Shown here piece by piece: positions 1 to 40,546 of a stretch of 40,546 nucleotides of DNA. The notes under the pieces are model-generated. The model was given only the letters and a program-made list of their open reading frames with translations, was not told where the DNA came from and did not search any database. Where the stretch lies: the IMG/VR virus record IMGVR_UViG_3300040806_003768, positions 1 to 40,546 of that record; one strand, 5' to 3'. This DNA is from a virus. The number at the start of each line of letters is the position of its first letter. Position 1 is the first letter of the stretch. The translations under genes were made by a program, and so were the position numbers.

Positions 1-78
1 GCATTATTTTATATGAATAATATGGATAAAGCAAAAGTGGTTTCTGATATTATTCGTAAGAAACTGGAGAATGTTTAA
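1..78 (+). CDS. C-terminal end of an upstream gene (partial)
   Basis: An open frame enters from the left edge and ends in TAA at 76-78, encoding 25 residues that finish in IIRKKLENV. The stop overlaps the next start (TAATG), the compact junction seen throughout this window. Too little is present to assign a function. Confidence 0.6.
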   Translation, partial: ALFYMNNMDKAKVVSDIIRKKLENV

Positions 79-1739
79 TGTGCGGGTTTTCAGCTTATTA
101 TGGCAAGATGCCTGACGGCTTTATAGAAGATGGTTTTAGCGCAAGGTATCGTGGACCGGATAACTCTCAATTCAAAGAGGTTGATAAAAAGGTCGGCCTA
201 CTCTTTCATAGGCTGGCTATTGTTGGATTAGGTCGTGACGGTGATCAACCCCTTAATATTGGTAATGTATGGCTGGTTTGTAATGGGGAAATTTACAACC
301 ACAAAGAACTATTTGAAAAGCATGGCTTAACCAATCATTCTGGATCTGATTGTGAAATAATTATTCATCTTTATAAGCTTTATGGAATGAAGTCTGCGCT
401 AAAGATGCTAGATGGAGTTTTTGCATTCTTTCTGTATGATTCAGAAGCTGACGAAGCCTTTGTTGCAAGAGATCCGTTTGGAGTAAGGCCTGCCTTTTAT
501 GGTTCTGACAAAAACTCATTTGCAGTTGCATCAGAAGCAAAGGCTCTTCAAAACTCTTTTAAAAGAATCTGGCATGTCGTTCCCGGTACTTTTATCTCTA
601 CAAAAGATCCTGGAACACAGACTTATTATTATGAGCTTGATAGCGAACTAAATCTTTCTTCAAACTCTAAGTTTAAGAAATCCTCAGAGAAAGAGCTTCT
701 TAGGGAGATTAGATGGAGGCTGACTAAAGCTGTAGAAAAAAGGCTTATGTCAGAAAGAGAGATTGGGTGCTTGCTGTCGGGAGGTTTGGATAGCAGCCTT
801 ATTGCTTCTCTCGTATCTCATATGTCAAAGGGCAATCGACTTATTCGCGGAAAAGATTCTGATGAATGGCAGCATTTTTCTGAGTTAGAGCTTCCATATA
901 AATTAAAAACTTTTTCCATTGGAATGGAAGGAAGTCCTGATCTTGACTTTGCCGACAAAGTTGCAGACTGGATTGGCTCAGATCACCATAGAGTTCAGCT
1001 GATAGAGGAAGATTTTTTGTCAGCAGTACATCAGACGATTTGGGTCACAGAGTCTTATGATACAACTACAGTTAGGGCAAGTGTTGGAAATTATCTTGTA
1101 TCAAAATATGTTTCAGAAAACACGGACTGTAAGGTAATTTTCAATGGCGATGGAAGCGATGAAGTTTGCTGCGGATATGTTTACAACGCAAAGGCTCCAA
1201 GTGATAAGGCCTTGCAGGAAGAGGCTTTGAGATTAGTAAGGGAGATTTATCTCTTTGATGTACTTAGATCTGATCGATCCATTAGCTCAAATGGTCTTGA
1301 GGCTAGAACCCCCTTTTTAGATAAAGCTTTTGTAGAACTTTACCTATCAATAGATCCTTCTCTTAAGTCTTTCGATAAAAAAGACAGAATCGAAAAAGAC
1401 TTGTTGCGAAGAGCTTTTGAGTCAGATGGGTTACTTCCAGATGAAATACTTTGGCGACACAAGTGCGCTTTCTCTGACGGAGTAAGTAGCGCAAAGAAGT
1501 CTTGGCACAAAACTTTGCAAGCAGAAATAGAAGAGCTTTACTCTGATGAAGAGTTTGAAAAAATGAGGTCTTCGATAAAAAACTGTAGACCAGATCTAAA
1601 GGAAAGCTTACACTATAGGGAGATTCATTCTGGATTGTTTTCGTCGTCTATGAATCAAATCATTCCACATTTCTGGCTACCACGATGGACAAATGTAAAA
1701 GACCCATCGGCCAGAGAGTTGGATTCGCATATAGAGTAA
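78..1739 (+). CDS. asnB: Asparagine synthetase, glutamine-hydrolysing (AsnB type)
   Basis: Makes asparagine from aspartate, ATP and glutamine-derived ammonia in the cytoplasm. The protein begins MCGFSAYYG, giving the N-terminal nucleophile Cys2 of the class II glutaminase domain (about residues 1-190), with NGEIYN at 70-75 and RDPFGVRP at 131-138. The synthetase domain carries the PPi-loop SGGLDSS at 234-240 and a downstream NGDGSDE that binds ATP/aspartate. At 553 aa it is full length for the family. The start is fixed by the need for Cys2 and by the TAATG overlap with the preceding gene. It lies in the same stretch as a glutamine synthetase, which could supply its nitrogen donor. Family assignment is secure; that it serves phage protein or nucleotide demand is inference. 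Confidence 0.93.
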   Translation: MCGFSAYYGKMPDGFIEDGFSARYRGPDNSQFKEVDKKVGLLFHRLAIVGLGRDGDQPLNIGNVWLVCNGEIYNHKELFEKHGLTNHSGSDCEIIIHLYKLYGMKSALKMLDGVFAFFLYDSEADEAFVARDPFGVRPAFYGSDKNSFAVASEAKALQNSFKRIWHVVPGTFISTKDPGTQTYYYELDSELNLSSNSKFKKSSEKELLREIRWRLTKAVEKRLMSEREIGCLLSGGLDSSLIASLVSHMSKGNRLIRGKDSDEWQHFSELELPYKLKTFSIGMEGSPDLDFADKVADWIGSDHHRVQLIEEDFLSAVHQTIWVTESYDTTTVRASVGNYLVSKYVSENTDCKVIFNGDGSDEVCCGYVYNAKAPSDKALQEEALRLVREIYLFDVLRSDRSISSNGLEARTPFLDKAFVELYLSIDPSLKSFDKKDRIEKDLLRRAFESDGLLPDEILWRHKCAFSDGVSSAKKSWHKTLQAEIEELYSDEEFEKMRSSIKNCRPDLKESLHYREIHSGLFSSSMNQIIPHFWLPRWTNVKDPSARELDSHIE

Positions 1740-1756
1740 GCGCCAAGATATTTTTC

Positions 1757-1785
1757 TTTAACCATATTAGTGCTTCTGGTATAAT
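1757..1785 (+). promoter_or_regulatory. Sigma70-like promoter
   Basis: TTTAAC (1757-1762), a 17-nt spacer, then TATAAT (1780-1785) with an extended -10 (TGGTATAAT). It faces the gene starting at 1802 and is the best host-type promoter in the window. Confidence 0.7.
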
Positions 1786-1801
1786 TAAATAGGAGCATTA
1801 T

Positions 1802-2092
1802 ATGGTTGACAAAAAGGAAAAGCCAATGGGTTATAAGCTCAGAGATTCTAGAACCGGACTTTATTTGGCAAGCGGCGGAAGGTGGACTAAGATGGGTAAG
1901 GTTTGGCCCAGATCATCTGATGCCATTAGTATGATAAACAGAATGCTGAAGAAAGCCTCTGTTAAAAAGTGGTCCGAAGATTTTAAGACAAAAGATGAAA
2001 TAGTAGATGATTTATCTAGCTATGAAATTGTAGAGCTTTATGAGAAAAACTCATATCCCATATTGTTTCATGCAGATAAGATAAGGAGGTGA
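1802..2092 (+). CDS. Hypothetical protein, 96 aa
   Basis: Not recognised. The protein starts MVDKKEKPMGYKLRD and has a short region of G, W and basic residues (SGGRWTKMGKVWPRSS) followed by an acidic helical C-terminal half. The ATG is preceded by AGGAG at 1791-1795 and by a strong sigma70-like promoter, so it probably begins a transcript. Its TGA (2090-2092) overlaps the Shine-Dalgarno of the next gene, suggesting translational coupling. Residues 15-45 resemble DUF-type phage proteins that read 'R...GlYl..gGrWtk.Gkvw', but I cannot name the family. Confidence 0.75.
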   Translation: MVDKKEKPMGYKLRDSRTGLYLASGGRWTKMGKVWPRSSDAISMINRMLKKASVKKWSEDFKTKDEIVDDLSSYEIVELYEKNSYPILFHADKIRR

Positions 2093-2094
2093 CT

Positions 2095-2397
2095 ATGAGT
2101 TTTTCTTCACCGATAAATGATACTCCGCAGACCATTTGGGAAGAGCAAAAATCGCTTGGAGCAAGGATGATGCTAACAATTCCGTTTGGATCTTCTCCAG
2201 AGAAAATGCTTGGTTTTATATCTGTAATCGGAGATAGAAGTTCAGAACTCCCGGTATTAACCCTGTGTGTAGATAAGCCAAGTGGCGGTGCAATTGTATC
2301 TACTGTTGTTTTTGATTCTAGCGACAGATATAATGATTTTGTATCGAAACTTCTTGTTGATTATGCTGTAAACTTTGAGATCTCTGACTTATATTAA
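2095..2397 (+). CDS. Hypothetical protein, 100 aa
   Basis: Not recognised. I chose ATG 2095 over the in-frame GTG 2089 because AAGGAGG (2083-2089) sits 5 nt before it; the GTG lies inside that Shine-Dalgarno. The sequence is a mixed alpha/beta globular type with alternating hydrophobics (for example MLGFISVIGD and VLTLCVDKP) and no membrane segment. It follows the 96-aa gene without a gap and probably shares its transcript. Its last 27 codons overlap the 3' end of a probable minus-strand gene. Confidence 0.7.
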   Translation: MSFSSPINDTPQTIWEEQKSLGARMMLTIPFGSSPEKMLGFISVIGDRSSELPVLTLCVDKPSGGAIVSTVVFDSSDRYNDFVSKLLVDYAVNFEISDLY

Positions 2398-2596
2398 GTT
2401 TATATACGGGGTGAGATACAGATGGCCTTACCCCAGACTTAATATCAATTATGTTTGGCACAAAAACTGATTCATAAGAATCATTTAACCTATCACCAGT
2501 CATTCGATATGCTTTATTATTTAAAGCAGAATAAGCACTTCCAACTAAATAAGTAGCGCATATTATTATAAAAGAAATAATGAATTCTTTTTTCAT
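2318..2596 (-). CDS. Probable small membrane-anchored or secreted protein, 92 aa
   Basis: The frame starts at 2596 on the minus strand and has GGAGAG 9 nt upstream of its ATG. The N-terminus MKKEFIISFIIICATYLVGSA is a positive charge followed by a long hydrophobic run, typical of a signal anchor. A possible -10 (TATACT) lies at 2628-2623. It fills a 310-base stretch (2398-2707) that has no plus-strand gene. The C-terminal third overlaps the end of the opposing gene antisense, which lowers confidence. The mature part is unrecognised. Confidence 0.5.
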   Translation of the reverse strand: MKKEFIISFIIICATYLVGSAYSALNNKAYRMTGDRLNDSYESVFVPNIIDIKSGVRPSVSHPVYKLNISQRSQSLQHNQQEVSIQNHYICR

Positions 2597-2671
2597 TTTT
2601 ACAGCTCTCCAAGTTTAACCTCAGTATAAATATTAGTAAAAATAGAATCTAATTTGGTTTTTTTAAAACGA

Positions 2672-2681
2672 TTTCGGATCT
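2672..2681 (+). promoter_or_regulatory. TTTCGGATCT motif, candidate phage promoter element (copy 1)
   Basis: TTTCGGATCT preceded by A/T-rich sequence (TTTTAAAACGA), 27 bp upstream of the TilS-like start. The same 10-mer recurs at 10811, 17921, 25306 and 25414, each time in a gap on the + strand upstream of a gene. Confidence 0.5.
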
Positions 2682-2707
2682 TAGGATTCTGAGGAAAGGA
2701 GCTGGAT

Positions 2708-3415
2708 ATGATCAAGATTCTTGGGTCAATTCCAAAGACGGTTATTGTTGCCGTATCCGGTGGGGCTGATAGCATGATTTGCCTAGATTTTATCAGGGGC
2801 GCAAAGCTTCCCTCTGATATTCGAGAGAGAAAGGGAAGGCGGGTTTTGGTTCTGCATTTTGATCATGGCACAGAGCATGGCGCGGAAGCAAGAGCCTTTG
2901 TGGAATCTTTTTGTAAAACGAACAGTATCCCATGCGTAGTTGGGTCTATTTCGAGAGAGCAAGAAAAGGGTGAGTCTAAAGAGGCTTTTTGGAGAGAGGA
3001 AAGGTATCGCTTTTTTGAGAATTGGCATAAAGATGGGTTCGGAAAAGTGGTAGTACCATTTGAAAAGACTGAGTTTATCGGAAGAAAAATTGTCACCTGT
3101 CACCATTTGGACGATCAGGTTGAAACTTGGATCTTTTCGTCTCTTCATGGTAATCCGAAACTAATTCCTCATTCAAGAGATAATTACATTAGACCATTTG
3201 TTCTTTCTTCGAAAAAGGATCTTTTGAGTTGGAGAAATCATCTTCATCGCCCAACGGATTGGGTAGAAGATCCGTCAAATTCAAGTACCAATTATATGAG
3301 AAACTTCATTAGGCATGAGCTTATGCAAAATGCACTTGTCGTAAATCCCGGCCTTCCAAAAACTATTAGAAAAAAGGTTTTTGCCGAATATGAGGCCGGA
3401 CTGGAAGTATTCTAA
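2708..3415 (+). CDS. tilS: TilS-like tRNA(Ile) lysidine synthetase, catalytic domain only
   Basis: TilS converts C34 of tRNA-Ile(CAU) to lysidine with ATP, so the tRNA reads AUA instead of AUG. The PP-loop SGGADS is at residues 17-22, HHLDDQVET at 132-140, and the family signature WVEDPSN...YMRNFIRHEL at about 185-205. At 235 aa it has only the N-terminal ATPase/adenylation domain; bacterial TilS (over 400 aa in E. coli) adds C-terminal tRNA-binding domains. The start has a good Shine-Dalgarno (AAAGGAG) 7 nt upstream and a TTTCGGATCT motif. No tRNA gene was seen here. It would keep AUA decoding efficient in an AT-rich, AUA-using phage (inference). Confidence 0.87.
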   Translation: MIKILGSIPKTVIVAVSGGADSMICLDFIRGAKLPSDIRERKGRRVLVLHFDHGTEHGAEARAFVESFCKTNSIPCVVGSISREQEKGESKEAFWREERYRFFENWHKDGFGKVVVPFEKTEFIGRKIVTCHHLDDQVETWIFSSLHGNPKLIPHSRDNYIRPFVLSSKKDLLSWRNHLHRPTDWVEDPSNSSTNYMRNFIRHELMQNALVVNPGLPKTIRKKVFAEYEAGLEVF

Positions 3416-3542
3416 ACATTGAGTTGACCCTTCGGGTATCGTGACTACAATGGTTTTGCACCAAGATGGGTGCGATCAGTCTGGTGCCGGACAGGCTGAG
3501 TAATTAAGTCGGCATAATTATTCCATAATAATAGGAATTAGA
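3416..3542 (+). ncRNA. Intergenic structured RNA candidate (element A)
   Basis: This 127-base gap has no gene but can form three hairpins in series: ACCC/GGGT (3427-3430/3434-3437), GCACC/GGTGC (3458-3462/3469-3473, loop AAGATG) and CAGTCT/AGGCTG (3477-3482/3493-3498, one G-U pair). It shares ACAAyGGTTTkGC...ACC...AAGATGG with the leader of the MoxR gene near 25343-25366. I could not match it to a known riboswitch or ribozyme. It may be a 5' leader element of the 3543 gene or a small RNA. Confidence 0.4.
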
Positions 3543-3806
3543 ATGAGCAGAGAAAAGAGAAATCTCTCTGGACCCCTAAATAGAGGTCCGTCAATGGATG
3601 AGTTTGGTTGCTTTAGCATTAGAGATTTTAGGCCGAATGATTCGGTTTACTTTCTAGATAATGATGGAGAAAGGCATAGGGCTACAGTTAATTCCGTAGA
3701 CCTTGATCTCAATCTCCTCTCTCTGAAGACAAAGGAGGGAGAGGTCGAGGCCACGGTTGCTGACATCACCTTCCTAGACTCCCCGAGGAGAGGTTGGCTT
3801 GATTGA
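3543..3806 (+). CDS. Hypothetical protein, 87 aa, possible small beta-barrel
   Basis: Not recognised. The middle (NDSVYFLDNDGERHRATVNSVDLDLNLLSLKTKEGEVEATVADI) alternates hydrophobic and polar residues like an SH3/KOW/Tudor-type barrel. It starts with ATG after TAGGAATTAGA, a modest Shine-Dalgarno. The 3' end overlaps the next start (TTG 3799) by 8 nt. The structured RNA candidate lies directly upstream and could regulate it. Confidence 0.7.
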   Translation: MSREKRNLSGPLNRGPSMDEFGCFSIRDFRPNDSVYFLDNDGERHRATVNSVDLDLNLLSLKTKEGEVEATVADITFLDSPRRGWLD

Positions 3807-4050
3807 TGAGAGGATAGTTAAGGCTTGGGAAGATATAATGAGAGTGCTTGATGATCACAAGATAAGTAAGTCTGAAGCACTAATTTTATCAGATATGCTT
3901 TATGGCATTATTTCAAGCCAAAAATCTTCAAAAGATAGCTCTAATATAAATAAGAGCATCTTTTTTAAGCCAGATAATGGATTTGATAGCATACCTTACT
4001 TAAAGGTTCGCTGGGGCTTGGACCCCTGCTTAATCGAAGATGACAACTAA
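3799..4050 (+). CDS. Hypothetical protein, 83 aa
   Basis: Not recognised. The TTG start at 3799 overlaps the previous stop and has GAGGAGAGG just upstream. A downstream ATG at 3838 is possible but lacks a ribosome site. The N-terminal two thirds are helical (IVKAWEDIMRVLDDHKISKSEALILSDMLYGII). No motif is evident. Confidence 0.65.
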   Translation: MIDERIVKAWEDIMRVLDDHKISKSEALILSDMLYGIISSQKSSKDSSNINKSIFFKPDNGFDSIPYLKVRWGLDPCLIEDDN

Positions 4051-4062
4051 GAAGGAGAATAA

Positions 4063-4191
4063 GTGAAGGAAGCTGACGAGAAAAGTTCTTTTGATGAAGA
4101 TAAGTTAAGTGCAAAAGCGCTAAATTCAAAAAAGAAAAAGACTTCTAAAAAGAAGATTATGATTTTTAAGGAGATTTTAAAAGATGATTAA
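4063..4191 (+). CDS. Small lysine-rich hypothetical protein, 42 aa
   Basis: A GTG-started frame with AAGGAG at 4052-4057 encodes an acidic N-terminal half followed by a strongly basic stretch (NSKKKKTSKKK). The stop overlaps the next start by 8 nt. The good ribosome site and tight coupling argue that it is real. Its basic half suggests nucleic-acid contact, which is only inference. Confidence 0.6.
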   Translation: MKEADEKSSFDEDKLSAKALNSKKKKTSKKKIMIFKEILKDD

Positions 4192-4378
4192 AAAGACAAA
4201 GAGCACAAAATCTGTAAACATCAACTTGGTAAAGGACAATCCTGCAAAGCAAGCTGGTTCAAATAGGCTTAGCATCACTGTTCAGTCAGGTGATTGGAGG
4301 AATCCAAATCAGACTGTTAGGATGACAATTCGTGATGCACAGGCACTTCGTTCATTTTTGAATGAAAATCTAGACTGA
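4184..4378 (+). CDS. Hypothetical basic protein, 64 aa
   Basis: Not recognised. ATG 4184 follows AAGGAG (4168-4173) and overlaps the preceding small gene. The protein has a basic N-terminus (MIKKTKSTKS) and a C-terminal part (TVRMTIRDAQALRSFLNENLD) reminiscent of small beta-beta-alpha phage proteins. A strong terminator follows directly, so this is the last gene of its transcript. Confidence 0.7.
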   Translation: MIKKTKSTKSVNINLVKDNPAKQAGSNRLSITVQSGDWRNPNQTVRMTIRDAQALRSFLNENLD

Positions 4379-4388
4379 AGAAAACACT

Positions 4389-4429
4389 GTTAGCCACCAC
4401 CTTTTGGTGGCTAACTTATTTTTTTTAAA
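4389..4429 (+). terminator. Rho-independent terminator
   Basis: A perfect 11-bp stem (4389-4399 with 4405-4415, loop 4400-4404) is followed by TTATTTTTTTT. It closes the operon ending at 4378. Confidence 0.93.
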
Positions 4430-4437
4430 AAAAAAAC

Positions 4438-4465
4438 TTGAAATTTCTTTATCTCCAATTATATT
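4438..4465 (+). promoter_or_regulatory. Sigma70-like promoter
   Basis: TTGAAA (4438-4443), a 16-nt spacer and TATATT (4460-4465) lie after the terminator and 22 nt before the exonuclease ATG. Confidence 0.55.
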
Positions 4466-4487
4466 TACTTAACAAGGCTGTTAATAA

Positions 4488-5345
4488 ATGAAAGACATTT
4501 TAATCATAGATGGATACAATATGATTCACCGCTCCAGATTTAAGTGGGGTGGAGGTCTGGCTGATGGAGATAATCAGATTATCTATAACTTCTTTAGGTT
4601 GCTGAAGTCAACCATAACGCAGTTCTCACCAAGTATTGTTTACTTTCCTCTTGATGGTATGCCTAAAGCTCGACTTGAAGCTGACCCAAACTATAAGGGC
4701 AATCGAACAATTGATACTGATGATCAAGAAGTTCTCGATTATTGGGCATCATTTAAGCTTCAAAAGAGATTTATCATCAACTCGTTGAAGCAAAATTATC
4801 CAATCAAAACTCTTTATCACCCACACAATGAGTGCGATGATCTAGTTTATTATCTGATAAAGCATCATCATCCAAAGGACAATGTAACAATTGTATCTTC
4901 TGATACAGATTTTATTCAGATATTAAACGAGTTCCCTGATTCTGTTAAACTTTACAATCCAATTGCAAAAAAGTATAGAGAAAATACAGAGTATGATTAT
5001 GTATCTTGGAAGGCGATGGTTGGTGATAAAGCAGACAACATTCCTGGGGTCAGGGGAATTGGAAAGGTTGGCGCAGAGAAGATTTTGCGAAAAGAAGGCG
5101 GCCTACAAGAGAGGATGAAGAATCCATCTTTCAAGAAGGCTTTTACAAAAAGCTTCAATTTGATAAAATTTGTTGACTTGAAGGATGAAGAGAGTAACAT
5201 GCAGTTTACTTGGCCGACTCTAGATATTGATGCAATTGAAGCAGAATTTGAAGAACTTGGTTTTGAATCTATGTTAAAGCAAAATTATATTTCTTCATAC
5301 GAAGAAGAATATTTAAAGCTCGAAAGAGAAAGATTAAAAGGATGA
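4488..5345 (+). CDS. 5'-3' exonuclease / flap endonuclease (FEN/PIN fold)
   Basis: A structure-specific 5' nuclease of the T4 RNase H/T5 D15/PolA exonuclease-domain family, which removes RNA primers and 5' flaps in replication. The N-terminus ILIIDGYNMIHRSRF carries the first metal-binding Asp (residue 8). NECDDLVYYL and SSDTDFIQIL supply further acidic ligands, and GDKADNIPGVRGIGKVGAEKIL is the helix-hairpin-helix (H3TH) DNA-binding motif. The length (285 aa) matches stand-alone phage enzymes. It begins a new transcript after a terminator and promoter, with only a weak Shine-Dalgarno (AAGG). Next comes glutamine synthetase, 3 nt downstream. Confidence 0.9.
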   Translation: MKDILIIDGYNMIHRSRFKWGGGLADGDNQIIYNFFRLLKSTITQFSPSIVYFPLDGMPKARLEADPNYKGNRTIDTDDQEVLDYWASFKLQKRFIINSLKQNYPIKTLYHPHNECDDLVYYLIKHHHPKDNVTIVSSDTDFIQILNEFPDSVKLYNPIAKKYRENTEYDYVSWKAMVGDKADNIPGVRGIGKVGAEKILRKEGGLQERMKNPSFKKAFTKSFNLIKFVDLKDEESNMQFTWPTLDIDAIEAEFEELGFESMLKQNYISSYEEEYLKLERERLKG

Positions 5346-5348
5346 TAA

Positions 5349-6401
5349 ATGCGATCAACAGTAATTAAATGCGAGTATGTTTGGCTCGATGGAAATGAAA
5401 CACAGTCACTTAGAAGCAAGACTAGAGTTCTAACTCTTAGGTCAGAGGATGAAAATTGGAAGCTGTCTCTTGCGGACATTCCGACTTGGACCTTTGATGG
5501 ATCAAGCACAAATCAAGCTTCTACTGAAAATTCAGAATTAGTCATTCGCCCCGTCTTTGCTTGCGTTGATTCAAATAGAGAGAATGGAGTAATCGTACTC
5601 TGCGATGTTCTAAATCCAGATATGACTCCTCACCAATCAAATCATCGAGCAAGACTTGTTGATACCATGATAGAATTCGGAAAGTCCGACCCATTTATTG
5701 GGTTTGAGCAGGAATATTTCTTTACATCAGGCTGCAATATTCTAGGCTGGGAGGATGATGCGGATAACATGAGGCCACAAGGTCCGTACTATTGTGGCGT
5801 TGGAGTCGGATCTGTTGCAGGAAGAAATGTTGCAGAGCTTCACCTAACATCTTGTATTAACTCTGGTTTATCAATCGTAGGTGTTAATGCGGAAGTTGCG
5901 CTAGGACAGTGGGAGTATCAGGTTGGCGGACCTAATGTAAATGCTGTTGCAGCCTGTGATCACCTTTGGGTATCGAGATTTATTCTTCAAAGAATAGCTG
6001 AGTTGCACGATATTGGAGTAACCTTTGATCCCAAGCCTGTTGATGGTGATTGGAACGGAAGTGGTCTTCATGCCAATTTCTCAACAAAAGCTATGAGAGA
6101 AAGTGGTGGTATCAATATGATTCGCAAAGCATGTGAAGCTTTGGGTTCAGATGCTGCCCTGATTATGGCAAGGGAATCTTACGGAGAGGGTCTAGATAGA
6201 AGGCTTACTGGAAGACATGAAACTTGCAGCATAGATGAATTCAAAGTTGGAGTTGGCGACCGTAGTGCTTCTGTTCGGATTCCAGTGGAAGTTTCTCGTG
6301 TCGGATCTGGATACTTTGAAGATAGAAGGCCCAATTCAAATGCTGATCCATATAGGGTATTAAATACTATCCTAAGGTCTGTGTCCCATCTTGGTGAATG
6401 A
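5349..6401 (+). CDS. glnII: Glutamine synthetase, type II (eukaryote-like)
   Basis: Condenses ammonia and glutamate into glutamine using ATP. The sequence is a GSII, the short class common in eukaryotes and found in some bacteria: CEYVWLDGN at 8-16, WTFDGSST at 47-54, GFEQEY at 118-123 (metal ligands), NGSG at 236-239, RLTGRHET at 285-292, RIP at 310-312 and FEDRRP at 323-328. It is complete at 350 aa and lacks the tyrosine-adenylylation region of GSI. The gene follows the exonuclease after 3 nt. It could feed the glutamine-dependent AsnB upstream and reuse ammonia released by a GMP reductase. A phage-borne GSII is unusual. Confidence 0.93.
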   Translation: MRSTVIKCEYVWLDGNETQSLRSKTRVLTLRSEDENWKLSLADIPTWTFDGSSTNQASTENSELVIRPVFACVDSNRENGVIVLCDVLNPDMTPHQSNHRARLVDTMIEFGKSDPFIGFEQEYFFTSGCNILGWEDDADNMRPQGPYYCGVGVGSVAGRNVAELHLTSCINSGLSIVGVNAEVALGQWEYQVGGPNVNAVAACDHLWVSRFILQRIAELHDIGVTFDPKPVDGDWNGSGLHANFSTKAMRESGGINMIRKACEALGSDAALIMARESYGEGLDRRLTGRHETCSIDEFKVGVGDRSASVRIPVEVSRVGSGYFEDRRPNSNADPYRVLNTILRSVSHLGE

Positions 6402-6850
6402 CAATGGGCGACACAAAGTTTTATTCATATAAAGAGATTCCTCAGAAGGATGGCAAAGTTATTTTTGGCTGGATTCTTTCTGAGAGCCTTTCTTTTGATC
6501 AAGATTTGATAGTGAGCTACTCTTCTAAGTCAAAAAAGGTCTCAGAAGAGGACGCTGCTTGGTCGAGAGAAGAAGGTATGTCTGCTTCTAGCGTAGCAGA
6601 TTATGAGAAGTATCTCTTTGCCTTAACCGGATTTTCCTCAGAAGATTTTTTGGAAAAATGGTCTGGTAATTTGGGATCTTTAGAGGAAAGTAGGCGTAGT
6701 TTAAACCCAAACTATAGAGAGGGAGAGGGCTCGCTTCTTCTGAGTGTAGCGGCCCTTTTAAATAATGAAAAAGAGAAATTTTCTAAGTTCGGCAGAGTAT
6801 ACAAAAGAGTCAACGGAAATGCTTTCTTTTCAAAATTCAAAAAGAAATAA
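6398..6850 (+). CDS. Hypothetical protein, 150 aa
   Basis: Not recognised. The start overlaps the glutamine synthetase stop (ATGA); an alternative ATG lies two codons in. The sequence is acidic in the middle and ends in a basic tail (FFSKFKKK). No membrane segment or catalytic motif is visible. Its 3' end overlaps the following methyltransferase gene. Confidence 0.7.
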   Translation: MTMGDTKFYSYKEIPQKDGKVIFGWILSESLSFDQDLIVSYSSKSKKVSEEDAAWSREEGMSASSVADYEKYLFALTGFSSEDFLEKWSGNLGSLEESRRSLNPNYREGEGSLLLSVAALLNNEKEKFSKFGRVYKRVNGNAFFSKFKKK

Positions 6851-7358
6851 GACAAGAAGGCAGAGATACTCAGAGAAGTTGATCTCTTCAAAAAAGTTGG
6901 GACTTTCTATAGTTGCCATAAACTTTATGTTTGATGATAATCTAGCCTTTCTAATAAGGAGCGTTGCCTGCTTTGGGGTTGATAACCTATATGTCATAGG
7001 GTCGGTTCCGCCAAGATCAAAGTTAAATTCTAAATCTGGATCCCTCTATGATTATGTAAATATTAAGCAGTTCAAAAATCCATCAAGTTTTCTTTCTTAT
7101 TCGAGAGAAAATAGCTTAAATTTAATTAGTCTTGAGTTGAATGAAAATTCTAGATCTATTTATGATTTTGAGTTTGATTTTTCGAAAAACAATGTTATAA
7201 TACTGGGCCATGAAACGCAGGGTGTTCCTAACATATTGCTTTTTAATAGTCAAGCAATTCACATTCCAATGCCAGGAGTTGGCTTTTGTTTAAATGTGAG
7301 TCAGGCTGGAACCGCCGCAATGAGTGAGTTTTGTAGACAAAGAGGTGGTATGCTTTAA
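6822..7358 (+). CDS. SPOUT-class RNA 2'-O-methyltransferase (SpoU/TrmH-like)
   Basis: Methylates ribose 2'-OH of an RNA, probably a tRNA or rRNA, using S-adenosylmethionine. Family motifs are NLAFLIRSVACFGVD (motif 1, Asn/Arg), VIILGHETQGVP (motif 2) and IPMPGVGFCLNVSQAGTAAMSEF (motif 3, part of the trefoil knot). The in-frame ATG at 6765 would overlap the previous gene by 86 nt, so I prefer ATG 6822 (178 aa). Neither has a strong Shine-Dalgarno. The RNA target cannot be told from sequence. With TilS this is the second tRNA/rRNA-modification-type enzyme in the window. Confidence 0.85.
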   Translation, partial: LSFQNSKRNKTRRQRYSEKLISSKKLGLSIVAINFMFDDNLAFLIRSVACFGVDNLYVIGSVPPRSKLNSKSGSLYDYVNIKQFKNPSSFLSYSRENSLNLISLELNENSRSIYDFEFDFSKNNVIILGHETQGVPNILLFNSQAIHIPMPGVGFCLNVSQAGTAAMSEFCRQRGGML

Positions 7359-7423
7359 TTTATCTAAATAATCTTTTCAAATAGTTTTGTCACTAATTTT
7401 TGTTTTAAAAAAGGGATATTAAA

Positions 7424-7570
7424 ATGTCAAATGAAAACGATCGACCAGAAGCCTTCTACTTTCTTTACAGAAATAACCGCAGAATTCAGGTTTCAAAAGA
7501 AGAGTGGGAGAGAAGCTGGCTTGACTGGTGGAATAGGACTCAGAGGGAAGCTGAAAGAACCGAGTCTTGA
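7424..7570 (+). CDS. Small hypothetical protein, 48 aa
   Basis: A short frame beginning MSNENDRPEAFYFLYRNNRR and rich in Trp, Arg and Glu (EEWERSWLDWWNRTQREAER). AAGGGA lies 9 nt before the ATG. It ends 2 nt short of the convergent minus-strand gene, which fits a real gene boundary. Function unknown. Confidence 0.6.
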   Translation: MSNENDRPEAFYFLYRNNRRIQVSKEEWERSWLDWWNRTQREAERTES

Positions 7571-7572
7571 CC

Positions 7573-8796
7573 CTATGCTGAGACGGTAGTAGAAGATGGA
7601 TTCGCAACAGAAGGTCTATCGACACCTTCTGTTGCAATCCTACTTCTTTCTTCGTCTATTTCTTCCTGGCATATATTGAGTATTTGGTCATATACTTCTT
7701 TCCAGTGTGAATCAGAGTAATATTCAGCACCAAGTTCTATTCCGACCAGACCAAGAGATAGCCCTACATTTAATGCTGTTGCTCCCAAAGCTGCCGTCCA
7801 GCCTACAATGGGAATTGTAGATCCAGCAACACCTATGATTCCGGCTATATCTAATATTAAAAAGAAAGTGTTTGTTATTACTTTCATAAAGTCAACATAA
7901 TATGATTCAAGCACTTGCGTTATCTGGATAATCTCTCCAATAGAGTCCGGATCTTCTCTATTCTCCTCTACTGCCTTAACAATAGAGTCCTTTACTCCAA
8001 TCGGGCTAAGCGAAACAGTTTTTGATAAACCATATTTTTCAAGAGGAAGTTCGCTTATTATTTTCTTGCCATTTTCAACCGCTTCTATAAAGTTCTTAAT
8101 TAATGTTGGTATGGTAATAAAAAGCCCAACCCAAGGCAAAGCTCTAAAGAGCCCCTTTCCTGCGGAAGAAAGACCTTTCCACGCCCCTTTCCCTATCCAC
8201 TTTGCTCCGTCTCCAATTGCATCAAAAACGCCTGCATCTTTAATTAGATCTTTATTTGTATATTGAGATTGTCTTTCTGCCTCTGCCGTTAAGACTGCGG
8301 CATCAGCATCGCTGAACCCAAGTCCTGTTAAGACTTTTCCTAAGCCATCAAATGGGCTTTCGGGGTTCACCAAACCATCGTCATTTTTATCGCCCTCAAA
8401 AAGAGTTCCTTCTCTTAGAATTTTGATGCCTTCTTCTTTAGATGATCCGTCAAGATTTATTCCGGAAGATTCTGCGTCTGATTCAAATTTATCTGTGATA
8501 TTTGAGATTGACTCTCCAATGATTCCAAGTGCATCAATTTGATATGCTGAGCTTTTAGAGTTTAATTGCTCGATTAATCTTGAGTAGGCAATGATTCTTT
8601 CATTATTTTCTTTTGGCATCCGAAGTTCTGGCAAGTCAATCTTATCAAGAATTTCTCTAATACTCAGAAGTCTTGCCGGTGCTGTACCCGGCGCGTTGGA
8701 TGCTGCTGACTTTAGTAGCAAATTTACCTTTGCCGCTTCCTCATATAACGAAAGCTCAAGGAGGACAGAATTTAGCAGACTAAGTTTTTTTATCAT
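7573..8796 (-). CDS. Large protein with N-terminal helical module and hydrophobic segments, 407 aa
   Basis: Not recognised by family. Residues 1-33 (MIKKLSLLNSVLLELSLYEE followed by AAKVNLLLKSA) form the short helical hairpin module seen in several proteins at 12.7-17.9 kb. Further on are glycine-rich hydrophobic stretches (RALPWVGLFITIPTLIKNFI; a second from FFLILDIAGIIGVAG through GLVGIELGAE) that look membrane-active. It also holds an Asp/Asn-rich segment (EGDKNDDGLVNPE). It is one of the few minus-strand genes and is divergent from the 8848 gene. A virion or envelope protein is plausible, without proof. Confidence 0.75.
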   Translation of the reverse strand: MIKKLSLLNSVLLELSLYEEAAKVNLLLKSAASNAPGTAPARLLSIREILDKIDLPELRMPKENNERIIAYSRLIEQLNSKSSAYQIDALGIIGESISNITDKFESDAESSGINLDGSSKEEGIKILREGTLFEGDKNDDGLVNPESPFDGLGKVLTGLGFSDADAAVLTAEAERQSQYTNKDLIKDAGVFDAIGDGAKWIGKGAWKGLSSAGKGLFRALPWVGLFITIPTLIKNFIEAVENGKKIISELPLEKYGLSKTVSLSPIGVKDSIVKAVEENREDPDSIGEIIQITQVLESYYVDFMKVITNTFFLILDIAGIIGVAGSTIPIVGWTAALGATALNVGLSLGLVGIELGAEYYSDSHWKEVYDQILNICQEEIDEERSRIATEGVDRPSVANPSSTTVSA

Positions 8797-8847
8797 GTCT
8801 TGTTTCCATATTTAACAAAGTAAATTTTATTAGTAGAGAAAAAAACA

Positions 8848-9123
8848 ATGGATCGTTTGGAAGAATTTAGAGCAATGGTAGACTCAATTGATGACAAGCT
8901 TCTTCTCGAAGATGGACTTGGAATGTTGAGAGATATGATTAGAATTAACGCAATAAAAGAAGAGCTAAAGTCTCTCGAAGAGGGCCTTATGGCTGGGCAG
9001 AGAGCTATATTTTATTTCTTCACAGACGAGCTTGATGAAGATCAGGTTGTTTTTGCGGCAGAAAGAATTTCGGGAAGAATAAAGAGGTTGGAGAGATCGG
9101 AATCTCCTAAAAAATCTGAATAA
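8848..9123 (+). CDS. Hypothetical helical acidic protein, 91 aa
   Basis: Not recognised. Almost entirely charged helical sequence, likely coiled coil (DRLEEFRAMVDSIDDKLLLE; KRLERSESPKKSE at the end). It lies directly upstream of groEL, where bacteria usually have groES, but has no GroES features (no mobile loop or beta-barrel pattern). Confidence 0.65.
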   Translation: MDRLEEFRAMVDSIDDKLLLEDGLGMLRDMIRINAIKEELKSLEEGLMAGQRAIFYFFTDELDEDQVVFAAERISGRIKRLERSESPKKSE

Positions 9124-9128
9124 AACAG

Positions 9129-9156
9129 TTGACTCTTTGCACTTTCTGATTAGATT
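9129..9156 (+). promoter_or_regulatory. Sigma70-like promoter before groEL
   Basis: TTGACT (9129-9134), a 16-nt spacer and TAGATT (9151-9156), 24 nt ahead of the groEL ATG. Confidence 0.5.
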
Positions 9157-9180
9157 TAGATTTGAAACTAGGAGTTTTTT

Positions 9181-10782
9181 ATGTCAAAAGAAGTTTTATT
9201 AGGAGTTAAGGCGAGAGAGTCTCTTCAGGAGGGCTTAGATATTCTTGCCAATGCAGTAAAGGCTACGCTTGGGCCTAGAGGTAGGCACGCCGCTATTGAA
9301 AGAGGCTATGGACCTCCTCTTGTAACCAAAGATGGAGTAACTGTAGCTAGAGCAATCGATCTTAATGATCGGTTGAAAAATATGGGTGCAGCGTTGGTTA
9401 AGAGTGTTGCAAGCTCAACAAACTCTCTTGCAGGTGATGGAACCACTACTGCAACTGTTTTGGCGCAAGCAATCTATACAGAAGGTGCCTCTATGGTTGC
9501 CGCTGGTCATAATCCGGTCTTGATTAAGAGGGGTATAGATATGGCTGTAGATGCTGTCGTCTCTCATCTTAGAGAGGTATCTGTAAGAATAACATCAGAA
9601 GAAATGCTAAACAGCATTGCTGTTATCTCTGCAAATAACGATCCAAAGCTCGGAGCATTAATTGCTGAAGTTGTCTCGGCAGTTGGTGAGGATGGGCTTA
9701 TTTCTGTTGAAGAATCTGCTGGAGCAGAAACATCTGTTACTTATACAGACGGCCTCTCTTTTGAGAGAGGGTATGTAACTCCTGCTTTTTCAACAAACAT
9801 TGACAGACTATCTGTGGAGTATGATAATCCTTTTATTCTTTTTTATGACGGAAGGATATCGAAGACATCAGATCTAATGCCGGTCATGAGTTCTGTAGCA
9901 GAGACGGGAAGACCTTTGTTGGTTGTCGCTCAAACTGTTGAAAACGAAGCACTTCAAACTATGATTTTAAATAATACAAAAGGTTCTTTGAAATCTTGTG
10001 CAGTTAGAGCTCCTGGCTTTGGTGATATAAGAAGGGATATGCTTGGAGATTTAGCCGCCCTCTGTGGAGGTAGGGTGCTTAATAATGATACAGATGGTCA
10101 ACTTAAGTCTGTTGAGGTATCTGATTTGGGTCAGGCAAGAAGGGTTCTTGTAACAAGGGATACAACTTCTATTATAGATGGAATGGGAGAGCAAGATAAT
10201 GTTGATCAAAGAGTTGAATCTATTCGTTCTAGATTAAATGGGTCTTTAGAGACATTTGAAATTGCCGCACTAAAACAAAGGCTATCTGCATTGGTTGGTT
10301 CCGTTGCCCTAATTAGAGTTGGAGGCATTTCTGATACGGAGGTTAGAGAAAAGAAGGACCGGGTTGAAGATGCCATTAACGCCGTTAAGGCTGCAATAGA
10401 AGAGGGCGTTGTTCCGGGCGGAGGCTCAGCCCTTCTGAGATGCGTAAATGTTTTGTCAGACCTCAGGTCTGTCGATGGCTTGACAACAGAGGAGATTGTT
10501 GGGATTAATGTAGTGGCCAGAGCAATAAGGGCTCCATTCTCTCAGATTCTAACAAATGCCGGAGAAAACTATCACCTTCATATGGAAAGCATTATCAATT
10601 CTGATAATACTAGACTTGGTTACAATGCTCTTCATGGCAGAATGGAAGAGGATATGGTTGCGGCAGGCATTATTGATCCTCTCAAGGTAGTTAGGACTGG
10701 TCTTGAAAATGCAGCATCGAGTTCAGGAACCCTTTTAACTACCGAGGTTGCAATATTTAATGCAGAAAACCCCTCTTCATAG
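9181..10782 (+). CDS. groEL: GroEL-like chaperonin
   Basis: An ATP-driven group I chaperonin subunit that folds cytoplasmic proteins. Visible motifs are ATLGPRGRHAAI near residue 28, VTKDGVTVARAIDL at 48-61, the nucleotide-binding GDGTTTATVL at 85-94, and EEGVVPGGGSALLR in the C-terminal equatorial part. At 533 aa it is slightly shorter than E. coli GroEL and lacks the GGM-rich tail. ATG 9181 has AGGAG 6 nt upstream and its own promoter. No GroES or phage co-chaperonin is seen in the window. Known phage chaperonins (for example from phage EL) can act without a co-chaperonin, and this one may too. Confidence 0.95.
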   Translation: MSKEVLLGVKARESLQEGLDILANAVKATLGPRGRHAAIERGYGPPLVTKDGVTVARAIDLNDRLKNMGAALVKSVASSTNSLAGDGTTTATVLAQAIYTEGASMVAAGHNPVLIKRGIDMAVDAVVSHLREVSVRITSEEMLNSIAVISANNDPKLGALIAEVVSAVGEDGLISVEESAGAETSVTYTDGLSFERGYVTPAFSTNIDRLSVEYDNPFILFYDGRISKTSDLMPVMSSVAETGRPLLVVAQTVENEALQTMILNNTKGSLKSCAVRAPGFGDIRRDMLGDLAALCGGRVLNNDTDGQLKSVEVSDLGQARRVLVTRDTTSIIDGMGEQDNVDQRVESIRSRLNGSLETFEIAALKQRLSALVGSVALIRVGGISDTEVREKKDRVEDAINAVKAAIEEGVVPGGGSALLRCVNVLSDLRSVDGLTTEEIVGINVVARAIRAPFSQILTNAGENYHLHMESIINSDNTRLGYNALHGRMEEDMVAAGIIDPLKVVRTGLENAASSSGTLLTTEVAIFNAENPSS

Positions 10783-10800
10783 GGGCGGTTTTCGGATTTT
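10770..10800 (+). terminator. Possible weak terminator overlapping the groEL stop
   Basis: CCCCT/AGGGG (10770-10774/10781-10785, loop CTTCAT) spans the groEL TAG and is followed by CGGTTTTCGGATTTT. The T tract is interrupted, and it contains a degenerate form of the TTTTCGGATCT motif. Confidence 0.4.
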
Positions 10801-10810
10801 CTTAAATCAT

Positions 10811-10820
10811 TTTCGGATCT
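10811..10820 (+). promoter_or_regulatory. TTTCGGATCT motif, candidate phage promoter element (copy 2)
   Basis: TTTTCGGATCT preceded by TTAAATCA, 30 bp upstream of ATG 10850. A partial copy (TTTTCGGATTTT, 10789-10800) lies just before it. Confidence 0.5.
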
Positions 10821-10849
10821 AGCATGGTTAGTTGGCTATAGGAGTTGAA

Positions 10850-11122
10850 ATGCAGACTGATAATTCTAATGTTTTCTCTCTTTCGAGAGAGCTTGAAAAG
10901 AGGGGTGATAGCGCAGACCTCCTGTATAGGCTTGCTGCTATCGGTATAAACAAGGCCTCTAGAGGGTACGATGATGTTTCAAAGTCTCTTGTAAAAAGAT
11001 TTGCCTTACTTGACAATAGAGTTGTTTTTAATATGTGGAGTCATCTTGATGACTCTATCAAGTTGGCGTTTGTTGACAGAAACTCTGATCTTATTTTGGA
11101 GTGGCTAGAAAATGCAGGGTGA
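10850..11122 (+). CDS. Hypothetical helical protein, 90 aa
   Basis: I chose ATG 10850 (TAGGAG 5 nt upstream); an in-frame TTG at 10832 lies upstream of that ribosome site. The protein is all-helical with Leu/Ala spacing (LSRELEKRGDSADLLYRLAA; SHLDDSIKLAF). It overlaps the next gene by 11 nt and looks like a shorter relative of the helical-repeat proteins at 11112, 21341 and 22074. Function unknown. Confidence 0.7.
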   Translation: MQTDNSNVFSLSRELEKRGDSADLLYRLAAIGINKASRGYDDVSKSLVKRFALLDNRVVFNMWSHLDDSIKLAFVDRNSDLILEWLENAG

Positions 11123-11942
11123 CAATCAGATTCTAGACTCTCTTGCAGAAAGGGGTCTTAAATCAATCTTTAATGGTTACAGCAGGTGGTATGGTTTTGG
11201 GAAGGATGTAGGAGAGGAGGAGGTTCTATCTCTGCTTCAGAATGAAGCTCTATTTGAATTCTTTGATTCTCTGAAAGCAGATTATCCCCTAATAGGCGTT
11301 GCAAGCCTTCTTAAGCCACTGGCTGAGGAGGGCTTAATTCCTGACTACTGGAGGGAAAGATTCGTTGCCCTATCTGATCTTGGTAATATCAGGGATTCGA
11401 TTAGCTCTATCATAAAAGATGACGCACCTCATATTGACTTTGGAATCTCGCTAAACGAAGATTTTAATTATTATGCTTATTTTAGCATGTTGCACGAAAA
11501 GGTGAGTTCTTTCTCTTGGGTGCCAGAATCGTATAGCCGCTGCTTAGAGGGTCTTTGCGAACAGAGTCCAATGTCATTTAAGATTTTCGCAGATAGCAAT
11601 CTTTTTGACGGAAAGGTGAAGTCTGGTATAAACTCCAATATTAGAGGTCATCTTTATCGGAAGTATATTGAGTCTGGATTTTTGAACGAGAAGACTGCAA
11701 GAAAGATTCGCTCCGAATCATCTGAGTATGCTTCGGAGGCTGGGGTTGCGGCTTTGATTGAGTCAGAGGATCTATATCCAGATTATAACGACTTACTTCT
11801 AAAGTTTACTGACTCTAGGCATGAAGCGGTGTTGCACGCTTTGGCAAGATCCCTTCCGGTATGGATGCTATCATCCCTTATGGGCTGTAACTCAGAGTCT
11901 GTAAAATCAATTATTGAACACAGAATGAATACGGAAGTATGA
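11112..11942 (+). CDS. Alpha-helical repeat-like protein, 276 aa
   Basis: Not recognised. Helical throughout with about 30-residue periodicity of Leu-rich segments, ending LPVWMLSSLMGCNSESVKSI and then IEHRMNTEV. The 243-aa protein at 21341 ends in a similar pattern (YLPMLLANRNLEQGSWISKA, MQERMDSEV). This suggests a small paralogous family of HEAT-like scaffolds. It overlaps both neighbours, so the genes are probably translated together. Confidence 0.7.
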   Translation: MQGDNQILDSLAERGLKSIFNGYSRWYGFGKDVGEEEVLSLLQNEALFEFFDSLKADYPLIGVASLLKPLAEEGLIPDYWRERFVALSDLGNIRDSISSIIKDDAPHIDFGISLNEDFNYYAYFSMLHEKVSSFSWVPESYSRCLEGLCEQSPMSFKIFADSNLFDGKVKSGINSNIRGHLYRKYIESGFLNEKTARKIRSESSEYASEAGVAALIESEDLYPDYNDLLLKFTDSRHEAVLHALARSLPVWMLSSLMGCNSESVKSIIEHRMNTEV

Positions 11943-12208
11943 TGCAAGATGAAGTTTGGCTAGATCACCCGATTCACAAAAATCGTTTTTCAAATGAGTT
12001 TTGGGAAGAAAACCCCAACATTATGGATAGCCTCATGCTATCGTTTGATGGCTCAATCATGGCGGTTGAAAGAGGGTGTGTAGAAGCTCATTATTCAAAT
12101 CAAGAAGTTGATATGATGAAGCTTGGATATAAGCCTTATCCAGAGAATATGAAGGTGGAATCGTCTGATGACTTTTTTAAAATGATTTCACTTTATGTAA
12201 CTTTGTAA
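11939..12208 (+). CDS. Hypothetical protein, 89 aa
   Basis: Not recognised. The start overlaps the previous stop by 4 nt (ATGATG). Its C-terminal part (VDMMKLGYKPYPENMKVESS) is ordinary globular sequence. It is the last gene before a strong terminator at 12229. Confidence 0.65.
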   Translation: MMQDEVWLDHPIHKNRFSNEFWEENPNIMDSLMLSFDGSIMAVERGCVEAHYSNQEVDMMKLGYKPYPENMKVESSDDFFKMISLYVTL

Positions 12209-12228
12209 ATCTTAAAAAGATTATCAAG

Positions 12229-12258
12229 GGCCAGAGATTTTTCTCTGGCCTTTTTTTT
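12229..12258 (+). terminator. Rho-independent terminator
   Basis: A perfect 9-bp stem GGCCAGAGA/TCTCTGGCC (12229-12237/12242-12250) with loop TTTT, followed by eight T residues. Confidence 0.93.
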
Positions 12259-12281
12259 ATGCTAATATTGTAAAATAGCAT
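12259..12281 (+). promoter_or_regulatory. Inverted repeat around a -10-like sequence
   Basis: ATGCTA (12259-12264) and TAGCAT (12276-12281) flank an AT-only spacer holding TAAAAT (12271-12276). This could be an operator over a promoter for the 12303 gene, but no clear -35 is seen. Confidence 0.3.
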
Positions 12282-12302
12282 TAGAGAGAGATAGTTCTAA
12301 TA

Positions 12303-12755
12303 ATGCAAAGTTTATTAACAAAAACAGCTGGAGCAGAAAACTCAGGTTTAACAGACCCCAGAACTGGTCTGCCAATCTATATAACTACTTCGGTTAGAAT
12401 GTTGTACCGAAAATATTATGGTCTTGAAAAAGCAACATCTATACAGGGTAGGGATTATTACGGAGATAAAATAAGAAACGCTGAGCTGAATCCTATTATT
12501 GCAAAAGACTTTGCGGATAGTGCTGATAATACTCTGCATATGTATCCTTCAAAGAAAACATCTGGAATCTCTGGAGGTAGGCCTCAATGGAATTGGATAG
12601 AGTTTAGAAAGTTCTCTCCGGCAGCAGGGGTTAATAGGCCTTTTAATATATTTGTATCTATTATTACTCCTGATCATATCATAATAGTCAAGATAGGTCC
12701 GGGCTGGAAACCTGTATCTGAAGAAAAAAGAAGAGTTTTTATACCGAGAAGATAA
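12303..12755 (+). CDS. Hypothetical protein, 150 aa
   Basis: Not recognised. It starts MQSLLTKTAGAENSG and continues as a beta-rich protein (ITTSVRMLYRKYY; NIFVSIITPDHIIIVKIGPG). The stop overlaps the next start by one base (TAATG). Being first in the 12.3-18.5 kb block, it is probably expressed with the module-bearing proteins that follow. Confidence 0.7.
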   Translation: MQSLLTKTAGAENSGLTDPRTGLPIYITTSVRMLYRKYYGLEKATSIQGRDYYGDKIRNAELNPIIAKDFADSADNTLHMYPSKKTSGISGGRPQWNWIEFRKFSPAAGVNRPFNIFVSIITPDHIIIVKIGPGWKPVSEEKRRVFIPRR

Positions 12756-13588
12756 TGAGTTATATAACAAAAAAAGCAAACCCATACCCTCTGGCTTCTC
12801 CACATCATTTGTGGTCAAAGAATAAGTCTGCAATAAAGACGGAGCTCAAACATATGTCTCATTGGGCAGATAAAGTTGTTTGGGTTCAAAAAACATCAGA
12901 TATTGATGATAGCGCTGCTGCATTTGTTTCGGATAAAGATTGGGATGGAAATGGAAAGCCGGATACAATTTATATAATAACAAACCAGATATCATCAAAA
13001 GATGATATAGCATTTGTAGCGGAGGTTGCAGATATAATTGAGCACGAAGCAGCTCACATTATGCAGGGAAGAAAGACTGATGAGGGATATCAGTTTGCTG
13101 ATGAATCTGTAGCTCAAAGCGCTGAGAAGGGCTTTGAAAAACGAGTTGAAGAAATGATGGGCGCGAATAATAACTCAAACTATTCCTCTCCAATGTCTGC
13201 CGCCGCAAGACTTTCTGTAATAGATTCTCTGGTTAAGATTTCAAACTCTTTGGATAAAAAAGGCTTTTTGAAAGAAGCTGATATGGTCGATGGTATAATT
13301 ACAAAGATTCATGGCAAAGACCCTGTTGAGTCGGTTGAGTTAACTGATGAGGGCTTTCCCCCCACTTCCTCCTGTAATTCTTGTGGCGTAAATGGTTGCA
13401 GTTGCAAAGATGGTGGAGGCTCTTATATGGCAAAGCCTCAGCTTTCTAATATAGAGGAAAAGGCAAGATCTTTGAATCATATGATTCAAGATGGAGAAGA
13501 AATCCATGATTGGATGGAAAGCTATGTTGCCCAGGCGGATAAGATGCTGACAGATGTTGAGCATAGATTATCTTATGATAAAAACTAA
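12755..13588 (+). CDS. Putative zinc metallopeptidase-like protein with helical module, 277 aa
   Basis: The segment DIIEHEAAHIMQGRK contains HExxH, with acidic residues 15-20 residues later (FADESVAQSAE) that could be a third ligand. Before it lies DKDWDGNGKPDTIYI, a calcium-loop-like DxDxNG sequence. Residues about 150-185 carry the recurring module (LVKISNSLDKKGFLKEADMV), then a Cys cluster (CNSCGVNGCSC) and a helical C-terminus. No signal peptide is seen. A peptidase role is inferred from motif only. Confidence 0.7.
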   Translation: MSYITKKANPYPLASPHHLWSKNKSAIKTELKHMSHWADKVVWVQKTSDIDDSAAAFVSDKDWDGNGKPDTIYIITNQISSKDDIAFVAEVADIIEHEAAHIMQGRKTDEGYQFADESVAQSAEKGFEKRVEEMMGANNNSNYSSPMSAAARLSVIDSLVKISNSLDKKGFLKEADMVDGIITKIHGKDPVESVELTDEGFPPTSSCNSCGVNGCSCKDGGGSYMAKPQLSNIEEKARSLNHMIQDGEEIHDWMESYVAQADKMLTDVEHRLSYDKN

Positions 13589-13628
13589 GTGTGCTATTAT
13601 TTTTTTAAATTAAGCAATTGGAGACAAT

Positions 13629-14525
13629 ATGGAAAAACAACAGCTAAAAACCCTGACTGGGGTTGTTAAAAAGCTTTATGCCGTTGGCGAAAGAAAAGAG
13701 GCTTCTATTTTAAATTCCTTCATTAAAAAGGTCGCTCAAGATTTATTTGACGACTCTTCTTTGGAGGAAGAATATTATCCAACAAGTCCTGCTCATGGAA
13801 TTTTTGCTGACAAAGAACCTTCTTCTTCTGAAGAGTTAGCTTCCCGTGGTGATTTTGCAGCAATGACACTTGGCGACGCTTATGAGAGATATTCTGGTTT
13901 AGTATTTCCAGAGCATGTAACATTAGAAGATAAGTTTAGCCAAAGAGGTCAGATGTATGATTTTAACCCAGACGGACTACTTGTAGATCAGTGGGATGAT
14001 CTTATGGCGGTTAGAAATGAAAACAAAACTGTTGCTTACTTTCTAAGAAAGCTTCATAGGGCTTGGGAAGAGCTTGGTGAGTCACAAATTGATGAAGTGC
14101 CAGTTGGAGAGGAGTTGGGTCTAGCCAGAACAAACCTTTCCAAAAAACAAGAGTCTGGAGATCAAAATGTTCTTAGGATACAGGAGATTGTTGGCGCTAA
14201 TTCTACTGGAGATTGGGATCATCAAACCCGAGTTGCGACAAAGAGATTTTTGGAAGAAAGAGATAGTCTTCTATTTCATCCAGATATTCCGGCAGACAAA
14301 TATGTCTTTAGCATTATGATGTCTGGACCAAGAGGGTTTGAGGTTAGGAATTCTGATACAGGAATGATTAATGGCAACAGACTTAGCGATTGGAGAATGT
14401 TGGTTGAGGCTTTGGATGAAGGCTATAGATATCAAACCTCATCATTAGAAGATCTAAGAGAGAGTCCTGCTATGGATAAGCTTTCATCCGACTTTTCTTC
14501 TTACAAAGGTCTTGTGAGACGATAA
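13629..14525 (+). CDS. Module-bearing protein with possible peptidoglycan-binding-like segment, 298 aa
   Basis: Residues 3-35 (QQLKTLTGVVKKLYAVGERK, EASILNSFIKKVA) are the helical module shared across this block. About residues 183-215, VLRIQEIVGANSTGDWDHQT and RVATKRF, resemble the PG_binding_1 pattern (a Q helix, 'G.wD..T', a closing helix). The rest is acidic and unrecognised. ATG 13629 follows TTGGAGAC (GGAG). A virion or cell-wall-associated role is possible. Confidence 0.7.
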   Translation: MEKQQLKTLTGVVKKLYAVGERKEASILNSFIKKVAQDLFDDSSLEEEYYPTSPAHGIFADKEPSSSEELASRGDFAAMTLGDAYERYSGLVFPEHVTLEDKFSQRGQMYDFNPDGLLVDQWDDLMAVRNENKTVAYFLRKLHRAWEELGESQIDEVPVGEELGLARTNLSKKQESGDQNVLRIQEIVGANSTGDWDHQTRVATKRFLEERDSLLFHPDIPADKYVFSIMMSGPRGFEVRNSDTGMINGNRLSDWRMLVEALDEGYRYQTSSLEDLRESPAMDKLSSDFSSYKGLVRR

Positions 14526-15806
14526 ATGTCAGAGGAGCTTTCTGTTTTAGATGTTGTTGAGCAAAGCTCTGACGAAAATGGTCTGCTGCTGAAAACTGAG
14601 CCAGTATCAGCCCAAGGCATTTCATTTCATCCAGACGAGGGGGAGGTTGAATCCGCAAAGGCCGAACCGGGCAAAAGCATTAGAAGGTTATCGAGATTGC
14701 TTTACTTTAAAAAGAAAGCCTTGGGTTTAACCGATGTTCCCAGATCCGCTGTTCCGGGAGCAACACCTCCGAATGGACTTGTTGAAGAATCTGGTTATGC
14801 TTATTCTGGAAGCGGGCCAACCGAGGGTGATTTGGATCGAAACTTTTTAACCACAAAAGATGATGCCGATAATTCTGATGCTTGGCCAAAGCAATCTGGT
14901 TCCAAAGATTCTTCTATTAATAATGATGATAAAAAAGAAGATTTCTTTAAGTTTATTAATTCGGAGAATGATGAAGTGTTAACTGAGAATCAAAAAAACA
15001 TTCAGACTTTAGCTTCAGCTTTAGAATCATTGGGATACAAAAGGGAAGCTGCCGAGATAAGAAAGGTGGCAGCAGTTCCGCTTATACCAGTATTAATTGG
15101 ACTTGCCGCTGTTGCCGCCGGTGGAGCAGTTTATTATAATGAATATGACAGATCTAATCTAGATGAAGATGCTGTTGCTGCTATTGACACAGTAACCTCT
15201 CAAGCTGTCGCTCTAAGAGAAGCTGTTAATGAAGCTGAATCAGGGTTTTTTGGAGATTGGGAAGCGGATCTTGATGCCGATATGTTTGAGTCAGTCATGA
15301 TTCAGGTTGCTTATGGTGAGCCCACCGAAGTTGCTTTTGAGCCTCTTTATAAAGAAGTTGCAGAAGTATTGGCCGATCAAGATGTGGATAAGTTAGATCC
15401 ACATTTTTTCGGCTATGGTGATGAGGGAGATTTTGGATCATTCCCCGGGTTTGTATCTTGGATGGTATCTAATTTTGCAGGAAAAAAAGTAACTGCCTCA
15501 GAGCTAAAGAAGGCAATTCAGAAAAAGTTTTCCGCAAACATTCATGAATTTGGGGTTGGAAATCTAAACTCGGATAGCATGCTTGATATGCTTTCAAAGT
15601 ATGTTGGGGTTTGGAACGCCCTCGTTGTTTTTGAAGAAGGCGTAAAGGGATTGGCTAAAACACTTGAGCAGTCTCCAGAGTCTGAACCTCAAGCGAGAGC
15701 GGATATCGAAGAGCTGCCTACAGATAAGCCTTCTCTTATAGAATTTGAAAGAAGAGTAGAGCAAAAGCAACAGTTACCTTCTCTTATAGAATTTGAAAGA
15801 AGATAG
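14526..15806 (+). CDS. Module-bearing protein with one transmembrane segment, 426 aa
   Basis: Starts 1 nt-tight after the previous stop. The first 150 residues are low-complexity and polar. The helical module follows (NIQTLASALESLGYKREAAE), then a hydrophobic segment (VPLIPVLIGLAAVAAGGAVY) and an acidic C-terminal domain. The C-terminus holds LPSLIEFERR twice, from a perfect 27-nt direct repeat. Not recognised; probably membrane- or virion-associated. Confidence 0.72.
   Translation: MSEELSVLDVVEQSSDENGLLLKTEPVSAQGISFHPDEGEVESAKAEPGKSIRRLSRLLYFKKKALGLTDVPRSAVPGATPPNGLVEESGYAYSGSGPTEGDLDRNFLTTKDDADNSDAWPKQSGSKDSSINNDDKKEDFFKFINSENDEVLTENQKNIQTLASALESLGYKREAAEIRKVAAVPLIPVLIGLAAVAAGGAVYYNEYDRSNLDEDAVAAIDTVTSQAVALREAVNEAESGFFGDWEADLDADMFESVMIQVAYGEPTEVAFEPLYKEVAEVLADQDVDKLDPHFFGYGDEGDFGSFPGFVSWMVSNFAGKKVTASELKKAIQKKFSANIHEFGVGNLNSDSMLDMLSKYVGVWNALVVFEEGVKGLAKTLEQSPESEPQARADIEELPTDKPSLIEFERRVEQKQQLPSLIEFERR
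15729..15803 (+). repeat. 27-nt perfect direct repeat at a gene's 3' end
   Basis: Two identical 27-nt copies (15729-15755 and 15777-15803) 48 nt apart encode PSLIEFERR in both places. The second copy runs straight into the TAG stop. Confidence 0.85.
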
Positions 15807-15825
15807 TTTTTAAAAGGAATAAAAA

Positions 15826-17892
15826 ATGTTAAAAAAACAAGAATCAAAAGAACTACAGGCTTTGTCAAAGGCTCTAAGTACCATTGGAAGAAAAGATGCC
15901 TCAAAAAAGGTGGCTTCACTTTTAAAAGTTGCTATTAATGCGGCAGAGCAAAGAACTTGGGTGAGAGAACAGGCTCAAAAACTATATCGGTCTTGGATGA
16001 ATCAGACTCCGGCCGAAGGTTCGACAAAAACAAGCAAAGAATCTGATAAAAAAGAGATCCCCATTGAAGGCGGCCGACTTCAACTAAAAGTAGTTTGCAA
16101 CAAAGATGGAGATATTCATACAGAATACAGTCTAGATAAATGGTGGCTTTGGTATTCTGTAACTGATCAAAAAACCTTTGATGAAGATACAACGCAGGTT
16201 GCCAGCTTAGGCAATAATACTAAAGAAGAGATTAAAGAGCTGCTAACTGAGTTAGCCGAGGTCGATAGAGAAGTAAATTCGGCAATTAAGGACTTTACTT
16301 CAGGTCAATCATTCACTATGCCTTCGGCCAGTACCCCCAGCAGCAGCAATGAATCAGCGGTCAGCTCAAAAAGAGCTTTTGCAAATGAAGAAGATGCTCA
16401 GACTGCTTTAGCGAGGCTAAATGCATCTGGAAAACTTCAGGGGGGACAAGAATCTCCGGATAAACAGTTGCTTCTTGATTATTTGAAAAATTATGCAATA
16501 GATAAGGTGGTATATATTTCGGACGGAAATACAGCCTTTAGATTTAATTCACAAGGAACTTGTGTATACCAGGAGCGCGGCAAAGAACAGATCACTGTCA
16601 ATCTTCCTGAATCCCTCAGAATGTTCAACATAGTATTTGAAACTGTTTTTGAGTTAGCAAGATATAGGGGTCGAGATACTCAATTCCAAATAAAAATTAG
16701 GGGATTCAGACCGCAAGAAGGTGTTCAATCCCTGAATATTACTGCTCAAACTGCTGATGCTAAAGATTCACTATTTGCATCTTCTTCATTGAGAAAAAGA
16801 AGGCTAATGAAAATTGCAGAGGAAGGTTTTGGTATTCCCTCAGATATATGGGACAAAATTGATAGAGGTGATTTGGATCGGCCAGAAGCTGCCCCTAGTC
16901 GAGCGAGATCAACATCAAGATCAAAGCCTTATGGGGAAACTCAGAGATTAATAAAACAGGTTGCTGAAACAAAAAGAGTTGATCTAAGTAACATTGATCC
17001 ATGGAGGTTGAGCGATGGACAGTGGGGCGAAGGAACATCTAAAGCTTATAATCAGGTAACCAATGGGAGCACAACCAAAACGAACCCCCCAACTCCAGCA
17101 GAAGCAGAGAAGACTTTGAAAGCCCTTCTTGAAGCCACCTCAGAAGAGCCTTCACAGGCCGATGCTCCGCTGACTGAAGAAAGAAAAGAGCTTTTGAAAA
17201 AATACTGGATGGTTGATCTTAGGACCTTCAATGCAATGCTCGCTGAAGGAAGTCCTGTTACAAAACAACAGTTTGACTCACTGTTTAGAGAAAGGGATGA
17301 TTTGGCAAAAAGCAATGATCCTTGGAGATACTTATTCCAAACAAGAATGAATGCGGATACTTATACCACAATCTTTGATAAAAAGCTTTCATATGGCCAA
17401 AAGCTTAACGAGGTATTTTCTAGATTAGATGAAAACAGAAGAGACTATCTAGAGCTTGTCTTAGGCAGAGGCTCAATTAATCAGGAACAGCCCACTGCTG
17501 GTGGCTATCCGGTTACAAATTATGATCCAGATACCTTCTTCTACGCTGAAGCAGAAGGCGAAGATAATGACTTTGTCTTTCAAACTTGGGGAGATGCCGT
17601 TGAGGGTTACAATGTTTGGGTAACCGTAAGCCCATTGGAAGATGGAGGGGTTCCCGATTCAGACACTCAAATTCAGCCAGTCGAAGCTAGAAAGGATGCC
17701 ACAACTCTAACCAGTTCCGAAAGAACGGGTCTTAGGGCGAATTACAGAAAGATAATGAGAGATGGTAGTTTAGGTGGGCAGAATAGGCCGAGTGAATACA
17801 AAAACCTCTCCAAGAGAGACAGAAGAGTCAGCAGGCGCAGAGAGCGTCTTGAAAGAAGGCTTCAAAGAAATCAGGATCGTCTCCGCCAGTAA
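15826..17892 (+). CDS. Large module-bearing protein, 688 aa
   Basis: The largest protein in the window and not recognised. Residues 8-38 are the recurring module (ELQALSKALSTIGRKDASKK, VASLLKVA). Ser/Thr-rich linkers separate several globular parts. A segment near residue 390 (VDLSNIDPWRLSDGQWGEGT) faintly resembles peptidoglycan-binding repeats. The C-terminus is very basic (RRVSRRRERLERRLQRNQDR). ATG 15826 has AAAGGA upstream. A structural or ejected virion protein is a reasonable guess. Confidence 0.75.
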   Translation: MLKKQESKELQALSKALSTIGRKDASKKVASLLKVAINAAEQRTWVREQAQKLYRSWMNQTPAEGSTKTSKESDKKEIPIEGGRLQLKVVCNKDGDIHTEYSLDKWWLWYSVTDQKTFDEDTTQVASLGNNTKEEIKELLTELAEVDREVNSAIKDFTSGQSFTMPSASTPSSSNESAVSSKRAFANEEDAQTALARLNASGKLQGGQESPDKQLLLDYLKNYAIDKVVYISDGNTAFRFNSQGTCVYQERGKEQITVNLPESLRMFNIVFETVFELARYRGRDTQFQIKIRGFRPQEGVQSLNITAQTADAKDSLFASSSLRKRRLMKIAEEGFGIPSDIWDKIDRGDLDRPEAAPSRARSTSRSKPYGETQRLIKQVAETKRVDLSNIDPWRLSDGQWGEGTSKAYNQVTNGSTTKTNPPTPAEAEKTLKALLEATSEEPSQADAPLTEERKELLKKYWMVDLRTFNAMLAEGSPVTKQQFDSLFRERDDLAKSNDPWRYLFQTRMNADTYTTIFDKKLSYGQKLNEVFSRLDENRRDYLELVLGRGSINQEQPTAGGYPVTNYDPDTFFYAEAEGEDNDFVFQTWGDAVEGYNVWVTVSPLEDGGVPDSDTQIQPVEARKDATTLTSSERTGLRANYRKIMRDGSLGGQNRPSEYKNLSKRDRRVSRRRERLERRLQRNQDRLRQ

Positions 17893-17920
17893 CGCTGATA
17901 ACATAATTGTCTGAAATCGC

Positions 17921-17930
17921 TTTCGGATCT
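17921..17930 (+). promoter_or_regulatory. TTTCGGATCT motif, candidate phage promoter element (copy 3)
   Basis: TTTCGGATCT preceded by GAAATCGC, 35 bp upstream of the GTG at 17965. It runs directly into a hairpin that buries the ribosome-binding site. Confidence 0.5.
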
Positions 17931-17959
17931 TCCAGAGCACAAAAAGCCCGCTCTGGAGG
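17929..17959 (+). promoter_or_regulatory. Hairpin sequestering the ribosome-binding site of the 17965 gene
   Basis: CTTCCAGAGC (17929-17938) pairs with GCTCTGGAGG (17950-17959) over 10 bp with one G-U pair; the loop is 11 nt. The Shine-Dalgarno GGAGG lies in the 3' arm, so folding should block translation. Confidence 0.65.
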
Positions 17960-17964
17960 ATAGA

Positions 17965-18537
17965 GTGATCTCTATTTTTGAAGAAAATAAAAAGCCGCGC
18001 AAGATGCAAAGAAAAAGTCGAATCAACCAAAGCAAGCAGAAAGCAAGGGCTATTAAGGAAGCTAGGGGTAAGGCCAATCTGGATAGATTAAATCCAATGG
18101 TCATACCCCTTCTTGCCGTTCATGCCAAAGAAGGTGCAAGCGAATTTCTCAAAAAAACTTCAGAGGTTATCAGTGAGGAACCACATCGCCTAACAGACAA
18201 ATGGATTGACTCGATTAACAATTGGGTTGACGGAATGATTGCGGCGGCTACATTGGAACCACCGGAGCTTTCTCCGGGAGAAAGAAGGGATTTTGGCCCG
18301 CTGAAGCTAATTAAATTTGTTGCCCCAAAGGACAATGTAGAGTTCCCGATGCCAGCGATGATTCTTGTTGATAAAAGAGGCTGGAAGTGGTACTTTAAAA
18401 CCTCAAAGACCTATCACTTTGACATTGGTGATATGATGTTCTTTAGAGCTACAGTGTCAGGTCACGGGGAGGGAATTACTTTTTTGAAGCGAGCTTCTAA
18501 CTTAAAGAAAACAGTTTTTATTCCGGAGAAAAAGTGA
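17965..18537 (+). CDS. Hypothetical protein, 190 aa, possible OB-fold C-terminal part
   Basis: GTG start at 17965 with GGAGG 5 nt upstream. The N-terminus is highly basic (KKPRKMQRKSRINQSKQKAR). The C-terminal 70 residues (FHFDIGDMMFFRATVSG-like pattern, then GITFLKRASNLKK) look like a beta-barrel of the type in single-strand-binding or OB proteins. Not recognised with certainty. The stop abuts the stop of the convergent endonuclease gene with no spare base. Control by the upstream hairpin is likely. Confidence 0.68.
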   Translation: MISIFEENKKPRKMQRKSRINQSKQKARAIKEARGKANLDRLNPMVIPLLAVHAKEGASEFLKKTSEVISEEPHRLTDKWIDSINNWVDGMIAAATLEPPELSPGERRDFGPLKLIKFVAPKDNVEFPMPAMILVDKRGWKWYFKTSKTYHFDIGDMMFFRATVSGHGEGITFLKRASNLKKTVFIPEKK

Positions 18538-19389
18538 TTAGAAGGGAAGATAGATTTCATCTATCATCAGTAGATAGTCTTCTATATCTCTGCTCTTGCA
18601 AAACTCTATAGCCGCAGCTTTTTTTGCAAGACATGTCTTTTCGTATTTCTCAAAATAATAAGAGCTTTTTATTTCTATAAGCCAGACTTTATTGTCTTTA
18701 AATATTTTGAAATCAACAAAGTATTTTTTGCAAGCACCATCTAAAGTGTAGTCTATGCAGGGTCCGTTTTTAATTTTTACATTATTGTCTTCGCATAATT
18801 TAACGAATGATCTTTCATAGGACCCCTGAACATTTATTGTGTTTCCAAATATTGTTTCATACTTTTTTACAGAGCAACGCCCACCCCCGTTTTTCAGGGC
18901 CTTCTCTACAAGGTGGGGTATGTGCATGGCTTGTTCTGACCCAAATCTTTGAATCATTGTTTTGTTTCTTTTTTTCATGATCTCTTTGTTTTGAAGACCG
19001 TATTCAACTCCATAATTTTTTATTAAAGTTTTCTTTTTTTTCTCTTTGATAACCTCACTTTTAGATGGATTATCAACTCCATACTTCTTTAAAAGAGTTT
19101 GCTTTGTCTTTTCTTTGCAGGCATCAGTTTGAAAGTAATTAGAGAACCCGGTACTCTCAAAGAGTCTAATGTTTCTCAGCTTATTAGAGCATGCTCTAGA
19201 ACAACATTCATAATAACCTGCTTTTATCGTTTTGAACCTAGTCTTGTTATCACATAGTTTGCAAAGACCTTCTTTGGATCTCCTTAAGTATTGGTCATAA
19301 TATTCCTTGCCGTTAAGATCATGGCGCTTAAGGTGTGTTCCAGAGTAATTTTCGTTGCATTTATAGTTACAAATTTTACAAACAAACAT
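18538..19389 (-). CDS. Homing-type endonuclease with zinc-finger N-terminus and DNA-binding repeats
   Basis: Predicted free-standing mobile endonuclease. The N-terminal CKICNYKC...THLKRH and CKLCDNKT...CCSRACSNK look like zinc fingers. Two or three copies of a NUMOD-like motif follow (TLLKKYGVDNPSKSEVIKEK; TLIKNYGVEYGLQNKEIMKK). The C-terminal part has SYERSF, FVDFKI and WLIEIKSSY, matching an E...D...ExK core of the Vsr/EDxHD/PD-(D/E)xK type. The 283-aa gene is inserted on the minus strand exactly between two plus-strand genes; AGGGG precedes its ATG. It borders purA, whose frame is interrupted 125 nt away. This matches the T4 mobA/gene 60 layout. Confidence 0.8.
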   Translation of the reverse strand: MFVCKICNYKCNENYSGTHLKRHDLNGKEYYDQYLRRSKEGLCKLCDNKTRFKTIKAGYYECCSRACSNKLRNIRLFESTGFSNYFQTDACKEKTKQTLLKKYGVDNPSKSEVIKEKKKKTLIKNYGVEYGLQNKEIMKKRNKTMIQRFGSEQAMHIPHLVEKALKNGGGRCSVKKYETIFGNTINVQGSYERSFVKLCEDNNVKIKNGPCIDYTLDGACKKYFVDFKIFKDNKVWLIEIKSSYYFEKYEKTCLAKKAAAIEFCKSRDIEDYLLMIDEIYLPF

Positions 19390-19466
19390 TTTTGGCCCCT
19401 ACTAACTGCCTTGGGATTAGTAGAAAAGCCTCAACTCCCCAAGGGATTCTTAAAAGGAGGTGTTTT
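19390..19466. promoter_or_regulatory. Divergent intergenic region with a 7-bp inverted repeat
   Basis: CTACTAA/TTAGTAG (19399-19405/19417-19423) lies between the endonuclease and purA start codons. No clear -35/-10 pair was found. It ends in the strong Shine-Dalgarno AAAGGAGGT of purA at 19453-19461. Confidence 0.35.
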
Positions 19467-20505
19467 ATGTCCAAGCTAATCAAGTTCGCAGATATTGTAG
19501 TTGGTTTAGCTTGGGGTTAACTACCCCGGCGATGAAGCAAAAGGAAAAGTTACCGCTCAGTTGGCAGCAACAAGAGCCTCTACGGGAGGCCCTCTTTATG
19601 ATTATGTAGCCCGCTGGGCCGGCGGAAACAATGCTGGACACACCGTATGGGTAGATGGAGAGTCTTTTAAAACTCATTTGGTTCCATCTGGAGTTTTTTA
19701 TGGCGTGAAATCAATCGTTGGTCCCGGTTGTGTTTTGCATCCAGAATCTTTCAATAAAGAGTTGGAGTATCTTTCTGATAATGGATTTGATCCTTCTTTG
19801 GTAAAGGTTTCTCCAAGATGCCATATCGTAACTGATGAACATATCCAGTTTGACAAAGAAAGGTTGGCTGGAAAGCTTGGAACAACGAGTCGTGGAATTG
19901 CCCCATCTTATTCTGCAAAGTTTGCAAGAGAAGGTCTTTTGGCAAAGGACATTCTTCCCCAATCTCTTTTGTGGGACGAAAAGCTATCTGGGAATATCCT
20001 TTGCGAAGGAGCGCAGGGCATTTGGCTTGATGTTGATTATGGCCTTTACCCTTATGTAACCTCGTCTACAACGCTGCCCTATGCAGCTTGTAGTATCGGG
20101 TTTCCTCCTCAAAAGATTCGTCGTATTTGGGGTGCAGCAAAGATTTACGACACAAGGTCTGGAGAAGATCCTAGGTTTCCCGAATCTCTTTTTAAAAACC
20201 CCCTTCTCAAAGGTCTTGCTGATTTGGGGTCGGAGTTTGGCGTTACAACTGGAAGGCGCAGAAAGGTTAACTGGCTAAATCTAAATATGCTTATTTCTGC
20301 AATCAACCTTTCCGGCACAACAAACCTTGTTGTTAGCAAATGCGATGTAATGAGGGAGCTTGGTCAGTTCAGGCTCTTATACAATGATGAGCTTCTCTTT
20401 TTCTCTGATCTAGAAGGAATGTGTGAATTCATTACTTCAAAGATTACGAGTCAGTGCGAAATGATTTCAGAGATTAGATATTCAAGCTCTCCTAGGGAGA
20501 TTTAA
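19467..20505 (+). CDS. purA: Adenylosuccinate synthetase with discontinuous frame (probable ribosome bypass)
   Basis: Joins IMP and aspartate using GTP to give adenylosuccinate. ATG 19467 has AAAGGAGGT upstream. Codons 1-17 read MSKLIKFADIVVGLAWG, then TAA (19518). The remaining 324 codons continue in the +1 frame from GAT 19531. The rest is a conserved, undamaged PurA: GGNNAGHTV, KLGTTSRGIAPSY, EGAQGIWLDVDYG, YPYVTSSTT, FGVTTGRRRKVNWLN. Skipping 19518-19530 gives 341 aa with WGDEAKGK, the family phosphate loop, and a length like short archaeal PurA. A plain +1 frameshift would give WGNYPGDEAKGK (345 aa). The loop's Asp is kept, so this is not a PurZ-type diaminopurine enzyme. The gene abuts a DHH gene. 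Confidence 0.85.
19513..19530 (+). other. Candidate translational bypass site in purA (take-off, hairpin, landing)
   Basis: GGT (19515-19517) is the last in-frame codon before TAA (19518-19520), and GGC (19528-19530) is the proposed landing codon; one tRNA-Gly(GCC) reads both. GGGGT (19513-19517) pairs perfectly with ACCCC (19523-19527) around the loop TAACT. The hairpin therefore holds the take-off codon and ends exactly where landing begins. Decoding resumes at GAT 19531, restoring W-G-D-E. No Shine-Dalgarno-like sequence lies inside the gap. Alternative: +1 shift at GGT-TAA. Confidence 0.6.
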
Positions 20506-21339
20506 TTGAGTAAACCGCTGGTTTTGTACCACGCAGGATGCCCTGATGGATTTGGCTCTGCGTGGGCTTTCTATCAAAAATATGGTGATAAAGCAGAGTA
20601 CCGTCCTGTTCGTTATAGCGATGACTATCCAACCGTTACAGGAAGAACTGTTTTTATTGTGGACTTTTCTTATCCGAGGACTATCTTGGAGAAGATGGAG
20701 GAATCCGCATCGAGCCTTGTGGTGATCGACCATCACAAAACAGCAGAAGAAGATCTAAGTGGATTGGATTATTGCCACTTCGATATGTCTCATTCGGGAG
20801 CTTATCTTGCTTGGAAGTATCTTTTCGGAGAAGATAACATTCCTCTTCTAATTAGATATATAGAAGATAGAGATTTATGGAAATGGGAAATGGAAGGATC
20901 GGAAGAGATACTTTCTTTTGTTGATTCTTGCAGAAAAACATTTGACAATTGGAATGGCCTTCATAGAAGGCTGACCAAAGAATACGATGAAGCTTGGTGT
21001 GAGGTATACGAATCAGGTCGAGCTATTCTTAGGTATAAGAATTCCATAATAAAGCCTATCTTAAAAAGAGCATATAGGTTGAGGATGGGAGGGAAAGATG
21101 TTTTAACTGTAAACTCATCAGTTTTCCAGTCAGAGCTTGGAAGCCTTTTATCGGAAAACGAACCTTATGCTGCCGTATATTATTGGAACGGAAGAGAGTT
21201 TATTTTTTCTCTAAGGTCAAGTGAATCTGGAGTTGATGTTTCGGAGATTGCAAAAAAATATGGTGGCGGTGGACATAGAAATGCCGCAGGATTTATAATT
21301 TCTTCATTAGAAGATTTACAGCAAAAAACAAGAGAATAA
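20506..21339 (+). CDS. DHH/DHHA1 family phosphoesterase
   Basis: A manganese-dependent phosphoesterase of the DHH superfamily (NrnA nano-RNase, RecJ-like). HAGCPDGFGSAWAF at the N-terminus, VDFS, IDHHKTA (the DHH motif) and a late RDLWKW form the metal site. The C-terminal DHHA1 domain is marked by YGGGGHRNAAGF. At 277 aa it is close to short oligoribonuclease-type members; the substrate could be short RNA, cyclic dinucleotide breakdown products or pAp. TTG 20506 directly follows the purA stop with TAGGGAGA upstream. Confidence 0.87.
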   Translation: MSKPLVLYHAGCPDGFGSAWAFYQKYGDKAEYRPVRYSDDYPTVTGRTVFIVDFSYPRTILEKMEESASSLVVIDHHKTAEEDLSGLDYCHFDMSHSGAYLAWKYLFGEDNIPLLIRYIEDRDLWKWEMEGSEEILSFVDSCRKTFDNWNGLHRRLTKEYDEAWCEVYESGRAILRYKNSIIKPILKRAYRLRMGGKDVLTVNSSVFQSELGSLLSENEPYAAVYYWNGREFIFSLRSSESGVDVSEIAKKYGGGGHRNAAGFIISSLEDLQQKTRE

Positions 21340-21340
21340 A

Positions 21341-22072
21341 ATGTCGAGTGAAAGTCAAAATCTAGAGTCAGAGTTGATCGCTATCATAAACACCCTTGAT
21401 GATCTATCGTGGCGGGATAGAGAAAAGGAAGAAGATAGAGCAATAACCCTTGTAAAGAAAATATCAAGTGAAGACGCCTTAGCGTGGCTCATGTCAAGCG
21501 AAAAGTTTGATCTTATGAAATCCCACTACACAGGAAGGTCTTGGTGGGCAAGAAGCTTCTTGTCAAGAGTAAGAGGTGAGATGATTTTGAAGAATTTATC
21601 TAATGCGGATTTAATTCTAAAGAAGTCAACTTGTAATGATGTGAGATTGAAAATTCTTTCAGAAGGATACTACTCTGATGTAAAGTTGATTGACTATGTT
21701 GCAAAAAGATCTTCCGGAGATCTTCTTCTTTTCTGTGCAAAGATTTGCTCAACAAGAACATTAAAGAAGATTAAGGATGCAAAAAATAAGGAGCTTATGT
21801 CAATTGTATATGAAAGACTCGGCCCCGTAGAGTGCTTGGATGATATGATTGACGATAAGTATGCTAAAAATAGAAGGTTAGGATATCAGTATGCACCATT
21901 TGGCTATGAGAAGTTAAATGAAAAGACTTCCGAAATCGCAAGGGGTCCAACCTATTTTCTGATAAAGAAAATCTCTAAGGAATATTTGCCGATGCTTCTT
22001 GCAAACAGAAATTTAGAGCAAGGAAGTTGGATTTCAAAGGCGATGCAAGAAAGAATGGATAGTGAGGTTTGA
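21341..22072 (+). CDS. Alpha-helical repeat-like protein, 243 aa
   Basis: Not recognised. Starts ATG 21341, 1 nt after the previous stop. All-helical with repeated Leu-rich segments (ADLILKKSTCNDVRLKILSE; DYVAKRSSGDLLLFCAKICS). Its C-terminus resembles that of the 276-aa protein at 11112. A HEAT-like scaffold is my best description. Confidence 0.7.
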   Translation: MSSESQNLESELIAIINTLDDLSWRDREKEEDRAITLVKKISSEDALAWLMSSEKFDLMKSHYTGRSWWARSFLSRVRGEMILKNLSNADLILKKSTCNDVRLKILSEGYYSDVKLIDYVAKRSSGDLLLFCAKICSTRTLKKIKDAKNKELMSIVYERLGPVECLDDMIDDKYAKNRRLGYQYAPFGYEKLNEKTSEIARGPTYFLIKKISKEYLPMLLANRNLEQGSWISKAMQERMDSEV

Positions 22073-22073
22073 T

Positions 22074-23042
22074 ATGACTGAAGAAGTAGCTAGCAATGAG
22101 GTTTGTCAACTTTCAAATCTTCACATTGATGAAGAGGTTTCTTTTGAGGATAAGTTTTCTGAATCTTATCTGGTAAACTATGCCATAAAACATGCCATAG
22201 AAGATATGAGCAGGTATTATGCTAGTCCTGAGGAGTTTACCTCATTTTTTGGAAACGGAAGTCTTATTTCCATTTGGAATGCTTTTCCAAAGCACAGGCA
22301 GACTATCCTTGATAGCTTCGTCATCCCAATGAGGATTCCGTGGAATCTTGGTAAAGATGCCTCCTCTTCTATGATGGAGCAATACAAGGCTATCGCAATT
22401 AGCGTACATGATACGGTAAAAGATTCCTATACTCTTAGCGACTCCCGTATGAGAGTTGGTCTTTCTGATATCCTTGATATAAAGTATGATTTTAAGACTA
22501 TTTGCGAGCACCTGATTGAATCGGAGGATCCGCATAATTCTCTTGAATACTGGAGAGATGTAGGTCTTAATAGATCTGATGACCCTGAATTCTTTGAGTT
22601 TGCTTACTTCTCAATTAAGCGTGCTCCGGGTTCTACCGAGCTGAAAAAGCAGGTTATAAGCCACGCCTCTGCAAAGAACGCTTTGTCTACTAAGATAATC
22701 GAGGCTATTGCAAAGTCTTCTCCGATTACTCTAAAAAGATCTATCGTTAAAGAGCTTTGCGGAGAACTATGGGATCTCAAAAGAGACATTAATTGTATAG
22801 ATAGAAAAAGGATAGGCAAAGGCCTTTCTGTCGAGGAAGTTGAGGAAATGAAATCTTCTCTCAAAGAAAGTGTAGACAAAATTCAAGAGAAGCTTATTTT
22901 GTTTGCACCAGTTGTTGACAGAAGTGTTCAAAGGAATCTGGTAGAAAATGTTTGCAAAGAGAATCTTGTTTGGCTTGTACCAGCAGTTTCACAAGTAGGA
23001 AACTCTTGGTTATCGAGAAGCCTAGAGGCAGCAATGGAATAG
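22074..23042 (+). CDS. Alpha-helical repeat-like protein, 322 aa
   Basis: ATG 22074 follows GAGG with a 6-nt gap; the in-frame GTG 22062 is less likely. Long helical protein ending in NLVWLVPAVSQVGNSWLSRS and LEAAME, similar in character to the end of the upstream gene. The pair probably forms an operon with it. Function unknown. Confidence 0.7.
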   Translation: MTEEVASNEVCQLSNLHIDEEVSFEDKFSESYLVNYAIKHAIEDMSRYYASPEEFTSFFGNGSLISIWNAFPKHRQTILDSFVIPMRIPWNLGKDASSSMMEQYKAIAISVHDTVKDSYTLSDSRMRVGLSDILDIKYDFKTICEHLIESEDPHNSLEYWRDVGLNRSDDPEFFEFAYFSIKRAPGSTELKKQVISHASAKNALSTKIIEAIAKSSPITLKRSIVKELCGELWDLKRDINCIDRKRIGKGLSVEEVEEMKSSLKESVDKIQEKLILFAPVVDRSVQRNLVENVCKENLVWLVPAVSQVGNSWLSRSLEAAME

Positions 23043-23074
23043 CGCAAGCTAGAATAAATTTTAGGGAGCTAAAT

Positions 23075-23290
23075 ATGTCTGGAAGTAGAGAGATGAATTT
23101 GAAGATTAGAGTTACAAACCTCGATACAAGAGCAGAGTTTGTACACTCAAATGTACCGCTGGACCATGTTGAAATGATTAGGTTAAACCCGAACCTAAGA
23201 GTTGAAGTTTTAGGAAGATCCAGAGGCAGGGGCAACAATCAGCCTTTGGAGAATAAAAATGCTCAAAAAGATACTAGGAGTAGCAACTAG
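23075..23290 (+). CDS. Small basic hypothetical protein, 71 aa
   Basis: ATG 23075 has AGGGAG 7 nt upstream, so I place the start here rather than at earlier in-frame codons that overlap the previous gene. The body is beta-like (MNLKIRVTNLDTRAEFVHSN; LRVEVLGRS) with a basic, Gly/Arg/Asn-rich tail. It overlaps the secreted protein gene by 32 nt. Confidence 0.65.
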   Translation: MSGSREMNLKIRVTNLDTRAEFVHSNVPLDHVEMIRLNPNLRVEVLGRSRGRGNNQPLENKNAQKDTRSSN

Positions 23291-23879
23291 CTTGTTCTTG
23301 ATAGCCTCAGCTTCTGAGGCTATAGCAGAGCCTTATAAGTCAATATATCTGAAAGATATAAGCACAAAAACTGTGCTAGAAGAGTTGTTGCACGGGGAGA
23401 GTAGAGGTATAAAGATTTCTGTTTCTTACGAATTAGGATCTATTATTTCTCAAGAATCTTTTCCCGCCAACTTTGTTGCAAGACAAGTTCTTCTTTCAGA
23501 AAAGCATATTAGAAGATTTAATTCCCAAATGGGTTTGCGATCTTCTGATTGTAGAAGTTCTTATGATGTAAATATTTATGTTATTTCAAATGAAAAAATG
23601 TGGGAAGAAGATCGCTTTTACTCATATCGGCTAAGAACAAATCTTGGATCAGAAAGAAGAATCTATGGATTTTATGATTCGACTTTGGAGATTCCAAGAA
23701 ACAATGTTTTGATAATAACAAATGTTGATGAAAGAGAGAATCTTCTTACCTTACAGCATGAATTGGCACATTATTGGTTTGATAGGCTTTGTGTAAAATC
23801 AAATTATAAAGAAAGCTCAGAAATATATGCTTTAACATATGAGGAATATGTAATTAGAAATTATGAAGACTTTAGATAG
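23259..23879 (+). CDS. Secreted zinc-metallopeptidase-like protein, 206 aa
   Basis: The N-terminus MLKKILGVATSLFLIASASE is a signal peptide, with likely cleavage after AIA (residue 23). The mature protein ends with LLTLQHELAHYWFDRLCVK, an HExxH zinc site, so it should act in the periplasm or outside the cell. Two Cys could form a disulfide. ATG 23259 has GGAG 7 nt upstream and overlaps the preceding gene. Possibly used for host envelope change or release, though the substrate is unknown. Confidence 0.78.
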   Translation: MLKKILGVATSLFLIASASEAIAEPYKSIYLKDISTKTVLEELLHGESRGIKISVSYELGSIISQESFPANFVARQVLLSEKHIRRFNSQMGLRSSDCRSSYDVNIYVISNEKMWEEDRFYSYRLRTNLGSERRIYGFYDSTLEIPRNNVLIITNVDERENLLTLQHELAHYWFDRLCVKSNYKESSEIYALTYEEYVIRNYEDFR

Positions 23880-24942
23880 ATCAAATTTATTAAGTTCAGA
23901 AAATTTTCCACCACCTTCATTTGATGATGTGTTGATGGTTCCAAGCTATACAGAAGTTATGTCTAGGCTAGATCCAGAGATTCGATCTAAAATGTCAAAA
24001 GACTATGAACTTTCTGTTCCAATTATATCTTCGCCAATGGATACTGTCACGGAATCTCATATGGCTATTTCCCTAGGAAGCAGAGGCGGTCTTGGCGTTA
24101 TTCATCGCTTTATGTCTACATCACAGCAAATGAGACATATAAGGGCGGTTGTTGACTCTGGGCTAAGCCCTGCTTTTGCAATAGGCGTTGGATCCTCAGA
24201 AAGAGATCGTTTTTCTTCTATATTTTCTGAGTTTGGCTCAAGCTTGGGGTGGGTATCTATTGATGTTGCAAATGGTCACTCTCTTTATATGAAAGACATG
24301 CTTTCTTTTGTGAAAGATACCGTTGGCGACTCGGTTAATATTATGGCTGGAAATGTTGCGACAGGAGAGGGGTATTTGTTTCTCTCTGAAAATGGAGCAG
24401 ATTCAGTTAGAGTGGGCATCGGTGGCGGAAGTATTTGCAAGACAAGAATTATGACGGGTTTTGGGGTTCCGACTCTAGCTTCCGTTTTAGATTGTCACGG
24501 ATACAGAGAGCAGCATAGTGCCTCTGCTTCAATTATTGCAGATGGAGGTATAAGGTATCCAGCTGATTTGGTTAAGTCTATTGCGGCTGGTGCCGACGCT
24601 GTTATGGCAGGTAGAATATTTGCAGGAACTCTGGAGTCTCCAGGTGAAACCATTATGGTAAACGGAACTCAGAGCAAAGTTTATCGAGGGATGGCCTCAA
24701 AGGAGGTTCAAGAAGATAGAAAGGGCGGTTTACGCCCCGGCACCTGCTCAGAAGGAGTTTCGACACACATTGCTCTAAAGGGAAAGGCTCACTATATTTT
24801 AGATGAGTTTGCCGGAGGTCTTAGATCTGCTCTAACTTATGCTGGAGCAAGGAATCTCGCTGAATTTAGAGCCTGTGCTAAATTTATAAGAATGTCTTCA
24901 TCTTCTTTGGATGAATCACATGCTTTTGGAACAAGAGTTTAA
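23863..24942 (+). CDS. IMP dehydrogenase / GMP reductase family enzyme, CBS-less
   Basis: A (beta/alpha)8 barrel acting on guanine/inosine monophosphates. [12 protein letters not shown] (19-30), [10 protein letters not shown] (55-64) and GGLGVIHRF (75-83) mark the fold; [11 protein letters not shown] has the catalytic Cys at about 192. ADGGIR and [12 protein letters not shown] follow. It lacks the CBS pair of bacterial GuaB. The flap is DRKGG rather than the IMPDH Arg-Tyr dyad, and [12 protein letters not shown] plus KFIRM fit GMP reductase, while the C-terminal ESHAFG recalls IMPDH. I lean toward GMP reductase, which would give IMP and ammonia. PurA upstream uses IMP. Confidence 0.85.
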
Positions 24943-24954
24943 GGAGACTGAAAA

Positions 24955-25287
24955 ATGCTAGACGATATGGAATTTAAAACCTTTGTTATTGAGAAGTTAT
25001 CTTCAATTGACGAAAGGCTATCTTCTCTCGAATCAGGATTAGATGGACTATCGGGTTTTGCATCAGGGATTACGGAGGGTCTTGAGATAGATCAGGGCTC
25101 TATGCAGCAGTTAAGAGAAACTCTTTCTGCTCTGGCAACCCCTTCTGTCGCCGGTATGGCTTCAGCAAATCCATCAATGAGTTCTGAGGATATCATGTCC
25201 TCTCTCTCTGAGTTTAGAGATAGGCTTGCGGGAATTAGGGGTTTTATGGAGAGCCAGGGTTTATCCGAATCAGAATCGAGCGATTAA
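24955..25287 (+). CDS. Hypothetical acidic helical protein, 110 aa
   Basis: Not recognised. ATG 24955 follows AAGGAGACTGAAAA, a strong ribosome site. The first half is a probable coiled coil (KLSSIDERLSSLESGLDGLS), and the rest is Ser/Gly-rich with another helix. It could be an assembly or chaperone-like factor. It precedes the regulatory leader of the MoxR operon. Confidence 0.65.
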   Translation: MLDDMEFKTFVIEKLSSIDERLSSLESGLDGLSGFASGITEGLEIDQGSMQQLRETLSALATPSVAGMASANPSMSSEDIMSSLSEFRDRLAGIRGFMESQGLSESESSD

Positions 25288-25304
25288 ATAAAAATTTAAA
25301 ATAC

Positions 25305-25315
25305 TTTTCGGATCT
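25305..25315 (+). promoter_or_regulatory. TTTTCGGATCT motif (copy 4)
   Basis: TTTTCGGATCT preceded by AAAATAC, in the leader of the MoxR gene. A second copy lies 108 bp downstream. Confidence 0.5.
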
Positions 25316-25412
25316 TAGATATATAGGCGTGGAATGGGCCACAACGGTTTGCTACCACCAAGATGGTGTTAACAGAAAATCTAAAGACTGGATAGTCTAA
25401 AAACTAAAATCC
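25316..25412 (+). ncRNA. Structured leader RNA candidate (element B) between two promoter motifs
   Basis: Hairpins possible at GTGG/CCAC (25329-25332/25339-25342), CACCA/TGGTG (25356-25360/25364-25368) and AGACT/AGTCT (25385-25389/25394-25398, loop GGAT). It shares ACAAyGGTTTkGC...AAGATGG with element A at 3416-3542. Not matched to any riboswitch I know. Confidence 0.4.
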
Positions 25413-25484
25413 TTTTCGGATCTCCCACATGGTAGCGTGGGATGCTCCACAAAATTGTAACTGTCGAATGGAGAAAACGAAAAA
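25413..25484 (+). promoter_or_regulatory. TTTTCGGATCT motif (copy 5) and switchable hairpin before moxR
   Basis: After the motif (25413-25423), GTGGG (25437-25441) can pair upstream with CCCAC (25424-25428), or its GTGG (25437-25440) can pair downstream with CCAC (25447-25450). The two folds exclude each other. The ribosome site GGAGA lies at 25470-25474. Confidence 0.45.
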
Positions 25485-26561
25485 ATGAATATTGCACAGA
25501 CCAAAGAGATCCTGAAGTCAATGCCTAATGACAAGTCCGTAATGCTTCATGCTAAGCATGGAGTGGGCAAGTCATCTGTGGTGCGTCAGGTTGCAGATGA
25601 GCTTGCTGCTGCTACTGGCGAAGAGTATGGTTTTTGGGATGTTCGCCTCTCTCAGTGTGAGGTTGGCGACATCAAGGGGATGCCGGACAAGGATGTAAAG
25701 CAGCAGGTTATCCGCTTTCTAAAGCAGGAGTGGTGGCCTCGTGACCAGAACTCAAAGGGAATTCTATTCTTTGACGAACTCAACCGAGCATCAAAGGATG
25801 TTCTGCAAGCAGTCTTTGAGATTTGCCTTGACCGACGACTTGATGGAGAGAAGCTCCCCGATGGTTGGCGTGTTGTTTCGGCAGTAAACTCCGATGATGA
25901 CTACGATGTAGTCGAGTTGGACCCTGCTCTAAATGACCGCTGGTTCCACATCGACTTTGACCCCTCGGTAGAGGAGTGGCTTGCTTGGGCTCGAACCAAC
26001 GGTGTTCACAAGGCTGTCGTAGAATTTATCAACCGCAATCAGAATCTTCTTGATCCTCCGGTTGGAAACCTTGAGGCTGGTCGCGTTTACCCCTCTCGTC
26101 GAAGCTGGTGCGCCTTCTCGGATACCATGATTGGTATGAGTCTTGACACTCGCACAGACGATGGTATGCTGACTCAGATTACAAAAGGTTGGGTTGGTCG
26201 AGAAATCGCGGTAATGTTCCAGAAGTTCATTACAAACGAATTCTCGAATCTTCGTCCAGAAGATGTGCTTGACAACTATGACAAGGTAAAGTCGAAGATT
26301 GAAGCGGCTTGTAATGACATCGAGGTTATTGCTGCCCTTGCCCGCTCTGTTGTGGCAGAGGTAAATGAGCGAAGCCTTACCAAGACTAAGGAAAAGCAGC
26401 GTTCAAATCTTCGCAAGTTCATTATGTCCTTGCCAAATGATGTTGCGTCACAGGCTTGGGTTGGCCTGCTTGGTGGAAAGAAGTCAAAGAAGATTGCTAT
26501 GGAATGGCAGTCTGACGAAGACTTCCGTGAGCATCTGAAGAAGATTTATCTCACCAACTGA
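25485..26561 (+). CDS. MoxR-type AAA+ ATPase
   Basis: A AAA+ ATPase of the MoxR group, whose members act as chaperone-like ATPases with VWA-domain partners. HAKHGVGKSS (Walker A, residues 22-31), GILFFDELNRAS (Walker B, 92-103) and ALNDRWFHIDFD (sensor/arginine-finger region) are visible. The length is 358 aa. The partner VWA/metallopeptidase gene follows. Arginine is encoded only by CGN codons here, against frequent AGA/AGG in neighbours, and GAC/ATC/CTT endings are common. This suggests high expression or recent acquisition. Two TTTTCGGATCT motifs and a structured leader precede it; a hairpin terminator follows. Confidence 0.9.
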   Translation: MNIAQTKEILKSMPNDKSVMLHAKHGVGKSSVVRQVADELAAATGEEYGFWDVRLSQCEVGDIKGMPDKDVKQQVIRFLKQEWWPRDQNSKGILFFDELNRASKDVLQAVFEICLDRRLDGEKLPDGWRVVSAVNSDDDYDVVELDPALNDRWFHIDFDPSVEEWLAWARTNGVHKAVVEFINRNQNLLDPPVGNLEAGRVYPSRRSWCAFSDTMIGMSLDTRTDDGMLTQITKGWVGREIAVMFQKFITNEFSNLRPEDVLDNYDKVKSKIEAACNDIEVIAALARSVVAEVNERSLTKTKEKQRSNLRKFIMSLPNDVASQAWVGLLGGKKSKKIAMEWQSDEDFREHLKKIYLTN

Positions 26562-26568
26562 TCATCCC

Positions 26569-26601
26569 GCCCCCTCCAATTTGGAGGGGGCTATTCTTCC
26601 T
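26569..26601 (+). terminator. Strong terminator-like hairpin between moxR and its partner
   Basis: A perfect 10-bp GC-rich stem (26569-26578/26582-26591, loop ATT) is followed by TATTCTTCCTTTTTCTC. Partial read-through would set the ATPase-to-VWA ratio. Confidence 0.75.
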
Positions 26602-26620
26602 TTTTCTCTTGGAGCAAAAC

Positions 26621-27760
26621 ATGGCAAATGTAAAAGTACGAGACAAGCTTAACTCAGCTATTTCAAAGCTTATTTCTTTTCAGCCACTATACGGAGAAGT
26701 TTTTCTCCATCTAAACAAGCGTGAGTCTACAGATATTCCAACAATGGCAGTTGGAGTTATTCGCAGAGTTGACCTCGCACTATACTACAATCCAGAATTT
26801 GTTGAAGGGCTTTCCTCCACGGAACTTAGGAGTGTTCTTAAGCACGAAGCCTTGCATGTTCTCTTGCACCATCTGACTCGCGCAAAGCATTTTGCTTACA
26901 ATCCTCGCGGTTACAACATCGCTGCCGATTGTGCTATCAACTGTCATATCGAGGGCCTTCCTGATGGAGCCCTTTATCCAAAGCAGTTTGGTCTTGACGA
27001 CAATCAGTCTTCTGAGTTTTACTATGAAAAGCTGAAGAAAGAGGCTGAAAAGTATGGCGGAGACTTTAACGAGGTGATTGCAGGCAAGGGAGATACTGTT
27101 GATGATCACGGAATGTGGGATGAATTTGATGATGATATTGTAGAAGAGAAGGTTCGCAATATCGCAGAGAAAGCAATCAAAGAGCAGGAAAAGAAGGGTT
27201 GGGGCAATATCTCTGGCAAACTTGCTGGACAGATTATTGCTGCAAATAAGCCAAAGGTAAACTGGAAAAAGGAAGTTCGCTGGTTCATCAACAAGGTGGT
27301 GCTAATGGGCCGCCGTTCCACTCGTATGCGTCCGAATAGACGATACGGAATCTCTCAGCCGGGAACGAAGCGAAACTACACCAGCCGCCTTCTAGTGGCC
27401 TTTGATACCTCGGGTTCTGTTTCCGACAAGCAACTACAATACTTTGCCACAGAATTGAATGGTATGATTGATCATGTTATCGCTGATTTTGTTCAGTTTG
27501 ACACGATTATTCAGGGAGAGCCAGAGCCCTATACAAAGAAGGCTTCGAAGATTAAGGTGAAGGGTCGAGGCGGAACATGCTTTGATCCCGTAATCAAGCT
27601 GGCAGACGAACGGGGTTACGATGGACTGGTGATATTTACAGATGGATATGCGCCATTCCCAAAGAAGCCAAAGTGTCGAATGATGTGGGCCGTTTGTGAG
27701 CGTGATGCTGGTGTGGAGTTTCCTTACGGAAAGAAAGTTGTGATTGAAGAAAAGAAATAG
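26621..27760 (+). CDS. VWA-domain / DUF2201-like metallopeptidase partner of MoxR
   Basis: The N-terminal domain has LKHEALHVLLHH, an HExxH zinc motif (residues 75-79), matching the putative metallopeptidase domain of the DUF2201 family. The C-terminal half is a VWA-like domain with VAFDTSGSVSD (MIDAS-type DxSxS) and IFTDGYAP. ATG 26621 has TTGGAG upstream; the in-frame TTG 26609 is part of that ribosome site. Such proteins pair with MoxR ATPases in cells and some phages. Codon use resembles moxR. The length is 379 aa. Confidence 0.87.
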   Translation: MANVKVRDKLNSAISKLISFQPLYGEVFLHLNKRESTDIPTMAVGVIRRVDLALYYNPEFVEGLSSTELRSVLKHEALHVLLHHLTRAKHFAYNPRGYNIAADCAINCHIEGLPDGALYPKQFGLDDNQSSEFYYEKLKKEAEKYGGDFNEVIAGKGDTVDDHGMWDEFDDDIVEEKVRNIAEKAIKEQEKKGWGNISGKLAGQIIAANKPKVNWKKEVRWFINKVVLMGRRSTRMRPNRRYGISQPGTKRNYTSRLLVAFDTSGSVSDKQLQYFATELNGMIDHVIADFVQFDTIIQGEPEPYTKKASKIKVKGRGGTCFDPVIKLADERGYDGLVIFTDGYAPFPKKPKCRMMWAVCERDAGVEFPYGKKVVIEEKK

Positions 27761-27787
27761 TATCACACTTTTTTTCAGACTTTACCT

Positions 27788-27824
27788 AAGCGGATAGGCG
27801 TGGCCCGCCTATCCGCTTTTTTTT
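27788..27824 (+). terminator. Rho-independent terminator
   Basis: A perfect 13-bp stem (27788-27800/27806-27818) is followed by a T run. It closes the MoxR/VWA operon. Confidence 0.93.
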
Positions 27825-27834
27825 GGAGTTGACG

Positions 27835-28482
27835 ATGAGACTTGTTGAAAATGTAAAGAGACTCTTCTTTGGAAAAGAAAAACCTATGGCTAACTCTGAC
27901 GAAGAGAAGCCTATGGTCAATTCTATTCCCAAGTTTATTTATGACCCGGAAACTGTAGAGCACATGCGGGCCAATATCTCGGATATTGCACATGAAAGAT
28001 GGAAGATCCCCGACTTAGATAACGGTGGGTACAAGAAGAAGCCAAATGGGCGTTATGAATATGTTGATACAAATTGGGTTCCTCACCCGGAAAAAAGAGG
28101 GTTTGTATCCATCTGGCAGGTAGATCACCCTCTTGCAAATGCTTGGAAGGCTCTTAGATTGAGCGGTCAAGATATTGAGGCTTACGATTCGGAGTTGCTT
28201 AGAGCAAGAGAAAGGGCGGATAGGATTATTTCTCCAATCCACCAAAAACTATCCGAAATGCAAAAGTATCTCGATATACTAAAAAGCGAGAAGGTAAGGC
28301 TTTCTAACAAAGGATTGGACTTTCTCATTCCTCATTTGGAAAGAGAGATCTTTTCTTCTGAACAAGAACTAAAAGATTTGAATGATAGATTTGCAGAAGC
28401 CTGCAATCGGTCTGATAAGTCTTTTGAGGATGAAGTTGTCAGTCTTGCTGCAATGCAATTTAATGCAGTAAAGCCATCGTAA
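27835..28482 (+). CDS. Hypothetical protein with coiled coil, 215 aa
   Basis: ATG 27835 has GGAG 8 nt upstream. The middle has KKPNGRYEYVDTNWVPHP and SIWQVDHPLANAWKAL. The C-terminal 120 residues form a predicted long coiled coil (EYDSELLRARERADRII-type heptads, HLEREIFSSEQELKDLNDRF). No known family was recognised. Confidence 0.68.
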   Translation: MRLVENVKRLFFGKEKPMANSDEEKPMVNSIPKFIYDPETVEHMRANISDIAHERWKIPDLDNGGYKKKPNGRYEYVDTNWVPHPEKRGFVSIWQVDHPLANAWKALRLSGQDIEAYDSELLRARERADRIISPIHQKLSEMQKYLDILKSEKVRLSNKGLDFLIPHLEREIFSSEQELKDLNDRFAEACNRSDKSFEDEVVSLAAMQFNAVKPS

Positions 28483-28512
28483 TATCATGGTAACTACAAG
28501 AGAGGGTGAAAA

Positions 28513-28764
28513 ATGAAGTTTGGACATTTGATTGCGGTTATTTCTGTGACCCTCAGTATGGTGCAGCTTTTTGCGTATGCCGGTATCTGGATATATCTTC
28601 TTTATATGGCGCTTACTTTAAATCTATATATGCAAATTGTAGTCATAACTGTCCTGATTTTGACGGCAAATATTAGTCGGTCATTGGCTAAGAAAACTTG
28701 GGGTATGGCAAAGGAAAGTGGGGTAATTGATGTGGTCAAAAATGAAGAGGGCAGCGAAGAATGA
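28513..28764 (+). CDS. Small two-helix membrane protein, 83 aa
   Basis: Two hydrophobic segments (residues about 5-25 and 30-55) span GHLIAVISVTLSMVQLFAYA and LTLNLYMQIVVITVLILTAN. A charged tail follows. ATG 28513 has AGAGGGTG upstream. It could be a phage inner-membrane protein such as a holin or exclusion factor, but there is no specific sign. Confidence 0.68.
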   Translation: MKFGHLIAVISVTLSMVQLFAYAGIWIYLLYMALTLNLYMQIVVITVLILTANISRSLAKKTWGMAKESGVIDVVKNEEGSEE

Positions 28765-28904
28765 TTGCTTTGGCAACGACACTTTTCACCCTGTTTCTAA
28801 TCATTGTCTTTGGTCTGGAAGAGAGAAAAATGTTCTATGACGACCTCTTGCGAGACGGAATGGTTTTTGTGATGACCATCAAGAAGGAGAACGAAAATGA
28901 CTAA
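28761..28904 (+). CDS. Small single-span membrane protein, 47 aa
   Basis: ATG overlaps the previous stop (ATGA). The N-terminus MIALATTLFTLFLIIVFGLE is one membrane helix followed by a charged tail. Its last codons hold the ribosome site of the next gene (AAGGAGAACGAA), so expression is tightly coupled. Confidence 0.6.
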   Translation: MIALATTLFTLFLIIVFGLEERKMFYDDLLRDGMVFVMTIKKENEND

Positions 28905-29151
28905 CATTTTTATGGTCAGGCTTTATACGAGTAATGGCTGTGGTGGAACAGCAATCTTTTCAACATTGGAAAGCGCAAAACAACTTGCTGCGAGACTTGA
29001 AGAACACAACAAGTTTGTTGTAAGCCATATGAAAACACTATGCGCCCATGAGTTTGAATACTTTGATCGAGAAACGGGAGAAAGATTCTTGTTCTGCTAT
29101 GGTTCCGGTTGGATCGATGTAAGAGTTAAGAAAATGACTCTTCACCAGTAA
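28897..29151 (+). CDS. Hypothetical protein, 84 aa
   Basis: Preceded by AAGGAGAACGAAA, a variant of the repeated leader found before several small genes. It starts MTNIFMVRLYTSNGCGGTAI and reads as a small alpha/beta protein with paired aromatic residues. Function unknown. Confidence 0.65.
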   Translation: MTNIFMVRLYTSNGCGGTAIFSTLESAKQLAARLEEHNKFVVSHMKTLCAHEFEYFDRETGERFLFCYGSGWIDVRVKKMTLHQ

Positions 29152-29168
29152 AGGAGAACGAAGAATGA
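29151..29168 (+). repeat. Repeated leader AAGGAGAACGAAGAATGA (copy 1)
   Basis: The 18-nt sequence holds the Shine-Dalgarno and start of the next gene. Exact copies lie at 38716, 38998 and 39207, with a near copy at 30503. Confidence 0.85.
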
Positions 29169-29476
29169 ACATTTATCATCTTGCTACTAAAATCGAGTTC
29201 GAGGATAGTTTTTACGAAGAAGTAATCGTAATTGCTGCTAACGAACGAGAAGCGAGGAAAACACATCCAGACAGTTCTCTTGGATACTGGAATCAAGAAG
29301 GCGGAACTACTTGGTGTGACGAGAATAAAAAGTGGCTTTACAGAGGCGAAGAGGGCGGCTCTCCAGATTGGCCAGAAAATCCTTTCGATCCTGAGCAGCT
29401 ATGGGTAGAGTGTTTGGGACCTGCAAAACCCGGCAGCAAACCGAGGGTTGTTATGTATAAGTGGTCTGAAGAGTGA
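29165..29476 (+). CDS. Hypothetical protein, 103 aa
   Basis: Starts in the repeated leader cassette. MNIYHLATKIEFEDSFYEE resembles a small phage protein that ends with an acidic, Trp-rich part (GGTTWCDENKKWLYRGEEGG). No catalytic motif. Unrecognised. Confidence 0.65.
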   Translation: MNIYHLATKIEFEDSFYEEVIVIAANEREARKTHPDSSLGYWNQEGGTTWCDENKKWLYRGEEGGSPDWPENPFDPEQLWVECLGPAKPGSKPRVVMYKWSEE

Positions 29477-29503
29477 TGCGCACTAAAACATTGGAGAACC
29501 AAC

Positions 29504-30490
29504 ATGTCTGAAGACAGTATTCTACAAGGTCTTATGAATGAACTTGCAGGAATTAAGCATCAAGACAACATAGAGAACGAAGATTATAGAATTGCACGAA
29601 GAATTCAACTCATTTATGCTTGTCCATACGAAACAATCAGACAAGAAGTTCGAAAACACGGAAGAAGATATAACTTTGATTGGGAGGATGGAGATCCTGA
29701 CTCAGCATTGATTTGGATGAAAAAAGCTACTCTTCAAAGAGAAATGTGCAGGACAGGATCTTTGTTTCCATACAAAAATCAACCTTGCTTCAAGTGGCCG
29801 TGGTTTAGGGGCGTTTACTACCACCCGGAAGATCCTAGAGGCAAAGCCATTCTTCGAGTAAAAGAACTGGATCAAATTACTAACGACGAAGAATATAATC
29901 ATAATACTTTTGAAGAAAAATACGGTCGCAAACCCAGAGTCTTTTTCAAACCGACTGGCGGATTAACATTCACACCCTTTCATAAAGAAAGAGAAGAGCG
30001 TGAAAAATTCCTGCAGCAAATGGTTGATTTGGGTTATGTCAGTTGGAAGCCTAAAGAGAAGTTTGGGCCTCCAGCATGGCCTTATCCTCTTGAAAGCCAC
30101 TATTTTAGCCTCCAACTTATGAGTGCTGCTCAATTTGAAAAGAATGCTCGAAAACATGTGGATACCGCTGGTTCTCAACGGTGGAGAACCTGTGACATGG
30201 AGATGCTTAATAAAACCATTGAGAATAATAATTTAATTCATGGAACTAATGTTCCAAAAGTGTCCACAAAGTGTCTTGGCTCGCGTGATCATAGAGAGTT
30301 CCCTGTTCTCGTTCCTCTTTATAGAAAAGACTCCAGATCACCTAGTGAAATTCATAGAGATTGGATTAATAAGGAATCTCAAATTTTATTTGGAGAAAAA
30401 TCTATCCCTACAGAAGTTCCAGAGAAATACAAAGAAATTTGTTACAAGTATAGAGATTCTTTAACTTTTCCAAAAGTGTACGGCTTGTAA
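29504..30490 (+). CDS. Hypothetical protein, 328 aa
   Basis: Not recognised. Many Trp/Pro/Tyr residues (FKWPWFRGVYYHPEDPRG; PPAWPYPLESHYFSLQLM) and no membrane segment. ATG 29504 follows TTGGAGAACCAAC, a variant of the same leader. The charged sequence suggests a cytoplasmic protein. Confidence 0.68.
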   Translation: MSEDSILQGLMNELAGIKHQDNIENEDYRIARRIQLIYACPYETIRQEVRKHGRRYNFDWEDGDPDSALIWMKKATLQREMCRTGSLFPYKNQPCFKWPWFRGVYYHPEDPRGKAILRVKELDQITNDEEYNHNTFEEKYGRKPRVFFKPTGGLTFTPFHKEREEREKFLQQMVDLGYVSWKPKEKFGPPAWPYPLESHYFSLQLMSAAQFEKNARKHVDTAGSQRWRTCDMEMLNKTIENNNLIHGTNVPKVSTKCLGSRDHREFPVLVPLYRKDSRSPSEIHRDWINKESQILFGEKSIPTEVPEKYKEICYKYRDSLTFPKVYGL

Positions 30491-30502
30491 TCTGTAAATC
30501 GG

Positions 30503-30518
30503 GGAGAACGAAGAATGA
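30503..30518 (+). repeat. Leader repeat, near copy
   Basis: GGAGAACGAAGAATGA precedes the next gene; its first two bases differ from the exact copies. Confidence 0.7.
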
Positions 30519-30997
30519 GTGATGAAGTTAATCTTTTTTATTTTTCAGGATATGGAGAACAAACGATAAAAGATTTTTCCTCAAAAGAAGAGGCTGTCTC
30601 CTTTATCAACGATTCCATTGAGCTAAGGCAAATCAGGCTTATTAAGCATAGTGGAAAGAACCTCAGACACATGACGGACTTTAAGAATTTTGTATCTAAA
30701 GATGAGTGGATTCCCTTTTCTAGCGTAGAGGATATTCCTATCGGTACAATTTGGGTTATCCGATGGGATTCAGAGGAAGATGAAGATGGTTGCACAAAAG
30801 CCCCGTGGATGATTCCCGCAGCAGTCCTAAATCATAAAGCTTGGCGCGGAGAGAAAAGACTCTGTGCTGGATGGTGGACTGAACCGCAATGCGGAGAAAT
30901 AAACCTTTCTAAAGCAAAAGTAATTGCTTGGATGCCAAGAGAAAGACCCCCAGATCTTCCAGGTGATTGGCGAAGATTTATTTCTGATGACAGTTAA
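30515..30997 (+). CDS. Hypothetical protein, 160 aa, DUF551-like end
   Basis: The C-terminal part (KVIAWMPRERPPDLPGDWRR) resembles the 'W(M)P...PP' pattern of DUF551 phage proteins. Residues 60-75 (DEWIPFSSVEDIPIG) are in keeping with this. The assignment is tentative and the function unknown. Confidence 0.65.
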   Translation: MSDEVNLFYFSGYGEQTIKDFSSKEEAVSFINDSIELRQIRLIKHSGKNLRHMTDFKNFVSKDEWIPFSSVEDIPIGTIWVIRWDSEEDEDGCTKAPWMIPAAVLNHKAWRGEKRLCAGWWTEPQCGEINLSKAKVIAWMPRERPPDLPGDWRRFISDDS

Positions 30998-31029
30998 TGT
31001 AGCGGGATTACAAATTAGACGGAGAAAAA

Positions 31030-32226
31030 ATGATATTTGAAGTAGCAAAAACACATTCTAGAATCGCAACAATAATCATCTCATTTGATGCAGGCTCTAG
31101 GGTTGAGTCGAAGTCGGACCATAATCTTGGAATATCTCATATGCTTGAGCACTCCTTGTTTAAGGGAACAGCAAATATGAGTGCCATGGAGATTCAAAAA
31201 AGGATTGCGTTTCTAGGAGGCTCCTCTAATGCTTTTACCTCGCACGAATCGGTGGCGTATTATGTAAGTGTGCCATATGAAAACCTTGAGCCGTGTGTGG
31301 AAATCCTTTCCGATATGGTCTTCAATCCAGTTTTTCCTGAAGATGAGATTCTGAGGGAAATTGAAGTTGTAAAGGAAGAGGAGCTTTCAAGAAAGGAGAA
31401 CGTGTCATCTTTTATTTGGGAATCCTTCTCTAAAGAATTCTTTGGAGATCATTATCTTGGAACGCCAGTTATTGGTTTTCAGGAAACGATTGATAAATTT
31501 TCGAGAGAAGAGCTGGTTAGGTTTCATGAGAAATATTGCCAAAGATCAAATGCGATAATCTCTTTGTGCTGTAACTTAACGAAAAAAGACTCCAAGTCTC
31601 TTTTGAAAAAGTATTTTGGAAGAGCAAACGGAAAGCTCAAAAAGCTTCATAAGTTTTCTGCGCCAACATATAGGGCCTCAAATTCTGTGGAGTTAACACG
31701 GGAAAATGTTGAGCAAACCCATGTGTGGATGGGTATGCCATCTGTAAAAAACTCTGACGAAAGATCTCCCGCAATCAAACTTATGATGACCATCCTTGGG
31801 TCAGGAATGGACTCCAGATTGTTTGAGGAAGTAAGAGAGAAGAGGGGTTTGGTTTATGGGATCTCATCTTCCTCTACTTCATGGCAGACCGGTGGATTTT
31901 CTCTAGTTCAGTTTTCCACAAGAGATTCAAATGTTCGCGAAGCGAAAGATGTTGTTTTCGTAGAGCTTGAGAAGATAAAGAATCATCTTGTATCTGACGA
32001 AGAGTTGCAGAGGGCAAAGAATAAATTAAGAGCTTCTTTTTATGCCGCAGTAGAAGATAGTTACAATATTGCGTATTGGCAGATTAAAAGAAGGCTTCTT
32101 GGAATCCCATCTATTGATGACTATATGTCTTCTATAGAAACTACAACGCCAGATGATATAAGAAGTGTATCTAACGCGGTGTTTGATACATCTAAACTAC
32201 TTGAGGTTACTTGTAGAAAGAAATGA
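31030..32226 (+). CDS. M16 family (insulinase/pitrilysin-like) zinc peptidase
   Basis: Zinc peptidase with an inverted motif HMLEH at residues 37-41 and the third ligand in EVVKEEELS near 117. The C-terminal half has the family signature LFEEVREKRGLVYGISS. At 398 aa it matches M16B enzymes (two homologous domains). ATG 31030 has GGAGA 7 nt upstream. It overlaps the aldolase-like gene by 4 nt. No signal peptide, so cytoplasmic. M16 peptidases are rare in phages; one could mature phage proteins or degrade host peptides (inference). Confidence 0.92.
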   Translation: MIFEVAKTHSRIATIIISFDAGSRVESKSDHNLGISHMLEHSLFKGTANMSAMEIQKRIAFLGGSSNAFTSHESVAYYVSVPYENLEPCVEILSDMVFNPVFPEDEILREIEVVKEEELSRKENVSSFIWESFSKEFFGDHYLGTPVIGFQETIDKFSREELVRFHEKYCQRSNAIISLCCNLTKKDSKSLLKKYFGRANGKLKKLHKFSAPTYRASNSVELTRENVEQTHVWMGMPSVKNSDERSPAIKLMMTILGSGMDSRLFEEVREKRGLVYGISSSSTSWQTGGFSLVQFSTRDSNVREAKDVVFVELEKIKNHLVSDEELQRAKNKLRASFYAAVEDSYNIAYWQIKRRLLGIPSIDDYMSSIETTTPDDIRSVSNAVFDTSKLLEVTCRKK

Positions 32227-32849
32227 TATTTGAAATTAGTACAAAAAATGAAATTTGTAAAATAATGAAAAAAGCTTATGAGAGAGGTTGGATTTCAACT
32301 AGAGACGGAAACTGCTCTTACAAAGAGGCTGGATCATCTTCTATTTTAATAACTCCATCTGGAGTAAATAAATCAAAGCTTGTTGAGGGTGATATTTTAA
32401 GGCTAGATATTTTTGAAGGTAATCTTGTGCTAGATGGCAAAACCCCTTCTGGAGAGCTTGAAATGCACTGGAGGTTGTTAAAGGCAGAATCTGAAACTGC
32501 TTGTGTGCTTCATCTGCATCCAACAAACATTGTTGCAGCTATGATGGCGGGATTTGCCTTGAAAGATTTAGCTAGAATATTTCCAGAGGTACACAGATAC
32601 ACAGAGGTGGGAGAAGATGTTGCTCTCGTTCCGGCTACAAGCAAAATGCTTGCAATACAAACTTATGACGCTATGTGGTCGATACATTCCTCTACTGCTC
32701 CCTCCAGCCGAGCGAGCATTGTGGGTCAAAAGTTTCACGGCTGTTGTTCGATCGGAAGAACTCCAGAAGAAGCCTTTGAGCATATTGAAAGATTAGAGCA
32801 TGTTTGCAAGATAACCCTTGCCTCAGGAATGAGGCCAAATATGCTATAG
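32223..32849 (+). CDS. Class II aldolase/adducin-like enzyme (MtnB/FucA type)
   Basis: The fold of sugar-phosphate aldolases and methylthioribulose-1-phosphate dehydratase. GNCSYKE, LITPSGVNKSKL (phosphate loop), GELEMHWRLL (catalytic Glu) and HLHPTNIV (two zinc His) are all present; a late HGCCSIGRTPEEAF supplies the third metal-site His region. At 208 aa it is complete. The exact substrate is unknown. The start overlaps the M16 stop (ATGA). Confidence 0.85.
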   Translation: MIFEISTKNEICKIMKKAYERGWISTRDGNCSYKEAGSSSILITPSGVNKSKLVEGDILRLDIFEGNLVLDGKTPSGELEMHWRLLKAESETACVLHLHPTNIVAAMMAGFALKDLARIFPEVHRYTEVGEDVALVPATSKMLAIQTYDAMWSIHSSTAPSSRASIVGQKFHGCCSIGRTPEEAFEHIERLEHVCKITLASGMRPNML

Positions 32850-32907
32850 ACAAAGGGTAATGTGCGATTATATTGATTTTGGGCCAGTGAGCCAAAGGAG
32901 TATGTTT

Positions 32908-33468
32908 ATGGATACGCTACCAAAGCCAAAAGATAGAAATCTTTATCTTCCAGATCAAGTTACCCAAAAGACGATGAATAGCTTGACTAAAGCAATTATT
33001 GATATCAATGAGAATGACGCTTTATTGTCAAAATTATATGATGTATATGGGGTCGGGTATACTCCTGCTCCAATCAAGATTTATATAGACTCTTATGGCG
33101 GTCAGGTTTATCAATGTTTTGGACTTCTTGGGGTTATGAAAAAGAGCCAAACTCCAATTCACACAATTGTTACTGGCGCAGCAATGTCTTGTGGATTTAT
33201 GATTCTTATATCTGGTCACAAGAGATTCGGATATTCTCTTTCTACTCCGCTTTACCATCAGGTTTCCACAGGATTTTATGGAAAGATTCAGGATATGGAA
33301 GAGTCTCTAAAGGAAACAAAGCGTCTTCAAAAGAAGATCGAAGAAATTACTTTGGACAGAACAAGAATTACAGAGAAAGAATTAAAGAAGATTCTGAGAA
33401 AGAAAATCGATTGGTATATGAGTGCGGAAGAAGCGCTTAAGCTCGGTGTAATTGACGAGATAATATAA
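32908..33468 (+). CDS. clpP: ClpP-like serine protease subunit
   Basis: Proteolytic subunit of Clp-type degradation machines. The catalytic triad is intact: Ser94 (AAMSCG), His117 (LYHQVS) and Asp168 (KIDWYMSAEEA). IYIDSYGG and the C-terminal EEALKLGVIDEII fit ClpP. I chose ATG 32908 with AAAGGAG 7 nt upstream; ATG 32860 (202 aa) is possible. Other phages use ClpP-like proteases for capsid maturation, but a head-protease role would need structural genes not seen here. No ClpX/ClpA is in the window. Confidence 0.87.
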   Translation: MDTLPKPKDRNLYLPDQVTQKTMNSLTKAIIDINENDALLSKLYDVYGVGYTPAPIKIYIDSYGGQVYQCFGLLGVMKKSQTPIHTIVTGAAMSCGFMILISGHKRFGYSLSTPLYHQVSTGFYGKIQDMEESLKETKRLQKKIEEITLDRTRITEKELKKILRKKIDWYMSAEEALKLGVIDEII

Positions 33469-33665
33469 TGTCAGATTCTGTTAGAGACTGCTCCTTAAAC
33501 AGAGAGGGTCTGTCAAATCATGTGATAGAATCAATAAATGACTATATTAGAAGGATTCCAACTTACAAAGGAGAGATTCTAAGGGCAGAATCTGAGATAA
33601 GAAGGTATCTTTTTGACTTAATTGATTATGATATAATTTTGAAGGAAGAAGAAAATGTCGAATAA
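33468..33665 (+). CDS. Hypothetical protein, 65 aa
   Basis: TAATG overlap with clpP. Helical, acidic at the end. It overlaps the next gene by 11 nt. Not recognised. Confidence 0.65.
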   Translation: MSDSVRDCSLNREGLSNHVIESINDYIRRIPTYKGEILRAESEIRRYLFDLIDYDIILKEEENVE

Positions 33666-34143
33666 AAAACCTTTAGTTCACCCAAATCTGCACCCCGTTA
33701 ATGCGATGCCTGGATATAACTCTGGAAATAAAAACTTCTCTGGCGGAGCCATAAATCTCTTTGGGATTCAGCTTGATGTGGAGTGGAATTCAAAGGAGGA
33801 AAGCTGGGAGTTTAACAATCAGCATATTGTTGACGATGAGATGATCAGAGCCTCTCTTCACTCTCTATTCGATGCTTTAGATGGAACTAAAGTATACGAG
33901 GTTTTTTCTGATGAATCTGTGTTGACTATGGAGCAGTATGTTCGCAACAAAGAACTATACCACTCGTGTTTTTATGATGAAGCCGGACGCGCATACACGC
34001 TCGCAAAAGAGCCCGCGCCCACCTTTGATGGAGCTATCGGGATAAGGGTTGTAGAGAGGGGTAGGTTAATAGATGAGGTTAAGGTCTTTTCCTTGAACGA
34101 AAGAGTTTGGGTTTACCCAAAAGAGGGAGGGATGAATGTCTAG
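33655..34143 (+). CDS. Hypothetical protein, 162 aa
   Basis: ATG 33655 has GAAGGAAGAAG upstream. Contains KNFSGGAINLFGIQLDVEWN and a mixed alpha/beta body. No family recognised. Overlaps the next gene by 8 nt. Confidence 0.68.
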   Translation: MSNKKPLVHPNLHPVNAMPGYNSGNKNFSGGAINLFGIQLDVEWNSKEESWEFNNQHIVDDEMIRASLHSLFDALDGTKVYEVFSDESVLTMEQYVRNKELYHSCFYDEAGRAYTLAKEPAPTFDGAIGIRVVERGRLIDEVKVFSLNERVWVYPKEGGMNV

Positions 34144-34384
34144 ATATAATTATCTGCTTCCAAGGCATGAGCGAATGAGGCGCTGTCAGCACGGTGGAGA
34201 GCATTATTATTTGCCGATATCAGTTCAGGCTACAATCGGCAACTATGGCGTAAAGTTCTGGTGCAAAAGATGTGCAGAATCAACAGTTGCTTTTTTGACA
34301 GAAGAGGAATTTTCTGTTCAGCAAAATCTGATTGAATCAATAATCAAAAAGAATGAAAACAAAACGTTTGCGAGTAATAAATGA
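34136..34384 (+). CDS. Small putative zinc-binding protein, 82 aa
   Basis: MRRCQHGGEHYYLP near the start and FWCKRCAES later give a possible C/H-H...CxxC zinc site. Overlaps both neighbours by a few bases. Function unknown. Confidence 0.65.
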   Translation: MSRYNYLLPRHERMRRCQHGGEHYYLPISVQATIGNYGVKFWCKRCAESTVAFLTEEEFSVQQNLIESIIKKNENKTFASNK

Positions 34385-34620
34385 GTGATAACAGACCAGA
34401 ATATTATGGCGGCGAAGATAATCAATATGAAGCGGTAAAGGTTATTAATGCTTGGGGCTTAGGTTTTGAGCTTGGAAATGTTCTAAAATATATAAAGAGA
34501 GCTGGAAAGAAGTCGGAAGATTCTATAGCAGATCTTCAAAAAGCGGCAACTTATATTGATATGGAAATAAGAAGGCTAAAGCAAGAGTTATCAGAACCTC
34601 ATGAGGATTGTTCGTTATGA
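34381..34620 (+). CDS. DUF3310-family protein
   Basis: A small phage protein type: EYYGGEDNQYEAVKVINAWG, then LGNVLKYIKRAGKKSEDSIA and LQKAATYIDMEI. This order (Y-x-x-G..A/i.yi..w.L.F..GNv.KYi.RAG.K) is the DUF3310 pattern, widespread in phages and of unknown biochemical role. ATG overlaps the preceding stop (ATGA). Confidence 0.82.
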   Translation: MSDNRPEYYGGEDNQYEAVKVINAWGLGFELGNVLKYIKRAGKKSEDSIADLQKAATYIDMEIRRLKQELSEPHEDCSL

Positions 34621-34901
34621 GAAAGGTTATTACAGAGCAAGTTTTTAATATATATTCATCTGATCCAAACGATATTCACTGGTATCAGGTGGAAGATGAG
34701 CAGGTGGTTGGAGGTGGATCTGGAGTAAGAATCTCTTACAGAGAGTCTGGTAGAGATTTGCGCAAAGGAGAATATATAGATATAGTTGGAGATCCAGAAA
34801 TGATCAGAGCCATAGGTCTTGCTATAGTAAACAAGGCAACAGAACTTCTTGCTAGAAGTAATCAAAAAAATTTTTTTAAGGATTCATTAGATGAAGGTTA
34901 A
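34617..34901 (+). CDS. Hypothetical protein, 94 aa
   Basis: ATG 34617 overlaps the DUF3310 stop (ATGA); the in-frame TTG 34608 is less likely. Beta-rich with GGGSGVRISYRESG in the middle and a helical tail. Not recognised. Confidence 0.65.
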   Translation: MRKVITEQVFNIYSSDPNDIHWYQVEDEQVVGGGSGVRISYRESGRDLRKGEYIDIVGDPEMIRAIGLAIVNKATELLARSNQKNFFKDSLDEG

Positions 34902-35091
34902 ATCAGTAAAAAGTATTTATTTAAACAAGGAAGATATCAGGGAAGCCATCATTCTTTTTCTGTCAGAGAGATCCGAATTTGTGCTTGCCGCTCATTTGAA
35001 GTCGAATCAATTCGATATAGACTTTTCTTCAACAGATGGAGATTTAATTCTTGATATGGATGGCCTTTTTGAGGAAAGGGATATATCTTGA
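34891..35091 (+). CDS. Hypothetical protein, 66 aa
   Basis: Overlaps both neighbours by a few bases, typical of phage clusters. Acidic C-terminus, mixed alpha/beta. Not recognised. Confidence 0.65.
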   Translation: MKVKSVKSIYLNKEDIREAIILFLSERSEFVLAAHLKSNQFDIDFSSTDGDLILDMDGLFEERDIS

Positions 35092-35468
35092 GTGAAACGC
35101 TAAATCATTCATACAGATACCTTGTTACTCAACCAACCCTAAACGCACATGGAACGCTTCATGGTGGCAACTTGATGAAGTGGGTTGACGAGGCTTGTGG
35201 CATGCAAGCAAGGTTACTTACCGGCTCTGTGTGCGCAACAAGAAATATATCTGAAATAGACTTTTTATCTTCGGCAAAGCTCGGAGACATTATTCAGATT
35301 GATGTATCAATGATTAAGCTCGGAACAACAAGCATAACCTTTTCGGCAGATGTTACAAATGCACATACGCATGTGGTTGTAGCAACCTTTAAAAAAGTTG
35401 TATTTGTTGGCCTTGGAGAATATGGCGCTGAGGCGCTGTTTTTGGTTGGAGTTGATTATGACAAATGA
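35088..35468 (+). CDS. Hotdog-fold acyl-CoA thioesterase (YciA-like)
   Basis: Hydrolyses acyl-CoA thioesters. TTG 35088 overlaps the previous stop. NAHGTLHGGNLMKWVDEACG carries the active-site Asp and the HGG turn, and the strands VCATRNISEIDFLSSAKLGD fit acyl-CoA thioester hydrolases. At 126 aa it is a single hotdog domain. Its value to a phage is unclear, perhaps lipid or CoA turnover. Confidence 0.88.
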   Translation: MSETLNHSYRYLVTQPTLNAHGTLHGGNLMKWVDEACGMQARLLTGSVCATRNISEIDFLSSAKLGDIIQIDVSMIKLGTTSITFSADVTNAHTHVVVATFKKVVFVGLGEYGAEALFLVGVDYDK

Positions 35469-35670
35469 TGGGTTAATGGAGATAATTTCTCATTTAAAAG
35501 ATCCGAATGATAAGTGGAATATACTTGTTATAAGAAGAGATCTTAAGCTTGCGGTTGAGGAGATATGTCTGGCAAGAGGCTTGCCGACTCCTCGTTATTA
35601 TTCAGAAGATCCAGTTGACACCGAAGTTCGCGAGGATTATCCTGTCCTAAGAATTTTGGAGGGTAAATGA
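35458..35670 (+). CDS. Hypothetical protein, 70 aa
   Basis: ATG 35458 overlaps the thioesterase stop. Helical N-terminus, then EDPVDTEVREDYPVLRI. Not recognised. TAA overlaps the thyX start (TAAATGA-type junction). Confidence 0.6.
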   Translation: MTNDGLMEIISHLKDPNDKWNILVIRRDLKLAVEEICLARGLPTPRYYSEDPVDTEVREDYPVLRILEGK

Positions 35671-37451
35671 ATACGAATAATACTGTAGAGTTACTTGGCA
35701 CCTATGGAAGCGACGAGACTCACGCTCTTTCTGCGTGGACTAGCACAAGCCGTCAGCTTGGCCCAAAGAAGCGAGCAAGAATAGGCAAGCTTTTAAACAT
35801 GCTTGCGAACGAAGGGCATCATACGCCATTTGAAAAGTCTTCGCTTCACTTTCTCGTTACCACAGATATAGCAACGCACATACACCTTCTTAAGCATCGA
35901 GTAGGAGTAAGTTGCGTTACTGGTGATACCGAAATTTACATTCCAAACCCCGGCGGTGGAGTAAAGAAGATGATGATAAAAGATCTCTATGACCAATATG
36001 AGAACGGGATCTTATCAAAGTCTAAAAATGGAAAGGAGTATAGGCGCCAATATGGCAGACCGGTTCCATGCAGGACGAAAGAAGATGGTTCAAATCTTGT
36101 AAAGAAAGGCTATATATCAAAGGTCTTTTATAACGGTAAAAGAGATGTTTATAAGTTTACCACAAAGTCCGGAAGAACAATCTCGTCTACATTAGATCAC
36201 AAGTTTTACTCTCTGGATGGCAACTTTGTAGAGATTGGAGAGTATCTTGGAGTAGAAGTTTTTGGATCCAAAGTGACTATATCTAACTTGGATAATATGG
36301 TTGCTGTAAACGGGATAAACATAAATGTATCTGGAAAGCCATATACCTTTAGAGATTGGTGGGTAAAGTATGAGGGTAAATACACCAGGAAAGAAGTCGC
36401 CAAAATAAGTGGATATAAATATGAGCTTATTAAAAAATGGGGATATATACATAATATAATCTTTCTAAAAGATATTAATAAGGACTTTAAGCCTGGAAGC
36501 GTTCCGTGGAACAAAGGAAAATATGGATACAGGCTGAATCGCCAAAAAAATGGTATAAATCCAAATATAAATCCAGATTTAGATCACAAAATCTGGAGGG
36601 CTACAGTTGGAAACTGGACAAGAGAGCAGCTGCCCTCCCTTATGAATAAATTTAATTATGTTTGCCAGGCCCAGATTGATCCAGAGGGGTGTTCCAGAGA
36701 TTTTGTGTGCCACCATGTTATTCCAGTCTCAGTAGATAGAGCTAGAGCGACAGATTATAATAATCTTGCTCTTGTATGTTCTGGTTGCCACAAAAAAATT
36801 CATTCCTCTCGTGCATCAGAGAAAGCTTTTGCCCAAAGTTTTTTGAAGGAGAATCTTAAAGAGGTCTTTGAAAAAAGAAGGCCGAGAAAAGGACGGCGTT
36901 TAGCATTTGACTATGAGCAAATAGTTAGTGTAGAGTATCTTGGAGTGCAGGATGTTTATGACCTAGAAGTAGAGGGAACCCATAACTATGTTGCAAATGG
37001 CTTTCTAATACACAATTGTAATGCTGAATCAGCACGATATAAAGAGTTTAAGATAGATAAGTATTATCTTCCTGTTGACTGGCCCGAATCTGAACGAGAC
37101 GACCTAGAGGCCTTTATAAAGCAGGCCTATGAAAATTATCACGGTTGTATTGCCAGACTTGAAGATGCGGGGTATACTCGCAAGCGAGCAAAAGAAAGTG
37201 CAAGACTTTATCTTCCCTATGGAATTCAGATAACTTGCGATATCATGTTTAACTGGCGTTCTTTTGCTCATTTTCAAAAGTTAAGAAATGATGAACACGC
37301 CCAGCTGGAAGTGCGTCAGGTTGCTCAAGAAATGCTTAGACTCGTAGAGGAGCAGGGAGATTTTCCTATGACTATTCACGCTATGAGAGAGTGCGGTATG
37401 CTTCCGCCAAATCTTGGAGAGAGTGAATGTACGAATACAGAGCTTATGTAA
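35667..37451 (+). CDS. thyX: Thymidylate synthase ThyX interrupted by an intein
   Basis: FAD-dependent thymidylate synthase that makes dTMP from dUMP. The exteins are residues 1-82 and 451-594 and join to give KHRVGVSCNAESARY, the ThyX dUMP-binding motif (RHRxxSxNxxSxRY type). The intein (residues 83-450) starts with Cys and ends His-Asn before Cys+1. After removal the enzyme is about 226 aa, normal for ThyX. The gene follows a 70-aa protein by overlap and overlaps the nuclease gene by 25 nt. Confidence 0.93.
   Translation: MNTNNTVELLGTYGSDETHALSAWTSTSRQLGPKKRARIGKLLNMLANEGHHTPFEKSSLHFLVTTDIATHIHLLKHRVGVSCVTGDTEIYIPNPGGGVKKMMIKDLYDQYENGILSKSKNGKEYRRQYGRPVPCRTKEDGSNLVKKGYISKVFYNGKRDVYKFTTKSGRTISSTLDHKFYSLDGNFVEIGEYLGVEVFGSKVTISNLDNMVAVNGININVSGKPYTFRDWWVKYEGKYTRKEVAKISGYKYELIKKWGYIHNIIFLKDINKDFKPGSVPWNKGKYGYRLNRQKNGINPNINPDLDHKIWRATVGNWTREQLPSLMNKFNYVCQAQIDPEGCSRDFVCHHVIPVSVDRARATDYNNLALVCSGCHKKIHSSRASEKAFAQSFLKENLKEVFEKRRPRKGRRLAFDYEQIVSVEYLGVQDVYDLEVEGTHNYVANGFLIHNCNAESARYKEFKIDKYYLPVDWPESERDDLEAFIKQAYENYHGCIARLEDAGYTRKRAKESARLYLPYGIQITCDIMFNWRSFAHFQKLRNDEHAQLEVRQVAQEMLRLVEEQGDFPMTIHAMRECGMLPPNLGESECTNTELM
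35913..37016 (+). mobile_element. Intein with HNH homing endonuclease, in thyX
   Basis: 368 residues. Block A CVTGDTEIYI, block B FTTKSGRTISSTLDHKFYS (TxxH), block F VYDLEVEGTHNYVANGF, block G LIHN with Cys+1. The central HNH domain is VCHHVIPVS...NNLALVCSGCHKKIHS. It sits in the conserved dUMP-binding motif, a usual intein insertion point, and looks able to splice. Confidence 0.93.
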
Positions 37452-37765
37452 TAAAAGTATATGACGGAGATACGATTACCTGTGATATTGATTTAGGCTT
37501 TGGTGTTATGTTGAAAAAACAAAAGCTTAGATTATATGGCCTGAATACCCCTGAGGTTAGAGGCTCCTCCAAAGAAGAGGGGATAAGAGTGAGGGACATT
37601 GTTCGGTCAAGAATACTTAATACATGGATTACCATAAAGACGATAAGAGATAAAAAGGGAAAATATGGTCGATGGCTGGCCATAGTCTGTGAAGATGGAA
37701 TTGAAGAAACTCTAAATGATTGGCTTGTAAAAGAGGGTCATGCAAAAGAGTATCTCAAAAAGTGA
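37427..37765 (+). CDS. Staphylococcal-nuclease-like protein
   Basis: SNase fold: VIKVYDGDTITCDIDLGFG (catalytic Asp), LRLYGLNTPEVRG and KKGKYGRWLAIVCEDG, then a helical end. At 112 aa it is a single domain without signal peptide, so probably cytoplasmic. The start overlaps thyX by 25 nt. Confidence 0.87.
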   Translation: MYEYRAYVIKVYDGDTITCDIDLGFGVMLKKQKLRLYGLNTPEVRGSSKEEGIRVRDIVRSRILNTWITIKTIRDKKGKYGRWLAIVCEDGIEETLNDWLVKEGHAKEYLKK

Positions 37766-37771
37766 GGTATT

Positions 37772-37957
37772 ATGAGTGCGGTAGAAGAATATGAGTATCC
37801 AAAAGTATACGTCGTAATACAAGGAAGCTTAGATGGCCCACACGAAGTCTGCGCGGTTTTTGACGAGCTTTATAAGGCTGAAGACTTCATCTATAATAAT
37901 GAAGGTGGAGCTTCATGTGGCCGCTGGTTGGACTGGGAGGAGTGGAGTGTTAGGTAG
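37772..37957 (+). CDS. Hypothetical protein, 61 aa
   Basis: ATG 37772 has GAGGT upstream. A small alpha/beta protein ending GRWLDWEEWSVR. Not recognised. Confidence 0.62.
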   Translation: MSAVEEYEYPKVYVVIQGSLDGPHEVCAVFDELYKAEDFIYNNEGGASCGRWLDWEEWSVR

Positions 37958-37963
37958 GATTTT

Positions 37964-38287
37964 ATGCTTAACTGGCTAAAGGATAGGGTATCTCACAAGT
38001 TTGAGAATTTATCTAGAAAAAAGATAAAAGCCTTTCTTAAAAAGAACGGCCTAGCATTCGTCATAATTGTTGTTGGATGGGAGATAATAGAAGATGTAAT
38101 TTTTCCAATTATCTTTGGTTTTCTTGGAAATTATATTCATCCAGCTTTTTACGCTGGAATACCTGCTTCGCTAATCCTTTGTTTTCACTGGCTTGCAATA
38201 CCTATCCTCTGGGGCTTATGGCTCAAAATAAGTGGCAACAAAAAAGATGAAAGTAAAACTGACATACACGAAGACTGTTCATGTTGA
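37964..38287 (+). CDS. Membrane protein with two spans, 107 aa
   Basis: Basic N-terminus, then hydrophobic segments (AFVIIVVGWEIIEDVIFPII; SLILCFHWLAIPILWGLWLK) and a Cys-containing acidic tail. ATG 37964 has TAGGAT upstream. A holin-like role is possible but not indicated by any specific sign. Confidence 0.65.
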   Translation: MLNWLKDRVSHKFENLSRKKIKAFLKKNGLAFVIIVVGWEIIEDVIFPIIFGFLGNYIHPAFYAGIPASLILCFHWLAIPILWGLWLKISGNKKDESKTDIHEDCSC

Positions 38288-38468
38288 TATTCCCGATTCA
38301 GATATTGGATCGGACGGCACATTTCCGCTTCACATAGTTCAACAGTACCTTCCTTTTGGCGCAATAGCCAAGTCATGGTCTGTTGTAAATTCAGATTGGT
38401 ATAACTGCGCTCATTGTGACGCTGGTTATCCGGATCAAGAATGCATGTGTAAGGAGGGTCGACAATGA
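38247..38468 (+). CDS. Small zinc-ribbon-like protein, 73 aa
   Basis: ATG 38247 (MKVKLTYTKTV) is preferred; an in-frame GTG at 38232 is the alternative. C-terminal NCAHCDAGYPDQECMC is a possible zinc site. Overlaps the membrane protein gene by 41 nt. Confidence 0.6.
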   Translation: MKVKLTYTKTVHVDIPDSDIGSDGTFPLHIVQQYLPFGAIAKSWSVVNSDWYNCAHCDAGYPDQECMCKEGRQ

Positions 38469-38569
38469 CTGATGGTATTTTCATTATATCTGTCATTGCG
38501 TTGTGGCTCTTAAGTATTTTCTTGCACATCTTTTCAATATGGCTTGATGAACAGGAGAATGAGAAATGA
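38465..38569 (+). CDS. Tiny single-span membrane protein, 34 aa
   Basis: GGAGGG precedes ATG 38465. Residues 4-27 (GIFIISVIALWLLSIFLHIF) form one membrane helix; the tail is acidic. Overlaps both neighbours by 4 nt. Plausible small phage membrane peptide. Confidence 0.6.
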   Translation: MTDGIFIISVIALWLLSIFLHIFSIWLDEQENEK

Positions 38570-38697
38570 ACTACTACCATTATTGTCCAGAATGTAGTTC
38601 CAAAACCTACTATCGCTATTTAGATGGATTTTATCCACAGCCCGGCTGTATAAAATGCGATGTTTGGTTTGAGAAGCCAATACCAAGAAAGAAATAA
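38566..38697 (+). CDS. Small zinc-ribbon protein, 43 aa
   Basis: MNYYHYCPECSSKTYYRY followed by GCIKCDVWF gives two CxxC knuckles. ATGA overlap with the preceding gene. Likely zinc-stabilised; function unknown. Confidence 0.65.
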   Translation: MNYYHYCPECSSKTYYRYLDGFYPQPGCIKCDVWFEKPIPRKK

Positions 38698-38715
38698 TGA
38701 AGTTACCTCGATTGC

Positions 38716-38733
38716 AAGGAGAACGAAGAATGA
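38716..38733 (+). repeat. Repeated leader AAGGAGAACGAAGAATGA (copy 2)
   Basis: Exact copy; contains the start of the 38730 gene. Confidence 0.85.
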
Positions 38734-38999
38734 GTATGAATTTGCATGTAGAAGCTGTAGTTATTGCTAAATCTCACATTGGGGATCATCGGGTAAGAGA
38801 AGCTTTTGATCTTTGGCAAACGCCAACAAAAGTAACAAGAGAACTCTTAGCGCATAAAACAAACGCTGATATTGTTAATGCATATGAGATCTGGTGTGAT
38901 AATCGAGATCCAGAGTTTTACAGTTTTGCACACATTAAAATGCTAAGACAGTGGCTTGAAGATCACAAAGAATGGGATATTAAGTTTTATGAAATGTAA
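38730..38999 (+). CDS. Hypothetical protein, 89 aa
   Basis: ATG 38730 in the leader repeat is chosen over the in-frame ATG 38697, which has no ribosome site. Helical protein (MNLHVEAVVIAKSHIGDHRV; HIKMLRQWLEDHKEW). Not recognised. Confidence 0.65.
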   Translation: MSMNLHVEAVVIAKSHIGDHRVREAFDLWQTPTKVTRELLAHKTNADIVNAYEIWCDNRDPEFYSFAHIKMLRQWLEDHKEWDIKFYEM

Positions 39000-39015
39000 G
39001 GAGAACGAAGAATGA
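38998..39015 (+). repeat. Repeated leader AAGGAGAACGAAGAATGA (copy 3)
   Basis: Exact copy overlapping the preceding stop and containing the start of the 39012 gene. Confidence 0.85.
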
Positions 39016-39224
39016 AGAAAGTAGTGCTTTGGCATCAAGTTTTTCGACTGTATTCCCTTTCGAACATTTCTTTTGAAGATGGAATTTATACAGTTTGTCA
39101 CAATTGCTGCGAAAGAATTAAGTTCAATGACCAAACAACATGGGAGAACTTTCCGCACACCCAAGATTGTGTTGCGGTGAGAGAACACCTTGTTCATACT
39201 AAAAGCAAGGAGAACGAAGAATGA
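39012..39224 (+). CDS. Small putative zinc-binding protein, 70 aa
   Basis: TVCHNCCERIKF and a later FPHTQDCVAVREHL supply a C-x2-C...H...C arrangement. Starts in the leader repeat and ends in the next copy. Function unknown. Confidence 0.65.
   Translation: MKKVVLWHQVFRLYSLSNISFEDGIYTVCHNCCERIKFNDQTTWENFPHTQDCVAVREHLVHTKSKENEE
39207..39224 (+). repeat. Repeated leader AAGGAGAACGAAGAATGA (copy 4)
   Basis: Exact copy containing the start of the oxygenase-like gene. Confidence 0.85.
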
Positions 39225-39604
39225 ATAAAGGTTTTGAGTTTATTGAGAATATAACTGCTGACGACTTTGTTTTAAAAATGCTAGAACTTGGAACCCCTAT
39301 CGAGACTTCTTTGGTAGGGGCTTTCCAAGATAGTGGTCGGGGGAGCAGGAGAGATATTCCGCTTCCTCTTCACCAAGACGGTGATTATTCTACTAAATTT
39401 AAAGACAAGATAGAATATGTTGGCTTTGTGTGCGTAAGAAGCGGTGGAACTGCCGTTACTGTTGTCGAAGATAAAGACAAAAACTTGCACCACTTTAAAT
39501 TAAAAAAAGGTCAAGCACTTATCATTGATAACAAACAGTGTAGACATGCAAGAGAGGGCTATGTAGAAGATAGAATTCTATTGAGGGTCTGGATTCAAAA
39601 ATGA
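39221..39604 (+). CDS. 2-oxoglutarate/Fe(II) oxygenase-like protein (TauD-type core)
   Basis: LPLHQDGDY has His51-x-Asp53 for iron, and DNKQCRHAREGY supplies distal His109; the following Arg residues (DRILLRVWI) could bind 2-oxoglutarate. The pattern HxD...GG.T...DN....HaR....R...R.W is that of the TauD/TfdA group. At 127 aa it is only the core of the jelly-roll fold. Possible substrates include nucleic acid or protein; none can be inferred. Confidence 0.7.
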   Translation: MNKGFEFIENITADDFVLKMLELGTPIETSLVGAFQDSGRGSRRDIPLPLHQDGDYSTKFKDKIEYVGFVCVRSGGTAVTVVEDKDKNLHHFKLKKGQALIIDNKQCRHAREGYVEDRILLRVWIQK

Positions 39605-40296
39605 TGAACATGTTTCTTTTGCTTTCTTCTTTGTGTTTTGGTTTTTCTGTAAAAACAAACGAAATGGGAGAAGAACTCAAGTGGAGGCAGAATCCTATTG
39701 AATACAAAATAAATCTCTCCAATCAAAGAAACCTATCTGAAGAAGAAGTAGAAGATAGCATTGCTCAATCTTTTATGGAATGGGAAGGAATTCGTGGAGC
39801 ACCGTTAAGATTTTATTATGAGGGAGAAACTACAAATAACTCTTCTTCGTATCAAGACGGCGTTAATATCGTAGCCTTTAGAGAAGTCTGGCCAGAAGAA
39901 CTAGATGATGATCTTTTGGCTATTACTTATACTTGGTCTATTGAAGGTGGAGAGATAATCGCTTTTGACATCCTAATCAATGAAAACTATGAATGGTCTC
40001 TAACAGGAGAGACAGGAAAGCACGATTTAAAAAATGCCATCACACATGAAATAGGTCATGCCACTGGAATGAATCATTCAGAAATGGTTGACTCAACAAT
40101 GTATATTTCTTCTACAGAAGGAGAAATAATAAAAAGAACACTGGCAGATGATGATATTAGAGGTCTACAATATTTATATTCAGGAATAATTTATGAAAAC
40201 CCACCACAGTGTGCTTCTTTAGGTTCAGCTCATTTAGGATTTTTTGGAATTGTTTTTGTAATATTATTGATATTTTTTAGGAGAGAAGATGGTTGA
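39601..40296 (+). CDS. Matrixin-like metalloprotease with MYXO-CTERM-like tail
   Basis: A short hydrophobic N-terminus (MNMFLLLSSLCFGFS) looks like a signal peptide. The catalytic motif HEIGHATGMNH and Met-turn DSTMY define a metzincin of the matrixin type. The C-terminus has Pro/Cys, a hydrophobic span (FFGIVFVILLIFF) and RRED, close to the MYXO-CTERM sorting pattern. Overlaps the oxygenase stop and the PilZ start. The protein should be exported and envelope-anchored in a host with that sorting system. Confidence 0.85.
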   Translation: MMNMFLLLSSLCFGFSVKTNEMGEELKWRQNPIEYKINLSNQRNLSEEEVEDSIAQSFMEWEGIRGAPLRFYYEGETTNNSSSYQDGVNIVAFREVWPEELDDDLLAITYTWSIEGGEIIAFDILINENYEWSLTGETGKHDLKNAITHEIGHATGMNHSEMVDSTMYISSTEGEIIKRTLADDDIRGLQYLYSGIIYENPPQCASLGSAHLGFFGIVFVILLIFFRREDG

Positions 40297-40546
40297 AAGA
40301 AGAAGAGAAGAAAGGTTTACTGTAAATGCTCCAATCAAATGGGAAAATAATAATCGGGTTATTGAAGCTCTAACAAAAGATATATCTTATTCTGGTGTTT
40401 TTATTGAAACTTTGGCGCCATGCAATCTTCGCGATATCATTAATGTTGCTTTGCCGATAGGAAACGATCTTCTTGAAATAGAAGGCGAAGTTAGGTGGAT
40501 TAGGCAAGATGAAGAGGGTAATGCAACAGGGATGGGGATATACTTT
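40289..40546 (+). CDS. PilZ domain protein (partial, runs off the right edge)
   Basis: MVERRREERFTVNAPIKWEN has the RxxxR c-di-GMP motif, followed by KDISYSGVFIET (D/NxSxxG). This is a single PilZ domain, probably complete or nearly so. PilZ domains bind c-di-GMP. Overlaps the preceding gene by 8 nt. A phage PilZ would sense or interfere with host c-di-GMP; that is inference. Confidence 0.85.
   Translation, partial: MVERRREERFTVNAPIKWENNNRVIEALTKDISYSGVFIETLAPCNLRDIINVALPIGNDLLEIEGEVRWIRQDEEGNATGMGIYF

Follow-up and report, generated by a model that had tools for sequence, protein, structure and literature searches.

Programmed translational bypassing is known from gene 60 of phage T4, where translation itself skips a gap in the mRNA (PMC3014915, PMC11194080). 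In the T4 record, which served here as our control, gene 60 has 46 codons up to the take-off codon GGA, followed by UAG, a 50-nt gap and a landing GGA, with the take-off hairpin GGAUAGCC-UUCG-GGCUAUC. Moreover, gene 60 depends on a nascent-peptide signal, the homing endonuclease gene mobA lies near it, and its relatives are contiguous (PMC3014915). A 2010 review called natural bypassing apparently unique to gene 60 among the phages it surveyed (PMC3014915), though a 2016 review said that shorter counterparts had long been presumed to exist (PMC5009743). Candidates for short bypasses include the Streptomyces phage Hau3 terminase (also with W-G before the site), a 29-nt hop in a Prevotella loescheii adhesin, and synthetic stop-hops, which are single, unconfirmed or artificial cases of short hops in bacterial systems (PMC5009743). 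Alternatively, the mitochondrial byps of Magnusiomyces capitatus are many short inserts bypassed in genes, with imperfect take-off and landing matches reported, but these are described as context-independent and tied to an unused codon (PMC5009743, PMC8211752). Here, we describe a phage purA gene broken by a stop codon and a small predicted hairpin that the ribosome apparently jumps over, found in viruses with bacterial-type genes and standard stop codons, and compared as a series across lineages.

The interrupted purA gene and its relatives

The window analysed is a linear IMG/VR contig of 40,546 bases (IMGVR_UViG_3300040806_003768). The features of the locus are as follows.

18538-19389, minus strand: homing-endonuclease-like gene immediately upstream of purA
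19399-19444: pseudoknot-like 5' UTR upstream of purA, with no Rfam match
19454-19461, plus strand: Shine-Dalgarno AAGGAGGT of purA
19467-19517, plus strand: first purA reading frame, 17 codons from ATG 19467, MSKLIKFADIVVGLAWG, ending TGG GGT (19512-19517) with the take-off codon GGT at 19515-19517
19513-19527, plus strand: predicted take-off hairpin GGGGT-TAACT-ACCCC, which can extend to the flanking GCT and GGC codons
19518-19530, plus strand: 13-nt gap TAACTACCCCGGC, inferred to be bypassed, with the stop TAA at 19518-19520 and the landing codon GGC at 19528-19530
19531-20505, plus strand: second purA reading frame, DEAKGK... to the TAA at 20503-20505

The first-pass annotation had described a gene that stops after W-G and resumes out of frame beyond a hairpin, and direct reading of the sequence confirmed this observation. 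The frame opening at GGC-GAT (19528-19533) is PurA, with a Pfam Adenylsucc_synt match (3.5e-73, 247 bits), a GDExKGK P-loop and relatives in the PDB; the NCBIfam equivalog cut-offs are not reached, though the PurZ model scores much lower. The 5-bp pairing of GGGGT with ACCCC is as had been noted, and the predicted fold has an energy of -10.6 kcal/mol (z = -2.1).

Related phages had been named beforehand as a place where the interruption should be sought, and among 22 close viral relatives we found six further distinct sequences with a stop-and-hairpin insert at exactly this P-loop position. These were L002 (TAACTACCCCGGC, 13 nt), L011 and L023 (TAAACCCCAGGC, 12 nt), L008 and L022 (TAAAACCCCAGT, 12 nt), L006 (30 nt), L009 and L010 (32 nt), and L020 (29 nt), where L numbers denote loci in related contigs. 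In the seven sequences the gaps (13, 13, 12, 12, 30, 32, and 29 nt; phases 1, 1, 0, 0, 0, 2, and 2) always follow GGT with TAA or TGA, and a hop over the gap restores WG-DEAKGK in all. This recurrence at the same site, with different inserts and all three frames, is more than chance. Several loci are 100% identical pairs from other assemblies and are not independent, whereas L008 and L022 differ at 16 bases plus 5 gaps over 6.5 kb but share the insert. The remaining relatives read WGDEAKGK, or a close variant, without interruption. A wider set of 80 viral hits, which overlaps the first, added no case, a pattern scan of viral contigs for any insert of 3-33 nt returned only the same set, and a scan of the GTDB genome set for stop-containing inserts found no interrupted cellular purA. 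Intact and interrupted alleles interleave in the tree, which needs about four gains or losses, and each related contig examined has one purA. A search for cultured relatives at the DNA level returned none for purA.

Both flanks of the gap are conserved. Downstream, dN is 0.19-0.32 with dS of 1.8 or saturated, which indicates purifying selection. Upstream, the short peptide is conserved, and its Gly-Leu codons are GGT TTA in 7 of 7 interrupted genes but in 1 of 12 contiguous ones (Fisher 1.6e-4, uncorrected for shared ancestry), which points to an RNA-level constraint; folding predicts that this 5' arm pairs into or beyond the gap. In every case the take-off codon lies in a predicted hairpin formed with the gap (z-scores of -2.1 to -6.1). 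Pair counting on the mixed alignment showed no two-sided covariation, because the 5' arm is coding and nearly invariant and the two element types do not align in their gaps. A search of Rfam gave no hit.

Here, the comparison with T4 gene 60 proved closer than could be known from the window alone. The longer inserts (GGT-UGA-CC-UUCG-GG-UCA) have the architecture of the gene 60 take-off hairpin (GGA-UAG-CC-UUCG-GG-CUA), reading GGUUGACC-UUCG-GGUCAA in L006 and L009 and GGUUGACCC-UUCG-GGGUUAA in L020, with the same order of Gly codon, stop, stem and UUCG loop. The window element is a short version that lacks the UUCG loop, which is present in three purA elements and absent from the short ones. 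The purA gaps are 12-32 nt rather than 50. The landing codon is GGC or GGT in four of the seven purA sequences, including the window, and AGC or AGT, which are imperfect matches, in three, a split that speaks neither for nor against a requirement for matched codons. In contrast to gene 60, only 14-17 residues precede take-off, leaving no equivalent of its nascent-peptide signal about 30 residues upstream, and the peptide shows no obvious motif absent from contiguous relatives.

An all-against-all search of the window phage and related contigs for other interrupted genes found none besides purA, the hits being antisense shadows, homopolymer indels and a release-factor +1 site. The latter is in a short RF1-like gene of the related phages G004 and G008 (L171 and L179, minus strand), which appears to need a +1 shift at CTT-TAG-C, resembling RF2 autoregulation but with UAG, while the G007 copy (L196) is contiguous. 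Moreover, a small gene in G003 and G008 (L163 and L178) appears to be -1 shifted at GGAAAAAG, though G003 and G008 also show homopolymer indels against each other elsewhere, and L211 (minus strand) has an in-frame stop in G009 where the otherwise matching G006 protein has Glu. The closest relative (phage G001, L149-L160) carries a predicted tmRNA gene and seven tRNAs. Elsewhere in the window, ThyX is interrupted by an intein (35667-37451; NCBIfam intein N- and C-terminal regions), and there are host-like metabolic and chaperone genes (78-1739, 5349-6401, 9181-10782, 23863-24942): asparagine synthase, GlnII glutamine synthetase, GroEL, and IMPDH/GMP reductase family.

Similar elements in other phage genes and their neighbours

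Exact scans for a Gly codon, a stop, CC-UUCG-GG and the complement of the stop gave 184 matches, T4 included. Most were set aside as terminators or chance, but a set joins into known proteins, with GGT followed by TAG or TGA in the new genes (junctions are marked by a slash). A metallophosphoesterase, SDTHFG/HNNII (or HYNII), has a 22-nt gap in six motif hits, and a search of its relatives showed eight interrupted copies beside contiguous ones, with dN well below dS and a patchy distribution in which intact and interrupted alleles again interleave. A further phosphoesterase, L322 (DLHLG/HTNII), has a 26-nt gap, L347, a heptosyltransferase family 9 protein (GAFG/DNII), has 21 nt, L251, a topoisomerase (DLDG/IHIRG), has 45 nt at the DxDG motif that gene 60 also uses, and L339 is a T4-like gene 60 with 51 nt. 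The joined phosphoesterase product aligns unbroken over the junction with proteins of more than a thousand phage records, as does the topoisomerase product with Vibrio and Campylobacter phage enzymes. No cultured relatives were found at the DNA level for the phosphoesterase or the topoisomerase, or by protein for the heptosyltransferase. The phosphoesterase motif is also interrupted without the UUCG hairpin near locus position 2000 in L463, L479 and L456, by CTT-TGA-AGG-CTT, CAT-TAG-CAT and a 7-nt insert after CAT beside an upstream inverted repeat, though TAG reassignment in L479 is not excluded.

The gene directly upstream of the window purA, on the other strand, matches PHROG 3339 homing endonuclease (1.3e-16) and Pfam DUF7487 (1e-22), with a weak TnsA-like N match. 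It is absent at this place in the relatives examined, including beside the other interrupted purA genes, and a search of viral contigs found no close relative of it. Genes with NUMOD3 or shared PHROG 23051 matches precede the phosphoesterase in L322, L354 and L367, a GIY-YIG/NUMOD3 gene precedes L463, an unclassified gene precedes L251, and mobA lies near gene 60. In contrast, contiguous relatives showed none in the stretch inspected, as judged by reading the upstream ORFs and not by a profile scan of each. A rough Fisher value of 0.008 for this difference counts T4 and L251, treats loci as independent and uses hand-tallied numbers (7 of 20 against 0 of 20), so it is only indicative. Whether the endonuclease cuts only the uninterrupted allele was not assayed.

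Bypassing weighed against other readings

The first-pass annotation had proposed a bypass from GGT to GGC with no added residue, and this interpretation is supported, as it is the only reading that works for every relative. In this model, the ribosome translates 17 codons to GGU, and with UAA in the A site and the gap folding into a hairpin that contains the take-off codon, peptidyl-tRNA-Gly leaves GGU, the 10 nt before the landing codon pass unread, the tRNA re-pairs at GGC, and decoding resumes at GAU, giving an intact P-loop WGDEAKGK and full-length PurA. What our sequence analysis shows is the interruption and its recurrence, the frames, the conserved flanks, the predicted hairpins, the take-off architecture shared with gene 60, and the same element in other genes, whereas the hop itself (and thus that the gap is untranslated), its efficiency, the tRNA involved and the origin of the element are inferred, since no translation product, ribosome profile, raw reads or host were examined. 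We hold bypassing of the gene 60 kind, in a minimal (12-13 nt) form, with high confidence; it is strongly supported by sequence and unproven by experiment. As proposed for T4 mobA/gene 60, the element probably arose as part of a homing-endonuclease cassette or as an allele resistant to one, in which case the insert would destroy a cleavage site in a conserved motif while bypassing keeps the gene working.

Other readings of the interruption appear very unlikely. A +1 shift at GGT-TAA would give WGNYPGDEAKGK, and this frame is indeed open through the gap in the window and L002, but it would insert four residues (WGNYPGDE) in the GTP-binding loop and would not restore the frame in relatives with 12-, 29-, 30- and 32-nt gaps. 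An NYPG-like insert in PurA homologues had been singled out in advance as a sign against bypassing, and no contiguous PurA read here has one. These gap lengths also rule out readthrough as a common explanation, and no single frameshift or indel accounts for the series. While the window is a metagenomic contig without reads, recurrence in separate contigs with structured, different inserts rules out a one-base error, and purifying selection downstream in the sole purA copy weighs against an assembly error or a decaying pseudogene. Removal of the insert from RNA (as a mini-intron) or DNA would fit the exact boundaries and precisely rejoining flanks, though 12-32 nt is too small for any described self-splicing intron, and the shared architecture is that of gene 60. 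A leader peptide followed by reinitiation could use a TTG at 19561 that opens the remaining frame, but the residues before it (DEAKGK.T..LA) are invariant or nearly so in interrupted genes, and the truncated PurA would lack the P-loop.

A different matter is whether a real bypass serves regulation of PurA, for example by release-factor or nucleotide level, which rivals the proposed origin and not the hop. In its favour, the pseudoknot-like 5' UTR precedes three interrupted purA sequences, being shared by the window with L002 and L008/L022 with a compensatory change (CTACTAA/TTAGTAG against CTATTAA/TTAATAG), and G004 and G008 carry the apparently shifted release-factor gene. Even so, we consider this unlikely, as the patchy presence and absence, the same hairpin in unrelated genes, and the homing-type neighbours fit a mobile or resistance origin better.

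A probable wider class of short bypass elements

What could not be seen in the first-pass annotation is that the element lies in a clade with interrupted and intact alleles, recurs in other genes, and sits here beside a homing-endonuclease-like gene. In the open-access papers searched, subscription journals being mostly outside this coverage, we found no description of purA bypass or of other new phage bypass genes. Taken further, it is probable, though resting on fewer loci and on an exact-motif search that will miss variants, that phages carry a widespread class of short, hairpin-directed bypass elements, spread or selected by homing endonucleases, at conserved Gly codons in active-site motifs of at least four protein families (topoisomerase II, PurA, metallophosphoesterase, and heptosyltransferase), with gaps down to 12 nt and, in purA and others with early take-off, no room for a gene 60-like nascent-peptide signal. 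A reading trick long tied to one gene of T4 thus looks like a wider class. The comparative series, with gaps from 12 to 51 nt, shows which parts are conserved (Gly codon, stop, and hairpin on the take-off codon) and which look dispensable (long nascent peptide and long gap). Moreover, it offers compact test constructs, supports the homing-cassette origin, and means that gene finders are probably splitting or discarding intact phage genes.
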